Shown here one piece after another: positions 1-63,822 of a stretch of DNA of 63,822 bases. The translations under genes were made by a program, and so were the position numbers. Under the pieces are notes generated by a model. That model saw only the letters and a list, made by a program, of their open reading frames with translations, had not been told where the DNA came from and searched no databases. The first letter of the stretch is position 1. Every line of letters starts with the position of its first letter. Location: positions 1 to 63,822 of the forward strand of contig NZ_JARIEF010000051.1 in NCBI RefSeq assembly GCF_029266915.1, written 5' to 3'. The DNA is from Tissierella sp. (GTDB lineage Bacteria > Bacillota > Clostridia > Tissierellales > Tissierellaceae).

Positions 1-132
1 TTATTTAAAGAAGTAAACTAAAGTCAGATAAACTTAAGTTTCATAAAAATATATAGTTTTAAAAGATTATTTATTAGTTCAAGAGTGGCTTTTATAGTAT
101 AATAATTATAAAAACAAAACAGGGGGATAAAT

Positions 133-1269
133 ATGGGAAAATTAAAAGGGATAATAGTTATTCTTATAGTTTCTTTATTGATCCTGGGAGCAGCCTTTCC
201 CTATATAAAATGGGAACGTTCACAGGTTAAAGAATTAAATGTATTTATTCTGGATAAAACAGTTCCAGATAACTCTTACCGGGAGCACAGAAGACTTATT
301 TATGCACTTAACCATTATAAATATCAAAAAAAAGATTCTACAGAATATAATCTAGAAGATTATTCAGGTTTTTATCCTCTAGAAGATGAAAAATATAAAA
401 CAAGTAATGTAAAGGATGATCTAAAAGAAAATACAGATCTTATATATATAGCTGATAGCTACGGGGTATATGAAGAAGAATTTTTCAAAAATAAGATAGA
501 AGGAGAGCGCAGTGAAATTATATATGGAGGTTTAAAATCAGAAGAGATAGAAGTTATTAAGGAACAAGTTTATGAAAACAATATTCCTTTAGTTGCTGAA
601 TTTAATACTTTTGGAAGCCCTACAGACACTGCCGCAAGGAAAGAAATAGAAGAAATTCTAGGTGTTAAGTGGTCTGGATGGATAGGAAGATATTTTAATG
701 AACTGGATTATGAAAAAAATGAAGAAGTTCCGGCTTGGATAATACGAGCTTATGAAGGTGGAGAAGATGAAAGTTGGGCCTTTAAAGGATCAGGATTTAT
801 ACTCGCAAGCGATCAAGATGAAATTATAGTTCTTGAAGCTAAAGACTTTAAAGGAAAAGGAATAGCCATTGATTTTACAGATAAAGGAAGAGAGTTTTTC
901 GAAACTGACAAAACATCTGCTTATGGATATTGGTTTGATATAGTAGAAACACGAGAGGCTGAAGCTTATGCATGGTATAAATGGGATTTAACTAAAGAGG
1001 GCGAAGAAAAAATTTCTGCAAGAGGCATCCCTAAAATATTTCCATCTATAACAAGGAGAACTGTAAATACTACTCCAATCTACTACTTTGCAGGAGACTT
1101 TGCAGATACATCCAGGGACAGAGGCTTCTATAAGTATGAGGGTTTAAGCAAGATTATGGGGGCTGTCAGCAAATTTAATGGAGACAACGATACTAAATTC
1201 CAATGGAGGATATATTATCCTGTAATGAAAAACATACTTGAAGAGGCATATTCATTAAATACTAACTAA
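133..1269 (+). CDS. Uncharacterised membrane-anchored extracytoplasmic protein
   Basis: The 378-residue protein begins with a short basic stretch and one hydrophobic segment (about residues 7-24). The rest is hydrophilic, so it is probably anchored in the membrane with the body outside the cell. It has no cysteines and no catalytic motif that I recognise. Conserved-looking short stretches include IADSYGVY (about 106-113), EFNTFGSP and WSGWIGRYF. The start is supported by an AGGGGG site seven bases upstream. A diguanylate cyclase gene follows 110 bp downstream on the same strand. That neighbour and the topology make a role in a c-di-GMP-controlled surface polymer or export system possible, but this is inference only; any partner genes would lie left of the window. 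Confidence 0.6.
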   Translation: MGKLKGIIVILIVSLLILGAAFPYIKWERSQVKELNVFILDKTVPDNSYREHRRLIYALNHYKYQKKDSTEYNLEDYSGFYPLEDEKYKTSNVKDDLKENTDLIYIADSYGVYEEEFFKNKIEGERSEIIYGGLKSEEIEVIKEQVYENNIPLVAEFNTFGSPTDTAARKEIEEILGVKWSGWIGRYFNELDYEKNEEVPAWIIRAYEGGEDESWAFKGSGFILASDQDEIIVLEAKDFKGKGIAIDFTDKGREFFETDKTSAYGYWFDIVETREAEAYAWYKWDLTKEGEEKISARGIPKIFPSITRRTVNTTPIYYFAGDFADTSRDRGFYKYEGLSKIMGAVSKFNGDNDTKFQWRIYYPVMKNILEEAYSLNTN

Positions 1270-1380
1270 TCTATAAAATCCTAGCATATAGGAATATATA
1301 CATAAAACTTCCTATATGCTATAATGAATAATCTTAATTAAGCTGAAATATAAAAATTCTTAAAGAAGGAATAGATTGAT

Positions 1381-2907
1381 TTGAGAAATAAGCATAAAAT
1401 AACTACTATTGTAGTAGCTTCTACCATCTGTTTAATAGTAATATATCTTCATCTTTTATCGCATGATAAAACTCAACAAATTTACTTGAATCAAACAGAA
1501 AAAATTATTATAGATTTGAAAAAAGATTTCTTAAAAGACACGGTTAATAATGTATTATCAGAAATAGATAAATTACGAGAAACTAAATATTATAATTACA
1601 ATAAAAATACAGAATCAAGGTTAAGAAGATTTGAAGAGGGATCAGCACTATCAGATCAAAAGTTTGTAAAATATTTTATAGATACATTTGAAAATGATTT
1701 AAATCCTAAAATGTGGAATGCTTTTTTATGGAATAACAAAACTGGAGAAATATTATACACTAGGTCGGATATTAATAGTGGAAGCATAGAAGATATGAAA
1801 GATGATTTAAAAGACATATTATCTTCTTACGCTGAAGTTGAAAAAGGAGATATAGAAGGGGTATTTGGAGTTAGTGAGTTTTACATAGATCAATTAGTAA
1901 AACAAGAGATATCAGAAATAATAAAAAACCGAGAGTTTTCTTCTGGATCCTATATCTGGGTTAATGAAGTTATAAACTATGAAGGTGGTAAAAACTATGC
2001 AATTAGAAAAGTACATCCAAATTTAACAGAAACAGAAGATGAATACTTATCTACTGATATGGAGGATATAAAAGGAAATTTACCTTATTTAGAAGAATTA
2101 GAAGGGATAAACAAAGATGGTGAGTTGTTTTTTAAATACTATTTTAAAAAATTAAAAAGCTCATATGTATCTGAAAAAATTGCCTATGCGAAACTTTATA
2201 AGGATTATGACTGGATAATAGCTATGGGAGTTCATTTAGATGATATAGATGATTATACTCAACAAACTAGTAATGAGATCTACTCACTTTCTACTGAATC
2301 AATTATAAGAGTTTTAAGATATATATTTATAGTTCTATTATTAGGATTTATAACCCTATATCTAATGGAAAAAAAACACCTGTTAAACTCTACTGAATTA
2401 TTAGAAAGTCAGGTAAATTTAGATGTGTTAACCAAAGCATATAGTAGAAGAGCCGGACAAAAGAAATTAAATAAGCTGTTTAAAGAATATAAATCAAATT
2501 GCAGCAGTCCTGCAATTATGATGTTTGATATTGATAACTTTAAAAATATAAATGATCAATATGGACACCATAGTGGAGATCGTGTTTTAATTGAAGTTGT
2601 GAAAAATATAAATCATCTTATAAGGAGTTCAGATTACCTAATACGTTGGGGCGGAGATGAATTTGTAGGTATATTTCTAGGCTTAAAAGAAGAACACGCA
2701 ATAGAATATGGTCAGAAAATACTAGATAGCATATCTGCTTTAGATATAAAATTAGAAGAAAATATTATTATAAATATAACTGTATCCATAGGATTTTCAT
2801 ATTTTAAAGATATAGATAATGATTATAATCATGTTTTAAAGAGAGCAGATGAAGCTATGTATAAATCAAAACAAGAAGGAAAAAACAAAGTGAATAGTAA
2901 TTTGTAA
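1381..2907 (+). CDS. Membrane Cache-domain diguanylate cyclase
   Basis: The protein makes c-di-GMP from two GTP molecules in response to an extracellular signal. Its order is a transmembrane helix (about 8-27), a long extracytoplasmic Cache-like sensor (about 28-310, with a GSYIWVNE motif typical of single Cache domains), a second helix (about 313-329) and a GGDEF domain (about 345-505). The active-site motif is intact, GGDEF at 424-428. The inhibitory site RSSD (415-418) sits five residues before it, so product feedback is expected. The substrate-site motif FDIDNFKNIND is also present. The start codon is TTG after a GAAGGA site. The gene follows an uncharacterised surface protein and ends at a strong bidirectional terminator. 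The ligand of the sensor cannot be read from the sequence. Confidence 0.9.
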   Translation: MRNKHKITTIVVASTICLIVIYLHLLSHDKTQQIYLNQTEKIIIDLKKDFLKDTVNNVLSEIDKLRETKYYNYNKNTESRLRRFEEGSALSDQKFVKYFIDTFENDLNPKMWNAFLWNNKTGEILYTRSDINSGSIEDMKDDLKDILSSYAEVEKGDIEGVFGVSEFYIDQLVKQEISEIIKNREFSSGSYIWVNEVINYEGGKNYAIRKVHPNLTETEDEYLSTDMEDIKGNLPYLEELEGINKDGELFFKYYFKKLKSSYVSEKIAYAKLYKDYDWIIAMGVHLDDIDDYTQQTSNEIYSLSTESIIRVLRYIFIVLLLGFITLYLMEKKHLLNSTELLESQVNLDVLTKAYSRRAGQKKLNKLFKEYKSNCSSPAIMMFDIDNFKNINDQYGHHSGDRVLIEVVKNINHLIRSSDYLIRWGGDEFVGIFLGLKEEHAIEYGQKILDSISALDIKLEENIIINITVSIGFSYFKDIDNDYNHVLKRADEAMYKSKQEGKNKVNSNL

Positions 2908-2912
2908 TAAAT

Positions 2913-2954
2913 AAAACATGCTACCAAATAATATTATTTGATAGCATGTTTTTA
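2913..2954. terminator. Bidirectional intrinsic terminator
   Basis: A long inverted repeat (AACATGCTA ... TAGCATGTT) is flanked by A-rich and T-rich tracts. It lies between the convergent diguanylate cyclase and anti-sigma genes and touches the stop codon of the latter. Confidence 0.85.
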
Positions 2955-4169
2955 GTATACACCAAAGTTTTTTCTTAAAGGGAGTACATCGTTTAACTGT
3001 ATAGAATGGATATCTTCATTTTGGATAAATTCTAGAAGATCCCTTGCATCAGCATAGATTAAAAGACCAAATGCCTTAACACCATTTTCCTCTACATAAT
3101 CCAGTGAATCACTATAATAATCGTGTTTAAGAGTACCTTCAATAGTGTTGGATGCTTCTTTTCTATCTATAAGATATTGGAGCAAATTCTTATAGTGGAG
3201 GGCATATCCCTCTGCTGGAAGATTTTCATGATAGTCTTGTTTGGTAAGCCATCTCATATAGTCAAAAGCTGGATATTTTTTTAGATCAGGAAAATCTCCA
3301 TTAGGACTTCCACCTGACTCAGCAGCTAAAGAAAACCCTGTTACAGGAGCATTAGTTAAGTCGGATTTATCCTCTTTGGTCTTATCTTCCGTTCTTATTC
3401 CTGCCCAAATAAATTGAATATTATTATTTAGATATTTCTCTCTTAAGGTTACAAGCTCCTCCATAGTTAAATCTTCTTTAAAAATTATATAGGAGGAGGT
3501 ATGGGAAACTGGATTTAACTCTTTAATATTAGAGAGGGCCAGATCATTATTTTTTTGAGCAAAATCATTTGATAGACCATTTAATATAAATGGAAAATTA
3601 TAGTTCGCAGGCTCTGTAAATTTAAAGCTGTAACGCATATTACGTGTAATCTTTAAATTTAACTCTTCAGACTTTTGCTGAAATAAATCTTTTCGATTTA
3701 TAGAAAGATTGTAGCTACCAAATTGATTCTTATCTGCAGAGGCTCCATGTATAATAGTTCCTGGCATATTTAATCTTGTAATAGCATCAATATCATAATA
3801 AAAGTCCTGAACATCTTTTCCTACTGATATCTTGGTTGGGTTGTAGAAAAACATATCCACTAGAGGGGAAAGGACTAAAAAAACTATAAAATAAAGAGCA
3901 ACTACTATTGAAACAGATGTAAGGACTACTTTTCTAAGTCTTTTATTTACATTTTTTTGAATATTACGGGCGCCATCCTTTAAAGATTTATCCTCTCGGG
4001 GAAAAGAGTTCAAGTCCCTATCAAAATTTAATTCTTTATCAAAGTCTATTTCTCCTGAAATATATTCTTCTAGAGCTTCATACTTTTCTATTTCTCCTTT
4101 GATAAACTCTATTTCTTCTTCTGTTGCTTTTCCTTCTTTATATCGTTTTAATAATTCTTTAAAGTTCAT
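2952..4169 (-). CDS. Anti-sigma factor of ECF sigma (Sigma_reg N/C type)
   Basis: The 405-residue protein has a short cytoplasmic N-terminal segment (1-78) that should bind the sigma factor, one transmembrane helix (about 81-102) and a large outer domain. The segment just after the helix (FYNPTKISVGKD, then a tyrosine/aspartate-rich stretch and NMPG) and the overall layout match the sigma-factor-regulator N- and C-terminal families found in Firmicutes. The start codon overlaps the stop codon of the upstream sigma gene by 11 bases, which implies translational coupling. Together they form a two-gene operon in which this protein holds the sigma factor inactive until an envelope signal is sensed. 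The signal is unknown. Confidence 0.82.
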   Translation of the reverse strand: MNFKELLKRYKEGKATEEEIEFIKGEIEKYEALEEYISGEIDFDKELNFDRDLNSFPREDKSLKDGARNIQKNVNKRLRKVVLTSVSIVVALYFIVFLVLSPLVDMFFYNPTKISVGKDVQDFYYDIDAITRLNMPGTIIHGASADKNQFGSYNLSINRKDLFQQKSEELNLKITRNMRYSFKFTEPANYNFPFILNGLSNDFAQKNNDLALSNIKELNPVSHTSSYIIFKEDLTMEELVTLREKYLNNNIQFIWAGIRTEDKTKEDKSDLTNAPVTGFSLAAESGGSPNGDFPDLKKYPAFDYMRWLTKQDYHENLPAEGYALHYKNLLQYLIDRKEASNTIEGTLKHDYYSDSLDYVEENGVKAFGLLIYADARDLLEFIQNEDIHSIQLNDVLPLRKNFGVY

Positions 4170-4647
4170 TTTCTTCCTCCAATCTAATTTTAAGTTTTTT
4201 ACGAGCTCTATAGAGAAGTACCTTTATCGAGCTTTCACTTGCACCTATCTGCTGGGATATTTCTCGAACGCTGAAGCTATTATAATAATATAAGACTATT
4301 ACTTCTCTATAAGTTTCAGGCAGACTCATTACAGCCTTAAAAAGATCCCTCTTTTCTTGATCTTCTATAATCCTATCTAATGGAGTTTCCTTGCTTGAGA
4401 GGATTATATGATTAATATTTCTATCATGCTTATTCTTTCTTAGCTTATCTAAAAACAAGTTTTTACATACCCGGAAGAGCCAATATTTAAAATAGCTGGT
4501 TTCTTCATCTACTGTTAGTAAGGCCTTGAAGAAAGTTTCACTTACAAGATCTTGTGCTTCATACTGATCTTTAGCTAGGGATAGGGCGTAAATGTAGAGT
4601 TCCCTATGATATCTTTTATAAAGTTGTTCAATTAAATCTTCTTTCAT
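4159..4647 (-). CDS. ECF-type RNA polymerase sigma factor
   Basis: This 162-residue sigma-70 family protein has region 2 (about 10-75, with QYEAQDLVSETFFKAL) and region 4 (about 105-158, with LPETYREVIVLYY and the helix-turn-helix SVREISQQIGASESSIKV). No region 1 or 3 is present, as expected for extracytoplasmic-function sigma factors. I chose the start at 4647, eight bases after AGGAGG (4655-4660); a start at 4665 would put the binding site inside the gene. It is co-transcribed with the anti-sigma gene downstream. An ECF-like promoter directly upstream suggests the factor drives its own operon. Confidence 0.9.
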   Translation of the reverse strand: MKEDLIEQLYKRYHRELYIYALSLAKDQYEAQDLVSETFFKALLTVDEETSYFKYWLFRVCKNLFLDKLRKNKHDRNINHIILSSKETPLDRIIEDQEKRDLFKAVMSLPETYREVIVLYYYNSFSVREISQQIGASESSIKVLLYRARKKLKIRLEEENEL

Positions 4648-4670
4648 AGGGAATCCTCCTTTCACTATAT

Positions 4671-4697
4671 AAACGGATGAGATAGGTTTTGGTTACA
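4671..4697 (-). promoter_or_regulatory. Putative autoregulatory ECF sigma promoter
   Basis: Reading leftwards, TGTAACC (4697-4691) is followed after 14 bases by CCGTTT (4676-4671). AAC near -35 and CGT near -10 at this distance are the hallmark of ECF sigma promoters. The predicted start of transcription is near 4664, giving a very short leader before the AGGAGG site of the sigma gene. Confidence 0.6.
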
Positions 4698-4827
4698 CTT
4701 TTAAATGATATATTTAAGTCCCTTTAATTTAAGAGTTGTTACTTTAAGAGCTAGCAAGCTAATTATACACTTATTAGAAGAAAAATAAAGAAAATTTAAA
4801 GATAAGATTAAAACTATAAATAAAAAA

Positions 4828-5048
4828 AAGCTAGAGATATTCAGATGCTCTTTTCTCATAATCTTCTTTTTATCAGTATCTTTTTTATAAAGGCCGCTCT
4901 CATAATTTCTATCATTTTTATATCAACTGCTCGCTCCATTTGTTACTAGTATACTAATTAATTTTTCTTTATAAATAGAAAAACTTATATCTTAAAGTAC
5001 TTCATTACCGGAATATGAAAGCGATAAATTTTTAACTTCAACTGCATT
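4828..5048 (-). pseudogene. Decayed ABC-transporter ATPase fragment
   Basis: Translation of the minus strand from 5048 gives NAVEVKNLSLSYSGNEVL, then an in-frame stop (4992-4994), then DISFSIYKEKLISILVTNGA. This is the standard N-terminal beginning of an ABC ATPase, in which the Walker A loop (usually GPNGAGKS) has decayed to VTNGASS and runs into a second stop (4923-4925). Further ABC-like residues (SGLYKKDTDKKKIMRKE) continue in the same frame to about 4830, where the similarity ends. There is no start codon in a sensible place, and the signature motif and Walker B are absent. This is a truncated, dead relic, perhaps of a metal or siderophore importer ATPase. The flanking sequence at 5049-5207 holds nothing further that I can identify. 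Confidence 0.8.
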
Positions 5049-5207
5049 AAACAATTTAAAACTCTTTTTTATTTTTCCTTTAAATTTATTATTTTTAAAC
5101 TCTATAGAGAGCTGAATGCAAAATATATATATTATATGATATAATAAAGAATAGAAACCAACTAATTTATGTCTTTTGCCTATGTCACTTAAAATGGAGA
5201 ATGATCA

Positions 5208-7160
5208 ATGGAATACGATAAAATATATAAAAAAATATCAAAAAGATATATAATAGCAGGTATCATATTGATACTTCTATTAATAACAAGTCAGATTATA
5301 GTTCAAATACAAATTAGCCACAGTAAAAGTTCAGCTTCCATAGTGAATGTTTCAGGTAGACAGAGAATGCTCAGCCAAAAGATAACAAAAAATATACTAA
5401 AAATCTATCAAGATGAAAATGATAATAAAAAAGAATATATAGAAGATCTAGAGGAGTCTTTAGATCTATTTAAATCCTCGCACACTCATTTAGTTGAAAG
5501 AAATAAGATAAATGCTTTAAAGATAAAAAATAGCGATAGAATAAGATCGCTTTTCATCAATATAGACCCCTATTTTGAAAATATAGTTGATATAGGAAGT
5601 AGAGTTTTAGAAATAGTTAGAAAAGATGACTACAACCCTGCTGTTTTAGAAAAAGAAATAGAAAGATTAGATGAAAATGAGAAGATTTTTTTAGAAAAGA
5701 TGGATGAAATAGTAGATAGCTATGATTATGAGTCTAATAGAAAGATAAAAGTCATCGAAAAAACTGAATTTATATTGTTTACTTTAATTATTTTTTCTAT
5801 TATTTTTATAGCTGTTTTTGTATTTAGTCCTGCAGGAAAAACATTAAGATCCGCTTTTCAAGAAGTTAGTGAAAATAATGACAATATAGAGAGACTTTTT
5901 AAATCTATGAAAGGTGCCTTGTTTTTAGTTAGGAAAGATGGAAGTATATTAATGACAAATTCAGATGCTAAAAAAATTATAAATCAAAAAGATGAAAATA
6001 TTAAAACTATAAATATTAAAGACAACATCAAGTGGATAGATTTTGATATTATGGAGATAATAAATAGAGTAAGATTTGGAGAAAAAGTTGATGGTTTAGA
6101 AGTTGAAATAAAATCAGTAAGTGGAGAAAAACTTACTATGGTGTTGTCAGGGTTAATGGGAATATATGAAAGAGATAAGGCTGTTTTGATAACGGCTTTT
6201 GATATAACAGCTCAAAAGAGAGCAGAGGGAATTTTAAAAGAAATGGCAGTTAGAGATGAGCTTACTGGTCTTTACAATAGACACTTTTTAGAAACTGTAG
6301 TAGATTCAGAAATAGAAAGATCAAGAAGATATGAATATCCTCTTTCGGGAGCAATTCTAGATCTTGATAATTTTAAACAAATAAATGATAAGTGGGGACA
6401 CCCTGTTGGTGATATTATTCTTAGGGAAACCGCAAATATATTGCGAGAAAATGTTAGGGAAGCGGATTATCTAATTAGAATAGGGGGAGAAGAGTTTATT
6501 ATACTGATGCCTCATACTGATTTAAAAGGTGCATACGATGCAGCTGAGAAATTTAGGAAAGCTATAGAAGATAGAACTAATCCTATTGTAGGAAACTATA
6601 CTGCAACCTTTGGGGTAGCTCAAATAGACAGGAGTGAAAACTATTATAAGTTATATAGCAGAATGGATAATGCTCTTTATAGAGCCAAACAATCTGGAAA
6701 AAACTGTGTTTTAAAGTCATATATAGAAACAGATGAATCAACCCATATAGGATTGGAATGGAAAAAGTCATGGGATAGTGGAGAGAAAATAATCGATTTA
6801 GAGCATAGGAATATATTTTCTATATTGAGTAAATTTATGCATGCGTCAGTAAAGAATGAAGGCAAAGAAGAAATAGTGAAAAATCTAGATAGGATATTAC
6901 ATTTATTGAAGGAACATTTTACTTATGAAGAAAGAGTATTAGAAAAAATTGAGTATGAGAATGTTAAAGAGCATAAACAAATCCATAAACAAATATTAGA
7001 AAAAGCTTATAGGCTAAAAAACAATCTGATAAGAGATGAAATTAATTTAAGAGATGTTCAAGAAATTATGTTTCATGACATAGTAGTAGGGCATATCTTA
7101 AAAGAAGATACAAATTTCTTTGAAGATATAGCTAGAAAGAGTCAAGAGGGTGACCAGTAG
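5208..7160 (+). CDS. Diguanylate cyclase with PilJ-type sensor and C-terminal hemerythrin
   Basis: The 650-residue protein carries, in order, a transmembrane helix (about 15-33), a PilJ/NarX-like outer four-helix region with the motif SGRQRMLSQKITKN (about 48-61), a second helix (about 188-207), a PAS domain (about 225-340), a GGDEF domain (about 345-505) and a bacteriohemerythrin domain (about 515-645). The cyclase motif is GGEEF (426-430), with an inhibitory RxxD site, READ, at 417-420. The hemerythrin di-iron ligands are all visible: H533, H570, E574, H589, H593, H629 and D634. It should make c-di-GMP, with the cytosolic di-iron site sensing O2, NO or redox state. A GGAGA site lies eight bases before the ATG. 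Confidence 0.92.
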   Translation: MEYDKIYKKISKRYIIAGIILILLLITSQIIVQIQISHSKSSASIVNVSGRQRMLSQKITKNILKIYQDENDNKKEYIEDLEESLDLFKSSHTHLVERNKINALKIKNSDRIRSLFINIDPYFENIVDIGSRVLEIVRKDDYNPAVLEKEIERLDENEKIFLEKMDEIVDSYDYESNRKIKVIEKTEFILFTLIIFSIIFIAVFVFSPAGKTLRSAFQEVSENNDNIERLFKSMKGALFLVRKDGSILMTNSDAKKIINQKDENIKTINIKDNIKWIDFDIMEIINRVRFGEKVDGLEVEIKSVSGEKLTMVLSGLMGIYERDKAVLITAFDITAQKRAEGILKEMAVRDELTGLYNRHFLETVVDSEIERSRRYEYPLSGAILDLDNFKQINDKWGHPVGDIILRETANILRENVREADYLIRIGGEEFIILMPHTDLKGAYDAAEKFRKAIEDRTNPIVGNYTATFGVAQIDRSENYYKLYSRMDNALYRAKQSGKNCVLKSYIETDESTHIGLEWKKSWDSGEKIIDLEHRNIFSILSKFMHASVKNEGKEEIVKNLDRILHLLKEHFTYEERVLEKIEYENVKEHKQIHKQILEKAYRLKNNLIRDEINLRDVQEIMFHDIVVGHILKEDTNFFEDIARKSQEGDQ

Positions 7161-7182
7161 ATTTCTGCTGGTCATTTCTTAG
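7151..7182 (+). terminator. Probable terminator overlapping the stop codon
   Basis: The inverted repeat GACCAGTAG / CTGCTGGTC contains the TAG stop of the hemerythrin-cyclase gene and is followed by a short T-rich run. Confidence 0.55.
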
Positions 7183-7318
7183 TAAGATATATTTAATAAA
7201 TGATAGATTATTTAATTATGTTCTGATTTTAGAGCATTTAATATCTAATCTGATTTATGTTTTTAGTATATTTTTATTTTTCAAGTTATAATACAAGCAA
7301 TAATAGGAGGTATAAGTA

Positions 7319-7999
7319 ATGTTAGATAATAAGGATAAAGAAATAATAAAAAGTCGATTGACTTTTTGGGATAGGCTAAAAGAAGAAGAACACAATCTTA
7401 TATGGGAAAATACAATAAAAGTAGCATATAAAAAAGATGATAACCTATATAACTCTTTAAATGACTGCCGGGGTATAATCATTGTTAAATCTGGAATATT
7501 AAGGACCTATATAGTTTCTGAAGAAGGTAAAGAAGTAACTCTTTATCTTTTGGAGGAAGGTGATATATGCGCTCTTTCAGCTTCTTGCGTATTAAATAAT
7601 ATTACTTTTGATGTAAACGTAGATGCTGAAAAAGATAGTGAAATCTTTTTGGTTCGCTTAAATGGAATTCCTAAAATCTATAAAAATATATATGTAGAGA
7701 ACTTCCTATTAAATGAAGGTATAGCAAGGTTTTCAGATGTTATGTGGGCAATGCAACAAATCTTGTTTTTTAAGTTTGATGAAAGACTTGCCATATATCT
7801 ATTAGATGAATCTTCTAGAAATAAAAACAATCTTATAATTTCAACTCATGATCAAATAGCCAAACATTTAGGATCTGCTAGAGAGGTTGTATCCCGGATG
7901 TTAAAGTATTTCTCAAAAGAAGGATTGGTAGAATTATCTAGAGGGAAAATTAAGATAGTAAATAAGGATGATTTAAGACAAATAATTAAAAATATTTAA
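7319..7999 (+). CDS. Crp/Fnr-family transcriptional regulator
   Basis: This 226-residue protein has an N-terminal cyclic-nucleotide-binding-like beta barrel (about 20-130, with EEGDICALSASCVLNN) and a C-terminal Crp-type helix-turn-helix (about 165-222, with THDQIAKHLGSAREVVSRML). Only scattered cysteines occur and the four-cysteine cluster of true FNR is absent, so oxygen sensing by an iron-sulphur centre is unlikely. The ICALSASCV segment is common in clostridial regulators of redox, nitrosative or metal stress. An AGGAGG site precedes the ATG. The gene stands alone between a hemerythrin-type cyclase and the glutamine-type two-component system; its target genes are not evident. Confidence 0.88.
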   Translation: MLDNKDKEIIKSRLTFWDRLKEEEHNLIWENTIKVAYKKDDNLYNSLNDCRGIIIVKSGILRTYIVSEEGKEVTLYLLEEGDICALSASCVLNNITFDVNVDAEKDSEIFLVRLNGIPKIYKNIYVENFLLNEGIARFSDVMWAMQQILFFKFDERLAIYLLDESSRNKNNLIISTHDQIAKHLGSAREVVSRMLKYFSKEGLVELSRGKIKIVNKDDLRQIIKNI

Positions 8000-8287
8000 T
8001 ACTTAAGACAAAAAGTATCTTTGTTTGTAAATGTAAATATAAAATACATATACTCTATATGGAAGATAATACTTATGGTGAAATAATGGATTTTTTAAGC
8101 GACAATAATTTTGATATAAAAAATATAATAAAAGCAAAGCACAATAAAAGATAGGAGCACTATTCTCCTATCTTTTATTTATGAAAATTTATAAGTATTT
8201 TCTTTGATTTCATATATGGTTTTGGATAGACGAGATTGCTAATTGGTGTATAATAGATATAAGAAAAAGTTATAAGGGGTAATTTAA
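8000..8287. other. Intergenic stretch with a doubtful 31-codon ORF
   Basis: A small open frame (8059-8154, plus strand) would encode MEDNTYGEIMDFLSDNNF and 13 more residues. It ends inside the terminator stem at 8146-8177 and has no convincing ribosome-binding site, so I do not call it a gene. The rest of the stretch holds only the terminator and the leader of the histidine kinase gene. Confidence 0.3.
8146..8180 (+). terminator. Intrinsic terminator
   Basis: A perfect stem AAAAGATAGGA / TCCTATCTTTT with a ten-base loop, followed by T-rich sequence, lies between the Crp/Fnr gene and the histidine kinase gene. Confidence 0.8.
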
Positions 8288-9559
8288 TTGAAGAAATATA
8301 AAAAAATGGTATTTATTTCAGCTCTTATTGCATTAGCATCGCAGATCAGTATAGGAATAATTAATAATAATTTTAGAATCTCCGCAGGCATAATTACATA
8401 TGTTTTATTGGTTTTATATTATGAAGATATAAAACCAATTCCAATAGGTATACTATCAGGAGTTATGGTGTTTTTTTTAAGAACAATGGTACACTTTCTG
8501 ATAAATGGAAATATTAATAATGTAATAATTTCATATCTCCCAGAAGTGCTTTTTTATACATTTTATTCACTAATATACTTTCTACTAACAAAAATGATAA
8601 AAACAAAAAATATAAATATTATTTTCATTATTCTAATTATAAGTGACTTTTTAGCTAACTTTATAGAAGTATTTATAAGATCGGATATAGACAAGTCACC
8701 CTTTCTAATTCGAGTTAGTCTTACACTGTTTATAGTTAGTATAGTACGATCAATTATAATATGGATTATACTGAATATATTTAAATATTATAAAATGTTG
8801 CTTTTAAAAGAAGAACATGAAGATCGATATAAAAAACTATTATATCTTACATCTGAACTCAAAACAGAAATGTATTGGATAGAAAAAAACATGGATAATA
8901 TAGAAAATGTCATGAGTCAGTCTTATGAATTGTTTGAAAAGATTAATAAAAATGAAGACCATGACACCTGGCAAGAGAAGGCTCTTAATATAGCTCGAGA
9001 TGTTCATGAAATAAAAAAGGAAAATGGATTAGTAATCCGTGGTATAAAAGAAATTACAGAAAGTGAATTAAATGATAAAGGAATGGACTTTAAGGATATT
9101 ATAAATATACTAGTTGAAACCATGAAAAGAGAAATAAGACTGATGGGTAAAGATATAGTATTAGAATATAGTATAGAAGAAAATTTTTATACTTCTAAAC
9201 ATTATTATATTATGTCTATGCTTAGAAATCTAATTATGAATAGTATTGAGGCAGCTGATCATTTAAAAGATGATAGCAAGATTATAATAAAACATGAAGC
9301 AGATAAAGAAAATCATTATTTTTTAGTGTCAGATAATGGAATAGGTATAGATAAAGAAGGTTTAAAGCATATTCTTTCACCTGGATTTTCAACTAAAATA
9401 AATTATGATACCGGTGAAATCAATAGAGGACTAGGATTAAGCATAGTTCAGTATATTTTAGAAGAACAACTTGATGGAAGTATAAGTATTAGCTCAATAA
9501 TAGGAGAGGGAAGTAAATTCAAAATAACTATACCAAGAAAAACAGTGGAGGAAAATTAA
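8288..9559 (+). CDS. glnK: GlnK/YcbA-like sensor histidine kinase
   Basis: The 423-residue membrane kinase has several hydrophobic segments in residues 1-175 and a cytoplasmic kinase core. The phosphoacceptor is probably H240 in ARDVHEIKK, a histidine box typical of the YcbA/GlnK family. The ATPase domain shows the N box (NLIMNSIEAAD, N314/N318), G1 (VSDNGIGID) and G2 (NRGLGLSIVQYI). The start is TTG after AAGGGG. The stop codon abuts the GTG start of the response regulator, so the two are translated from one message. By analogy with Bacillus subtilis GlnK-GlnL the kinase would respond to glutamine or a related amino acid; the symporter gene downstream supports this. Confidence 0.8.
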   Translation: MKKYKKMVFISALIALASQISIGIINNNFRISAGIITYVLLVLYYEDIKPIPIGILSGVMVFFLRTMVHFLINGNINNVIISYLPEVLFYTFYSLIYFLLTKMIKTKNINIIFIILIISDFLANFIEVFIRSDIDKSPFLIRVSLTLFIVSIVRSIIIWIILNIFKYYKMLLLKEEHEDRYKKLLYLTSELKTEMYWIEKNMDNIENVMSQSYELFEKINKNEDHDTWQEKALNIARDVHEIKKENGLVIRGIKEITESELNDKGMDFKDIINILVETMKREIRLMGKDIVLEYSIEENFYTSKHYYIMSMLRNLIMNSIEAADHLKDDSKIIIKHEADKENHYFLVSDNGIGIDKEGLKHILSPGFSTKINYDTGEINRGLGLSIVQYILEEQLDGSISISSIIGEGSKFKITIPRKTVEEN

Positions 9560-10408
9560 GTGAACATATATATAGCTGAAGATAATGCTAATGTTGTAAG
9601 AATACTTGAAATGATAATATTAAATAAAAACTTAGGTGATATAATTGGAATGTCTGATAATGGAATAACTGCTCTAGAGGATATAAAAAGCTTATCACCC
9701 GATATAGTTCTGGTGGATTTGCTTATGCCAGGGAAAGATGGCATCAACCTAGTAAAAGAAGCAAAGGCTATTCATCCCCAAACCCAATATATTATGATAT
9801 CACAGGTTTCTTCTAAAAATATGATATCAAAGGCATATGAAAGTGGGATAGAATACTATATATCCAAGCCTATAGATGCTATTGAAGTTCAAACTGTAAT
9901 TAAAAAAATTATAGAGAAAATTAATATAAATACTAAACTTTCCCAAATTCAAAATTTACTCTCAGGTGGTTCTCAAAGTAATGCAATACTCCAAAATAAT
10001 AAAGATAGTACTCAAGGAATAAAAAGAGTTATGCAGAGAATTGGAATTATGGGTGAAACAGGCAGCCAAGATATAATTGATGTTGCAAAATATTTAATTG
10101 ATACAGATCAAAATATGTCGGATTTCACAATAAAAGAACTTTTAAGTAAATTTACAGACAGTCCTAAAAGTTTAGAACAAAAGATTAGAAGAACTGCTAG
10201 TGTTGGTATGGTAAACCTTGCAAGCCTAGGAGTAGAGGACTATATGAATGAAATATTTACGGAATACTCAAATGGATTATACAATTTTGAACAGCTGAAA
10301 ATGGAGATGGACTTTATTAGAGGAAAGTCTAAAAAAGGAGGGAAAATAAATATAAAAAAATTCATAGATGGAATAGTATACTACGGCAATATAAATAAAA
10401 AAGATTAG
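9560..10408 (+). CDS. glnL: GlnL/YcbB-type response regulator
   Basis: This 282-residue regulator has a receiver domain (1-120) with acidic pocket E7/D8, phosphorylation site D53 (VLVDLLMPGKDG), S81 and K103. Its C-terminal half (about 145-280) is the YcbB-type output domain, not an OmpR- or NarL-type one; QRIGIMGETGSQDIIDVA is characteristic. It starts with GTG directly after the kinase stop and ends within a terminator hairpin. It probably activates the AGCS symporter gene 200 bp downstream, as GlnL activates glnT in Bacillus. I could not pick out a clear tandem operator in the spacer. Confidence 0.83.
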   Translation: MNIYIAEDNANVVRILEMIILNKNLGDIIGMSDNGITALEDIKSLSPDIVLVDLLMPGKDGINLVKEAKAIHPQTQYIMISQVSSKNMISKAYESGIEYYISKPIDAIEVQTVIKKIIEKININTKLSQIQNLLSGGSQSNAILQNNKDSTQGIKRVMQRIGIMGETGSQDIIDVAKYLIDTDQNMSDFTIKELLSKFTDSPKSLEQKIRRTASVGMVNLASLGVEDYMNEIFTEYSNGLYNFEQLKMEMDFIRGKSKKGGKINIKKFIDGIVYYGNINKKD

Positions 10409-10446
10409 ATAGGGAAATAAAATCTCTTATCTAATCTTTTTTTATT
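10400..10446 (+). terminator. Intrinsic terminator after the two-component operon
   Basis: The stem AAGATTAGATAGG / CTTATCTAATCTT contains the TAG stop codon of the response regulator and is followed by a run of T residues. Confidence 0.8.
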
Positions 10447-10608
10447 TGTAACTATAAAATTCTATAAAAAAATGTTATAAATTGAAACCTTTAATAACTA
10501 TTTGAAGGTGAGGGGTTATACTAAAGCCATATTCAGTGAAAACGTTACAAGTTTTCTTACAGATATTATAGGCAAGGGTTAAAGTTATTTAAAATAGGAG
10601 GGAAAATA

Positions 10609-12078
10609 ATGGAATTGATAAAAGGATTTGTAGAGTCTGTAAATACCATCTTATGGGATTATGTACTTATATTTGCTCTTATGGGTATTGGTGTTTTCAT
10701 GACTGTAAAACTTAAGTTTCCACAATTTACAAGGCTTTTTCCAGCACTAAAAAAAATGATTTCAGATATAATTAAAAGGAAGCCCGTAGAAGAAGGAAAA
10801 ATGTCAGCTTTTCAGGCATTGTCAACTGCGGTTGCAGCACAAGTAGGAACTGGAAATATAGTAGGTGTGGCTACAGCCATTGCAGCAGGAGGGCCGGGTG
10901 CGGCTTTTTGGATGATAATATCTGCTTTCTTTGGAATGGCTACTATATTTAGTGAATCAGTTTTAGCGCAAAAATATAGAGAAAACAAAGATGGAAATTT
11001 AGTAGGAGGACCTGCATATTATATAAAAAATGGTCTAAAATCTAAAGCTTTATCAATAATTTTTGCTATTTCATGTATATTTGCTTTGGGTATTGTGGGA
11101 ATAATGGTTCAATCAAATTCAGTAGCAGGTTCTGTGAGTACTGCATTTGGTATCCCTATAGAAATTGTAACTATCGTACTTACTGTAACAGTTGTACTTA
11201 TATTAATGGGTGGTATGGGAAGGATAGCATCATTTGCTGAAAAAGTAGTACCTGTAATGGCAAGTATATATATAGTTGGTTGTTTAACAATTATAATAAT
11301 GAATGTATCTAACTTTATACCTGCATTGAAAACTATTTTTCTTGGAGCATTTTCACCAAGTGCATTAGGTGGAGGAGTACTTGGTATAACAGTTCAGCAA
11401 ACTGTAAGATTTGGACTGGCAAGGGGATTATTCTCTAACGAAGCCGGTATGGGTTCAACACCTCATTCACATGCTGTTGCAGATACAGATCATCCTGCTG
11501 AACAAGGATTTATTGCGATGATTGGAGTATTTATATCAACATTTTTAATCTGTCTTTCAACAGTCATGGTAAATTTAGCTTCAGGATCATACAACTTAAA
11601 TATATCAGCAGCTGAAATGACAAAAAATGCAACTGTAATGACTCAAAATGGATTTATAGCAGGATTTGGTTCCTTTGGGGGAATGTTTTTGTCTATATGT
11701 TTATCATTTTTTTCTTTAACTACAATAATAGGATGGTATTTTTTCGCTGAATCAAACGTAAAACTTGTGATTAATTCTAAGACATCAACAATAAATATCT
11801 TCAAAGCTTTAGTTTTAACAGCTTTAGTATTTGGAACTACAGTAGAGCCAACTTTTGTTTGGGCTCTAGCAGATATGTCTATGGGGATAATGGCTATACC
11901 AAACTTAATAGCCTTATTGTTTTTATCTAAAGAAGTTAAAGCGGTACTTGATGATTACGATTCATGTGTAAGAAATAAAGATATTTCTTGGGAATATGAA
12001 TATGAAAATATTGAACAGCCCAAGGCTCGAAGAAAAGGTTTATTAAGAAAAGGACTTCCAACTACTATCATAAAATAA
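10609..12078 (+). CDS. AGCS-family sodium:amino acid (alanine/glutamine) symporter
   Basis: The 489-residue polytopic membrane protein contains about ten hydrophobic segments. AGCS family landmarks are AQVGTGNIVGVATAI (about 77-91), GGPGAAFWM, the NEAGMGSTPHSHA loop (about 278-290) and GWYFFAE. It takes up alanine, glycine or glutamine with sodium. An AGGAGG site lies nine bases upstream. The gene stands between a GlnK/GlnL-type two-component system and a terminator, which points to glutamine as a likely substrate and to regulation by that system. The charged C-terminal tail (about 455-489) is cytoplasmic. Confidence 0.92.
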   Translation: MELIKGFVESVNTILWDYVLIFALMGIGVFMTVKLKFPQFTRLFPALKKMISDIIKRKPVEEGKMSAFQALSTAVAAQVGTGNIVGVATAIAAGGPGAAFWMIISAFFGMATIFSESVLAQKYRENKDGNLVGGPAYYIKNGLKSKALSIIFAISCIFALGIVGIMVQSNSVAGSVSTAFGIPIEIVTIVLTVTVVLILMGGMGRIASFAEKVVPVMASIYIVGCLTIIIMNVSNFIPALKTIFLGAFSPSALGGGVLGITVQQTVRFGLARGLFSNEAGMGSTPHSHAVADTDHPAEQGFIAMIGVFISTFLICLSTVMVNLASGSYNLNISAAEMTKNATVMTQNGFIAGFGSFGGMFLSICLSFFSLTTIIGWYFFAESNVKLVINSKTSTINIFKALVLTALVFGTTVEPTFVWALADMSMGIMAIPNLIALLFLSKEVKAVLDDYDSCVRNKDISWEYEYENIEQPKARRKGLLRKGLPTTIIK

Positions 12079-12398
12079 TAAGAAAAGCTCTCTTATGGCA
12101 ATATATAAACCTTGCTATAAGAGAGCTTTTTCTTTATTTGTAGGGCAATAATAAACAGATTATAATAACTGTTTTAATAGCTTTTCATTGGAGAATTAAT
12201 GAAAGCGGTGAAGTGCAGAAAAGCAGAATAATCATAAAATCTTACATGGGTATGGGATTGATTTATATACTGCAGGTTATAGTATAGACAAGTTAACTTT
12301 TATTTATGAAAAGAATTTAAATAAACATCAGACTATGATACTATTTAAATTAAGAGTATTTAATAAATTTATTACGCGAACTTAAAGGGAGTGAAAAC
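12079..12398. other. Intergenic stretch, terminator and unassigned sequence
   Basis: Beyond the terminator at 12083-12134 I see no gene. Two frames stay open for about 50 codons between 12150 and 12380, but neither has a start with a binding site and neither translation resembles a family I know. They could be gene debris or chance. Confidence 0.35.
12083..12136 (+). terminator. Intrinsic terminator
   Basis: The stem AAAAGCTCTCTTAT / ATAAGAGAGCTTTT is followed by a T-rich run. It ends the symporter transcript. Confidence 0.85.
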
Positions 12399-13541
12399 AT
12401 GCTTTATAGAAAGTTTGGAAAAACAAATGAAATGGTTTCAATTTTAGGATTTGGCTGTATGAGATTTCCAACGACTATAGAAGGAGATATGTCATCTATA
12501 GATGAAGAAAAATCCTTAGAGATGGTAAGGTATGCTATAGATAATGGAGTAAACTATCTTGACACAGCTTATCCCTATCATGGAAGTGGGATGGGAGGTG
12601 GAGGCGCAAGCGAGCCTTTTGTGGCTAAAGTTATAAAGGATGGTTACAGAGAAAAAGTTAAAATAGCTACAAAACTACCTTCTTGGCTTATTGAAACTAG
12701 AGAAGATATGGACAAATACTTAGATGAGCAATTAGAAAGATTAGATATCGAAACAATAGATTTTTATCTTCTCCACTCTTTAAATAAAGAATCATGGGAA
12801 AATTTGAAGAAACTAGGTGTAGATGAATTTCTAGATAGCGCCATAGCAGACGGAAGAATCAAGCATGTTGGTTTTTCTTATCATGATAAGCCAGAATATT
12901 TTAATGAAATTGTAGATTATTATAATTTTTCATTTTGTCAGATTCAATACAATTACTTAGATGAAGAGTATCAAGCAGGACTCGCAGGACTAAACTATGC
13001 AAGAAAGAAGGACCTTGGAATAGTGGTTATGGAGCCCTTAAGGGGAGGAAAGCTTGTAGACAAACTCCCTGGGGAGATAATTGAGTTATTTAATAAAGCT
13101 AAAATCAGGAGAACACCCGCAGAATGGGCACTTAGATGGGTCTGGAATAATGCTGATGTATCGATTCTTTTAAGCGGCATGAGCACAATGGAACAAGTTA
13201 TAGAAAATGTAAATATAGCGAAAGATGCTCAAGAGTCTTCACTTAAAGAAGAAGAATTAGATTTGATAGATAGGGTAAAAGAAATATTTAAAAATAAAAT
13301 AAAAGTAAATTGCACGGATTGCAAGTATTGTATGCCTTGTCCCCAAGGCGTCGATATACCAAGAAACTTTAGCATTTACAATAATTATTCCTTGTTTGGA
13401 GAGTGCGAAGCTTATAGGTCCTTAAATGATAAGGAAAGAGCTTCAAACTGTATAAAATGCGGGATATGTGAAACTCACTGCCCACAAGGAATAGAGATAA
13501 TGAAAGAGATGGAAAGTATAAAAACTGTTTTTGAATCATAA
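12399..13541 (+). CDS. Aldo/keto reductase with C-terminal 4Fe-4S ferredoxin motifs
   Basis: The 380-residue protein has an N-terminal aldo/keto reductase barrel (about 1-290) with catalytic tetrad candidates D55, Y60, K92 and H126. The C-terminal part (about 305-375) has two cysteine clusters, CTDCKYCMPCPQG and CIKCGICETHCPQG, that should bind 4Fe-4S centres. This fused type is common in anaerobes and is expected to transfer electrons between an iron-sulphur carrier and a carbonyl substrate; the substrate is unknown. A GGGAG site precedes the ATG. The gene is monocistronic and ends at a bidirectional terminator. Confidence 0.9.
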   Translation: MLYRKFGKTNEMVSILGFGCMRFPTTIEGDMSSIDEEKSLEMVRYAIDNGVNYLDTAYPYHGSGMGGGGASEPFVAKVIKDGYREKVKIATKLPSWLIETREDMDKYLDEQLERLDIETIDFYLLHSLNKESWENLKKLGVDEFLDSAIADGRIKHVGFSYHDKPEYFNEIVDYYNFSFCQIQYNYLDEEYQAGLAGLNYARKKDLGIVVMEPLRGGKLVDKLPGEIIELFNKAKIRRTPAEWALRWVWNNADVSILLSGMSTMEQVIENVNIAKDAQESSLKEEELDLIDRVKEIFKNKIKVNCTDCKYCMPCPQGVDIPRNFSIYNNYSLFGECEAYRSLNDKERASNCIKCGICETHCPQGIEIMKEMESIKTVFES

Positions 13542-13570
13542 AAAAAGCTAGGCATCTGCCTAGCTTTAAT
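13542..13570. terminator. Bidirectional terminator
   Basis: The perfect stem AAAGCTAGGC / GCCTAGCTTT lies between convergent genes, with A and T runs on either side. Confidence 0.85.
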
Positions 13571-13576
13571 CCATAT

Positions 13577-13783
13577 TTATTCTTTTCCTACCATCACATT
13601 ACTTGCCTTTATAATAGCTACTGCTTCGTCTCCAACCTTAAGATTTAAACTCTCGGCAGATCCTGTAGTTATGCTGGAAACAATTTCCATTCCTTTAAGA
13701 TCTATAACAACTTCAGTTGAAACAGGTCCCTTTTTTATTTCCTTGATAGTTCCTTTGAGTTGATTCCTTGCTGAAAAATTCAT
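13577..13783 (-). CDS. Molbindin (TOBE-domain molybdate/tungstate-binding protein)
   Basis: The 68-residue protein is a single TOBE/Mop domain: SARNQLKGTIKEIKKG at the start, then STEVVIDL, ITTGSAESLNLKVGD and AIIKASNVMVG. Such proteins assemble into rings that store or buffer molybdate or tungstate in the cytoplasm. I placed the start at 13783, seven bases after AGGAGG; an upstream in-frame ATG at 13840 has no ribosome-binding site. No molybdate transporter or cofactor gene is nearby, so it is an isolated copy. Confidence 0.88.
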   Translation of the reverse strand: MNFSARNQLKGTIKEIKKGPVSTEVVIDLKGMEIVSSITTGSAESLNLKVGDEAVAIIKASNVMVGKE

Positions 13784-13923
13784 ATCCATTCCTCCTATAT
13801 TTGTATCACTATATATATTTACCCAATCTTGGATTATCAAATAATATATTTGGCTTAATGAGATACAAATATTGCCTAAAGGGTAATATAAAGATATACA
13901 GATAAAAAGAAATGGAGAAATTT

Positions 13924-14874
13924 ATGACGAAAAATACTACTGAGATTACAAATCATATAATATTAAAAACTTTAATGGATAATTCACAAGATACTATTTA
14001 TTTTAAAGATAAAGATTCAAAAATCATAGTAAGCAGCCGGGCACATTCACTTCTTTGGGGGGAGACCAATCCTGACGATGTAATAGGAAAGACTGACTTT
14101 GACTACTTTCCTTATGAGTTTGCTATGGAATCCTTAAAAGATGAAAGAGAAATAATGGAAACTGGTATTCCTAAAACTGGTATAATTGAAAGACTAGTCC
14201 AGGATGATGGTGAAGTAAAATGGCTGTCAGCTTCTAAATACCCTCTTTTTGATGAAAAAAAGAATATAATAGGCACATGGGGGACTTCCAGAGATGTTTC
14301 TTCTTTAAAAAAAGCAGAGAAAAAATTAATAGCTTTAAATGAAAAGCTTCATGATGCATATGCCGAACTTAAATTGCTTTCTTCAAAGGATTCTTTATCA
14401 GGACTTTATAATCAAGGTCATTTTTTTGAAGAAATAAATGAAAGATTTGAATTAAATAAGAGGAGGAAAGAAAAAGCAACTGTAAAAGGTTTTTCTTTAA
14501 TCTTATTTGATATTGATGATTTTAAAAGTATAAATGATAAACATGGACATCTTATGGGAGATTTTGCTATTCGATATATTGCCGAGTTAGTTCGATCATA
14601 CGTCAGGATAAGTGATCTTTGCTTTAGATATGGTGGAGACGAGTTTGCGGTGATTTTAACTGACACCAATCTAAATGAAGCTAGAAGAGTGGCAGAAGGA
14701 TTAAGAGAAAAGATACATCTTACATCTATTATCTCTGGTCATGAAGAATTAAAGGTAACTATAAGTGCTGGAACTTCTACATTTAATGAAGTTGATGATG
14801 TAAATGAAATGATAAAACTAGCGGATGAAAGGTTATATTGTTCTAAAAATAAAGGAAAAAATAGAGTTTCTTAA
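13924..14874 (+). CDS. PAS-GGDEF diguanylate cyclase
   Basis: The protein is cytoplasmic, with no membrane segment. It has a PAS domain (about 10-140, with DNSQDTIYFKDKDSKI and the closing GTSRDVSSLKKAE), a short coiled linker, and a GGDEF domain (about 150-315). The active motif GGDEF is at 237-241, with an RISD inhibitory site five residues before it. A GGAGA site is six bases before the ATG at 13924; an alternative ATG at 13912 has a poorer site. Its stop codon overlaps the stop codon of a convergent EAL phosphodiesterase gene, so the pair makes and destroys the same messenger. Confidence 0.9.
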   Translation: MTKNTTEITNHIILKTLMDNSQDTIYFKDKDSKIIVSSRAHSLLWGETNPDDVIGKTDFDYFPYEFAMESLKDEREIMETGIPKTGIIERLVQDDGEVKWLSASKYPLFDEKKNIIGTWGTSRDVSSLKKAEKKLIALNEKLHDAYAELKLLSSKDSLSGLYNQGHFFEEINERFELNKRRKEKATVKGFSLILFDIDDFKSINDKHGHLMGDFAIRYIAELVRSYVRISDLCFRYGGDEFAVILTDTNLNEARRVAEGLREKIHLTSIISGHEELKVTISAGTSTFNEVDDVNEMIKLADERLYCSKNKGKNRVS

Positions 14875-15929
14875 AACTCTATTTTTCTAAGTGGTTTTTC
14901 ACTTGGCTTTCCAAAGTAGTAACCTTGAATCAAATCAGCGCCATTTTCTACTACAAAATCCAGTTCTTCTTTTATCTCTACGCCTTCAGCTAAAACTTTT
15001 ATATTCATATTCTTAGACATATTGACTAGGGCTAAGAATACTTCTTGCTGCAGCTTATTGATATGAATATCTCTAATTATAGTCATATCAATCTTAATAT
15101 AGTCAGGATATAGGGTAGATAGGTTATTCAGAGATGAATACCCGCTTCCTACATCATCTAAAGCTATATTGAATCCTTTTTCCCTATAAAAGTTAAGTAT
15201 AGTTTTTAAATGATCCGTATTACTTATATCCTCAGTTTCAACTACTTCAAAGGTTATATTTTCTGATTTAAAATTATACTTTTCTATTAGGTCTATAGTA
15301 GTTTTTAAACAAACTTCTGGATTATAGATAACAGTAGGTAAAAAGTTTATAAATAATTTCTTATCTATTTTTTCTCTAGCGGAGCTTATAATCGAAGTTT
15401 CACGCGCTTGTCTGTCCAGGTTAAAGGTTAAATCACTTTCCTTGGCTAGTTTAAACATTTCAAATGGATTCATTATAGTGCCGTCACTCTTAACTCCTCT
15501 AGATAGAAGTTCGTAACCGTAAATGGATTTATCCTTGATATCAACTATGGGCTGGAAATGAGTTATGAGAGTTTGGTTTTCCAAAATATAAATAAGCTCT
15601 TTAGATTTTACTGTACTCATCCATCTATCTAAAGTTTTAGTATTTGAGTATGTAGCAAAATTCAATTTTTCACCAGAATAAAGAGGAAGTACATTTATAG
15701 CACTTGCTTCTTTTAAAGTTAAACTATCATCTTTAATTATGTTTTCTAAAAAGACTTCAAAATTTTCAACTTCTATTTCAAAGTGAGTAGAACTAGATTC
15801 CAATATTTTGAAATAAATTTTTAAAAGGGGCTCTATTCTTTCGAAAAGGTCAGGTATTATAATATTTATATAGACTCTGCATTTTTCAGTTGAAAAATGA
15901 GGTGTTGAGGTGCATCTTGTACAAGCCAT
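14871..15929 (-). CDS. EAL-domain c-di-GMP phosphodiesterase with cysteine-bearing N terminus
   Basis: The EAL domain (about 115-350) should cleave c-di-GMP to pGpG. The signature is varied to E-L-L (E140-L142), but the metal and catalytic residues are kept: E140, N195, E228, E231, D258/D259 (DDVGSGYSS), K279 and E315/E318 (LAEGVE). The loop DDVGSGYSSL and the final QGYYFGKP are standard, so the enzyme is probably active. The first 110 residues are not a domain I can name; they include C3, C6 and C17, which could bind a metal. No membrane segment is present. The gene faces a PAS-GGDEF gene, and the two overlap by four bases at their stops. Confidence 0.9.
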   Translation of the reverse strand: MACTRCTSTPHFSTEKCRVYINIIIPDLFERIEPLLKIYFKILESSSTHFEIEVENFEVFLENIIKDDSLTLKEASAINVLPLYSGEKLNFATYSNTKTLDRWMSTVKSKELIYILENQTLITHFQPIVDIKDKSIYGYELLSRGVKSDGTIMNPFEMFKLAKESDLTFNLDRQARETSIISSAREKIDKKLFINFLPTVIYNPEVCLKTTIDLIEKYNFKSENITFEVVETEDISNTDHLKTILNFYREKGFNIALDDVGSGYSSLNNLSTLYPDYIKIDMTIIRDIHINKLQQEVFLALVNMSKNMNIKVLAEGVEIKEELDFVVENGADLIQGYYFGKPSEKPLRKIEF

Positions 15930-16206
15930 ATTAAAGGGGCCTCCTTAAATGTAATATCTATATAATAACATATATGCTAGTAGTTTTACATTAAAAAGGT
16001 AAATTTGAGTTCCTTGATTTAAAATTTAAAGTATAAAGCTTTGTATAAATTATACAATGATATAATAATTCAAGTGTTATATCATTATCTTAGGTGGTTC
16101 TAATAAAATCACTGTTGATTTATTCTTAAAATTGATATAATTAAATATATGTAATGAGTATTAGAAATGTTATCCAAATATTAAGATATAAAGGAGAGTG
16201 TATAAA

Positions 16207-16953
16207 ATGAACTTTAATCAGCAATGGGAAATAATCGACTTAACACAAGAAATTTACCAGGGGATGCCGCTTTTTGGTATTCATCAGCCAACATTTATAA
16301 TGACAAATCAAACTCATGAAGAAAGTATGGCTAAAACGGGAAGTGAAACTCTTGGATTTTATGCTAGAAACATACTTATGAGTGAGCATGCAGGAACACA
16401 TTCTGATGCAGTTATTGAATATAAACCAGGCGGAGCTCCAATGGAAGATATGCCACTTGAATATTATTTTGGAGACGCTATATGTCTTGATTTTTCAGAT
16501 AAAAGGTATCCTGAGTATATAGAAATAAGTGATATAGAAACTCAGCTAGAAAAAACAGGTCTAGAAATTAAAAAAGGCGATATATTTTTAATGTATACAG
16601 GACATTTTGAGAGAACCCACCCAAGTATACACTCCGAAAATGATATGCTAGATCCTCTTAACTATGGTGGACTTGCCTCAACACATTCGGGAATATCTTA
16701 TGACGCTGCTAAATGGCTTGGTGAAAAAGGAGTAGTTAATATTGGCGTAGATTCACCAGCTATAGATATGACTCCAGACGACTTAGACTATTCGGGTCAC
16801 TTGGCATGCGGAGAATATGACATTACTAATACAGAAAATCTTTGTAATCTAGATAAATTAGTCGCTAAAAGGTTTCTTTACATGGGACTTCCTTTAAAAA
16901 TAAGAGGAGGTACTGGTTCTCCTATAAGGGCGATAGCTTTATTGCCAAAGTAA
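16207..16953 (+). CDS. Cyclase-family metal-dependent hydrolase (kynurenine formamidase-like)
   Basis: The 248-residue protein belongs to the putative-cyclase family, whose members hydrolyse amide or lactone bonds, for example N-formylkynurenine or isatin. The metal motif HxGTHxD is present as HAGTHSDA (about 60-67). The usual proline and second histidine after it (DAPxHF) read V and E here. Other landmarks are the opening EIIDLTQEIYQGMP, GGLASTHSGIS and VGVDSPA-like GVDSPAIDMT. An AAGGAG site lies ten bases before the ATG at 16207; an in-frame GTG nine bases earlier is too close to it. The gene is not in a recognisable tryptophan pathway cluster, so the substrate stays open. Confidence 0.8.
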   Translation: MNFNQQWEIIDLTQEIYQGMPLFGIHQPTFIMTNQTHEESMAKTGSETLGFYARNILMSEHAGTHSDAVIEYKPGGAPMEDMPLEYYFGDAICLDFSDKRYPEYIEISDIETQLEKTGLEIKKGDIFLMYTGHFERTHPSIHSENDMLDPLNYGGLASTHSGISYDAAKWLGEKGVVNIGVDSPAIDMTPDDLDYSGHLACGEYDITNTENLCNLDKLVAKRFLYMGLPLKIRGGTGSPIRAIALLPK

Positions 16954-17076
16954 AAGTAAAGATATAAATGGCTAATATTATAAAACTAGCAATTTATTAT
17001 AAGATGATAGTCAAAGGTATATTAGGGTATTAACTATATAAGATAATAAAACCAAAACTTGAAAGGGGCAATTAAA

Positions 17077-17307
17077 ATGAAAAAGATAACTGTATATTCA
17101 ACGAGTACATGACCTTGGTGTACAAAGGTAAAGGCTTACCTAGACGAAAAAGGTGTAGAGTACGAAACGTTTGATGTTGGACAGGATAGAGAAAAAGCTA
17201 TGGAAATGGTCAAAAAATCTAACCAGCAAGGTGTACCGGTAATTGATATAGACGGAAAAATCATAGTAGGATTTAACCAACAAAAACTTGATGAACTCTT
17301 AGCTTAA
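17077..17307 (+). CDS. Selenocysteine-containing glutaredoxin-like protein
   Basis: The reading frame gives a 76-residue glutaredoxin/thioredoxin-fold protein only if the TGA at 17110-17112 is read as selenocysteine. Residue 12 then forms the active site U-P-W-C (12-15), where ordinary glutaredoxins have C-P-x-C. All later family residues follow in frame: the VPVIDIDG cis-proline loop (about 53-60) and GF near the end. An AAAGGGG site precedes the ATG. Directly after the TGA a hairpin, GGTAA / TTACC (17127-17131 with 17136-17140, loop AGGC), sits at the distance expected for a bacterial SECIS. The protein should reduce disulphides in the cytoplasm. A standard gene caller would split it at the TGA and drop its first 12 codons or miss it. 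Confidence 0.92.
17113..17152 (+). promoter_or_regulatory. Putative bacterial SECIS element
   Basis: The sequence right after the UGA folds with an upper stem GGTAA/TTACC (loop AGGC with G early in the loop) and a possible lower stem CCTT/AAGG. Bacterial SECIS hairpins begin within about 10-15 bases of the UGA and bind SelB, which fits. Confidence 0.65.
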
Positions 17308-17390
17308 TAAAAGCTTAAACTATTTAAATATAATAGAGGATTAAAATAAAAAGAATCAGTTTAGATTAAATAAATAATTTTAAAATATTT

Positions 17391-17430
17391 AAAGATCCTG
17401 CATATTAATCTATGCAGGATACTTTTTTGT
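17391..17430. terminator. Intrinsic terminator
   Basis: The stem ATCCTGCATA / TATGCAGGAT is followed by a T run on the plus strand. It ends the glutaredoxin transcript, and the A-rich left flank may also serve the convergent amidohydrolase gene. Confidence 0.8.
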
Positions 17431-17459
17431 TTATTTATATTTTTTAAATCTAATTTATT

Positions 17460-19058
17460 TTATCTTTCAAATACAAACTGACCATAGATCATGGTTTTTT
17501 CTACCTTGATATCTTTAATCTCTAGTGGATCTATAGAAAAGATATCCCTATCTATAACTATGAGGTCGGCAAAAAAACCTTCCCTTAGTTTTCCTTTTCT
17601 ATCTTCCTTAAATTCATTGAAGGCACTACCAGCAGTATAAGCATCTATTGCACTTTCGATGTTCATTTTCTCTTTGGGAGAAAAATCTTTCTCTAAAGGT
17701 CCATCTAATCTGGATCTATTTACAGCACAGTGTATATTTGGAAATGGATCAGCAGCTTCTATTGGAGAATCACTGCTTAAGCTCAATCTGGCTTTAGAGT
17801 TATATAAAGAGTTAAAAGCATAAGAAGTCTCAGCTAAAACCTCTCCAACCCTGCTGGCTGCTATTTGAATATCATAGTCCAAAAATATAGGCTGAACTAA
17901 AACTGATAACTCTTCATCTGATATTCTTTGGATCTGTTCCTTAGTGGTTATTTGGCAATGGACAATACTGTGGCGATACTTATTTTTCTTTTTAGAATTT
18001 ACCTTGCTATAGATATCTATAAGGCTTTCTATAGCTCCGTCTCCTATAGCATGAGTTAAAACTTGAATCTTGTTTTTATGGGCAAGTTCTACTAGGGATT
18101 TTAATGTTTTATCATCCAGAGAGTCTAGTCCTTTTGTAGATGGATCATCTCGGTAGGCTTCTTTTAAAAGTGCAGTTCTAGCACCTAGCGACCCATCTTT
18201 AAATAGTTTAAGTGAACCGCGAGATAAAAAAACATCATCATAATCTTTATTTTTAAATTCAGTTCCTAAATATTCCTTAAAGTCTTCTAAGTTTTGAAAG
18301 TTAAACTGATGTGAGTATCGGAGGGAGGTCTTTTTCTCGCGATAGATCTTATGGATGACTCTAAATATCTGCTGGTAATCATTGTTCATAATATCGCAGG
18401 AGCCCACTGAAGTTATACCTTGGCTAATGCAATATTCCATAGCCTTTAAGATCTCTTCTTCTATTTCCTGGTCTTGTTTTTTAGGTGTTATAGATTTTAT
18501 AAGTTTTACGGCATATTCTTTAAAAATACCGTTTGGAAGATTATCTTCTCCAAGTTCTATAATACCGCCTATAACCTTTGGATTTTCTTCCAAGTTTAAT
18601 AATTCGATGGCTTTGCTGTTAGAAGAAGCTAGGTGAAGGCAGACTCTTTCAAAGATAATTGGAATATCGCAGGAAATCTTATCTAAATCGTGTCGGTTTA
18701 AGTTTCTGATGTCCCCTTTAGTAAAATAATCCTGGTTCCAACCTCTTCCTTTCAAGATCCTTATCTTGGGATTAGCCTTTATAAACTCTCTTCCAATAGT
18801 TATTATCTCTTCAATAGACCTGGCAGGGGTTAAATCACACATAGACATAAACTCTCCCATAAGAGAAAGATGGAGATGGCTATCATTTAATCCGGGAAGA
18901 ACTGTTCTTCCTTGGAGATCAATAACTCTATCGGCATCTTCCTTTAGGAAATCATCATTGGTCCCCACCTTTTTTATAAAACCATCTTGAATCAAGGTAG
19001 CTTCTTTAAAAACACCTTTTTCGACAAAGAATTTTGCATTTTTTAATATAGTTCTCAT
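17460..19058 (-). CDS. YtcJ-like amidohydrolase
   Basis: The 532-residue protein is a metal-dependent amidohydrolase of the YtcJ/exoenzyme-regulatory AepA type. It has a small beta domain at both ends (MRTILKNAKFFVEKG at the start, FADLIVIDRDIFSIDP near the end) around a TIM barrel. Metal ligands are visible in the HLHL motif (about 61-64, in GLNDSHLHLS), H in LTHAIGD, H in SIVHCQITT and D in LSSDSPIE. The substrate is not predictable; members act on cyclic amides, formamides or similar bonds. The start follows an AGGAG site. It is monocistronic and diverges from a cupin gene. Confidence 0.85.
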   Translation of the reverse strand: MRTILKNAKFFVEKGVFKEATLIQDGFIKKVGTNDDFLKEDADRVIDLQGRTVLPGLNDSHLHLSLMGEFMSMCDLTPARSIEEIITIGREFIKANPKIRILKGRGWNQDYFTKGDIRNLNRHDLDKISCDIPIIFERVCLHLASSNSKAIELLNLEENPKVIGGIIELGEDNLPNGIFKEYAVKLIKSITPKKQDQEIEEEILKAMEYCISQGITSVGSCDIMNNDYQQIFRVIHKIYREKKTSLRYSHQFNFQNLEDFKEYLGTEFKNKDYDDVFLSRGSLKLFKDGSLGARTALLKEAYRDDPSTKGLDSLDDKTLKSLVELAHKNKIQVLTHAIGDGAIESLIDIYSKVNSKKKNKYRHSIVHCQITTKEQIQRISDEELSVLVQPIFLDYDIQIAASRVGEVLAETSYAFNSLYNSKARLSLSSDSPIEAADPFPNIHCAVNRSRLDGPLEKDFSPKEKMNIESAIDAYTAGSAFNEFKEDRKGKLREGFFADLIVIDRDIFSIDPLEIKDIKVEKTMIYGQFVFER

Positions 19059-19272
19059 ATTTCTCCTCTTTTCTATACTGGATTTATAATTAATTTATCT
19101 TAAAATTTGTTGGCATAAAAATATTGATCTTCTTATTTAAACATCCTTATATAGCTACCCTTTTTTTAGCAATATAGTATTTTTTTAGTTGATAAAAACC
19201 ATATAAAGCTATATACTGAATATTAAGAAAGATAGTAAAACTATTTTTAAGATGATGATAGGAGGAATTAAA

Positions 19273-19803
19273 ATGGAAGGTTACATAGTAAAGGAAATAA
19301 AGGATCTTTATACAGTTATTAAACTTAAAGAATTCAGACAAACAGAAGGCGTAAGATTTGATGTTATGGTAGGAGATATGGTGCCGGAGATTCATGCTAT
19401 AGATAGAGTACTACATAAGGGAGGTTCCGTTTCCCCAGGACCTATTGGAGATGTTGAAAGGCCATGGTATATGCATCCGCACCAAGCGGACAATCTTTTA
19501 GTTCTAAGAGGAACTAGACATATTGAGGTATATACTCCAGAACATGGAAAGGTAGAAAAATTTGTAGTTACACCAGAATATGTTGAACATAATGGTGAAA
19601 GGATAGTTGAAGGCGGAGGCCTTGTAGTTTGGCCTACAAATGTTTTCCACAGGATAGTAAGTGAAGAAGATGGATCAGCCTCAGTAAACCTTGCAACTCA
19701 CTATGATGGATTTGATATAAAGACAAATTTTAATATATATGACTTAAATACAGAAACAGGAGAATACAAGCTCTTAAGAGAAGGATATAAGGATCAGAAA
19801 TAA
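19273..19803 (+). CDS. Cupin-fold protein
   Basis: The 176-residue protein has a cupin barrel with histidine pairs in MHPHQADNLLVL (about 63-74) and VFHRIVS (near 125), the usual metal ligands. The layout is broadly similar to cupin dioxygenases or isomerases, but I cannot assign a reaction. I put the start at 19273, eight bases after AGGAGG; an in-frame ATG 21 bases upstream precedes the binding site. It is flanked by a divergent amidohydrolase gene and ends before a long perfect terminator hairpin. Confidence 0.75.
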   Translation: MEGYIVKEIKDLYTVIKLKEFRQTEGVRFDVMVGDMVPEIHAIDRVLHKGGSVSPGPIGDVERPWYMHPHQADNLLVLRGTRHIEVYTPEHGKVEKFVVTPEYVEHNGERIVEGGGLVVWPTNVFHRIVSEEDGSASVNLATHYDGFDIKTNFNIYDLNTETGEYKLLREGYKDQK

Positions 19804-19838
19804 AAATTATACAGATTAAAACATAGTAAAGAATAGAG

Positions 19839-19882
19839 AGATATAGTATAGTTAAAGTTAGCTATACTATATCTTTATGTAA
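19839..19882 (+). terminator. Intrinsic terminator
   Basis: A long stem, AGATATAGTATAG / CTATACTATATCT, is followed by TTTAT. It ends the cupin transcript. Confidence 0.7.
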
Positions 19883-19965
19883 AGAACTATTGTGGAAAAG
19901 ATATAGAAATAAAAGTAAATAAAGGGAAAAACAATAAAAATAAAAACAGAGGAGTCCTAATTCAA

Positions 19966-21429
19966 ATGAAAATTATTATACCAATTATAGTCGGAGCCGC
20001 TATAGGATATTTTACAAACTGGCTTGCTATTAAGATGCTTTTTAGACCCTTAGAAGAAAAAAGGATCGTTGGAATAAAAGTCCCCTTTACACCGGGTTTA
20101 ATTCCTAAAGAGAGAGAGAGGATAGCAAAGAGTATAGGAGAAGCTGTAGGGATGCATCTTCTAACACCTGAAAAAATAACAGAAGTTATATCAAGTGATG
20201 AAACCAAGTTAAAGTTAAGAAGCTTTATAAACTCTAAGTTGGAGGGATTAAAAAAGAGTGAGAAAACTTTTAAAGAAGCACTAAGCAGCATAGGAAACAA
20301 AGAAAATCATCTTATTTCAGAAAATATAAAAGAAAAGATTTTTAAATCTATTATGTCAGGATTAAAAGATGAAGAGCTAAAGATTAATCTAATAAGATTT
20401 ATAGAAGAAGATATTTACGAAAAGTATAAAGTCAGTGCATTGGATAGTATATTAACTCAAGGTGACAATATGCTAGAAGAGATGAAAGGGTCAGAGAGGT
20501 TAAAAGATTTGTTCATAGATCTCATTGATGTAAAAATAAAAGAGATAAACCAGGAAGATAGGATCTTAAAAGATATAATCCCCCAAAAGTTTATTGATAA
20601 GCTAAACTTGAGTATAGAAGAAAATAAGGAAGCTATAGTTGATAGATTAAGAGAACTGTTTTATAAGCCGAGCATACAAACTAGTATAAAGTTATCTATT
20701 GAAGAATTAGTAGAGCAAAATGTAAGCAAGATGATAACAATGTTTTTAGAGCCTGCTGTTATTTCAGAAAAGGTTTTTTCAGCTATTTCCAAATATGTAG
20801 ACAGTGACCAGGCAGAAGAAGTTACAAGTTTTATCCTCAAAGACTCTATTGACAATATTGCGAGCAGTAAAGTTTCTGCCGTAAGTGAATATATCTCCAA
20901 TATTATAGGACAAGAAGATAGAGAAAACTTATATCAAAAATTTATAGATTATTTTCTCAGTGAAGAAAACAGAAAGAACTTATTATTTATCATAAAAGAA
21001 AATGCAGAGCTCAAAGACGAGAAGATAAAAAGCTCAATTATTAAAAAATTAGAAATAGGTTTGGATGATATCTTAAACTCTGGGAACTTTAAGATTATGA
21101 TAAAAAAACTTATAGATAGCAATATAGATAAAATTATGGGACTATCTATTTCTCAAACATTTAATAAAATAGATGACAAGGAAGTAGAAATTTTGCTTGA
21201 TACTTTTGATAATATATTTAACACTATACTAAAAGATGAGCTATATAATATTATAAAATTATTTAATGTATCTCAAATAGTAGAAGATGAGATAAACAGC
21301 TTTGAGGTAGAATATACTGAAAAGCTTATACTGGATATAGCTGATAGGGAACTTAAAGCTATTACAAGGCTTGGAGCTCTTCTGGGAGCTATAATGGGGC
21401 TGCTGATGCCGCTTTTGCAGATGATATAG
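19966..21429 (+). CDS. DUF445 (YheB-like) membrane protein
   Basis: This 487-residue protein has a hydrophobic helix at each end (about 3-22 and 468-486) and a long, charged, helical middle. The N-terminal block GYFTNWLAIKMLFRP followed by PFTPGLIPKERERIAKSIG is diagnostic of the DUF445 family. Function is unknown; family members in Bacillus affect spore or envelope properties. It is monocistronic, and the start follows an AGAGGAG-like site. Confidence 0.85.
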   Translation: MKIIIPIIVGAAIGYFTNWLAIKMLFRPLEEKRIVGIKVPFTPGLIPKERERIAKSIGEAVGMHLLTPEKITEVISSDETKLKLRSFINSKLEGLKKSEKTFKEALSSIGNKENHLISENIKEKIFKSIMSGLKDEELKINLIRFIEEDIYEKYKVSALDSILTQGDNMLEEMKGSERLKDLFIDLIDVKIKEINQEDRILKDIIPQKFIDKLNLSIEENKEAIVDRLRELFYKPSIQTSIKLSIEELVEQNVSKMITMFLEPAVISEKVFSAISKYVDSDQAEEVTSFILKDSIDNIASSKVSAVSEYISNIIGQEDRENLYQKFIDYFLSEENRKNLLFIIKENAELKDEKIKSSIIKKLEIGLDDILNSGNFKIMIKKLIDSNIDKIMGLSISQTFNKIDDKEVEILLDTFDNIFNTILKDELYNIIKLFNVSQIVEDEINSFEVEYTEKLILDIADRELKAITRLGALLGAIMGLLMPLLQMI

Positions 21430-21598
21430 TAGAGATAGATCCACCAAATCTTAAATATTGTAATGTAGTCTGATAAATGATAAAATTAAACATTAAACAC
21501 GGTAGCACTGCCGGCTAATTTTTTGAATTAAGCGAATGTAGCAATTAAATAGACAAAGAAACAAATGAATTTAGTTACTTAAATTGGAGGTATATACT

Positions 21599-21718
21599 AT
21601 GAAAAAGTTGACTTTTATTTTAATGAGCTTACCAGCTTTAGTTTTATCAGCTGGGGCAAACTATACTTGGATTCCTTCTCCGCCGATTGTTAAACAATTT
21701 TTAAGTTTCTGGAGTTAA
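21599..21718 (+). CDS. Small signal-peptide-like peptide of 39 residues
   Basis: A 40-codon frame (ATG 21599, stop 21716-21718) follows a perfect GGAGG site at seven bases. The product has a basic start (MKK), a hydrophobic stretch (LTFILMSLPALVLSAGA, 4-20) and a short aromatic, proline-rich tail ending SFWS. It has no cysteine. The size and shape recall precursors of secreted signalling peptides or AgrD-like leaders, but no agrB-type processing gene is visible and I know no matching family. It lies 54 bp upstream of a membrane HD-GYP gene, on the same strand and likely the same message. The tail could be a secreted ligand, or the peptide could be a small membrane subunit. Confidence 0.6.
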   Translation: MKKLTFILMSLPALVLSAGANYTWIPSPPIVKQFLSFWS

Positions 21719-21772
21719 TTTCTAAAAATACTAAGCTATTAGCCGGCTTAAAATATACTGGAGATGATAGAT

Positions 21773-23023
21773 TTGCAATTAAACAATAAGACGAAAACAT
21801 ATATAGCATTTATATACTCCATCGCAATTTTAATATTTGTATATTTATTTATAGAGTTTGAAGTTTTAAATATAAAAATGCTTCTTTTTTGGAGTGTTTT
21901 ATCTATTATTGCAGAATCCTTGTTAATAGCTTTATCAAACAATTCAATGGCTGTTTCAGTAGGTTCAGCTATAAATCTATCAGCCATAATAGTTGGGGGA
22001 CCCCTGTTTGGAGTAATAATAGCATCTTTAGGAATGATATTTAGATTTCCTAAGATACCTGAAATTGGATATAGACATATATTCAATACTCCGATTCATA
22101 TAACATTATTTAATGTTTCTCAAGTAATAATTGTAACCGGAATAATGGGTATTTTATATACATTTCCCGGAAGATTTGTAGGAAAGTTTTTTATAGTACA
22201 AACTATCTTTGTACTCCTGATAGGCACTTTGTTAAATACTATGATAATCTCAATCCTTATGTCCTTTCTTAGTGAGGACAAATTTCTAAAAGCATGGGTA
22301 TTGAATATGAAAGGTACAACTTTAAGTGTTATAGCTGTTGGGAGTATAGGTATTATAATGGCACTTTCATTTATAAGCTATGGATATGGAGCTGTTATAT
22401 TGTTTTTTGGGCCCCTGCTTCTGGCTAGATATTCCTTTAAGCTCTACAATGAAATGAGAGCTGTTTCACTAACTACTATTCAATCCTTAAGTAAAGCACT
22501 CGATGCTAAAGATTCTTATACCAGTGGACATGCTTCTAGAGTTGAGGAATATTCTGTAAAACTTGCAAAAGAATATGGGCTATCCTTAGGTGAAATTGAA
22601 AACATAAAAACAGCAGCTATACTTCATGATATAGGTAAAATCGGAATAGTTGATGATATATTAAATAAAAATGGAAAACTCACTGATGAAGAGTTTCAAA
22701 AAATAAAAGAACATCCGAGTGTTGGTGCTGACATCATTGGAGAGATATCATTTTTAAAAGATGTTTCTAAAATTATAAGGCATCATCATGAAAGATATGA
22801 CGGCAAAGGCTATCCTCAGGGCCTTAAGGGTGATGAAATCCCCATAGAGTCCTCTATACTGTCAATTGCTGACTCATATGATGCTATGACATCTAACCGG
22901 CCTTACAGAGGGGCCTTGACAAGAATGGAAGCCTTAAGGGAAATAAATAAAAATGCCGGTACTCAGTTTCATCCAATCTTAGCTAAGAAATTTATCTATA
23001 TTATTTATATTATGGAGAGTTAG
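21773..23023 (+). CDS. Membrane HD-GYP phosphohydrolase
   Basis: The N-terminal half (about 1-225) has about seven hydrophobic segments of a MASE-like sensor type. The C-terminal half is an HD-GYP domain with H285-D286 (AAILHDIGKIG), HHHERYDGKGYP with GYP at 346-348, and IADSYDAMTSNRPYR. Such enzymes hydrolyse c-di-GMP or related cyclic dinucleotides. I favour a TTG start at 21773, nine bases after GGAG (21760-21763); the ATG at 21764 touches the binding site. The small peptide gene just upstream may be part of the same unit and could supply the signal seen by the membrane half. Confidence 0.88.
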   Translation: MQLNNKTKTYIAFIYSIAILIFVYLFIEFEVLNIKMLLFWSVLSIIAESLLIALSNNSMAVSVGSAINLSAIIVGGPLFGVIIASLGMIFRFPKIPEIGYRHIFNTPIHITLFNVSQVIIVTGIMGILYTFPGRFVGKFFIVQTIFVLLIGTLLNTMIISILMSFLSEDKFLKAWVLNMKGTTLSVIAVGSIGIIMALSFISYGYGAVILFFGPLLLARYSFKLYNEMRAVSLTTIQSLSKALDAKDSYTSGHASRVEEYSVKLAKEYGLSLGEIENIKTAAILHDIGKIGIVDDILNKNGKLTDEEFQKIKEHPSVGADIIGEISFLKDVSKIIRHHHERYDGKGYPQGLKGDEIPIESSILSIADSYDAMTSNRPYRGALTRMEALREINKNAGTQFHPILAKKFIYIIYIMES

Positions 23024-23124
23024 TAACTATACTGCTCATTTATCAGACTTTTTAATGAAGTGAAATTATATATGAAACAAGGTAAGATTAAAATAAAATA
23101 AGATTAAATTATGGAGGAATAACA

Positions 23125-24366
23125 ATGAACTTAGATGAATATAATATTGACAAGGAAAATGTAAATATCCAGCCAGTTTTACTTGGAGGAGATATAAACT
23201 GTTACAGTGTAGCACGAGCTTTTCATGAAGCTTATGGCGTAAAATCCATAGCCTATGGAAAGATGGCCCTTGGAGCGACTAAAGACAGCAAGATAATAGA
23301 TTTTAGAATAGATGAAAAAATGACCGGAACTGAAGAAGTTTTAAGAATATTAGATGAAGTAGCCCAAGAGATAAAAGGAAGCAACAAGGTTCCTATTCTG
23401 ATGGGTTGTACTGATGAGTATGCAGAACTTATAATAGACCATAGAGATACCCTGTCAAAGAGCTTTATAACTCCCTATATCCATAAGGAATTAAAAGATA
23501 AGCTAATTGAAAAAGAATCATTTTATGAGATGTGTGAAGAAAAAGGACTATACTATCCTAAGACATACATATTTTCTAAAGGAGACAAGATAATTGATTT
23601 TGAATTTAGTTATCCAGTTATAATAAAACCATCAGATAGTGTTCTATACTGGCAGTTTCCTTTTGAAGGAATGAATAAGGTATATACTGCAAAAAATAAA
23701 GAAGAATTTACAGAAATAACTGATAAGATTTATCAAGGAAAATACAATAAAAACTTGATAATCCAAGACTTTATTCCAGGAGAAGACTCCCAGATGAGAG
23801 TTTTAACCTGCTATTCAGATAGAAATGCAAAGGTCAAGATGATGTGCTTAGGCCACGTACTTCTAGAGGAGCATACTCCTACTGCTATTGGGAACCATGC
23901 TGCAATTATAACTGAGTACGATGAAGACCTTATGAATAAGATAAAAGCATTTTTAGAGGACATCGGATATGTGGGGTATTCAAACTTTGATATCAAGCTT
24001 GACTCCAGAGATAATAAATATAAATTATTTGAAATAAACTTAAGACAGGGAAGAAGCAACTACTATGTAACCGCTTCAGGAAACAATATAGCTAAATATG
24101 TGGTAGAGGACAGAGTACTTGAGAAAAACCTGGAATTTAAGGTTCAGAAAGATCCTTTTTACTGGCACGTAGTTCCAAACGGTGTTGTTTTTAAATACGT
24201 AAAAGATCAGGCCTTGGTTAAGCAAGTTAAGAGTTTGATATCACAGGGGAAGGAAGCTACATCTTTTGGATATAGTAAGGATTTGAGCGGAAACTTTAAG
24301 AGAAGCTTGTATGTCTTCCTATATAATATAAATCAATTTAAGAAATATAAAAAATATTTAGGATAG
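23125..24366 (+). CDS. ATP-grasp carboxylate-amine ligase, D-aspartate-ligase-like
   Basis: The 413-residue protein is an ATP-grasp ligase. Residues such as PVLLGGDINCYSVARAF near the start, MMCLGHVLLEEHTPTAIGN in the middle and FEINLRQGRSNYY (about 305-317) match what I recall of the Enterococcus faecium D-aspartate ligase, which is of nearly the same length. That enzyme attaches D-Asp to the L-Lys side chain of the peptidoglycan precursor. A MurE-type ligase follows and an aspartate/glutamate racemase lies 2.8 kb on, which supports the assignment. The start follows GGAGG. The exact D-amino acid is inferred, not read. Confidence 0.8.
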   Translation: MNLDEYNIDKENVNIQPVLLGGDINCYSVARAFHEAYGVKSIAYGKMALGATKDSKIIDFRIDEKMTGTEEVLRILDEVAQEIKGSNKVPILMGCTDEYAELIIDHRDTLSKSFITPYIHKELKDKLIEKESFYEMCEEKGLYYPKTYIFSKGDKIIDFEFSYPVIIKPSDSVLYWQFPFEGMNKVYTAKNKEEFTEITDKIYQGKYNKNLIIQDFIPGEDSQMRVLTCYSDRNAKVKMMCLGHVLLEEHTPTAIGNHAAIITEYDEDLMNKIKAFLEDIGYVGYSNFDIKLDSRDNKYKLFEINLRQGRSNYYVTASGNNIAKYVVEDRVLEKNLEFKVQKDPFYWHVVPNGVVFKYVKDQALVKQVKSLISQGKEATSFGYSKDLSGNFKRSLYVFLYNINQFKKYKKYLG

Positions 24367-24419
24367 GTTCTACCAGTAGAAATAAAATAGAAACTAATAA
24401 TGTGTAACGGGAGATAAAA

Positions 24420-25904
24420 ATGAAATTAAAAGACTTATTAAAAGATATTGACTTTACTTCAGATAAAAAGATTGAAGAAATAAACAAGATTGAGATAGAA
24501 GATATTTGCTATGACTCTAAGATTGCAGGAGAGAACATGATGTTCACTGCCTTGTTGGGAGAAACTACTGATGGGCATAACTATATAAAGAACGCATATG
24601 AAAAGGGAAGCCGGGTTTTTTTAATCAGCCGTGAAGTAGACCTGCCGGTAGACGCTGTTAAAATTCTAGTTAAGAACACTAGAAAAGTACTATCCCATAT
24701 TTCTTCCAATCTATATAATCATCCTTCAAAAGAACTTAAAATAATTGGAATAACAGGAACTAAAGGAAAGACTACTACAAGTAATTATATAAGAGCAATA
24801 TTTGAAGCGGCAGGTTATAAAACTGGTATCATTGGAACAAATGGAGTTTTTTATGGAGATGTGCAACTAGAGACTGTAAATACTACACCTGAGAGCTATG
24901 AAATACAGAAAATTTTAAGAGCTATGATAGAAGAGGATGTGAAATTCGTAGTCATGGAAGTATCTTCAGGAGGTCTTAAGATGAACCGGGTTGATGATAT
25001 TGAGATTGATCTAGGACTGTTTACAAATATATCAAAAGACCACATAGGGCCTAAGGAACATCCTGACTTTGAAGACTATATGCATTCTAAAGCCAAGCTC
25101 TTTAAACTTGCCAAGCATGCGATTATAAACATAGACGATAAACATAGTACCTATATGATAGATAATGCTACTTGTGGAATAACTACAATATCCAGTGAAG
25201 TTGATTCAGACTTCAGAGCAAAAGACATAGAGCTCTCTGGAAATATAAAAACTTTGGGTTCTAGTTTTACTTGTGTTTCAGAAGATGGAGCTATCGATTA
25301 TAAAATATCTTCTCCTGGAATGTTCAGTATCTACAATGCCCTCTTAAGTATTGCGGCGGCAAGACATTTTAAGATAGAACATTCAACTATAAAAGATGTT
25401 CTAAAAGATGTAAATGTTAGCGGAAGAGTAGAGATACTACCCTTGCTTGACTATGCATCTATAGTGCTGGACTTTGCCCACAATGAGGTAAGTTTGAAAA
25501 ATATAGTTGATACCCTTAACCATTATAATCCCAAAAGGCTGATCTGCTTGATAGGTTCAGTTGGAAACAGATCTATTTTAAGAAGAAAGGAACTGGGTGA
25601 CGTTGCTGCGAGCGAATGCGACGTGTGTATTTTGACATCCGATAATCCAGACTTTGAAGATCCAATGAAGATAATAAATGAAATGAGCGAGTCTTTTTCA
25701 GATTCTGATTGCATATTAATTAAGGAAGCAGATAGAAAACAAGCCATTATAAGAGGGATAAATATGTTAGAAGAGGATGATATACTCCTTTTATCTGGAA
25801 AAGGGCATGAAAATTATCAAATTATAGAAGGCGAAAAAGTTTATTTTAGTGATAAAGAAACTGCAGAAGAAGCTGCAAAGGATCTTTTAAATAGAAAAGT
25901 ATAA
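24420..25904 (+). CDS. murE: MurE-type UDP-MurNAc-tripeptide ligase
   Basis: The 494-residue Mur ligase adds the third amino acid to UDP-MurNAc-L-Ala-D-Glu in the cytoplasm, using ATP. The P loop GTKGKTTT is at 113-120, with GTNGVFY and the TTPES motif that follow it in MurE; ITSDNP-like residues are at 405-410. The position that selects the third amino acid reads DNPD (408-411), whereas meso-DAP enzymes read DNPR. So L-lysine or L-ornithine is the likely substrate. The gene follows the D-Asp-ligase-like gene by 53 bp and probably shares its transcript. Without the rest of the genome I cannot say whether it is the only MurE. Confidence 0.85.
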   Translation: MKLKDLLKDIDFTSDKKIEEINKIEIEDICYDSKIAGENMMFTALLGETTDGHNYIKNAYEKGSRVFLISREVDLPVDAVKILVKNTRKVLSHISSNLYNHPSKELKIIGITGTKGKTTTSNYIRAIFEAAGYKTGIIGTNGVFYGDVQLETVNTTPESYEIQKILRAMIEEDVKFVVMEVSSGGLKMNRVDDIEIDLGLFTNISKDHIGPKEHPDFEDYMHSKAKLFKLAKHAIINIDDKHSTYMIDNATCGITTISSEVDSDFRAKDIELSGNIKTLGSSFTCVSEDGAIDYKISSPGMFSIYNALLSIAAARHFKIEHSTIKDVLKDVNVSGRVEILPLLDYASIVLDFAHNEVSLKNIVDTLNHYNPKRLICLIGSVGNRSILRRKELGDVAASECDVCILTSDNPDFEDPMKIINEMSESFSDSDCILIKEADRKQAIIRGINMLEEDDILLLSGKGHENYQIIEGEKVYFSDKETAEEAAKDLLNRKV

Positions 25905-26076
25905 AAAATGAAATAGTATAAAAACTCTTTGGATAAACAATTTTTGAGATATAAGGGCTCTGATATCCATTAAACTGCTTTAGAATAAGAAGTTATAAGC
26001 AGGATAAAGCTAAAATTAAGACAGAAAAAAGACTTTAAGATAGAGAATTTTAAGATTATGAGGAAGGGGTAAAAAT

Positions 26077-27156
26077 ATGAAGAAAAACTTGCTGAAGATT
26101 TTACTTGCTATATTTGCTGTATCCCTTTTATCAGGATGCAGCGGCAATAAATATAAAAAGTATGAATATACTTTTTTTGATACATTTGATACAGTTACTC
26201 AAATAATAGGTTATACAGAAAGCCAAGAAGAATTTGACTCATATATGACTCAAATTCATGAAAGATCTAAAGATCTCCATAAACTATTTGATAAATATCA
26301 GAACTATGAAGGCTTAAATAACATTAAAACTATAAATGATAATGCAGGGATAAAGCCAGTCAAGGTAGACCGACAAATTATAGATTTGTTGCTATTTTCA
26401 AACGAATGGTATTATAAAGCTGGTCAAGTAACCAATATAGCTATGGGGCCTGTAATAAAAGTCTGGTCTGACTACCGAGATAAAGCTATAGAAGATCCAG
26501 AAAAAGCTAGCTTGCCTGCAAGAGAAGAGTTAGAAGAAGCAGCAAAATATACTGATATTGAAAAAGTTATAATTGATGAAAAAGCCAGTACTGTTTTTCT
26601 GCAAGAAAAGAATATGATGTTGGACTTAGGATCCGTAGCAAAGGGCTACTCTGTAGAACTCATCGCACAAGAGATAGAAGAAGCAGGACTGAAATCAGCT
26701 CTTATAAGCGGAGGCGGTAATATAAGATCTATTGGTAAGCCCGTGGAAGGAAACAAGGAAAGATGGGGAATTGGAATACAAAACCCTGATCCTGAATTAA
26801 TAGACAAAGGCAATGTTTTAGAAACTCTTTTTGTAAATGAGTCTTCAGTTGTAAGTAGCGGAGATTATCAAAGATACTTTATGGTAGATGAAAAAGTATA
26901 TCATCACATTATAGATCCAAATACTTTAATGCCGGGAGACTATTATAGAGCTATTACTATAGTTACACCAGACTCGGGAGTTGCAGACTTTCTTTCTACT
27001 TCAGCATTTTTACTTCCATTTGAAGAAAGCTTGGCTCTGATAGAATCTATTGATGATACAGAAGCTTTTTGGGTTATGAATGATGGAAGTATAAGGACTA
27101 GTGAGGGGATGAATGCTCTTATGCTTAGCGAAGGTGCTTCTGGCGGAAAAAAATAA
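26077..27156 (+). CDS. apbE: FAD:protein FMN transferase lipoprotein
   Basis: This 359-residue ApbE-family protein attaches FMN to a threonine of partner proteins outside the cell membrane, such as RnfD/RnfG or NqrB/C subunits. It has a lipoprotein signal with lipobox LLSG-C21. The family motifs are TFFDTFDTVTQI near the start, LDLGSVAKGYSVE (about 185-197, the flavin-binding segment), SGGGNIRSIG, and HHIIDPNTLMPG. The start follows AGGGG. It ends 13 bp before the racemase gene. No flavinylated Rnf subunit is encoded in this window. Confidence 0.92.
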   Translation: MKKNLLKILLAIFAVSLLSGCSGNKYKKYEYTFFDTFDTVTQIIGYTESQEEFDSYMTQIHERSKDLHKLFDKYQNYEGLNNIKTINDNAGIKPVKVDRQIIDLLLFSNEWYYKAGQVTNIAMGPVIKVWSDYRDKAIEDPEKASLPAREELEEAAKYTDIEKVIIDEKASTVFLQEKNMMLDLGSVAKGYSVELIAQEIEEAGLKSALISGGGNIRSIGKPVEGNKERWGIGIQNPDPELIDKGNVLETLFVNESSVVSSGDYQRYFMVDEKVYHHIIDPNTLMPGDYYRAITIVTPDSGVADFLSTSAFLLPFEESLALIESIDDTEAFWVMNDGSIRTSEGMNALMLSEGASGGKK

Positions 27157-27169
27157 AAGGTGGTATATT

Positions 27170-27883
27170 ATGAAAAAACTTGGAATATTAGGCGGTATGG
27201 GACCTTTGCCTACAATAAAACTATTTGAAATGATAGTGTCTATGACTGACGCAAACCGAGATCAAGATCATATTCATATAATAATAGATAATAATACTAA
27301 GATTCCCGATAGAACTTCCTTTTTATTAGACAACAATAAAGAGAGTCCGGTTATATCTTTAGTAGAATCAGCAAAGATGCTGGAAAAAGCTGGATCCGAT
27401 TTGATAGTTATGCCCTGCAACACTGCTCACTACTATTATAAGGAGTTAAAAGAAGCTGTAGAGATACCATTTTTAAATATGATAGAAGAAACAGCTATCT
27501 GGATAAAGAAAAACCATCCTGAGCTTAAAAATATAGGACTTTTAGCAACGGACGGAACTATAAGAGCTGGAATATATGATAATATATTTTTAAACTATGG
27601 AATAAATATAGTAAAACCTTCAGAGGGAAAACAAAAATATATATATGACTTAATATATAATTTAAAAGAAAACAAAGAACAAAAAGATTTAGAGGGAATC
27701 TATAGAGCCATGGAAGAAATAGAAGCTCAAGGTGCAGAAGTTTTTATAGCGGGTTGTACTGAGGTTTCAGTAGCCCTGGATACTTTTAAAATAAAAGGTG
27801 ATTTTATAGATCCGATGAAAATAATAGCAGAAAGATCTATAGAAATGGTTGGAGCAAAACTTAAGACCAGCTATAAACTTTAA
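27170..27883 (+). CDS. Aspartate/glutamate racemase family protein
   Basis: The 237-residue protein is a cofactor-independent amino-acid racemase. Both catalytic cysteines are present, C83 in MPCNTAHYY and C196 in AGCTEVSVAL. The opening GILGGMGPLPT is typical of the aspartate racemase branch. I set the start at 27170, nine bases after AAGGTGG; an upstream in-frame ATG lies inside apbE. Its position near a D-Asp-ligase-like gene suggests it supplies D-aspartate for peptidoglycan bridges. The stop codon lies in the loop of a terminator hairpin. Confidence 0.86.
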   Translation: MKKLGILGGMGPLPTIKLFEMIVSMTDANRDQDHIHIIIDNNTKIPDRTSFLLDNNKESPVISLVESAKMLEKAGSDLIVMPCNTAHYYYKELKEAVEIPFLNMIEETAIWIKKNHPELKNIGLLATDGTIRAGIYDNIFLNYGINIVKPSEGKQKYIYDLIYNLKENKEQKDLEGIYRAMEEIEAQGAEVFIAGCTEVSVALDTFKIKGDFIDPMKIIAERSIEMVGAKLKTSYKL

Positions 27884-27905
27884 GGTTTATAGCTGGTTTT
27901 TCTAA
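27863..27905 (+). terminator. Intrinsic terminator overlapping the racemase stop
   Basis: The stem ACCAGCTATAAAC / GTTTATAGCTGGT carries a T run after it. The TAA stop lies in its loop. Confidence 0.85.
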
Positions 27906-27990
27906 AGCTTTAAAATGAGATTCAAAGAAAAAGGGTAGTTTAAGGAGAAAATGGATAAGTATAGACTAGGACAAACTAAGGAGGAATAAA

Positions 27991-28491
27991 ATGTATAAAT
28001 ACAGCCAAGAAGAATTAACAAAGACCGCTATTGATATGTTAAATAAAAGAGGAGTAACTTTAAAAGATATTGCACTTCTAGTTATGTATCTTCAAAAACA
28101 ATATTATGAAGATTTGACAGTTGAGATATGTATTGAGAACTTAAAGAAAGTTTTAGAAAAGAGAGAAATAGTTCATGCTATTTTGACAGGTATAGCACTG
28201 GACGAATTAGCTGAAAAGAAATTGCTGCCAGAACCTCTTCAAACTATAGTTGCAACGGACGAGAGTTTGTATGGTATAGATGAGATAATACCGCTATCGA
28301 TTGTAAATGTTTATGGTACAATAGGTCTTACAAATTATGGATATCTCGACAAAGAGAAGATTGGTATTATTAAAGATTTAGATTTCCAAAAAGGAGAAGA
28401 GTGCAATACCTTCTTAGATGACTTGGTAGCAGCACTAGCAGCTGCTACTGCAAGCAGAATAGCTCATTCAAGAACTGAGCATTATATTTAA
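27991..28491 (+). CDS. PgpA-like (YutG-type) phosphatase-family protein
   Basis: The 166-residue protein resembles the soluble YutG branch of phosphatidylglycerophosphatase A. Family signs are a helical N terminus (VTLKDIALLVMYLQKQYYEDLT), DESLYGIDEIIPLSIVNVYGTIGLTNYGYLDK in the middle and FLDDLVAALAAATASRIAH at the end. It has no strong membrane helix, unlike Escherichia coli PgpA. A role in phospholipid dephosphorylation is possible but unproved for this branch. The start follows AGGAGG. It is monocistronic between two terminators. Confidence 0.75.
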   Translation: MYKYSQEELTKTAIDMLNKRGVTLKDIALLVMYLQKQYYEDLTVEICIENLKKVLEKREIVHAILTGIALDELAEKKLLPEPLQTIVATDESLYGIDEIIPLSIVNVYGTIGLTNYGYLDKEKIGIIKDLDFQKGEECNTFLDDLVAALAAATASRIAHSRTEHYI

Positions 28492-28529
28492 AAAGAAGGA
28501 TAAAGTTGAGGTATAACTTGATTTTAAAA

Positions 28530-28572
28530 TAAAAGAACAGAACATTTTAAAATGTTCTGTTCTTTTATAATA
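28530..28572. terminator. Bidirectional terminator
   Basis: A perfect stem AAAAGAACAGAACATTTT / AAAATGTTCTGTTCTTTT separates the PgpA-like gene from the convergent arginase gene. Confidence 0.88.
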
Positions 28573-28608
28573 TTCATAAACAAGACTTTTGACTTTGCTT
28601 TAAGAGAT

Positions 28609-29505
28609 TTATAAAAACTCTCCAATAGTTTCTATTAATTCTACACATACATCCAGAGTTTTTTTATCGTAATCTAAATCTGGATTAAGTTCTACAAAAT
28701 CTATAGATTTTACAAAATCCTCTCGTAAAATAGTTTCTAAGATAGTATTTGCTTCAGCTAAGGTAAAACCTCCCTCTACTGGTGTTCCGGTTCCCGGAAC
28801 CAAGTCTTTATCTAAAGAGTCTATATCAAAACTTAAATGCACTGCATCTACATCTGAATTTCTTATACTTTCTATTACAGTATTTAAAATATCCTTTAAA
28901 CCTTTTTCGCGGATTTTATCCATTGTATAAAGATTGATTTTATTATCTTCTGCTATTTTTATCTCGCCTTCATCCAAATCTCTTGCGCCTATAATATATA
29001 CGTCTTTAGGGGATACTTTTTCTCCTTGAAAATATATATTAGTTAATTTAGAATCACCTATATCCATCGATACTGCTAGAGGCATACCGTGTATGTTTCC
29101 AGATGGTGAAGAAGCAGAATCATTTATATCACCATGGGCATCTACCCAAACTACAGCTATCTTCTTAAAAAACTTACTAGCACCAGCTATACTACCCATT
29201 CCTAAAGCATGATCTCCTCCTATTATAAGTGGAAGTGAACCGCCTTTTAAAGAAGAATAAACTAGGTGGGCCAAATTTTCATTTACATCTACTATTGTAT
29301 TTAAATATTTCATATTTGGATGATCTTTAAATTTATCCTCTTTTGATACAAAGGGTACAAAAATATTACCCATATCATAAACCTTGTTCCTTTGAGAAGT
29401 AAGTTTTTCAACTATACCAAGTTCTCTTAGCTTATCGGGGCCAAATTCTACTCCATCTCTATCACAGCCATATTTTAGAGGAACTCCTATTATATTAATG
29501 TTCAT
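28609..29505 (-). CDS. rocF: Arginase
   Basis: The 298-residue ureohydrolase splits L-arginine to ornithine and urea using two manganese ions. The metal-binding blocks are GGDHALGMG (about 96-104), WVDAHGDIN (about 119-127), HGMPLAVSMD, and SFDIDSLDKDLVPGTGTP (about 220-237). The ending YDKKTLDVCVELIETI is typical of arginase rather than agmatinase. The start follows AGGGAGGG. It stands alone; no arginine or proline pathway genes are adjacent. The ornithine product could feed amino-acid fermentation or an ornithine-type cell wall, which is speculative. Confidence 0.88.
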   Translation of the reverse strand: MNINIIGVPLKYGCDRDGVEFGPDKLRELGIVEKLTSQRNKVYDMGNIFVPFVSKEDKFKDHPNMKYLNTIVDVNENLAHLVYSSLKGGSLPLIIGGDHALGMGSIAGASKFFKKIAVVWVDAHGDINDSASSPSGNIHGMPLAVSMDIGDSKLTNIYFQGEKVSPKDVYIIGARDLDEGEIKIAEDNKINLYTMDKIREKGLKDILNTVIESIRNSDVDAVHLSFDIDSLDKDLVPGTGTPVEGGFTLAEANTILETILREDFVKSIDFVELNPDLDYDKKTLDVCVELIETIGEFL

Positions 29506-29649
29506 AATTTTCCCTCCCTTAATTTAATCTAATTATATACTTATACTTGATTTTTGTCACTTAAATAAATTTAAATCTATAAAAAGGTGCATTTGGGGTA
29601 TATATAAGTAGAAAGCGGAAATATGATCTAGAAATAAAGGGAGGATACT

Positions 29650-30204
29650 ATGAAAAAAATAGCGGTATTAGTAGAAGACTTATATGAAGAGATTGAATTA
29701 TTATATCCTTACTATAGACTTATGGAAGAGGGATATGAGGTTCATTTAGTAGGAAGTGAAAAAGATACAGTTTATAAAGGTAAATCAGGTTCTTATCCTA
29801 TGACAAGTACGCATGCATCTAAAGATATAGATGCAAAAGATTATGATATGGTTGTAATACCAGGAGGATATTCTCCAGATAAAATGAGAAAATGTCAGGC
29901 TACTTTAGATTTTGTAAAAGAACTAGACAAAGAACAAAAGCCAATAGCTGCAATTTGTCATGGACCTTGGATTATGGCATCTAGTTGTGATCTAAAAGGT
30001 AAAAGTATAACATCTGTCAAATCAATTAAAGATGATTTAATAAATGCGGGAGCAAATTATGTAGATGAAGAAGTAGTAGTAGATGGTAATATAATAACCT
30101 CTAGAACACCAGATGACATGATTCCTTGGATTAAGGCAATCCTAGAAGCTGTAGATGAAAAAGAGATGCTTCATACTGAAGAATATACTCCGTTAGATAT
30201 TTAA
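29650..30204 (+). CDS. DJ-1/PfpI-family protein
   Basis: The 184-residue protein has the class-I glutaminase-like fold of the PfpI/YhbO group. The nucleophile is the cysteine in AAICHGPWIMASS (about 98-110), with the conserved glutamate in EDLYEEIELLYP near the start and the typical TSVKSIKDDLINAGANYVDEE-like segment after it. Members act as deglycases, chaperones or proteases; the exact activity cannot be chosen from sequence. An AGGGAGG site precedes the ATG. It is monocistronic. Confidence 0.88.
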   Translation: MKKIAVLVEDLYEEIELLYPYYRLMEEGYEVHLVGSEKDTVYKGKSGSYPMTSTHASKDIDAKDYDMVVIPGGYSPDKMRKCQATLDFVKELDKEQKPIAAICHGPWIMASSCDLKGKSITSVKSIKDDLINAGANYVDEEVVVDGNIITSRTPDDMIPWIKAILEAVDEKEMLHTEEYTPLDI

Positions 30205-30243
30205 ATTATCTTTGATTAAATATCTTTAAATAATAAAGTTATC

Positions 30244-30276
30244 TTAAATGGCTAGTCTAACTAGCCATTTTTAGAT
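30244..30276 (+). terminator. Intrinsic terminator
   Basis: The stem AAATGGCTAG / CTAGCCATTT with a short loop is followed by T residues, after the PfpI-family gene. Confidence 0.85.
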
Positions 30277-30310
30277 ATAATAGATTAAAACAAAGATTAG
30301 GAGAAAAGAG

Positions 30311-31057
30311 ATGAGTAAATATTTTTATGCAGTAAGAGTAGGAAATGCACCAGGGATTTATAATACTTGGAGTGAATGTGAAAGAGAAGTAAGAGGATTT
30401 AAAGGAGCCAAGTTTAAGAAATTTAAAACTTATGAAGAAGCCTTAAGTTTTGTTGAAGATAAAGGCGCCAGCTCTATTTTAGATAAAATAGATTTTAAAG
30501 AAGCAAAAGATAAAGTAATAGATAGCAAGCCAATAAAAGATAAAATAGATATTGGAGTAGAGGAAAAGCAAAAAGAAATAGCGGCGATTGTTGAAATAGA
30601 AGATATAAGTCAAGGAGATGCCATTTCTTATGTGGATGGAAGCTTTTCACTTTCAACTATGACTTTTTCTTATGGCGTGGTTATGATAAGTAAAGATGGA
30701 ATAGAAACCTTTAAAGGTATGGATAGAGATCCAGAACTCGCTAAGATGAGAAATGTTTCTGGAGAGTTAAAGGGAGCCATGGTAGCTATGGATATAGCTC
30801 TAGATAGAGGATATAAAACTCTATCCCTACACTATGACTATGCAGGGATAGAAAAATGGGCTTTAGGGCAGTGGAAAACAAATAAGGATGGTACTAAGAG
30901 TTATAAACAATACTATGACTCTATAAAAGATAAGCTAGATGTAAGATTTGTAAAGGTTAAGGCACACACCGGAGTAGAGTACAATGAACTTGCAGATCAA
31001 TTAGCAAAAGAGGCTATAGAAGAAAGTATTATCTCTTTCCTGCCTGATAGCTTGTAA
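30311..31057 (+). CDS. rnhA: Ribonuclease H with N-terminal hybrid-binding domain
   Basis: The protein removes RNA from RNA-DNA hybrids. Residues 1-50 form the viroplasmin-type hybrid-binding domain (YAVRVGNAPGIYNTWSECE, then FKGAKFKKFKTYEEA). Residues about 105-245 are the RNase H domain, with the acidic active site seen in SYVDGSFS, SGELKGAM, HYDYAGIEKWA and ELADQLAKEA. The linker between them is charged. The start follows AGGAG. This is the usual type I RNase H arrangement of Firmicutes and of eukaryotic RNase H1. It is convergent with the deaminase gene. Confidence 0.93.
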   Translation: MSKYFYAVRVGNAPGIYNTWSECEREVRGFKGAKFKKFKTYEEALSFVEDKGASSILDKIDFKEAKDKVIDSKPIKDKIDIGVEEKQKEIAAIVEIEDISQGDAISYVDGSFSLSTMTFSYGVVMISKDGIETFKGMDRDPELAKMRNVSGELKGAMVAMDIALDRGYKTLSLHYDYAGIEKWALGQWKTNKDGTKSYKQYYDSIKDKLDVRFVKVKAHTGVEYNELADQLAKEAIEESIISFLPDSL

Positions 31058-31100
31058 ATGCGAGTTATTAAATAAAAAGCAATAGTAAACTATGATAGTT

Positions 31101-31526
31101 TTATAATTTTTCTATTTGTATACCATTTACATTTAAAAGTTCCATTGCGTATTCATCGATCCTATAATCGTTTTGAAAATAAATCTTTTTAATGCCGGCT
31201 TGTATAAGTGCTTTTGTACAGTTTAAACAAGGAAAATGAGTTACATAAGCGCTACAGTCCTTTACTGAAATACCTTCCTTGGCACAATATAGCAGGGCGT
31301 TTATTTCAGCATGGATAGTTGCTATGCAGTGATTGTCACGCATCTTATGGCCTATATCATCGCAGTGAGGGTTCTTTTTAACTGAGCCATTATAGCCGGT
31401 AGATACTATTCTGTTTTCATCATTTACAAGCAAACAGCCTACAAAGGCCCTATCGCAAGTAGAACGACTAGCTACTAAATTTGTTATTTCCATAAAATAT
31501 TCTTTCCAACTTTTTCTATTAGACAT
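31101..31526 (-). CDS. dCMP/cytidylate deaminase-family protein
   Basis: The 141-residue zinc enzyme converts dCMP to dUMP for thymidylate synthesis. The zinc site is seen in HAEINALLYCA (about 75-85) and PCLNC (about 98-102). The opening WKEYFMEITNLVASRSTCDRA and VGCLLV are typical of ComEB-type dCMP deaminases. The start follows GGAGG. It is monocistronic; the thymidylate synthase gene is not in this window. Confidence 0.9.
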   Translation of the reverse strand: MSNRKSWKEYFMEITNLVASRSTCDRAFVGCLLVNDENRIVSTGYNGSVKKNPHCDDIGHKMRDNHCIATIHAEINALLYCAKEGISVKDCSAYVTHFPCLNCTKALIQAGIKKIYFQNDYRIDEYAMELLNVNGIQIEKL

Positions 31527-31617
31527 ATTATTCCTCCATTAATAAATATTTGCTACATAGATTATATTTACTTCTAACAAATTATACCACAAAACTTTAA
31601 AATAGGAGATGGTTTTC

Positions 31618-32826
31618 ATGTATGGATTAGTACTAGAAGGAGGCGGAGCGAGAGGTTCCTATCATATGGGAGTTTATAAGGCTATCTTAGAAGAGGGCAT
31701 AGTTATAAAAGGTGTAGCGGGGACTTCTATAGGAGCATTAAATGGGGCTCTTATAGTTCAAGGAGACTATGAACTCGCCTTAAAACTTTGGAATCAAATA
31801 GCCTATAGCGATATTGTACAGGCAAATGAAGAAGAGATAGATAGGCTTTTAAACACCAAGTTAAATATAGAAGATCTAAAGCATCTATCTAAAAAAGCTT
31901 TTTCTTTGATATCTGACAGGGGATTTGATATAGAACCCTTTAAAGAGATGATCAGGGAAAACATAGATGAAAAAAGGATAAGAGATTCAGCTATGGACTT
32001 TGGCATAGTTACGGTTAACCTTACGGACCTAGTACCATTGGAACTTTTTGTAGAAGAAATACCAGAAGGTAGTCTAGCGGATTTCTTGCTTGCATCTTCT
32101 TATCTTCCTATATTTAAATTTGAAAGACTGGGCGGGAAGATTTATTTAGATGGAGGATTTTATGATAATCTGCCCTTTAAGTTGCTTCAGAAAAAAGGCT
32201 ATAAAAAACTGATTTTAGTCAGGACCCACGCTAAAGGCCTTATAAGGAAACCTCCTAAAGATGATAATATGATAATAATATCTCCTTCACGAGATATTGG
32301 TAAATCCTATATATGTGATCCTCAAAAGGCCAATGAAAATATAGATATGGGATATTATGACGCTCTGAAAATATTCAGAGATTTAAAGGGCGACTTATAT
32401 TATATAGAAGGCGAAGAGGAAGAATACTATATGGAGTTTTTAATGAAGATCAGTGAATCTAAAATAAAAAAAATATTAGAACAATTAAACTTAAACTTAA
32501 AAGCCAATCGGAGAACTCTATTCGAACACATAATTCCCAAAATAGGATCTTTTTTAGGGTTAAAGGAAGATTTTACTTATGAAGAATTACTGGTATCCTT
32601 GTTGGAGAGAAAGGCTGAGCAACTGCAAGTTAAAGAGTACAGGATATATCGATTTAAAGATCTTTTAAAGGCGGTTAAGAGTATAGGTCCTTTTGAAGAA
32701 GATGATATTGAAGATTCAAATTCAATTGGCAACCTCCTTAACAAGGTAGATTTAGGAAAATATTTCAGTAAAGAGGAATCTATTCTAGAGATAGGCAAGA
32801 TAATATTTATAGATGAAGCAATTTAG
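31618..32826 (+). CDS. Patatin-like phospholipase
   Basis: The 402-residue protein has an N-terminal patatin domain (about 1-200) with the oxyanion loop GGGARGSYHMG, the serine elbow GTSIGALNG (about 37-45) and the catalytic aspartate in LDGGFYDNLPF (about 182-192). It should release fatty acids from lipids. The C-terminal 200 residues are helical and charged, and I recognise no domain in them. I chose the ATG at 31618, nine bases after GGAG, over one at 31609 that touches the binding site. A Nudix hydrolase gene follows 17 bp downstream, so the two are probably co-transcribed. Confidence 0.87.
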   Translation: MYGLVLEGGGARGSYHMGVYKAILEEGIVIKGVAGTSIGALNGALIVQGDYELALKLWNQIAYSDIVQANEEEIDRLLNTKLNIEDLKHLSKKAFSLISDRGFDIEPFKEMIRENIDEKRIRDSAMDFGIVTVNLTDLVPLELFVEEIPEGSLADFLLASSYLPIFKFERLGGKIYLDGGFYDNLPFKLLQKKGYKKLILVRTHAKGLIRKPPKDDNMIIISPSRDIGKSYICDPQKANENIDMGYYDALKIFRDLKGDLYYIEGEEEEYYMEFLMKISESKIKKILEQLNLNLKANRRTLFEHIIPKIGSFLGLKEDFTYEELLVSLLERKAEQLQVKEYRIYRFKDLLKAVKSIGPFEEDDIEDSNSIGNLLNKVDLGKYFSKEESILEIGKIIFIDEAI

Positions 32827-32843
32827 TGGAGGGATTGGGTTAA

Positions 32844-33485
32844 TTGAAAGAGTTAGATATATATAATATAAAAAAAATTATAGAAAACAGAAAACCTAAG
32901 TGCCTAGAGAAGATGTCTAAGTTTTCAGTCTTAGTTCCATTTATAAAAGAAGAAGGAAAATTAAATATTATATTTGAACTAAGGGCTAAAGACCTTAGAA
33001 CTCAGCCGGGTGAAGTATCTTTTCCAGGAGGAAGATTAGAAGAGGGCGAAACCTTTGAGGAAGCTGCTGTTAGAGAAACTATGGAAGAGTTAAATATAAG
33101 ACGAGATAATATTGACTTGATTGGAGAATTTGATTACCTTGTATCTTATTCAAATATGGAGATACATTCATTTATAGCGAGCATAAGTGGAGTAGATGTC
33201 GATAAGATTCTGCCAAATCCAGGAGAAGTGGATCATTTATTTACAGTACCTTTGGAATTTTTCTTAAACAATGAGCCAAATGGTTATTATTTAGATTTAG
33301 AAACAAGATATAATAAAGACTTTCCATACAATCTGATACCCAATGGTAAAGAATATAACTTTAGAAGCTCTAAAAGAACTATATATTTTTATGAGTATAA
33401 GGACTATATAATATGGGGATATACTGCATCAATAATTAAGCACCTTATAGATGAGTTAAAACAAGAAAATAAAAATGAACTTTAG
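32844..33485 (+). CDS. Nudix hydrolase, CoA pyrophosphatase type
   Basis: The 213-residue protein has the Nudix box spanning about residues 60-82 (GRLEEGETFEEAAVRETMEE with G, E, R-E and E-E in the right places). The preceding FELRAKDLRTQPGEVSFPGG is the extra signature of CoA-cleaving members (NudL type). It would split CoA or acyl-CoA to phosphopantetheine and 3',5'-ADP. The start is TTG, after GGAGGG. It follows the patatin gene closely and ends inside a bidirectional terminator. Confidence 0.88.
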   Translation: MKELDIYNIKKIIENRKPKCLEKMSKFSVLVPFIKEEGKLNIIFELRAKDLRTQPGEVSFPGGRLEEGETFEEAAVRETMEELNIRRDNIDLIGEFDYLVSYSNMEIHSFIASISGVDVDKILPNPGEVDHLFTVPLEFFLNNEPNGYYLDLETRYNKDFPYNLIPNGKEYNFRSSKRTIYFYEYKDYIIWGYTASIIKHLIDELKQENKNEL

Positions 33486-33522
33486 AATTTATTTAAATTC
33501 TAAAGTTCATTTTTATTTTTAG
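33470..33522. terminator. Bidirectional terminator
   Basis: A long stem AAAATGAACTTTAGAATTT / AAATTCTAAAGTTCATTTT contains the Nudix stop codon and also ends the convergent tyrS gene. Confidence 0.88.
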
Positions 33523-33529
33523 TGATTTT

Positions 33530-34759
33530 TTAGCTCTTTATTCTTACTTGATGGTAAACTTTCTTACCTTTTTTAATCATGATCTTACCATCATTAAAAT
33601 CTTCCATAGAGATTTTTTTATCTATAGCACTTATTTTTTTATCATCAATACTTATTCCGCCTTGTTCTATAAGCCTTCTGCCTTCTCCGTTAGACTTTAT
33701 AAGTTCTAGTTCTCTTAAGAGATCTAAAACACCAATTCCTTCTTGGAACTTAGAAGCATCCATAGCTGTAAATGGTATAGAACCTTTTTCGCCACCGCCT
33801 TCAAAGAGTGCTTTTGAAGCATCGAGTGCTTTTTTAGCTTCTTCTTCTCCGTGGATTGCCTTGGTTACTTCAAAAGCCAGTACTTCCTTAGCCTTATTTA
33901 TTTCAGCTCCTTCAAGAGCTCCCAGCCTCTTTACCTCATCCATAGGAAGGAAGGTAAGCAAGCTTAAGAATTTCTCAACGTCCCTGTCATCTGAATTTCT
34001 CAGATACTGAAATAGTTCATAAGGAGGTGTTTTTTCTTCATCTAACCAAATAGTTCCGGCTTCAGTTTTACCCATCTTAGTTCCAGACGCAGTAGCTAAG
34101 AGTTTAAAAGTCATGGCATAAACTTTATCGCCTTCCAATTTTCTAACTAATTCGTAACCTCCGATCATATTTGACCATTGATCACTTCCTCCTAGTTCAA
34201 GCTTACAATCATAATCCCTATAGAGTTTTAGGAAATCGTAAGATTGCATAAGCATATAGCTGAATTCAAAGAAGGTAAGGCCTTCATTGATCCTATTTTT
34301 ATAACAGTCAAAGCTCAGCATTCTATTTACATTAAAGTGAACTCCTATATCTCTCATAAAATCTAGAAAGTTTAACTCCAGCAGCCAATCTGCATTGTTT
34401 ACCATAATAGCTTTACCTTCTCCAAAATCGATGAATCTTCCCAGTTGTTTTTTAAACATAGAAGCATTGTAATCTATCATCTCCGGGGTTAAGATTCTTC
34501 TCATATCACTTTTTCCAGAAGGGTCTCCTACCATAGTAGTTCCGCCCCCTAGAAGGGCAATTGGTCTATGTCCTGCATTTTGCATGTGTTTCATAACCAT
34601 TATCTGCAGGTAATGACCTAGTGTCAAGCTGTCTGCAGTTGCATCAAACCCAATATAAAATGGAACTGATTCCTTGCCTAATAGTTCTCTTAATTCGTCT
34701 TCAAAAGTTACCTGATCGATATATCCTCTGGTTTTTAAAACATCAAAAACATTTGTCAT
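33530..34759 (-). CDS. tyrS: Tyrosyl-tRNA synthetase
   Basis: The 409-residue class I synthetase charges tRNA-Tyr. The HIGH-equivalent is SLTLGHYLQ (about 48-56), the tyrosine pocket includes YMLMQSYDFLKLY and GGSDQWSNM (about 192-200), and the KMSKS loop reads KMGKT (about 232-236). A C-terminal S4 domain (about 345-405) shows LIEQGGISIDDKKI. The length is normal. A T-box leader upstream (see next entries) controls expression by tRNA-Tyr charging. The gene is monocistronic on the minus strand. Confidence 0.96.
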   Translation of the reverse strand: MTNVFDVLKTRGYIDQVTFEDELRELLGKESVPFYIGFDATADSLTLGHYLQIMVMKHMQNAGHRPIALLGGGTTMVGDPSGKSDMRRILTPEMIDYNASMFKKQLGRFIDFGEGKAIMVNNADWLLELNFLDFMRDIGVHFNVNRMLSFDCYKNRINEGLTFFEFSYMLMQSYDFLKLYRDYDCKLELGGSDQWSNMIGGYELVRKLEGDKVYAMTFKLLATASGTKMGKTEAGTIWLDEEKTPPYELFQYLRNSDDRDVEKFLSLLTFLPMDEVKRLGALEGAEINKAKEVLAFEVTKAIHGEEEAKKALDASKALFEGGGEKGSIPFTAMDASKFQEGIGVLDLLRELELIKSNGEGRRLIEQGGISIDDKKISAIDKKISMEDFNDGKIMIKKGKKVYHQVRIKS

Positions 34760-34786
34760 TAGATCTCTCCTTTAAAATAAAATAAA

Positions 34787-35005
34787 AAAAGGGTGTTTCT
34801 CTCCTGAAAGGACGAGAAACACCCGTGGTACCACCTTAATTTGCACAAAGCCTCAATTTCCTGTAACGTGGAAAGAATACGCAATAGACAACTATTGAAA
34901 CTCCAGACATGTAATTCGCTTAAAATTAAGTTATAGACCTTCCACCGCTAGTCTATTCTCTATATTTAACTAAAATCAAGCTACTTTTATCTTTCACAGT
35001 TTTAT
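34787..35005 (-). ncRNA. T-box leader of tyrS, tyrosine specific
   Basis: On the minus strand, the T-box sequence AAGGTGGTACCACG (34837-34824) precedes a terminator stem GGGTGTTTCTC / GAGAAACACCC (34824-34791) and a run of T. Upstream is a stem I region with AGAGAATAGA-like and GGTGGAAGG-like elements. The specifier loop reads GAATTACATG, in which TAC (34913-34911) is a tyrosine codon. Uncharged tRNA-Tyr would stabilise the antiterminator and allow tyrS transcription. Confidence 0.92.
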
Positions 35006-35018
35006 ATTATTTACTAGT

Positions 35019-35047
35019 ATAATAATATATTTTAGATTCTTTGTCAA
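35019..35047 (-). promoter_or_regulatory. Sigma-A-type promoter of the tyrS T-box transcript
   Basis: Reading leftwards, TTGACA (35047-35042), a 17-base spacer and TATTAT (35024-35019). The predicted transcription start is near 35012, just ahead of the T-box leader. Confidence 0.75.
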
Positions 35048-35055
35048 GGCTAATA

Positions 35056-35430
35056 CTAATCTACTTTTAATTCCTGGCTATTTTCCCAAAGACCATGAAT
35101 ATTGCAATAAGAAGTTGCAAAGATTGTACCAGATTTTTCTGTAGTAAATCTTGTGCTTATGTTTGGAGGGGTAAATAATCCACCTTCTCCGTGAGCTGCT
35201 AAGTTATAAGTACCTATTTCTACTGGGAATTTTGAACCCTCTGCTAAGAAATAAACTTTTATCCATACAATATGGTGTTCAAATTGATTAGGATGAGGAA
35301 TCTCTTCACCTATAATAACTTTTACTTCTACTTCTGCTCCGCTTACGATTGATTCTGGTGCATGAATTACAGGAACGTGCTTTTCACCTTTCCAGTCTCC
35401 GCTTTGATAAAAATTTCCAATACTTTTCAT
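35056..35430 (-). CDS. Superoxide reductase, neelaredoxin (class II) type
   Basis: The 124-residue protein reduces superoxide to peroxide without making oxygen, as anaerobes prefer. The active iron site is intact: E16-K17-H18 (EKHVP), H46 and H52 (IPHPNQFEHH), C109 and H112 (YCNIHGLW). The N-terminal rubredoxin-like centre of class I desulfoferrodoxins is absent. The start follows GGAGG. It is monocistronic, and its stop lies only 9 bp before the tyrS promoter. Confidence 0.94.
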   Translation of the reverse strand: MKSIGNFYQSGDWKGEKHVPVIHAPESIVSGAEVEVKVIIGEEIPHPNQFEHHIVWIKVYFLAEGSKFPVEIGTYNLAAHGEGGLFTPPNISTRFTTEKSGTIFATSYCNIHGLWENSQELKVD

Positions 35431-35567
35431 TAAAAAACCTCCATTTATTGATAGTTATTTGTCATACTTTATTCTAATACCCTAAAAAACTAATAAAAAA
35501 CTAAAATACCTGTTTAATAACAAAAATATAAGATATAATAAATATATAAGTAAAAGGAGAGAAAATA

Positions 35568-36710
35568 ATGGAAAATATAGAATTAATAGCAACAACCACA
35601 TTTGGACTTGAAGCTGTAGCTAAAAGAGAATTAGAAGCTCTAGGATATAAAGATATGGAAGTAGAAAATGGAAGAGTAACATTTTCAGGAACTAAAATAG
35701 ATATAGCACGCGCAAATGTATGGCTTAGAACTGCAGAGCGTGTATTGGTTAAAGTAGGTGAATTTAAAGCATTTTCATTTGATGAATTATTTGAAAAAAC
35801 TAAAGCTCTTCCCTGGGATGAATGGCTAGAAGAAGATGCGAATTTTGTAGTTGAGGGAAAGAGTATAAACTCAAAACTATATAGTATATCCGATTGCCAG
35901 AGAATAGTAGAAAAGGCAGTAGTAGAAAAATTAAAGACAAAATATAATGTAGACTGGTTTGAAAAAACAGGAGCTAAATATACTATACAAGTAGGCCTGT
36001 TAAAAGATGTAGCTACATTGACAATAGATACTTCAGGAGCTGGACTTCATAAAAGAGGCTATAGAGACAGAGCTGGAGATGCACCTATTAAAGAAACACT
36101 TGCGGCAGCTATGGTGCTTCTAAGTTTTTGGAATAAAAATAGAACTCTTTATGATCCATTTTGCGGTTCGGGAACAATTCCTATAGAAGCAGCTATGATT
36201 GGAAGAAATATAGCTCCAGGACTTGATAGAGATTTTGCAGCGCAGGAATGGGGAAGAGTTGGAGAGCAAGTCTTTAAAGATGTTAAAAGAGAAGCTTTAA
36301 AAGAGATCGATAACGATTGTGAACTTCATATACTTGGATCTGATACAGATAAGAGATCTATGCTAAGAGCCAGAGACAATGCTGCAAATCTAGGACTGGA
36401 AGATGATATAGAATTCTTTATGAAAGATATGAGAGATGTTGATTTACGAGATGAATATGGAGTAGTAATTACAAATCCTCCCTATGGTGAGAGAATGGGA
36501 GAGATAGAAGAGATAAATGAACTTTATAAAGATTTTGGCGCTAAATTTAAGGAACTTGAAACTTGGTCAGTATATGCCATAACTTCTAGTAAGGAGTTTG
36601 AATCACTTTATGGCAGAAAAGCAGACAGAAGAAGAAAGCTCTATAACGGAAGAATAGAAACCACCTACTATCAATACTACGGTCCAAGACCAGATAAGGG
36701 ACTAAAATAG
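35568..36710 (+). CDS. THUMP-domain class I RNA methyltransferase (RlmL/YpsC-like)
   Basis: The 380-residue protein has a ferredoxin-like and THUMP RNA-binding N terminus (about 1-155) and a Rossmann methyltransferase domain. Landmarks are LYDPFCGSGTIPIEAAMI (SAM binding, about 191-208) and the catalytic NPPYGERMG (about 304-312). It matches the N2-guanine 23S rRNA methyltransferase group, of which YpsC is the Bacillus member and the RlmL N half the enterobacterial one. The start follows AGGAGAG. A cobalamin adenosyltransferase gene begins 14 bp after the stop. Confidence 0.9.
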   Translation: MENIELIATTTFGLEAVAKRELEALGYKDMEVENGRVTFSGTKIDIARANVWLRTAERVLVKVGEFKAFSFDELFEKTKALPWDEWLEEDANFVVEGKSINSKLYSISDCQRIVEKAVVEKLKTKYNVDWFEKTGAKYTIQVGLLKDVATLTIDTSGAGLHKRGYRDRAGDAPIKETLAAAMVLLSFWNKNRTLYDPFCGSGTIPIEAAMIGRNIAPGLDRDFAAQEWGRVGEQVFKDVKREALKEIDNDCELHILGSDTDKRSMLRARDNAANLGLEDDIEFFMKDMRDVDLRDEYGVVITNPPYGERMGEIEEINELYKDFGAKFKELETWSVYAITSSKEFESLYGRKADRRRKLYNGRIETTYYQYYGPRPDKGLK

Positions 36711-36724
36711 AAAGGAAGATATAA

Positions 36725-37249
36725 ATGGATATATATACTAAAACAGGAGATAAGGGAAAAACTTCTCTATATGACAATACAAGACTTTTTAAAGATGATA
36801 TAAGAGTTGAAAGTTATGGAACTATAGATGAACTTATATCTTTTTTAGGCATAGCTAAAAACTATGCGGAAGATAAGGAGATATCAAGTATATTAGAAGA
36901 AATACAAAACAAGCTCTTTACTGTAACTACAAACCTGGCTACAAAAGATAGATCTAAGATTAAGTTTCACATACAGGAAGAAGATATTGAACACCTAGAG
37001 TCTATAGTAGATGTATATATGGGAAAACTTGATAATCCAACTGGATTTATAGTACCGGGTTCCAATAAAAAATCTTCCTATATCCATGTAGCTAGGACAA
37101 TCTGCAGAAGAGGAGAGAGAAGAATAATAACTCTTGGAAGAAGCGAGGAAGTAGATCCTTTGGTTGTAAAATATGTAAACAGGCTCTCTGATACGCTTTA
37201 TGCTATAGCTAGATATTTAGAAGAAGACCAGATAGAGGTAAAATATTAA
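36725..37249 (+). CDS. PduO-type cob(I)alamin adenosyltransferase
   Basis: The 174-residue enzyme makes adenosylcobalamin from ATP and reduced cobalamin. The N terminus MDIYTKTGDKGKTSLYDN binds ATP, VESYGTIDEL follows, and the C-terminal motif ARTICRRGERRI (about 121-132) holds the essential arginines. An AAAGGAAG site precedes the ATG. It probably forms an operon with the methyltransferase upstream by spacing alone. No B12-dependent enzyme is encoded nearby. Confidence 0.93.
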   Translation: MDIYTKTGDKGKTSLYDNTRLFKDDIRVESYGTIDELISFLGIAKNYAEDKEISSILEEIQNKLFTVTTNLATKDRSKIKFHIQEEDIEHLESIVDVYMGKLDNPTGFIVPGSNKKSSYIHVARTICRRGERRIITLGRSEEVDPLVVKYVNRLSDTLYAIARYLEEDQIEVKY

Positions 37250-37389
37250 GGAAAATAAGATTTTTCTATAGAATTAATAGATAATATAATATACAATTAG
37301 ATTATTAGTAGTAACTGACACAAGTACTAAAAAATAACTATAAATCACATTCTAAAGCATAGAATAAAATAAATGAATTGGGTGATTGT

Positions 37390-38526
37390 ATGTTAAAAGG
37401 GACTGATAATATAAAAAAAGATAATATATCAGAGAGCTTAGATTATTGGAAGCTTAATTACCATGTTTTGGAAAGTATGGCGGATTGGGTTAGGGTTATA
37501 GATAAAGATGGTACTGTAATCTATGCCAATAAATCTATGAAAGATGATTTAGGTGAGGATATAATAGGACAAAGATGCTATGAGGCAATTTCTAATGATG
37601 ATAGCTGTAATAGCTGTATCACACAAAGAAGCATGGCAACTGGTGAAATAATTCAAAAAGAAGAAATAATAAAGAAAAAAACCTACTCAGTTAAAAGTTC
37701 TCCGGTTAGAAATACTAAGGGCGAGATAATAGCTGCAGTAGAAGTTTTTAGAAATGTAACCCGAGAAAGAAAACTAGAACTGGAGCTTATAAATAAAAAT
37801 AGAAAGATGAACAATGATTTAGAGTTCTCTAAAAGACTACAGCAAAAAATACTTCCTAAGAAACAGAGGATTCAAAACTTGGATATAGACTATATATATA
37901 GACCTTCTGAAACACTAAGCGGAGATATGTTTGATATGTATAAGATTGATGACGATCATATAGGAGTTTATATAAGTGATGTTGTTGGAAATGGAGTCTC
38001 AGCAGCTCTTATGACTATGTTTATAAGACAAACCATGAGACTTATGACAGATGATCCAACCAGTCCGTCTAGCGTGCTGGAAGAGCTTCACAATAGATTT
38101 TTAGGTTTAGGACTCGAAGCAGAATACTATTTTACTATATTTTATGGAATATTCAATACCAAGACAAAGCGGTTTAAGTATGTAAACGCAGGACATAACT
38201 GCATGCCTATAAGATATAATCTGGATAAAGGGATAATGGATGTAATAGAAAATAAAGGATATCCGATATCATCATTATTAGAAGAAATATCATTTAAAGA
38301 AAAAGAGATACAGATAAATCGTGATGATAAGATTCTTTTCTATACAGATGGAGTAACAGAAGCGAGGGATTATTCAGGACGTGAGTTTGGTCTGGAAAAG
38401 CTTCTTGATGTAATAAAAGATAATCCAAAAGATATTCTCAATAAAATAGAAGCAACTGTATTTAAGCATAGCTGGGGAGAGATTGCAGATGATTTTGCCT
38501 TAGTATTATTGCAAATATTAGATTAA
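37390..38526 (+). CDS. PAS-domain PP2C (SpoIIE/RsbU-type) phosphatase
   Basis: The 378-residue soluble protein has a PAS domain (about 20-130), a coiled linker (about 130-160) and a PP2C-like phosphatase domain (about 165-375). The metal-binding aspartates lie in GDMFD (178-182), SDVVGNG (D197) and YTDG (318-321). The PAS segment has a cysteine-rich loop, [14 protein letters not shown], that recurs in many anaerobe PAS proteins and could sense redox. Such phosphatases dephosphorylate anti-anti-sigma proteins, but no STAS partner is encoded here. The ATG at 37390 follows GGGTGA; an upstream in-frame TTG is less likely. pgi begins 16 bp downstream. Confidence 0.88.
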
Positions 38527-38542
38527 AAGGAGAAGATTTTTT

Positions 38543-39847
38543 ATGGATATTAAATTTAATTATGAAGATTCATTTATAGATATTAAAGAGTTAGAAAACA
38601 TTAAACCCTTTATAAAAATGAGTCATAAAATGCTTCACGAAAAAAGTGGAGCCGGAAATGATTTTTTAGGTTTTATAGACTTGCCAAAGGAATATGATAA
38701 AGATGAGTTCAATAGAGTAAAAGATGCTGCAGAAAAAATTAGAAAAGACTCGGATGTCTTGATAGTAATAGGTATAGGAGGATCCTATCTAGGAGCTCGA
38801 GCTTGTATTGATGCACTGAGTCATAACTTTTACAGTAGCCTGGATAAGGAAAAAAGAAAATCACCTGAAATATATTATCTTGGAAACAGTATTTCAACTT
38901 CTTATATCATAGATCTTCTAGAAGCAATAGAAGGAAAAGATATAAGCGTAAATATTATATCTAAATCAGGTACAACAACAGAGCCGGCCATAGCTTTTAG
39001 ATTTATGAAAGAATTTATGGAAGAAAAGTATGGAAGGGAAGAAGCTAAAAATAGAATTTACGCAACAACTGACAGAGAAAAAGGAGCTCTAAAAGAGCTA
39101 GCGGATATAGAAGGTTATGAAAGCTTTATAATTCCAGATGATGTAGGAGGAAGGTTCTCTGTTTTAACTCCAGTAGGGCTTCTTCCAATTGCAGCAGCTG
39201 GTATTGATATAGATGCAATGATGGAGGGCGCTCTTTCTGGGATGGAAGATTATGCTAACGAAGATTTAGAAAACAATGAAGCTTATAAATATGCTGCTGT
39301 CAGAAATATCTTATACAAGAAGGGCAAGCAGATTGAAATCCTTGTAAATTATGAACCAGCCTTAAATTATTTTTCAGAATGGTGGAAACAGCTCTATGGC
39401 GAATCTGAAGGTAAAGACGGAAAAGGACTTTTTCCAGCTTCAGTAAACTTTACAACAGACCTTCACTCTATGGGTCAGTATATACAAGATGGAAGAAGAA
39501 ATTTATTTGAAACCATTATAAACATAGAAAAGCAGGAAAAAGACTTGTTTGTAAAAGCAACGGATGATAATTTAGATGGTTTAAACTTCTTAGAAGGAAA
39601 AAGTCTTGACTATATAAATAAAAAAGCAATGGAAGGTACTAAACAAGCACATATAAATGGTGGAGTACCAAACCTAGTCCTAAGCTTGCCTAAATTAAAT
39701 GCCTTTTATATTGGGAAATTAATTTATTTCTTTGAAAAAGCATGTGCTCTGTCAGGTTACTTACTTGGAGTAAATCCATTTGACCAACCTGGAGTAGAAG
39801 AATATAAGAAAAATATGTTTATGCTGCTTGAAAAACCAGGATATTAA
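38543..39847 (+). CDS. pgi: Glucose-6-phosphate isomerase
   Basis: The 434-residue enzyme interconverts glucose-6-phosphate and fructose-6-phosphate in glycolysis. It is of the short Gram-positive type. Landmarks are [13 protein letters not shown] (about 77-89), the sugar-binding [10 protein letters not shown] (about 137-146), [14 protein letters not shown] (about 199-212) and GGVPNLV near the end. The start follows AGGAGAAG. It is probably co-transcribed with the phosphatase gene upstream and ends at a strong bidirectional terminator. Confidence 0.95.
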
Positions 39848-39879
39848 GAATAAAGATTATAATAAGAAAATATATAAGT

Positions 39880-39929
39880 ACAAAAAATGGAGCAAATACT
39901 TTAAAAGTATTTGCTCCATTTTTTTATAC
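39880..39929. terminator. Bidirectional terminator
   Basis: The long stem AAAAATGGAGCAAATACTTT / AAAGTATTTGCTCCATTTTT lies between pgi and the convergent murC. Confidence 0.9.
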
Positions 39930-41339
39930 AACTGCTTTTTCTAGCATATCACTGCTTTCTATTTTTAAAAGAGATTCTCCTATTAAATAAACATTGCCAG
40001 CTCCCATGGTAATAATTACATCACCTGATTTTGTTTTAATGTTTAGATAATCTTCTATTTCTTTAAAAGTGGATAGATAGATAGAGTCTACTCCTTTAGC
40101 ACTAATTTTATCTGAGAGATCTCTAGAATGTATCTCACCTGTATCTGCTTCACGTGCAGCATAAATATCAGTTATAATAACCTTGTCTGCAAGTTTGAAA
40201 GAGTCGGAGAAACTTTCAAGAAGTGCTTTAGTCCTTGTAAAGGTATGAGGTTGGAAAACGCAGTAAACGTCTCCCGCACTTTTATTGTTTATAGCCTCTA
40301 GAGTTGCTTTTATTTCAGTTGGATGATGGGCATAGTCATCAAGCACATCAACACCCTTAAAGCTTCCCTTATATTCCAGTCTTCTATGAACTCCAGAGTA
40401 AAGATTCATATATTTTAGGAAATCTTCAAGCGGCACCTTATAAGTATCAGCGGCAGCCATACTTGCTACTGCATTATAAATATTATGAGCGCCCATAATT
40501 TTAAGTGTTACCGGAAACTTGCCTTTTCCTTTGATATTTAAATTAAAAGTGGGATAACCTTCTTTTGAGAAAACTATATCTTCAGCCCTGTAATCAGCTT
40601 CCTTTTCTATTCCAAAAGTTATTACATTTGCATCAGTAGCTTCTATAACTTTTCCCATGTGAGGATCATCAATATTTGCAAGTAGATAATCATCTTTACT
40701 TAAGTTTTTTGAATATCCTGCAAAAGTATCTACTATATGATCGATGTTTTTAAAATAATCTAAATGATCTTCATCTATATTTAATATAATTGCCATTGTC
40801 GGAAAATATTTTAATATATTTGCCTTATATTCACAAGCTTCAGTTAAGATATATTCGTCTGAATCTATTTTTACGTTTCCACCGATATCATCTAGCTGAC
40901 CACCTAAAAGAACAGTTGGTTGTAAATTACCGTGATTTGTAATGCTTGCCAACATACTAGTTGTAGTAGTTTTTCCGTGAGTTCCTGAAACTGCTATAGA
41001 ATATGTATAGTTCTTCATAAGCGCTCCTAGAAAACTTGCCCTATCTGTAGTTGCTATTCCTGACTTTTTAGCTGCATCTAATTCGATATTGTCTTGTGAT
41101 ATAGCATCTGTATAAACTATTAAGTCGGCTCCGATTATATTTTTTGTATCATGTTCTAAAAAAACTCTTGCTCCTAAATTTCTAAGTCTTGTAATTGTAG
41201 AACTATCTTTTGCATCAGTTCCAGTTACTTCATATCCTTTGCTTAAAAGAATCTCGGCAAGCCCACTCATACTTATTCCGCCGATCCCGATAAAATGTAT
41301 ATGCTTATAATCTCTAGATTTTAAATTAAACTCAAACAT
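39924..41339 (-). CDS. murC: UDP-N-acetylmuramate-L-alanine ligase
   Basis: The 471-residue Mur ligase adds L-alanine to UDP-MurNAc, the first peptide step of cell-wall precursor synthesis. It shows the nucleotide-binding HFIGIGGISMSG (about 15-26), the P loop GTHGKTTTT (119-127), HRRLEYKG and DDYAHHPTE (about 330-350). I set the start at 41339, seven bases after AGGAGG; an upstream in-frame ATG at 41393 lacks a site. In clostridia murC often lies near the spoVG-glmU block, as here, where it diverges from spoVG. Confidence 0.95.
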   Translation of the reverse strand: MFEFNLKSRDYKHIHFIGIGGISMSGLAEILLSKGYEVTGTDAKDSSTITRLRNLGARVFLEHDTKNIIGADLIVYTDAISQDNIELDAAKKSGIATTDRASFLGALMKNYTYSIAVSGTHGKTTTTSMLASITNHGNLQPTVLLGGQLDDIGGNVKIDSDEYILTEACEYKANILKYFPTMAIILNIDEDHLDYFKNIDHIVDTFAGYSKNLSKDDYLLANIDDPHMGKVIEATDANVITFGIEKEADYRAEDIVFSKEGYPTFNLNIKGKGKFPVTLKIMGAHNIYNAVASMAAADTYKVPLEDFLKYMNLYSGVHRRLEYKGSFKGVDVLDDYAHHPTEIKATLEAINNKSAGDVYCVFQPHTFTRTKALLESFSDSFKLADKVIITDIYAAREADTGEIHSRDLSDKISAKGVDSIYLSTFKEIEDYLNIKTKSGDVIITMGAGNVYLIGESLLKIESSDMLEKAVV

Positions 41340-41608
41340 AGTATATCCTCCTGAATTTCCATTTCTATTTTTAGTATTAACAAATATATTCAATTTTAAA
41401 AAAACATATTTTAAGGTCTTGTGTACTCAATATTAAAAATGTCACTGATTGATTATATCATATGGGATACAAATATAAAGAAAAATTTTGACATATTTAA
41501 AAAATGTAAAAAATAATAAATATTTTCAAAAAAATAAAGGAAATCAAGAACTTATCTAGAACTACTATAAGTAAGCAGTATATTGATTAGGAAAGGTGGT
41601 GAAAGACA

Positions 41609-41953
41609 ATGGAAGTTACAGACGTAAGAATTAGGAAAGTTACTGAAGAATCTAAAATGAAAGCCATTGTATCTGTTACTTTTGATGATGAATTTGTAGT
41701 TCATGATATAAAGGTGATAGATGGTATAAACGGCTTATTTGTTGCTATGCCAAGCCGTAAAATGGCTGATGGAGAATTTAGAGACATAGCTCATCCTATT
41801 AATGCCACCACAAGAAGAAAAATCCATGAAGCAGTATTTAAAGAATATGAAAAGAGTCTAGAGAAAATTGAAGAAAATCAAGAGGGAGCAGAAATTGAAA
41901 CTAGTCTAAAAGAAAAAGAAGAATTATCAGAAGAAGCAGCTGAAAAAATATAA
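41609..41953 (+). CDS. spoVG: SpoVG family RNA/DNA-binding regulator
   Basis: The 114-residue protein starts with the strongly conserved SpoVG fold: [44 protein letters not shown] and FRDIAHPIN. The tail after residue 85 is acidic and variable. SpoVG binds nucleic acids and influences division, virulence and cell-wall genes, and it also exists in bacteria that do not make spores. An AGGTGG site precedes the ATG. It has its own terminator and opens the conserved core region. Confidence 0.95.
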
Positions 41954-41980
41954 AGAGAGCCATTATGGCTCTTTTTATAT
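41951..41980 (+). terminator. Intrinsic terminator after spoVG
   Basis: The stem AAAGAGCC-like AGAGAGCC / GGCTCT with loop ATTAT is followed by five T residues. The TAA stop immediately precedes it. Confidence 0.8.
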
Positions 41981-42097
41981 TTAAAAATTGTAAATACTTA
42001 TACTAAATAACTTTTCTCTGGCAAAACTATAGACATATCTTTTAAATAGTATAAAATAATAGTGATAAGAAAATTTTTAAAACTTGGAGTGTGAATT

Positions 42098-43480
42098 ATG
42101 GATATTTCGATTATACTTGCAGCAGGAGAAGGTACTAGGATGAAGTCTAAAACACCAAAAGTTCTTCACAAGGTATGTGGTAAGCCTATTTTAGAATATG
42201 TATTAGATGCAAGCCGCAGAGCTGGAATAGATAAAAATATTGTGATAGTAGGAAATGGCTCGGAAATTATAAGAGAATATTTCCAAGACGATGAAGTTAT
42301 CTTCAAAGAACAACCAACAGGAGAAAATGCTCCTTATGGTACTGGCTTTGCAGTTATGCAGGGGATAGACGAGGTCAAGGACGAAGATACAGTTGTAATT
42401 CTTTGCGGGGATACTCCTCTTATAACTAAGGACAGTGTAAAGCTCTTAATGGATTATCACAAAAAAGAAAACTTACATGCTACAGTTTTAACAACCCTAT
42501 TGGATGATGCATCAGGATATGGTAGAATTAAACGTGATGATTCTGGTAATGTTTCTAAGATTGTAGAAGAGAAAGATGCCAGTCAATCAGAAAAAGAAAT
42601 TAAAGAAATAAATTCAGGGGTATTCTGCTTTAATGGAAGTGTTCTAAGAAACTCTTTAGAAAAGTTAGATAATGATAACTCTCAAAATGAATACTATATT
42701 ACTGATATTATAGGAATCTTAAAGGAAGAGGGCTACAATTTAGGAGCTTTTATAATAGAAGATGCTAGTGAGATCCATGGAATAAATTCAAGAGAACAGC
42801 TAAGCTTTAGTGAAAAACTTATGAAGGAAAGAATCAATAAACGTCATATGAGTAATGGTGTAACTCTTATAGATCCAGAACACACCTATATAGAAGATAG
42901 CGTGGTTATTGGTCGTGATACAATTATATATCCGGGAGCTTTGATAGAGGGAAAGACAAGCATAGGAGAAGATTGTGTAATAAAAGGGGATACTAGAATA
43001 AGCAATAGCACTATAAAAGATTATGTAACTATAGAATCATCAGTTATAGAAACTAGCTTTGCAGAAAGAGGAGCTTCTATTGGTCCTAGCGCTCACTTAA
43101 GGCCTCAGAGCCATTTGGGAGAAAATGTTCATATAGGAAACTTTGTAGAGGTTAAAAATGCAAGTATAGGAGCCGGCTCTAAAGCAGGTCATCTAGCTTA
43201 TATAGGGGACGCAGATGTTGGTGAAAATGTTAATATAGGCTGTGGAGTTATATTTGTAAACTATAATGGAAAAGAGAAATTTAGAACACAAGTCGGAGAC
43301 CATTCTTTTATAGGAAGTAATGTCAATTTAGTTGCGCCGGTAAAGATAAGTGATTGGGGATACATTGCAGCGGGTTCGACTATTACTAGGGATGTAGAAG
43401 AAGGTTCTTTGTCTATTGAAAGAGCAGATCAGGTAAATATTGAGGGATGGGTAGAAAAAAAGGGATTAAAAACCAAATAG
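42098..43480 (+). CDS. glmU: Bifunctional UDP-GlcNAc pyrophosphorylase / glucosamine-1-P acetyltransferase
   Basis: The 460-residue protein makes UDP-GlcNAc for peptidoglycan. The N-terminal uridylyltransferase domain (about 1-230) has LAAGEGTRMKSKTPKVLHKV-type residues at 6-25 and GTGFAVMQG. The C-terminal part (about 250-450) is a left-handed beta helix of hexapeptide repeats ending in acetyltransferase motifs such as GCGVIFVNYNGKEK and GSNVNLVAPV. The length is normal. The start follows GGAG. It is followed by prs at 35 bp, the standard Firmicutes order. Confidence 0.96.
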   Translation: MDISIILAAGEGTRMKSKTPKVLHKVCGKPILEYVLDASRRAGIDKNIVIVGNGSEIIREYFQDDEVIFKEQPTGENAPYGTGFAVMQGIDEVKDEDTVVILCGDTPLITKDSVKLLMDYHKKENLHATVLTTLLDDASGYGRIKRDDSGNVSKIVEEKDASQSEKEIKEINSGVFCFNGSVLRNSLEKLDNDNSQNEYYITDIIGILKEEGYNLGAFIIEDASEIHGINSREQLSFSEKLMKERINKRHMSNGVTLIDPEHTYIEDSVVIGRDTIIYPGALIEGKTSIGEDCVIKGDTRISNSTIKDYVTIESSVIETSFAERGASIGPSAHLRPQSHLGENVHIGNFVEVKNASIGAGSKAGHLAYIGDADVGENVNIGCGVIFVNYNGKEKFRTQVGDHSFIGSNVNLVAPVKISDWGYIAAGSTITRDVEEGSLSIERADQVNIEGWVEKKGLKTK

Positions 43481-43515
43481 ATCTATGGAAAGAAAACTTA
43501 GGAGGAGAAATTTAA

Positions 43516-44463
43516 ATGGAATTAGTTCGAGGACAGATAAAAATCATAACAGGTAATGCAAATGTTGATTTTGCGCAAAAGGTAGCAAAAGAATTAGATA
43601 AAACAATAGCTGACTCACAAGTTACACACTTTAGTGACGGTGAAATAAACTTAAATATAAGTGAAACGGTAAGAGGACAGGATGTTTTTATAATTCAACC
43701 TACGTGTACTCCTGTAAATGATAATTTAATGGAAATTTTAATCCTAATCGACGCAGTAAAAAGAGCTTCTGCAGGAAGAATAAATGCAGTAATCCCTTAC
43801 TACGGATACGCAAGACAAGATAGAAAAACAAAAGCACGCGAGCCCATAACTGCAAAACTTGTAGCAAATCTTTTAACAACTGCAGGAGCAGACAGAGTAA
43901 TTACTATGGACCTTCATGCCGGACAAATTCAAGGATACTTTGATATACCAGTAGATCATTTAACTGCTATTCCAATCCTAGCAGAATACTTTAAAGATAA
44001 GGTAGACAAGAACACTGTAGTTGTATCTCCTGACCTTGGAGGCGTAACTCGAGCAAGATCTTTTGCAAATATATTAAACTTGCCAATAGCTATAATTGAA
44101 AAAAGAAGACCAAAACCAAATGAAGTTGAAGTTATGAATGTGATCGGAGACATAGAAGGAATGAATGCTATCCTAGTAGATGACATAATAGATACTGCAG
44201 GAACTATAGTAAATGCAGCATCAGTTTTAAAAGAGCAGGGAGCTAAAAAAGTATATGGCTGCGCTACTCACGGTGTTCTCTCCGGTCCAGCAGTAGACAG
44301 GATATGTAACTCCGAGATGGAGAAGTTTATTATAACTGATACAATACCGCTTGCTAAAAACTGTGAGAAAAATAAAATAGAGGTAGTGAGTGTTTCTCAT
44401 ATATTTGCAGAAGCTATAAGAAGAATAAATGGAAATCAATCTATAAGCATAATATTTGATTAG
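43516..44463 (+). CDS. prs: Ribose-phosphate pyrophosphokinase
   Basis: The 315-residue enzyme makes PRPP from ribose-5-phosphate and ATP for nucleotide synthesis. Visible motifs are VIPYYGYARQDRKTKAREPI (about 94-113, the flexible loop), DLHAGQIQGYFD, SPDLGGVTRA (about 172-181) and the PRPP loop VDDIIDTAGTI (about 219-229). AGGAGG lies eight bases before the ATG. Its stop lies 16 bp before the chosen pth start. Confidence 0.96.
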   Translation: MELVRGQIKIITGNANVDFAQKVAKELDKTIADSQVTHFSDGEINLNISETVRGQDVFIIQPTCTPVNDNLMEILILIDAVKRASAGRINAVIPYYGYARQDRKTKAREPITAKLVANLLTTAGADRVITMDLHAGQIQGYFDIPVDHLTAIPILAEYFKDKVDKNTVVVSPDLGGVTRARSFANILNLPIAIIEKRRPKPNEVEVMNVIGDIEGMNAILVDDIIDTAGTIVNAASVLKEQGAKKVYGCATHGVLSGPAVDRICNSEMEKFIITDTIPLAKNCEKNKIEVVSVSHIFAEAIRRINGNQSISIIFD

Positions 44464-44479
44464 AGCAGGAGATGATAGT

Positions 44480-45043
44480 TTGTACGTAGTTGTAGGCTTA
44501 GGTAATCCTGGAAAGGATTATACTAATACCAGACACAATATAGGATTTAATACAGTAGACCATCTAGCTGAAAGTAATAATATAAAACTAAATAAAGTGA
44601 AATTTAAAGCAGTCTATGGTGAAGGCAATATAGGAGAAGAAAGAGTACTTTTAGTAAAACCTCAGACCTATATGAATAACAGTGGGATTGCAGTTTCTGA
44701 GATTGTGAGATTTTATAAGCTAGGTGTAAAAGATATAATAGTAATAGTAGATGATATAGATATAGATTTTGCAAGTGTCAGAATAAAAGCCAAAGGAAGT
44801 GCGGGATCTCATAATGGACTAAAGTCTATTATAGCCCACTTAAAGGATCAGAACTTTCCAAGAGTTAAAATAGGAATAGGAAAAAAACATCCGCGTGAAG
44901 ACCTAGCAAACTTTGTTTTAAGTAACTTTGCAAAAAAAGAAACACCAGATATAGAAGAAGCTATAAATGATGCAGCTAGAGCAGTTGAAACGATTATTAC
45001 CCATAGTATAGATGAAGCTATGAACCAGTATAATAAAAAATAG
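44480..45043 (+). CDS. pth: Peptidyl-tRNA hydrolase
   Basis: The 187-residue enzyme frees tRNA from dropped peptidyl-tRNA. The opening VVVGLGNPGKDYTNTRHNIGF holds the catalytic histidine (HNIGF), with PQTYMNNSG (about 66-74), VDDIDIDF and GSAGSHNGLKSI following. I chose TTG at 44480, eight bases after AGGAG; a further TTG at 44456 would overlap prs. The usual glmU-prs-pth-mfd order is kept. Confidence 0.94.
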   Translation: MYVVVGLGNPGKDYTNTRHNIGFNTVDHLAESNNIKLNKVKFKAVYGEGNIGEERVLLVKPQTYMNNSGIAVSEIVRFYKLGVKDIIVIVDDIDIDFASVRIKAKGSAGSHNGLKSIIAHLKDQNFPRVKIGIGKKHPREDLANFVLSNFAKKETPDIEEAINDAARAVETIITHSIDEAMNQYNKK

Positions 45044-45047
45044 ACAC

Positions 45048-45074
45048 AGCCCAGGGAGTATTCCTGGGCTTAAA
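45048..45074 (+). terminator. Hairpin between pth and mfd, weak terminator or attenuator
   Basis: The stem AGCCCAGG / CCTGGGCT is GC-rich but is not followed by a T run, so it may only slow or process the message. Confidence 0.45.
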
Positions 45075-45095
45075 GTAGTTGTAAAGGAGAGCCTG

Positions 45096-48000
45096 ATGAA
45101 AGACTTTTTAATAGATCCTTTAATGAATTTGGATTCCTATAAGAATATAATAAAAACAATAGAAGCCGGAGTAAGCCCTATTGCTAGCTATGGTCTTATA
45201 GATGAATCTCTCAGTCAAATCATAATGAGTTTAAATATTTATACCGGAAGGCAAGTTCTTCTGGTAACTGAAACTGAGCAAAAAAGCAGAATGCTTTATG
45301 AAGATATAATAAATTTATCAGCTATAGATGTAGAGATATTTCCTCAAAAGGAGACTTTTTTCTATGATATAGATCTATCCAGTGATGAAAACTTAAATCA
45401 AAGGCTAAGGGTTATATCAAAACTTAGCAAGGGAGAAGACTTTATAGTTGTAGCATCTATTGAAAGTTTGCTTGATAAGATGATAAATCCCTCTATATTT
45501 AAAGAGTTTACTTCGACCATAGGGGGAGATTCGATAATAGATATAGGAGAGTTTTCCCAAAGATTGGTTTTTTCTGGATATGAAAGAGTCGCAACTGTAG
45601 AAGGGATAGGACAGTTCAGTATAAGGGGGGGCATAATAGATGTCTACCCTCCTGGAGCGAAATATCCCTACAGGATAGAACTCTTTGATGATGAAATAGA
45701 CAGTATTAGAGAGTTTGATATCTTAAGTCAAAGATCACTTGATATGGTTGAAAAGATTAAAATAACTCCCACTCAAGAGATACTTATATTGGAAGATAAA
45801 AAAGAGTTAATAATAAAAGATATCCAAAAAGATCTAAAAGCTTACAAAAACAATGAAAAAATACTAGAAAAATTTAATAATTATATAGAAATACTCAAGG
45901 AAAACTCGGTTTTGAAAAACAAAGATATAATAACCCCATTTATACCTAAAGAAGCTATAGGCTCTGTTATTGATTATTTTAAAAAGGAAGCTATAGTATT
46001 CCTTCAAGAACCCCAGAGAATAGAACATAGATATAAGGGTTTAGAAGAAAACAGGATATTCAAAATCACTGATCTATTAGAAGCTGGAGAGGTTACTAGG
46101 CGTCATATAGATACAAACTGGAGATATGATGAAATTATACCCTCTATAGAAGAGAGACAAGTTATAACCAACAGCATGATTCTTCAAAGACAGGGAAAGT
46201 TTACTCCAAAAGAGATATTCAACTTCTCCATGAAGTCGACCAATAATTATCACAGCAAGATGGATATGCTAGTTGAAGATCTAAATCATTACAAATATAG
46301 AGGATTTAAAATAATTATACTATCGGGAACTCAAGAAAGAGGATTAAGACTTAAAGAGGCTTTTGATGATCTAGGCTTTGAAATTAGTTTTTCTGAAGAA
46401 CGGGATATGGAAATAAAATCAAATCAAGCTATAATAACACCGGGAAGTATACATGGAGGATTTGAATATTCGGATTTAAAACTAATAGTTATAAGTGATA
46501 AGGAAATATTCGGAGCTCAAAAGAAAAAGCTTAAAAGGAGCAAAAAAGAAAAGAAAAAAGAATCTATAAATCTTGGGGATTTAGAAATAGGTTCATATAT
46601 AGTCCACGAAAATCATGGTATCGGAAGATATGAAGGAATAGAACAGCTAGATATTCAGGGAATAAAAAAAGATTACCTGACTATAAGATATAAAAACGAT
46701 GATAAATTATATATTGCTATAGATCAGATGAATCTAGTGCAAAAGTATATAGGAGCAGACACCGCAAAACCTAGACTTAACAAGCTCAACAGTATTGAGT
46801 GGAAAAATACCAAGGCAAGAGCAAAAAAAGAAGTAGAGGGGATGGCAGTAGATCTCTTAAACCTATATGCCAAAAGAGAAACTCAAAAGGGCTATAGTTT
46901 CAGCAAGGATACTATCTGGCAGAGGCAGTTTGAAGACTTGTTTCCCTATGAAGATACAAGAGGCCAGGCAAGCTCTTCCTATGAAATAAAGAGAGACATG
47001 GAAAAGGAAAAGCCTATGGATAGGCTGCTTTGCGGAGATGTAGGCTATGGAAAGACAGAAGTGGCCCTTAGAGCAGCCTTTAAAGCCATAATGGACGGCA
47101 AACAAGTAGCTATTCTTGTACCTACAACTATTCTAGCCCAGCAGCATTACAATACAATGGTTGAAAGGTTTAGAGATTTCCCTATAAATATAGGACTTCT
47201 AAGCCGCTTTAGAACTCCACGGCTTCAAAAACTTACTATAGAAGCCTTAAAAGAAGGAAATGTTGATATAGTAGTTGGAACCCACCGGATACTCTCTAAA
47301 GATATAAAGTTCAAAAACCTGGGTCTTCTGATAATAGATGAAGAGCAAAGGTTTGGAGTAAAACATAAGGAGACAGTAAAAGAATTAAAAACAAATGTTG
47401 ATGTTTTAACCCTTACAGCTACTCCGATTCCAAGGACCCTTCATATGTCACTGGTGGGGATAAGGGATATGAGTGTTATAGAAGATCCTCCGGAGGAGAG
47501 GTACCCTATACAGACCTATATAGTTGAGTTTAATCCTCAGATGATCAAGGATGCCATTTTAAAAGAGATGGCTAGGGGTGGACAAGTATACTTTGTCTAT
47601 AACCGAGTACAGACCATAGACAAGATGGCCAATGAAATCCGAAAGTTAGTGCCTGAGGCAAATGTAGGAATAGGTCATGGACAAATGGGAGAGCGTCAAC
47701 TAGAAGGAGTTATGATGGACTTTCTGGAGGGAGAATATGACGTTTTAGTCTGCACAACTATAATCGAAACCGGTCTTGATATTCCAAATGTAAACACTAT
47801 AATCGTCTATGATGCAGATAAGATGGGGCTATCTCAACTCTATCAACTAAGGGGAAGAGTTGGAAGAACTAACAGAATGGCTTACGGATATTTTACCTAT
47901 CAAACTGATAAGGTCCTAACTGAAGTTGCTGAAAAAAGGCTTCATGCTATAAAAGAATTTACAGAGTTTGGTTCAGGCTTTAAAATTGCCATGCGAGATT

Positions 48001-48590
48001 TAGAAATAAGAGGCTCTGGAAATCTCTTAGGTCTTCAGCAGTCAGGGCACATTGAAGCTATAGGCTACGATCTCTATGTTAAGTTCCTAGGTGCCGCTAT
48101 AAGAAGACTCAAGGGCGAAAAGGTAGAAGAAGAGATAGAAACTACAGTAGATATAAAGATAGATAGCTTTATACCATCTAAGTTCATAGAAGATGAAGAA
48201 ATAAAAATAGAAGTTTACAAGAAAATAGCAGTAATAGAAGACCAAGAAGACTACAGTGAGCTCTTAGATGAACTTATAGATAGATTTGGAGATATACCAA
48301 GACAGATAGAAAATCTTATGGATATATCTTTGATAAAATCAATTGCAAATAAAAATAAGATAAAAAATATTATACAGATAGATGATATAGTAAGATTTGA
48401 CCTTCTTTCAAATAGAGATTTAGATCTTGAGTTGATAAATGATCTGTCAATTAAATATGGAAGAGCACTTACTTTTAGCTTGTCCAACAGTCCCTTTATA
48501 GAACTAAAGATCAAAAAAGATGTATTAAAGACTGTAAAAATTATACTAGATAGAATTAATCATTTCAATAAAGAGAAAACTAATGTATAA
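45096..48590 (+). CDS. mfd: Transcription-repair coupling factor
   Basis: The 1164-residue ATP-driven translocase removes stalled RNA polymerase at DNA damage and recruits UvrA. The UvrB-like N-terminal part (about 1-350) includes GQFSIRGGIIDVYPPG. The polymerase-interacting CarD-like domain (about 490-560) has GSYIVHENHGIGRYEG. The helicase core shows Walker A GDVGYGKT (647-654), DEEQ (748-751), the TATPIPRT motif and GRVGRTNRMAYGY. A C-terminal UvrA-masking domain (about 1010-1150) follows. The length is typical. An AGGAG site precedes the ATG. Confidence 0.97.
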   Translation: MKDFLIDPLMNLDSYKNIIKTIEAGVSPIASYGLIDESLSQIIMSLNIYTGRQVLLVTETEQKSRMLYEDIINLSAIDVEIFPQKETFFYDIDLSSDENLNQRLRVISKLSKGEDFIVVASIESLLDKMINPSIFKEFTSTIGGDSIIDIGEFSQRLVFSGYERVATVEGIGQFSIRGGIIDVYPPGAKYPYRIELFDDEIDSIREFDILSQRSLDMVEKIKITPTQEILILEDKKELIIKDIQKDLKAYKNNEKILEKFNNYIEILKENSVLKNKDIITPFIPKEAIGSVIDYFKKEAIVFLQEPQRIEHRYKGLEENRIFKITDLLEAGEVTRRHIDTNWRYDEIIPSIEERQVITNSMILQRQGKFTPKEIFNFSMKSTNNYHSKMDMLVEDLNHYKYRGFKIIILSGTQERGLRLKEAFDDLGFEISFSEERDMEIKSNQAIITPGSIHGGFEYSDLKLIVISDKEIFGAQKKKLKRSKKEKKKESINLGDLEIGSYIVHENHGIGRYEGIEQLDIQGIKKDYLTIRYKNDDKLYIAIDQMNLVQKYIGADTAKPRLNKLNSIEWKNTKARAKKEVEGMAVDLLNLYAKRETQKGYSFSKDTIWQRQFEDLFPYEDTRGQASSSYEIKRDMEKEKPMDRLLCGDVGYGKTEVALRAAFKAIMDGKQVAILVPTTILAQQHYNTMVERFRDFPINIGLLSRFRTPRLQKLTIEALKEGNVDIVVGTHRILSKDIKFKNLGLLIIDEEQRFGVKHKETVKELKTNVDVLTLTATPIPRTLHMSLVGIRDMSVIEDPPEERYPIQTYIVEFNPQMIKDAILKEMARGGQVYFVYNRVQTIDKMANEIRKLVPEANVGIGHGQMGERQLEGVMMDFLEGEYDVLVCTTIIETGLDIPNVNTIIVYDADKMGLSQLYQLRGRVGRTNRMAYGYFTYQTDKVLTEVAEKRLHAIKEFTEFGSGFKIAMRDLEIRGSGNLLGLQQSGHIEAIGYDLYVKFLGAAIRRLKGEKVEEEIETTVDIKIDSFIPSKFIEDEEIKIEVYKKIAVIEDQEDYSELLDELIDRFGDIPRQIENLMDISLIKSIANKNKIKNIIQIDDIVRFDLLSNRDLDLELINDLSIKYGRALTFSLSNSPFIELKIKKDVLKTVKIILDRINHFNKEKTNV

Positions 48591-48643
48591 TATACAATGT
48601 GTAATAAAGAATTTTATATAAAGTAAAAGAGGAGATGTTTTGA

Positions 48644-49648
48644 TTGTTTAATATTAAAAAGAAAAATTTAGCACTAGTAGTTGTGATGCTTGTCTTAGCT
48701 ATGGTGGTAAATGGTTGTACCAAGAAAGCACCAGAAGGTGTTGCGGCAATAGTCAATAAAGAAGAAATAAAAAAAGAAAGTCTGGATAAGGAATATGCTA
48801 TATATAAAAACCTATATATAAATCAACTAGGTGAAGATGTATTAGAACAAGTAGGACCAAGCGGAAAAGTTTTTAAAGAAGAACTTAAAGATGAAGTTTT
48901 AACTAAACTTATCTTAGAGAAGGTAATTTTCCAAGATGCAAAAAAAGAAAAGATAGAAGTAACAGATGAAGAAATAGATCAGACTATAGAAACTATGAAG
49001 GAATCTATGGGAGGTCAGGAACAGTTAGATGAATTCCTAGAGAGTGTAGGAATGGATGAAGAATATTTTAGAGAAAATACTAGAAGAGATATCCTAGTAC
49101 AGAAACATAAAGCAAATTTTGTTGAAAACTTTGATCTAAAAGATAAAGAAGCAGAAGAATTTTTCAATGAAAACAAGGATAAGCTAATTATAATTAAAGC
49201 AAAACATATATTAGTTGAGACTGAAGAAAAAGGTAAGGAAATATTAGAAGCTCTTAAAAATGGCGGAGACTTTAAGAAACTAGCTATGGAAAACTCTCAA
49301 GATGCAAACACTTCAATTGTCGGAGGGGATTTGGGGTATTTCTCTAGAGGACATAATCCAGAAGAATTTGATAAGGTAGTATTTGACTTAGAAGAGGGTC
49401 AATTATCTCCTTTAATTAAAACAGAAATAGGTTTTCATATAGTAGAAGTAGAAGAGAGAAAAGATACATTTGAAGCTTTAAAACCTGAGTTGTCAGGACT
49501 TATAAAAGAGAACAAGTATGAAGAACATATTAAAAAACTAGAAGCGGATGCTGATGTAGAAGACTTTGTAACAGTAAAAGAAGAAAAGAAAAACATAGAT
49601 ATAGATGAAAAAGAAGGAAAAGAAGATAAAGATAAAAAAGATAAATAG
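48644..49648 (+). CDS. prsA: PrsA/SurA-type peptidyl-prolyl isomerase lipoprotein
   Basis: The 334-residue extracellular foldase is anchored as a lipoprotein: signal helix about 9-24 and lipobox cysteine C25 (VVNGC). A SurA-like helical region (about 30-180) precedes a parvulin domain (about 185-275; AKHILVETEEKG, GGDLGYFSRG, GFHIVEVEER). The C-terminal tail is highly charged and rich in E, D and K. The start is TTG after GGAG. In most spore-forming clostridia spoVT follows prsA; here the next gene is mazG. A strong terminator closes the transcript. Confidence 0.93.
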   Translation: MFNIKKKNLALVVVMLVLAMVVNGCTKKAPEGVAAIVNKEEIKKESLDKEYAIYKNLYINQLGEDVLEQVGPSGKVFKEELKDEVLTKLILEKVIFQDAKKEKIEVTDEEIDQTIETMKESMGGQEQLDEFLESVGMDEEYFRENTRRDILVQKHKANFVENFDLKDKEAEEFFNENKDKLIIIKAKHILVETEEKGKEILEALKNGGDFKKLAMENSQDANTSIVGGDLGYFSRGHNPEEFDKVVFDLEEGQLSPLIKTEIGFHIVEVEERKDTFEALKPELSGLIKENKYEEHIKKLEADADVEDFVTVKEEKKNIDIDEKEGKEDKDKKDK

Positions 49649-49654
49649 ACAATA

Positions 49655-49697
49655 ATAAAGCGACTTAAGTTCTCTAGAGAGCTTAAGTCGCTTTTAA
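49655..49697 (+). terminator. Intrinsic terminator after prsA
   Basis: The long stem AAAGCGACTTAAG / CTTAAGTCGCTTT with an extended loop pairing (TTCTCTAGAGAG) ends in T residues. Confidence 0.88.
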
Positions 49698-49763
49698 GCA
49701 GATAGAGCTAGTAAGTCTAATATGATATAATGTTTAAAAGATGAAGAATAAGGAGAAATATAA

Positions 49764-51221
49764 ATGGGGAAAATTTATGTAATAGGTTTAGGGCCTGGTA
49801 GTGTGGAAGATTTAACACTGGGAGCAGTTAAGCGAATAGAAAAAGGAAGCAGGCATTTCGTAAGAACAGAAAACCACCCAACTATAGAGTATTTCAAAGA
49901 AAAGGAAATAGTCTATAAATCTTTTGACTACTTATATGAGACAAAAGATGAATTTAAAGATGTTTATGAAACAATTGCAGATACTTTATTAAAAGAAGCT
50001 AAAGGCGAAGAGGATATAAACTATTTTGTCCCTGGCAACCCCTTAGTTGCCGAGAAAACTGTAGAGATCTTAATAGAGCGTGGAGAAGATATAGAGATAG
50101 TTACTGGAATGAGTTTTATAGATCCCTTGATAATGAGTGTTAAGAGAGATCCCATAAATGGACTTAAAATAGTTGATGGAACAGTTTTTGACTTTGGGAT
50201 GATAGATATAAATATGGATACTATAGTAACTCAGGTTTATAATCAAAGGATCATCTCAGAAATAAAGATCATCCTATCAGAAGTATATGGTGATGAGTAT
50301 AAAATCTATATTATTGATAGTGCGGGTATAAAAAATCAGGAAATAGTAGAAAATATTCCTATATATATGTTGGATAGATTTGAAAAAATTGGGTATTTAA
50401 CAAGTATATATATTCCTAGAATCGAAAAGACTCAAAAAGAAGTATTTGATTTTAGTGATATTATAAAAATAATGGAGAAGCTTAGAGGAGAAGATGGATG
50501 CCCATGGGATATAAAACAAACTCATGAATCCCTAAGAGCTTGTATGCTTGAAGAAGCTTATGAGCTTGTAGATGCAATCGACAAAGGTGATGTAGACTCT
50601 ATTATAGAGGAACTTGGAGATGTACTCTTGCAAGTTATATTTCACGCCAATATTGCTTCTGATGAAGGTGAATTCGGCATAATGGATGTAACCACTGCTC
50701 TTGCTAGCAAGCTTATTTTTAGGCATCCACATATTTTTTTAGATGAAAAGGTGGTAAATTCCGAAGAAGTAGTATATAATTGGGATAGACTTAAGGAATT
50801 GCAACAAGGGCTTAAGACTACACAAGAAAAAATGGATCATATTTCTGGACTTCCTTCCTTGATAAAAGGATTGAAGATTCAAGAACTTGCTGCCAAAGTT
50901 GGATTTGATTGGCCAGATGTTAGCGGGGCTATTGAAAAGATAAAAGAGGAATATCTAGAGGTTATAGAAGTTGTAGATTCTTCTGAAGAAAACTTTGAAA
51001 GGGAAGAAGAAGAAATAGGAGATTTATTCTTTACAGTAGTTAATTTAGCTAGATTTTTAAATATAGATCCTGAGGTAGCTATGAATCGTGCCAATCATAA
51101 ATTTATAGACAGATTTAAATTTATGGAAGAGCGATCCAAAGAAATGGAAACTAATTTAAAGGACATGTCACTAGATGAGATGGAAGAATTATGGAATTTA
51201 GCTAAAAAAAATAAGTTTTAG
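49764..51221 (+). CDS. mazG: Fused tetrapyrrole-methylase-like / MazG nucleotide pyrophosphohydrolase (YabN)
   Basis: The 485-residue protein joins a SAM-dependent methylase-like domain (about 1-220, with VIGLGPGSVEDLTLGA and a PGNPLVAEKT loop) to a MazG domain (about 230-480). The MazG half shows CPWDIKQTHESLRACMLEEA-type residues, then EEAYELVDAID and EELGDVLLQVIFHA, which bind magnesium. MazG removes aberrant or excess nucleoside triphosphates; the role of the methylase part is unknown. This fusion is standard in Firmicutes. It lies between prsA and hup with no spoVT. Confidence 0.94.
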   Translation: MGKIYVIGLGPGSVEDLTLGAVKRIEKGSRHFVRTENHPTIEYFKEKEIVYKSFDYLYETKDEFKDVYETIADTLLKEAKGEEDINYFVPGNPLVAEKTVEILIERGEDIEIVTGMSFIDPLIMSVKRDPINGLKIVDGTVFDFGMIDINMDTIVTQVYNQRIISEIKIILSEVYGDEYKIYIIDSAGIKNQEIVENIPIYMLDRFEKIGYLTSIYIPRIEKTQKEVFDFSDIIKIMEKLRGEDGCPWDIKQTHESLRACMLEEAYELVDAIDKGDVDSIIEELGDVLLQVIFHANIASDEGEFGIMDVTTALASKLIFRHPHIFLDEKVVNSEEVVYNWDRLKELQQGLKTTQEKMDHISGLPSLIKGLKIQELAAKVGFDWPDVSGAIEKIKEEYLEVIEVVDSSEENFEREEEEIGDLFFTVVNLARFLNIDPEVAMNRANHKFIDRFKFMEERSKEMETNLKDMSLDEMEELWNLAKKNKF

Positions 51222-51290
51222 TTGTAAAATGTTGGAATGTTTATTAAAATATAACAATAGAATAAACAATTATTTTAAGGAGGAAGAATA

Positions 51291-51593
51291 ATGAATAAAT
51301 CAGAATTAATAGCTAGTATAGCAGATAAGAGTGAACTTACTAAGAAAGACGCAGAGGCTGCGTTAAACGGTTTCATTCAATCAGTTTCAGAATCACTAGA
51401 AAAAGAAGAAAAAGTTCAACTTGTTGGATTTGGTACTTTCGAAGTTAGACACAGAAAAGCTAGAGAAGGTAGAAACCCAAGAAATCCTGAAGAAGTAATC
51501 CAAATACCAGCATCTAAAGCACCAGTATTTAAAGCTGGTAAAAACTTGAAAGAAACTGTAAACACAAAAAGTAAGAGCAAGAATAAAAAATAA
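51291..51593 (+). CDS. hup: HU-family DNA-binding protein
   Basis: The 100-residue protein is a histone-like dimer that bends and packs DNA. It opens MNKSELIASIADKSELTKKDAE and has VQLVGFGTFEVRHRKAREGRNP, the beta arm, at about 41-62, followed by PASKAPVFKAGKNLKETVN. A lysine-rich tail of about ten residues is slightly longer than usual. The AAGGAGG site is strong, as expected for an abundant protein. An imperfect terminator hairpin follows. Confidence 0.96.
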   Translation: MNKSELIASIADKSELTKKDAEAALNGFIQSVSESLEKEEKVQLVGFGTFEVRHRKAREGRNPRNPEEVIQIPASKAPVFKAGKNLKETVNTKSKSKNKK

Positions 51594-51633
51594 AGATAAA
51601 GATCGGGTCCTTGACCTGGTCTTTATTTTTAAA
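51594..51633 (+). terminator. Probable terminator after hup
   Basis: The imperfect stem AAAGATCGGGTC / GACCTGGTCTTT is followed by a T-rich run. Confidence 0.65.
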
Positions 51634-51656
51634 ATTTTTTAAAAGGGGAGAAAACT

Positions 51657-51899
51657 ATGAGGATTGATAAATTCTTAAAAAACTCTAGAATCATAAAAAG
51701 AAGAACTGTTGCAAAGGAAGCATGCGAACAAGGAAAAGTCTTGATAAACGATAAGACTGCTAAACCAGGAGATGAAGTTAGGGTTAGTGATAGAGTAACT
51801 ATAAACTTTGGAAATGGAAGCAAATCATTTGAAATACTTGATACGAAAGATAATGTATCTAAAAGCGGGGCAGCGGATCTTTATAAGATGTTAGACTAA
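51657..51899 (+). CDS. rqcP: S4-domain ribosome-quality-control protein RqcP (YabO)
   Basis: The 80-residue protein is a single S4 RNA-binding domain (RIDKFLKNSRIIKRRTVAKE, then EQGKVLINDKTAKPGDEV). In Bacillus it works with RqcH on stalled 50S subunits to add alanine tails. GGGGAG precedes the ATG. In spore formers yabP and yabQ follow it; here the next gene is divIC after a 190 bp gap with a promoter. Confidence 0.92.
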   Translation: MRIDKFLKNSRIIKRRTVAKEACEQGKVLINDKTAKPGDEVRVSDRVTINFGNGSKSFEILDTKDNVSKSGAADLYKMLD

Positions 51900-51976
51900 G
51901 AGTTTTACTTTTAAAGCCCTTAAGCTAAGGGAAAATTAATATTTCTAATCTTGTCTTTAAATAAACAAAGATTAAG

Positions 51977-52005
51977 TTGATATTTTATCTAATTAGTGAG
52001 ATAAT
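51977..52005 (+). promoter_or_regulatory. Probable sigma-A promoter of divIC
   Basis: TTGATA (51977-51982), a 17-base spacer and GATAAT (52000-52005) lie 85 bp before the divIC start. Confidence 0.55.
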
Positions 52006-52089
52006 TAAAACAATATTAATATCTTTGTCAAGTATTTGTTAGAAGTAACTTAATATATAAGATAAAAAAGGAAAATAGGTGGGATGTTT

Positions 52090-52419
52090 ATGATTAAGAA
52101 CAAAAAGAAAAAGAAAATAAAACTTCGTCATATTATCATCATGTTTTTTTCTATCTATATATTGCTTATAATTGTGAATCAAAATAACTTGAAAAAAGAA
52201 TTGGCACTTAAAGAAGAACAAGTACAAAAAGAAATCTCTATACTCCAAACAGATATAGAAGATCTAAACAATCAAATTGAAAAAAAAGAAAGTATTGAAT
52301 TTTTAGAAAATGTAGCAAGGGAAGAACTTGGAATGGTAAAACCCAATGAAATAATCTACATTGACAAGGGAAAGTTTAAAAATTCTGTATTTAATTTTTT
52401 TAACAAACCAATCGATTGA
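52090..52419 (+). CDS. divIC: DivIC/FtsB-family septum formation initiator
   Basis: The 109-residue protein has a lysine-rich cytoplasmic start (about 1-16), one membrane helix (about 17-34), a coiled coil (about 38-75) and a short outer domain ending VAREELGMVKPNEIIYID, the family signature. It belongs to the divisome. I favour the ATG at 52090, after AGGTGGG; the ATG at 52084 is too close to it. It sits at the usual place between rqcP and the S1-domain gene. Confidence 0.87.
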   Translation: MIKNKKKKKIKLRHIIIMFFSIYILLIIVNQNNLKKELALKEEQVQKEISILQTDIEDLNNQIEKKESIEFLENVAREELGMVKPNEIIYIDKGKFKNSVFNFFNKPID

Positions 52420-52482
52420 CATAAACTTGTTTCTAATATATACTAAAATTGAAAATATTATTCAAGGAGGAATTATTTATTT

Positions 52483-52887
52483 ATGCCTGTATCTGTTGGA
52501 GAAATAATTGAAGGTACTGTAACTGGTATTACAAATTTTGGTGCATTTGTTCAATTGCCAGAGGGGAAAAATGGATTAGTCCATATTTCAGAAATCTCGC
52601 ATGACTATGTAGAAAAGGTAGGAGATTACTTAAAAAGAAATGAGAAGATCAAGGTTAAGGTTCTTTCTATAACTTCAGACGGTAAGATTAGTCTTTCTAT
52701 TAGACAAGCAAAGCCAAAGACTAAAAAACCTATGGAAATAGATTGGAATAAACCTGAAGATACTCAAAAACATATGTCTTTTGAGGACAAACTTAATAGT
52801 TTTCTAAAAGATAGTAACGATAAAATGGATCAATTGAAATCAAGAGAACCTAAAAGAAGCAATATAAAGACAAGAAAAGAAGATTAA
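52483..52887 (+). CDS. S1 RNA-binding domain protein (YabR-like)
   Basis: The 134-residue protein has one S1 domain at the start (about 1-75: GEIIEGTVTGITNFGAFVQL, GLVHISEISHDYV, KVKVLSI, GKISLSIRQ) and a charged C-terminal tail. It binds RNA and resembles Bacillus YabR; its role is not defined. AGGAGG lies twelve bases before the ATG. A strong terminator follows, at the point where many clostridia carry spoIIE. Confidence 0.9.
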   Translation: MPVSVGEIIEGTVTGITNFGAFVQLPEGKNGLVHISEISHDYVEKVGDYLKRNEKIKVKVLSITSDGKISLSIRQAKPKTKKPMEIDWNKPEDTQKHMSFEDKLNSFLKDSNDKMDQLKSREPKRSNIKTRKED

Positions 52888-52889
52888 CA

Positions 52890-52936
52890 AGAAAAAAGTA
52901 AAAAACTAAACTAGTTTAGTTTTTTACTTTTTTTAA
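52890..52936 (+). terminator. Intrinsic terminator
   Basis: The stem AAAAGTAAAAAACTAAACT / AGTTTAGTTTTTTACTTTT is followed by T residues, after the S1-domain gene. Confidence 0.88.
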
Positions 52937-53055
52937 TGTGATATACTGAAAGTATAAATAGAAAACATAGTGAGAGATATACAATAAAGCTTAAAAGGAA
53001 ACAAACTATAGCTCTAGCTATATATCGTTTATATAAAATTAAAGTGGTGATAAAG

Positions 53056-54480
53056 TTGGAAAATAAAGTGTTTAATACAGTTGTAAAACATGGACTGATA
53101 GTAAAGCATGATAATATTATATTGGGTTTATCGGGGGGACCTGATTCTATGGCTCTTCTTCATATTTTATTATCTATTAAAGATAGGATTGATTTTAAGC
53201 TTATTATTGCCCATATAAATCATGGTGTCAGGGGAGAAGATGCCTTAAAAGATGAAATGTTTGTAAAGAAAACAGCCCAAGATTTAAATCTTCCTTATTT
53301 CTCCAAGCAAGCAGATATGATAGGATTAGCAAAAGAAGAAGGAATATCTGCAGAGGAGGCTGGGAGAAAAATTAGATATGGGTTTTTTAGGGAAATTATT
53401 AAAAGACAAGGACGGGGTAAGATTGCCGTAGCCCATAATAAAAAAGACCAGGCTGAAACCCTTCTAATGAGGATTATGAGAGGAACGGGAATCGATGGTC
53501 TTAAGGGAATGGATTTTAAAACTCTTGATATAATAAGACCCCTACTAGATATTGACAGATGGGAAATAGAAGACTATATAAGAAAAAACTCTATAGATAC
53601 AGTTTTGGATACAACTAATTTAGAAACTATATATGCCAGAAATAAAGTCAGGCTAGAACTTATGCCTTATATAGAGTCGAACTTTAATCCCAATATAGTA
53701 GATACTCTTTTTAGACTTTCAGAAAATGCCTCTTTAGATAGTGAATTTTTGGAAAGCTATACTTCTAAAAGATATAAACACTTAATAGGAAAAACTAATC
53801 CCTCCTCTATAACTTTTAGACAAGATACATTCACAAATGAAGACCTTGCCATACAAAGAAGACTTATCAGAAAGGCTATACTAGAACTGACAGGTTCCCT
53901 TCAAGGACTAGAAGATATTCATGTATCTAATATTATAGAGCTTTTTCAAAGGCAGGAAACCGGAAAGATGATAAATCTTCCAAACTCTATAGCAGCAAAA
54001 GTAGTCTATGATGATCTGATTATAGAAGACCGATCTCATAAAGCCGACAAAACTAAGCAAAGGCAAGGGTTAGTACAGATTTTGAAGCCTGGAAAAAATA
54101 TACTGGAAGACCATGGAATAGAGTTGGATCTTGAAGTTGTAGATTTTGATCATATTTATCTTAAAAGCAAGGCTAAAAACATAAAATACTTTGATCACAG
54201 CAAAATAGTTGGTAACCTTATGGTTAGAACCAGGAAAAATGGAGACAAGTTTAATCCTTTTGGAATGCAGGGAAGTAAAAAAATAAAAGATTACTTTATT
54301 GATGAAAAAATACCAAGAGATTTAAGGAATCAAATTCCTCTCCTTATAGATGAAACTAATATCCTATGGGTAATAGGTTATAGAACAAGCGAAATTTATA
54401 AATTAGACAAGGCAGGCAAGAAAGTTTTAAAGGTTGAGATTAAAACTATTAAAAATCAGGAGGCAGATTATGAAAAATGA
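53056..54480 (+). CDS. tilS: tRNA(Ile)-lysidine synthase
   Basis: The enzyme converts C34 of tRNA-Ile(CAU) to lysidine so that it reads AUA codons, which must be common in this AT-rich genome. The P-loop is SGGPDS (26-31), with AHINHGVRG, AHNKKDQAETLLMRIMRGTG (about 127-146) and the C-terminal MVRTRKNGDKFNPFGMQG-type domain. I chose TTG at 53056 after GGTGA; an in-frame GTG at 53044 is possible. hpt begins inside its last codons. Confidence 0.93.
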   Translation: MENKVFNTVVKHGLIVKHDNIILGLSGGPDSMALLHILLSIKDRIDFKLIIAHINHGVRGEDALKDEMFVKKTAQDLNLPYFSKQADMIGLAKEEGISAEEAGRKIRYGFFREIIKRQGRGKIAVAHNKKDQAETLLMRIMRGTGIDGLKGMDFKTLDIIRPLLDIDRWEIEDYIRKNSIDTVLDTTNLETIYARNKVRLELMPYIESNFNPNIVDTLFRLSENASLDSEFLESYTSKRYKHLIGKTNPSSITFRQDTFTNEDLAIQRRLIRKAILELTGSLQGLEDIHVSNIIELFQRQETGKMINLPNSIAAKVVYDDLIIEDRSHKADKTKQRQGLVQILKPGKNILEDHGIELDLEVVDFDHIYLKSKAKNIKYFDHSKIVGNLMVRTRKNGDKFNPFGMQGSKKIKDYFIDEKIPRDLRNQIPLLIDETNILWVIGYRTSEIYKLDKAGKKVLKVEIKTIKNQEADYEK

Positions 54481-55021
54481 TATTAAGACGGTACTTATTA
54501 CAGAAGAGGCAATATTAAAAAGAATTAAGGAACTTGGAGATGAAATAACATCAGACTATAAAGATAAGGATCTTATGGTAGTTGGTATACTTAAAGGTGC
54601 TGTTGTTTTCATGTCAGAGCTTTGTAAAAGAATAGACCTTCCTATAGATATGGACTTTATGAGCGTTTCAAGTTATGGCTCATCTTCTAAATCTACTGGA
54701 GAAGTTAAGATAATAAAAGATTTAGATGGTTCAGTAGAGGGTAAGCATGTACTTATAGTTGAAGATATTATAGATACTGGACTTACACTTTCATATTTAA
54801 CAGATAATTTAAAAAAACGCGGCGCAGAAAGCGTGAAAATTATAACCTTATTAGATAAAACAATTAGAAGAAACTTAGAAGTAAAAGTAGATTATCTGGG
54901 ATTTGAAGTTCCCGATGAATTTATAATTGGTTTTGGTTTAGATTATGCTGAGAGATATAGAAATCTTCCTTTTGTAGCCGCTTTAAAAGAAGAGGTATAT
55001 AGTGATGGGAATATTGAATAA
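54470..55021 (+). CDS. hpt: Hypoxanthine phosphoribosyltransferase
   Basis: The 183-residue salvage enzyme makes IMP or GMP from hypoxanthine or guanine and PRPP. The PRPP loop reads VEDIIDTGLTLSYL (about 98-111), with GILKGAVVFMSEL and DFMSVSSYGSSSKSTG upstream and VPDEFIIGFGLDYAE near the end. I set the start at 54470, six bases after AGGAGG, so the gene overlaps the end of tilS by 11 bp, as is usual in this operon. Confidence 0.95.
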   Translation: MKNDIKTVLITEEAILKRIKELGDEITSDYKDKDLMVVGILKGAVVFMSELCKRIDLPIDMDFMSVSSYGSSSKSTGEVKIIKDLDGSVEGKHVLIVEDIIDTGLTLSYLTDNLKKRGAESVKIITLLDKTIRRNLEVKVDYLGFEVPDEFIIGFGLDYAERYRNLPFVAALKEEVYSDGNIE

Positions 55022-55083
55022 GTAAATCTGTTATGGTATAATATAAAAATATTAACTACCCGTATGGGGAGGGAGGACTACGA

Positions 55084-57078
55084 TTGAAGAAAAGATTTTT
55101 TAGGGGCATAAGTGTTTATTTACTTATAATAATGCTGCTTTTGTTTGGTGTAAGAGTAATGCAGCAAAATGTAGAAGAAATAACTGCCATGGACGTTACA
55201 GAACTTGTTGATAATTTAGAATCAGATAAAGTAGAGAGCATATCAATCCAAGGAAGTTCAGTTGGGACAACGGTAGATGGAAAATTAAAAGATGGAACAA
55301 AATTTTCAGCTATTATACCAGAGGAATTTAGAAGTGGTTTTTATGAAAATTATTTAAAAGAAAAAGTAGAGACTCAAAAAATAAGAGTTATTGGACAATT
55401 AGAGCCGAGAGATCCTTGGTACTATAATCTTCTAGGACCATTATTAATGATCTTTGCGTTTGGTATATTTTGGTTTGTATTTATGCAGCAGTCACAAGGC
55501 GGTGGCGGAAATAAGGTCATGAGCTTTGGCAAGAGTAAGGCCAAGATGCACAAAGAAGAAGAGGGAGACCTTATAACTTTTGACGAGGTAGCAGGTCTTG
55601 AAGAAGAAAAAGAAGAATTAAAAGAAATAGTAGACTTCCTTCAAGGACCAAAGAAATATGTGGAAATAGGAGCTAGGATACCTAAAGGAGTTCTACTTAT
55701 AGGACCTCCTGGTACTGGTAAGACTTATCTAAGTCGTGCTGTAGCTGGAGAAGCAAAGGTTCCTTTCTTTACAATATCGGGTTCTGATTTTGTGGAGATG
55801 TTTGTAGGAGTTGGAGCAAGTAGAGTTCGTGATTTATTTGAACAAGCTAAAAAGAACTCACCATGTATAATATTTATAGATGAGATTGATGCAGTAGGTA
55901 GAAAAAGAGGAGCAGGAATGGGTGGAGGACATGATGAGAGAGAACAAACTCTAAATCAACTTCTAGTAGAGATGGATGGTTTTGGTAAGAATGAAGGAAT
56001 AATTCTTATGGCAGCAACAAACAGACCGGACATACTTGACCCTGCACTTTTAAGACCAGGTAGATTTGACAGACAAATATATGTAGGACTTCCAGATGTT
56101 CGAGGAAGAGAAGCTATACTTGAAGTACACAGTAAAGATAAACCATTTGATCCAGATGTTGAACTTAGTGTAGTAGCAAGGAGAACTCCAGGCTTTACTC
56201 CGGCAGATCTAGAAAACTTATTAAATGAAGCAGCACTCCTATCAGCTAGGGAAAGTCTTAAAACTATACCTATGCGGTTAGTTGAAGAAGCTTCTATAAA
56301 AGTTCAAGCAGGACCGGAGAAAAAGAGCAAGATTGTAACAGAAAAAGAAAGAAAGCTTACAGCTTATCACGAAGCGGGTCATGCGGTAGTTTCAAGACTT
56401 CTGCCAAATACAGACCCAGTTCATATGATAACTATAATTCCAAGAGGTATGGCGGGCGGATTTACAGCTTATATACCAGAGGACGATGTAAACTATATGA
56501 CTAAGAAACAGATGGAAGATTCTCTTGTTAGCCTTCTAGGGGGCAGAGTGAGTGAAGCCTTAGTACTGGAAGATATAAGTACAGGCGCTCAGAATGATAT
56601 TGAAAGAGCTACTAAAATTGCAAGACAAATGATAACTCACTACGGAATGAATGATAAGCTGGGACCTATGACTTATGGAACTGACGAAAATGAAGTATTT
56701 ATGGGAAAAGACTTTGGAAGAGGTCAAGGTTACTCTGAAGAAGTTGCAGCTATGATTGATAAAGAGATGAGAAAACTTATAGATGCAGCCTACAATAAAG
56801 CAGAAAGACTACTAACTGAAAACATGGATATACTTGAAAGAGTATCTCAGGCACTTCTGGAAAAAGAAACTATAGGGGCTAGAGAATTCGAAGAGCTATT
56901 TTTAGATAGACCTTTAGAAGATGATGAATTTGCCAATCAATATAGTAAAGTGAAAAACTATTACGGAACAGATGAAGTGATAGTAAAAAGTAGAGAATCA
57001 AAAGAAACAGAAGAAGGCTTTAAAGAAGAAGATATTGAAAAAGCTGAAAAAGCTGAAGAAGAAAAAACTGAAGAATAA
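55084..57078 (+). CDS. ftsH: ATP-dependent membrane zinc protease FtsH
   Basis: The 664-residue hexameric protease degrades membrane and regulatory proteins. It has two membrane helices (about 7-24 and 115-136), an AAA domain with Walker A GPPGTGKT (207-214), FIDEIDAVG and the arginine-finger region [10 protein letters not shown]. The zinc peptidase domain has HEAGH (429-433), with the third ligand in [11 protein letters not shown]. The acidic tail after 610 is variable. The start is TTG, after GGGAGG. It follows hpt as in other Firmicutes. Confidence 0.97.
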
Positions 57079-57099
57079 AAATAAGAAGAAAATAAAATG

Positions 57100-57131
57100 A
57101 AAAGGGTAGGAGAAATCCTGCCTTTTTTTAC
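57100..57131 (+). terminator. Intrinsic terminator after ftsH
   Basis: The stem AAAGGGTAGGA / TCCTGCCTTT with loop GAAA is followed by T residues. Confidence 0.85.
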
Positions 57132-57252
57132 ATTAATTGGGTAGTATATAAGCACATGAATCAATGGATATATAGATTATGTATTAATTCGAATTTTGAT
57201 CCTTAGATTAAGTAATGAATACTCGTGGCTTAAGTCATGAGAAGTTGAGAAG

Positions 57253-57334
57253 CTGGTATCTTAAGGGAACTAGACTTTTTTATAAAAAAGAAACAACCAG
57301 TAAAAAATACGACTGGTATCTTAAAAGAACTAGA
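57253..57334 (+). repeat. Two 22-bp direct repeats exactly 60 bp apart upstream of the S component
   Basis: CTGGTATCTTAAGGGAACTA begins at 57253 and CTGGTATCTTAAAAGAACTA at 57313; the 22-bp units differ only at two bases. The second copy ends two bases before the ribosome-binding site of the transporter gene. They could be operator sites or part of a leader RNA that can fold two ways; I recognise no known riboswitch. Confidence 0.7.
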
Positions 57335-57348
57335 GCGGAGGGGTTATA

Positions 57349-58104
57349 TTGAAAAGAGATGCGAGATTTACTACAAAGGATATGGCTATTATAGGAGTGC
57401 TAGGCGCAATATCGGTAATGCTTGGTTTAACACCCCTGGGATTTATTCCCATAGGACCAACTAGAGCTACTATTATGCATATTCCAGTTATAATTGGTTC
57501 CATAACACAAGGTCCTATTGTTGGAGCTATGGTAGGGCTTATATTCGGTCTATTTAGCTGGTTTCAAAATGCTACAAACCCAACTATCATTTCATTTGCA
57601 TTTTTAAATCCGTTAGTATCAGTGCTTCCTAGAGTATTAATAGGTATCACTTCTTACTATACTTATAAAGGCTTTAAAAAGATAGGTTTTAAAACTAGCA
57701 AAAATTTAATATATGCTTTATGGACGAGTATAATTATTTACTTGGTTTATTCTATCTACAAGAGTCTGCAAAGTGGAGATTATAGTTTAGTAATGATAAT
57801 TATAAATATTGTATTGATCATATTAATCCTTGGTATAATGTACATTACCAAGACTAATTTAAAAGACAAATCCTTGGATATTATAATTGCTTCTATAGTA
57901 GGATCACTTACAAATACATTAGGAGTATTATTTATGATTTATATCTTATACGGAGAAAGGTTTGTATTGGCTCTGGGACTTGATAAAACAAATACCAGAC
58001 GAGCTATTATAGGAGTTGGAATAACAAATGGTATTCCAGAAGCCACTATAGCGGTTATAATAGTAACGAGTGTTGTAAAGATACTGACTAAAGGAAAAAA
58101 GTGA
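57349..58104 (+). CDS. ECF transporter S component, probably pantothenate (PanT-like)
   Basis: The 251-residue membrane protein has six or more hydrophobic segments. The stretch [25 protein letters not shown] (split about 24-48) and [19 protein letters not shown] are typical of ECF substrate-binding subunits for vitamins. It needs a shared energising module encoded elsewhere. The pantothenate kinase gene coaX starts 11 bp after its stop, which points to pantothenate as the substrate. The start is TTG, after GGAGGGG. Two direct repeats lie in the leader. Confidence 0.82.
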
Positions 58105-58114
58105 AGGTGATAAT

Positions 58115-58888
58115 ATGTTATTGGTGATAGATGTTGGAAATACAAACATAGTTTTTGGAGTTTACAAAGAAAAAGAATTGCTTTATAACTGGAGAATAAC
58201 AAGTGATAAAGATAGAACATCAGATGAATATGGTCTTTTGTTTGATCAGATCTTTAAGTTTAATGGACTCAAAGTAGAAGATGTTAATCATATAATTATA
58301 TCTTCCGTTGTCCCACCGCTTATGCATACTCTTCCAACTATGAGCAGAAGATATTTTGATATAGACCCGATGGTGGTGGGACCAGGTATAAAAACTGGAA
58401 TTGATATAAAATATGATAATCCCAGAGAAGTTGGAGCTGACAGAATAGTAAATGCCATATCAGGATATGAAAAATATGGCGGACCTCTTATAATAGTAGA
58501 CTCTGGAACGGCTATAACATTTGATGCAGTAGGAAGTGATGGAAGTTATCTGGGAGGAGTTATAACTCCTGGTATAAAGATATCATCAGAAGCCTTATTT
58601 TTAAGGACGGCTAAACTGCCTAAAGTTGAAATAGCAAAGCCAGATAAAGTAATTGGTAAAAATACGGTTAATAGCATACAATCAGGCCTAGTATATGGTT
58701 ATATTGGGATGATAGACTATATTATAGAAAATATGATAAAAGAGATGGACTATAAAGACGGAGATGTAAAAGTAATAGCCACCGGCGGATTTTCAACACT
58801 TATATCCAATGAGAGCAAGTATATAGATATTATAGACAGTATGCTGACATTAGAAGGACTTAGAATTATATATGAAAGAAATAAGTAA
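58115..58888 (+). CDS. coaX: Type III pantothenate kinase
   Basis: The 257-residue enzyme phosphorylates pantothenate, the first step to coenzyme A. The ATP-binding opening is [14 protein letters not shown] (about 4-17). GADRIVNAI (about 109-117) and [12 protein letters not shown] (about 129-140) carry catalytic aspartates, and [11 protein letters not shown] follows. Type III kinases are not inhibited by CoA. The gene is coupled to the PanT-like transporter gene upstream, forming an uptake-and-trap unit. Confidence 0.95.
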
Positions 58889-58958
58889 GTAAGCAATAAA
58901 TATATAAGTAATAAGCAAGAAATAAGAAGAAAACCTGTTGTGTGTGTGGAGGGTTTAT

Positions 58959-59933
58959 ATGAAGATAAGAAATATAGAAATTGGAAATACGGTACTAGCT
59001 CCCATGGCTGGAGTGACAGATCTTGCCTTTAGACTCATATGTAAAGAGTTGGGGGCAGGACTTACAGTTACTGAGATGGTCAGTGCTAAGGGGCTTTTTT
59101 ACAAAGATAAAGGGACAAAGAGGCTGACGGCTATAGATGAAAGAGAAAGGCCGGTCGCGCTTCAAATCTTTGGATCAGATCCAGATATAATGAGTGAGGT
59201 CATAAAGGGAGACTTAAACTATAGAGATGAAATTGATATTATAGATATAAATATGGGGTGCCCAGCCCCTAAAATCGTTAAAAATGGTGATGGTTCAGCT
59301 CTTATGAAAAATCCCAAACTTGTAGGAGAGATATTGGAAAAATGTGTTAAGGCATCTAAAAAACCCTTAACCTTAAAAATTAGATCTGGCTGGGATAAAG
59401 GTAGCATAAATGCAGTTGAGATATCTAAGATAGCAGAAAACTCAGGAGTTGACTCTATAACAATCCATGGAAGAACTAGAGAGATGTATTATTCAGGTGA
59501 GGCCGATTGGGATATAATCAGAGAAGTAAAGTCGAGAGTGAGTATTCCGGTTATAGGTAATGGAGATATATTTAAGGGTGAAGATGCTATGGATATGATG
59601 AAATATACGGGATGCGATGGAGTTGCCATAGGAAGGGGAGCTATGGGCAATCCATTTTTATTTAGAGAGATAAACAATATAATGGATGGAAATAAGCCTT
59701 TTAAGGCTGAGAAAGATGAAGTTCTAAAAACTATATTGGATCATTTAGATCTATCCTGTAAATTAAAACCAGAAAGAGTTGCTATAAAAGAAATGAGAAA
59801 ACATATAGCTTGGTATCTAAAAGGTCTTAAAAATTCTAATGAAATAAAAAATGCTATAAACACTATGGAAGATAGGATGGAAATAGAGAGAACTATAAAA
59901 AAGTATTTTTTTGAGCTAAGGTCTATGGTATAA
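58959..59933 (+). CDS. dusB: tRNA-dihydrouridine synthase
   Basis: The 324-residue FMN enzyme reduces uridines in the D loop of tRNA. The barrel shows VLAPMAGVTDLAFRLICKE (about 12-30), QIFGSDP, INMGCPAPKIVKNGDGSALM (about 94-113, with the catalytic cysteine in GCPAP), KIRSGW and GDGVAIGRGAMGNP-like CDGVAIGRGAMGNP. I chose ATG 58959, eight bases after GGAGGG; an ATG 21 bp upstream precedes the binding site. The dusB-greA-lysS order is usual for Firmicutes. Confidence 0.95.
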   Translation: MKIRNIEIGNTVLAPMAGVTDLAFRLICKELGAGLTVTEMVSAKGLFYKDKGTKRLTAIDERERPVALQIFGSDPDIMSEVIKGDLNYRDEIDIIDINMGCPAPKIVKNGDGSALMKNPKLVGEILEKCVKASKKPLTLKIRSGWDKGSINAVEISKIAENSGVDSITIHGRTREMYYSGEADWDIIREVKSRVSIPVIGNGDIFKGEDAMDMMKYTGCDGVAIGRGAMGNPFLFREINNIMDGNKPFKAEKDEVLKTILDHLDLSCKLKPERVAIKEMRKHIAWYLKGLKNSNEIKNAINTMEDRMEIERTIKKYFFELRSMV

Positions 59934-60239
59934 ATAGATTCTAAAAAAGTATTAAAGCATTAAGGGCTTTATAAAAACTGTGGTATAATAATAAATAGTG
60001 GAAAAACATATGAGAAGGAGCAAGAAGAATCTTGATGAGATTGAACTTAATATAAAAACAAGAAAGTTATATGCTTTTGCTGTCTTGATAGATATGCCTT
60101 GACATATAGCTCTGGCTTGTTTATAATATTTTGCATATAAGATTAAAGAAAGATTAAAAAGTTTATTTAATGGACATAGAAAGATGGTTTAATATATAGC
60201 TGATCTTAAGTATCCATAATAGAAAGGGAGAGAGAGTTA
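59934..60239. other. Intergenic stretch before greA, holding its promoter
   Basis: This gap carries a consensus promoter (separate entry). A 30-codon frame at 60010-60102 ends inside that promoter and has no good ribosome-binding site, so I do not call it a gene. A further TATAAT-like box occurs near 59981-59986 without a clear -35. Confidence 0.4.
60099..60127 (+). promoter_or_regulatory. Consensus sigma-A promoter of greA-lysS
   Basis: TTGACA (60099-60104), a 17-base spacer and TATAAT (60122-60127) form a perfect consensus promoter about 105 bp before the greA start. Confidence 0.85.
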
Positions 60240-60716
60240 ATGACAGAAAAACATGTCTTTTTAACTGAACAAGGTTTAAATAAATTAGAGGTAGAATTGG
60301 ATGAATTAAAGGCAGTAAGACGTAAAGAGATAGCAGCTAGAATAAAAGTAGCTTTAAGTTTTGGAGATATCAGTGAGAACTCAGAATATGACCAGGCGAA
60401 GAATGAACAAGCTCAATTAGAAGAGAGAATTGCGAAGCTTGAAGGTATGCTAAGTAATGCTAAAATAATAGATGAAGATGAAATAACAACAGATGTAGTT
60501 AGCGTTGGTTCTAAAGTTTTTGTAAAAGACTTAGAATATGATGAAGATATGGAATATATAATAGTAGGTTCAGCTGAAGCAGATCCATTTGAAGGGAAAA
60601 TATCCAATGAGTCACCTCTTGGGAGTTCATTACTAGGTAAGAAGAAAGATGATATAGTAAAAGTTCCGGTTCCAGATGGCATTATTGAATATAAGATTTT
60701 AGATATTACAAGATAA
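60240..60716 (+). CDS. greA: Transcription elongation factor GreA
   Basis: The 158-residue factor rescues backtracked RNA polymerase by stimulating transcript cleavage. The N-terminal coiled coil (about 1-75) includes [19 protein letters not shown] and the tip motif [15 protein letters not shown] with its acidic residues. The C-terminal domain shows [12 protein letters not shown] and [19 protein letters not shown] precedes the ATG. lysS follows at 22 bp in the same transcript. Confidence 0.97.
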
Positions 60717-60738
60717 GAATTAATCAAGGAGGAAAAAG

Positions 60739-62220
60739 ATGTCAGAAGAAACTAAAGACTTAAATGAAATGCTACAGATGAGAAGAGAAAAATTAAATAC
60801 TCTAGTAGAAAAGGGTAAAGATCCATTTTTAGTAGAAAAGTTTGACTATACTCACTATAGCACTGATATACAAGAAAATTTTGACGAAGTTGAAGAAAAA
60901 GAAGTATCTGTTGCCGGAAGAATAATGTCTAGACGTGGTCATGGAAAAGTTAGTTTTATAGACATTCAAGACAGTAAAGGTCGGGTACAAATATTTGCCA
61001 AGTTTAATACTCTGGGTGAGGAAGTATACAATGATTTAGATTTATTAGATTTAGGAGACATTATAGGTGTTACAGGAGAAGTATTTAAAACTAAAATGGG
61101 TGAAATATCTATTAGAGCTAAAGAGATAACGCTTATGAGTAAATCGCTTCAAATACTTCCTGAAAAATTTCATGGTTTAAAAGATCAAGATTTAAGATAT
61201 AGACAAAGATATGTAGATTTAATAGTTAACCCAGAGGTAAAAGAAACATTTAAATTGAGATCTAAGATGTTAAAAGCTGTTAGAGAGTACTTAGATGAAA
61301 GAGACTTTTTAGAAGTTGAAACTCCTATCCTAAGCACTGTAGCAGGCGGTGCAAATGCTAGACCTTTTACAACACACCACAATACACTAGATCTTGATAT
61401 GTATATGAGGATTGCAAATGAATTATACCTAAAAAGACTTATAGTTGGTGGATTTGATAAAGTTTATGAAATGGGAAAAATGTTTAGGAATGAAGGAATG
61501 AGTCCTAAGCACAATCCTGAATTTACAAATATAGAACTCTATCAAGCTTATGTTGATTATGAAGAAATGATGACTTTAACAGAAGAACTTATAGCTTACG
61601 TTGCTCAAAAAACTCTTGGAACAACAAAGATAAACTATCAAGGTGTTGATCTTGACTTAACTCCGCCTTGGAAGAGAATAGATATGAGTGATGCTATAAA
61701 AGAATATGTTGGAGTAGATTTTTCTGAGATAAATACAGATGAAGAAGCAATAAATATTGCTAAAGCAAAGGGAATAGATGTAAAGCCTGGAATGACAAGA
61801 GGACATATAATTGCAGAAATGTTTGAAGAGTTTTGTGAAGATCATATAATTCAACCTACATTTGTTACAGGTCATCCAGTAGAGGTATCTCCTTTAGCTA
61901 AGAGAAACCCACATGACCCTAGAAAAACTAACAGATTTGAAGCCTTTATAAATACTTGGGAAATAGCAAATGCTTTCTCCGAGTTAAATGATCCAATTGA
62001 TCAAAGACAAAGGTTTGAAGATCAAGTTAAGCAAAAAGAATCAGGTGACCATGAAGCTCATCCAATGGACAATGATTTTATAAATGCTATAGAAGTAGGT
62101 TTACCTCCTACTGGAGGACTGGGCATTGGAATTGATAGAATGGTTATAATTCTTACCAATCAACCGAGCATAAGAGATGTATTATTATTTCCTACTATGA
62201 AGCCTATGGAACAACAATAA
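60739..62220 (+). CDS. lysS: Lysyl-tRNA synthetase, class II
   Basis: The 493-residue enzyme charges tRNA-Lys. An OB-fold anticodon domain (about 55-140; [20 protein letters not shown]) precedes the class II core with motif 2 ([22 protein letters not shown], about 254-275) and motif 3 ([15 protein letters not shown], about 453-467). The length is normal. AGGAGG lies seven bases before the ATG. It follows greA in one operon and ends at a terminator. Confidence 0.97.
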
Positions 62221-62235
62221 GATAAGTATATAAAC

Positions 62236-62283
62236 TTAAAGCTATAGTGGCTGGATAACTCCTATTACTATAGCTTTTTTATT
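62236..62283 (+). terminator. Intrinsic terminator after lysS
   Basis: The stem AAAGCTATAGT / ACTATAGCTTT with a loop of about 17 bases is followed by six T residues. It lies directly before the glycosyltransferase gene. Confidence 0.8.
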
Positions 62284-62295
62284 GGAGGGATATAT

Positions 62296-63516
62296 ATGAA
62301 AAGAGTCTTACATGTTATAGCTCAATATCCTGGGAAAACAGGAAGCGGCGTTTATCTCAAGTCAATAATGCAACAGTGCAGTGCTAAGGGATATGATCAA
62401 GCTCTAATAGCTGGTGTATCTAAAGAAGATAGCTTAGAATTTAAATATGCTGATGAGTTTTATCCTGTAGTTTTTAATAGTCCATCAATTCCTTTTCCTA
62501 TACTTGGAATGAGTGATAATATGCCTTATAAGAGCATGAAGTATTCTAGTATAAGTGAAGAAATGATGAAGAAATGGGAAATCAAGTTTAAAGAGGTCAC
62601 AAAGAATGCTATAGGAGAATTTAAACCTGATGTTATTATTTCGCACCATCTTTGGCTATCAACTTCCTTTATAGCAGATTTAGCAGATGGTATTAAAACA
62701 ATAGGAATATGTCACGGAACAGATCTTAGACAACTTAGTAAATCGCCTATATATAAAGATAGAGTTATAAGTGGATGCCAAAAGCTGGATAAGGTTTTTG
62801 CTTTAAACGTTGAGCAAAAGAAAAAGATAAGCGATATATATATAATCCCAAAAGATAATATAGTGGTTGTTGGTGGGGGATATAATGAAAAACTATTCTA
62901 TTTCCCAGAAAAAAAGAAGTATAGTGATAATAATAGAGAGATAAAGATAATATATGCTGGGAAATTAAGTTTCTCTAAAGGTCTGATGTCTTTGTTAAAA
63001 GTATTTGATAGTATTAAAACTAAATATAATACTAAGCTTTATTTAGCTGGAACAGGCAGTGGAGAAGAAGAAAGATCGATCAAAGAATATGGACGAGAAA
63101 TTGGAAATAAGGTAATTTTCTTAGGTAACTTAAAACAATCCCAACTTGGGGATCGATTTAGGGCCTCAGATTTATTTGTACTTCCTTCCTTTTATGAAGG
63201 GCTTCCTCTAGTTGTAATAGAATCATTAGCTAGTGGACTAAGAATTGTAACTACAGATATACCAGGACTAAAGTCTTATTTAGGAGAAACTATTAGTAAT
63301 AGTGACTCAATAGAGTATGTGGGTCTTCCACAAATGTTAGATATAGATCAACCTTTAGAAAGTGATCTACCAATTTTTGAAGATGAACTTCAATTAAAAA
63401 TAGAAAAGCAAATCCTTAAGGTATTAGATGCTAAATGCTTGGATTCTAATATTGAAAAAGAAATAGAACTATTATCTTGGAAAGGTGTATTCTCTAGAAT
63501 GGAGAAACACCTGTAA
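62296..63516 (+). CDS. Glycosyltransferase, GT4-like
   Basis: The 406-residue protein has the two-domain GT-B layout. The N-terminal domain begins RVLHVIAQYPGKTGSGVYL, and the C-terminal domain carries IIYAGKLSFSKGL (about 219-231), FLGNLKQSQL and the nucleotide-sugar motif EGLPLVVIESLASG (about 302-315, E-x7-E type). It has no membrane helix. Donor and acceptor are unknown; a surface polysaccharide or glycolipid is likely. GGAGGG precedes the ATG. It lies between lysS and the probable rRNA promoters with no sugar-pathway neighbours, so it may be an insertion in an otherwise conserved area. Confidence 0.85.
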   Translation: MKRVLHVIAQYPGKTGSGVYLKSIMQQCSAKGYDQALIAGVSKEDSLEFKYADEFYPVVFNSPSIPFPILGMSDNMPYKSMKYSSISEEMMKKWEIKFKEVTKNAIGEFKPDVIISHHLWLSTSFIADLADGIKTIGICHGTDLRQLSKSPIYKDRVISGCQKLDKVFALNVEQKKKISDIYIIPKDNIVVVGGGYNEKLFYFPEKKKYSDNNREIKIIYAGKLSFSKGLMSLLKVFDSIKTKYNTKLYLAGTGSGEEERSIKEYGREIGNKVIFLGNLKQSQLGDRFRASDLFVLPSFYEGLPLVVIESLASGLRIVTTDIPGLKSYLGETISNSDSIEYVGLPQMLDIDQPLESDLPIFEDELQLKIEKQILKVLDAKCLDSNIEKEIELLSWKGVFSRMEKHL

Positions 63517-63570
63517 TGGAGCCGATAAGAATAGATTTATAAATAATATTAATGTTATTTATAAAAAGCA

Positions 63571-63600
63571 TTGACAAGATATAGAAATTCATGATAGGAT
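63571..63600 (+). promoter_or_regulatory. Tandem promoter 1 (TTGACA / TAGGAT)
   Basis: TTGACA (63571-63576), an 18-base spacer and TAGGAT (63595-63600). It is the first and weakest of three consecutive promoter-like sites. Confidence 0.5.
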
Positions 63601-63656
63601 GATATTTCACTCACAGAGAGTGTAAAAGAAACAAAAAAAGAATTTTAAAAAAACTA

Positions 63657-63685
63657 TTGACATTTCTTTTAAAAGAGTGTAAGAT
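63657..63685 (+). promoter_or_regulatory. Tandem promoter 2 (TTGACA / TAAGAT)
   Basis: TTGACA (63657-63662), a 17-base spacer and TAAGAT (63680-63685), followed by a GC-richer start region with GTCGGCTAAGGAGCGCGACG, unlike the surrounding AT-rich DNA. Confidence 0.7.
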
Positions 63686-63753
63686 AGTAAGAGTCGGCTA
63701 AGGAGCGCGACGATAAATGTTAAAACTTCTTTAAAAAATCTTTTAAATAAGTG

Positions 63754-63783
63754 TTGACAAAGCTTCCGAAAAGATGTTATACT
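63754..63783 (+). promoter_or_regulatory. Tandem promoter 3 (TTGACA / TATACT), probable rRNA operon leader
   Basis: TTGACA (63754-63759), an 18-base spacer and TATACT (63778-63783), then a GC-richer leader (TCGAGAGATCGGCGCTGAAC). Three strong sites in a row after lysS are typical of a ribosomal RNA operon; the 16S gene should begin just past the window. Confidence 0.75.
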
Positions 63784-63822
63784 AAACAAGTCGAATCGAG
63801 AGATCGGCGCTGAACATTTGAT

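Follow-up and report, generated by a model that had tools for sequence, protein, structure and literature searches.

A candidate selenocysteine-containing YruB/Cp9-type redoxin gene in Tissierella sp. and its possible connection with peroxiredoxins

Glutaredoxins that carry selenocysteine (Sec) at their active site have been described before. A list from 2006 includes two from Alkaliphilus metalliredigenes and one each from Geobacter sulfurreducens and Moorella thermoacetica (PMC1794560), and cGrx1 of Clostridium (Alkaliphilus) oremlandii OhILAs (PDB 7c10, 7c12), a native selenoprotein with Sec as the first residue of a UPxC site, has been proposed as the reductant of a Sec-containing methionine sulphoxide reductase A (MsrA) (PMC7642778). 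The Cp9/YruB redoxins are proteins of 75-80 residues with mostly CP[YW]C sites, and the gene of Cp9 in C. pasteurianum lies between a thioredoxin reductase gene and a peroxiredoxin gene (PMC3720550). BC3987 of Bacillus cereus (PDB 3zij) has a CPPC site without Sec and has been described as nearer to the redoxins that reduce peroxiredoxins than to NrdH (PMC3720550). The UXX-star selenoproteins (NF041212, NF041114 and NF041211) are likewise glutaredoxin-like and often contain Sec. Sec glutaredoxins are thus already known, as the earlier note on this DNA had said of clostridia; the redoxin described here adds a member in a clade apparently apart from cGrx1.

The gene lies in a window of 63,822 nucleotides, the whole stretch of DNA that was analysed, which belongs to a draft assembly of Tissierella sp. 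(88.9% complete, 6.8% contamination). It runs from ATG to TAA on the forward strand (17077-17307), comprises 76 codons plus the stop and contains exactly one in-frame TGA, codon 12 (17110-17112), which confirms the 77-codon frame reported earlier. With this TGA read as U, the product is MKKITVYSTSTUPWCTKVKAYLDEKGVEYETFDVGQDREKAMEMVKKSNQQGVPVIDIDGKIIVGFNQQKLDELLA; comparison with orthologues makes codon 12 the predicted Sec codon and the first position of a U-P-W-C site, whose resolving Cys is encoded by codon 15 (TGT, 17119-17121, forward strand) and is invariant in the alignment. A ribosome-binding-like AAAGGGG (17062-17068, forward strand) can be read upstream, with the ATG 8 nt downstream of it, and the relatives have GGAGG-like sites at the equivalent position. 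Beyond the gene, an intrinsic-terminator-like hairpin (17395-17420, forward strand) combines a 10-bp stem with a T run, ACTTTTTTGT. The gene is absent from the ordinary list of open reading frames at the 60-residue level, in line with the expectation that standard annotation would miss it. Within the window, frames that stay open past a TGA are not in themselves unusual; the signal exceeds chance here because homology extends over both sides of the codon. The other TGA frames listed in the window look, by eye, like upstream extensions of ordinary genes or like frames antisense to them, and were set aside as candidates for readthrough.

Orthologues provide a direct view of the residue at this codon. 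In the same taxonomic family the gene occurs in 13 of 28 genomes, with TGA at the codon in 11 and TGT in two; TGA at the same codon is thereby found in ten other species of the family, and it recurs in one distant genome (G089, locus L129). TGT or TGC occupies the position in 26 orthologues, Cys being the sole substitute seen. Of the other orthologues that were read from 391 genomes sampled across the class, all encode Cys (CPWC, CPYC and one CSWC) apart from the one in G089 with TGA. Close relatives do not have a plain stop with no conservation after codon 12, the pattern named beforehand as speaking against Sec: they keep the TGA, and the protein is conserved on either side of it. After the TGA, comparison with the copy from the same genus gives a dN of 0.17 and a dS of 0.89, values which indicate that purifying selection on the coding sequence is continued beyond this codon. 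In two sister copies, L027 (genome G026) and L032 (genome G006), TGT replaces TGA; the hairpin described below is perfect in L027, which is placed among the Sec genes in the tree, and decayed in L032, so that the pair looks like the outcome of a recent Sec-to-Cys change. Plasmid and phage collections yielded just relatives of less than 60% identity, and one plasmid match (Acetoanaerobium noterae) had no annotation for comparison.

The RNA downstream of the UGA contains a candidate SECIS hairpin. Its apical stem-loop, identified by comparative pairing (17126-17141, forward strand), starts 13 nt past the TGA and consists of a 6-bp stem, AGGUAA with UUACCU, closed by the loop AGGC (17132-17135) at a UGA-to-loop spacing of 19 nt. 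This stem can be formed in all 12 TGA genes, as AGGUAA/UUACCU or, in three of them, as AAGUAA/UUACUU, and the four-base loop, AGGC in the window and AGGA or UGGA elsewhere, follows 19 nt after the UGA. All stem cells (100%) are paired in the 12 Sec genes, compared with 70.7% in 25 distinct Cys sequences, and six Watson-Crick pairs are present in 11 of the 12 Sec genes compared with a single one of 26 Cys genes, L027. Across the Sec genes, one pair has changed on both sides and one has changed to G-U. Synonymous codons are kept at a fraction of 0.74 in codons 13-22 of Sec genes and 0.47 thereafter; the corresponding values for Cys genes are 0.51 and 0.43. Earlier, a hairpin had been placed immediately after the TGA. 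An ACCUU/AAGGU hairpin can indeed be formed there in the window sequence, but it is not kept in relatives, and the conserved element is the one at 17126-17141. The latter may cap a longer helix (17113-17153, forward strand), suggested by minimum free energy, in which CCUU (17113-17116) pairs with AAGG (17150-17153); some relatives lack this lower stem.

The loop, the 6 bp and the 19 nt agree with the loop, stem and spacing rules of a bacterial SECIS model, which also includes a minimum free energy of at most -7.5 kcal/mol (PMC13188914); the calculated energies are -8.5 kcal/mol for 42 nt after the UGA, -5.5 for 36 nt and -6.5 for 17110-17152, and hence lie below that value for some lengths only. 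Folded as a single sequence, the RNA is no more stable than its shuffles (z -0.29), which is why comparative pairing was used for the SECIS. With G-U pairs allowed, 17-41% of codon-shuffled versions can form the stem, against 2-5% with Watson-Crick pairs only; since the hairpin is not rare in shuffles with G-U pairs, weight was instead given to the Watson-Crick count and to the contrast between Sec and Cys genes. In G001 and G089 the minimum-energy prediction is a fold other than the conserved hairpin, and an Rfam scan of the window returned no SECIS-type match.

The bacterium appears equipped to decode such a codon. One contig of the assembly (C99) carries, in a row, selD (23761-24687, L016), selA (24825-26195), selB (26238-28130) and the gene for tRNA-Sec, selC, with anticodon TCA (29013-29105). 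The TGA in the SGUGGK active site of selD indicates that it is itself a selenoprotein gene. The earlier note had supposed SelA, SelB, SelC and SelD and had taken a lack of selC or selB as evidence to the contrary; these genes were looked for and are present, clustered on a contig other than that of the redoxin gene. Among 60 relatives, SelB scores over its cut-off in 54, including all carriers of the TGA form in that sample.

Two readings of the TGA compete with Sec. The codon could act as a true stop or result from a sequencing error, which would make the gene a pseudogene or a Cys redoxin of the usual sort; one base change separates TGA from TGT or TGC, and the assembly is a draft. The same TGA in 11 further genomes, the purifying selection after it and a hairpin confined to TGA genes render this very improbable. 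Still more remote is a genome-wide reassignment of TGA to another amino acid such as Trp (code 4), which has the open frame after the TGA on its side and nothing else, and which is at odds both with Cys as the only replacement among orthologues and with the presence of selA, selB, selD and a tRNA-Sec with anticodon TCA. Because orthologues, selection after the TGA, RNA hairpin and sel machinery all agree, we regard it as almost certain that UGA codon 12 is decoded as Sec, as had been proposed, and that this is a selenoprotein gene.

What kind of redoxin the gene encodes can be judged from profiles and predicted structure. The product matches the Pfam Glutaredoxin profile over all 60 positions (E 3.1e-20), and AlphaFold2, run with 14 relatives, predicts a full redoxin fold (beta-alpha-beta-alpha-beta-beta-alpha, mean pLDDT 89) with U-P-W-C at the start of helix 1. 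The earlier description as a glutaredoxin was right in the completeness of the fold and loose in the name: the score for the YruB family TIGR02196 (104.3 bits) is over its cut-off of 88.55, whereas those for the glutathione-dependent Grx3 type TIGR02181 (56.7; cut-off 90), NrdH TIGR02194 (48.4; cut-off 85.75) and UXX-star NF041212 (57.3; cut-off 66) are under theirs, as are those for the other two UXX-star models. The protein is hence better called a YruB/Cp9-type redoxin, for which a link to thioredoxin reductase is more likely than one to glutathione. It has the CP[YW]C-type site of the Cp9/YruB redoxins with the first Cys replaced by Sec, and its gene, unlike that of Cp9, does not adjoin thioredoxin reductase and peroxiredoxin genes. 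The top PDB fold matches include BC3987 (TM about 0.89) and cGrx1, the latter ranking first in the PDB both by sequence (E 5.4e-14) and by fold. Both cGrx1 and the present protein are small, of comparable length and from Sec-decoding clostridia, but cGrx1 reads UPHC rather than UPWC.

In a phylogenetic tree based on 79 columns and flagged for long branches, the clade of the window redoxin splits off at 99/95 support with cGrx1 outside, and the two are apparently separate. The tree suggests eight switches between Cys and Sec, at least three of them forced by well-supported branches. A literature search found no paper on Sec in the window redoxin's clade, an absence that is no proof of there being none. 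Further redoxins with in-frame TGA codons were encountered. Elsewhere in the order, a UPHC, cGrx1-like group of Sec redoxins (L073-L080) is represented in seven genomes, mostly beside a Cys paralogue, and has a different sequence after the TGA, CCTTTCGGAG or similar. Seven loci from Binatia-type metagenome-assembled genomes, one of them labelled Desulfurellaceae (L064-L070), read MKKITVYSTDY-TGA-GFC and are likely to represent another Sec redoxin, UGFC. Divergent UPHC sequences with the TGA inside longer frames of 123 and 145 residues (L081, G020:C1:1667390-1667611; L083, G054:C3:60776-60979) may form a separate, fused redoxin family.

The assembly contains plausible partners for the redoxin. 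A thioredoxin reductase (L144) scores over its curated cut-off and is followed by a thioredoxin-like frame. Three of five AhpC/TSA-type matches have TGA at the peroxidatic position (L153, C36:4375-4764; L154, C68:5707-6090; L155, C93:10303-10698), in the contexts DFTVVUPTEL, DNTPGUTNEA and DFTFVUATEI; these are probable Sec peroxiredoxins, all encoded on contigs other than that of the redoxin gene. The earlier suggestion that Sec serves disulphide or peroxide chemistry gains support from them in its peroxide part. One of the TGA peroxiredoxin genes lies near a frame which, by eye, resembles a PerR/Fur regulator. For glutamate-cysteine ligase, no PF04262 match was found in the 88.9% complete assembly, and glutathione uptake is possible. 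Gene neighbourhoods, compared over 14 loci, are not conserved between genera, indicate no functional link and were therefore dropped as a guide to function.

These observations are consistent with the following scheme. SelB and tRNA-Sec, helped by the downstream hairpin, would decode UGA codon 12 to give a U-P-W-C redoxin, whose selenolate at position 12 would attack a disulphide or selenenyl sulphide of the target; the mixed bond thus formed would be resolved by Cys15, and thioredoxin reductase would return the oxidised pair to the reduced state, as the family assignment suggests. The likeliest targets would be peroxiredoxins, three of them apparently selenoproteins, so that reducing power could pass from thioredoxin reductase through the Sec redoxin to a (Sec) peroxiredoxin and finally to peroxide. 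We infer such a role between thioredoxin reductase and peroxiredoxin with slightly better than even confidence. The same Sec protein could instead receive its electrons from glutathione or another small thiol, with MsrA as its main target, as proposed for cGrx1. Two MsrA genes (L133, L134) occur in the assembly, and cGrx1, the best match in sequence and fold, is linked to a Sec MsrA (PMC7642778); both MsrA genes here are Cys forms, however, which led us to reject a pairing of Sec redoxin with Sec MsrA of the kind proposed in C. oremlandii, and with cGrx1 in another group of the tree and no glutamate-cysteine ligase match in the draft assembly, we consider a glutathione- and MsrA-based role unlikely. 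A different role altogether would suit a neighbourhood that points to no single pathway: the protein might, for example, reduce other Sec enzymes, act on disulphides in general or take part in the handling of metals or metalloids. The related UXX-star proteins are thought to handle metals (PMC13188914); the redoxin scores under the UXX-star cut-off and retains its resolving Cys, and this option seems less probable again.

Taken as a whole, a Sec redoxin that is reduced by thioredoxin reductase and serves (Sec-)peroxiredoxins without a recognised glutathione pathway is the explanation that we favour, with reasonable though limited confidence. Only tentatively can it be suggested that CPWC/UPWC redoxins gained Sec separately from the cGrx1 type and that one Sec redoxin serves several Sec peroxiredoxins in a glutathione-free relay, a proposal on whose correctness we would not count; if it were true, two consecutive steps in the removal of peroxide would make use of selenium. 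Three TGA peroxiredoxins and a Sec redoxin in one genome provide a testable case of selenium being used twice in one pathway. The gene also adds an easily missed, well-supported selenoprotein to a redoxin clade that is otherwise mostly of the Cys form, and its close Cys sisters (in G006 and G026) allow a natural comparison of what is gained by having Sec.

Elsewhere in the window, a T-box leader (34805-35006, reverse strand) and a pan motif (57250-57341, forward strand) score over their Rfam gathering thresholds, and a frame of 183 residues (19252-19803, forward strand), with no Pfam match at 1e-5, has a cupin-like look.
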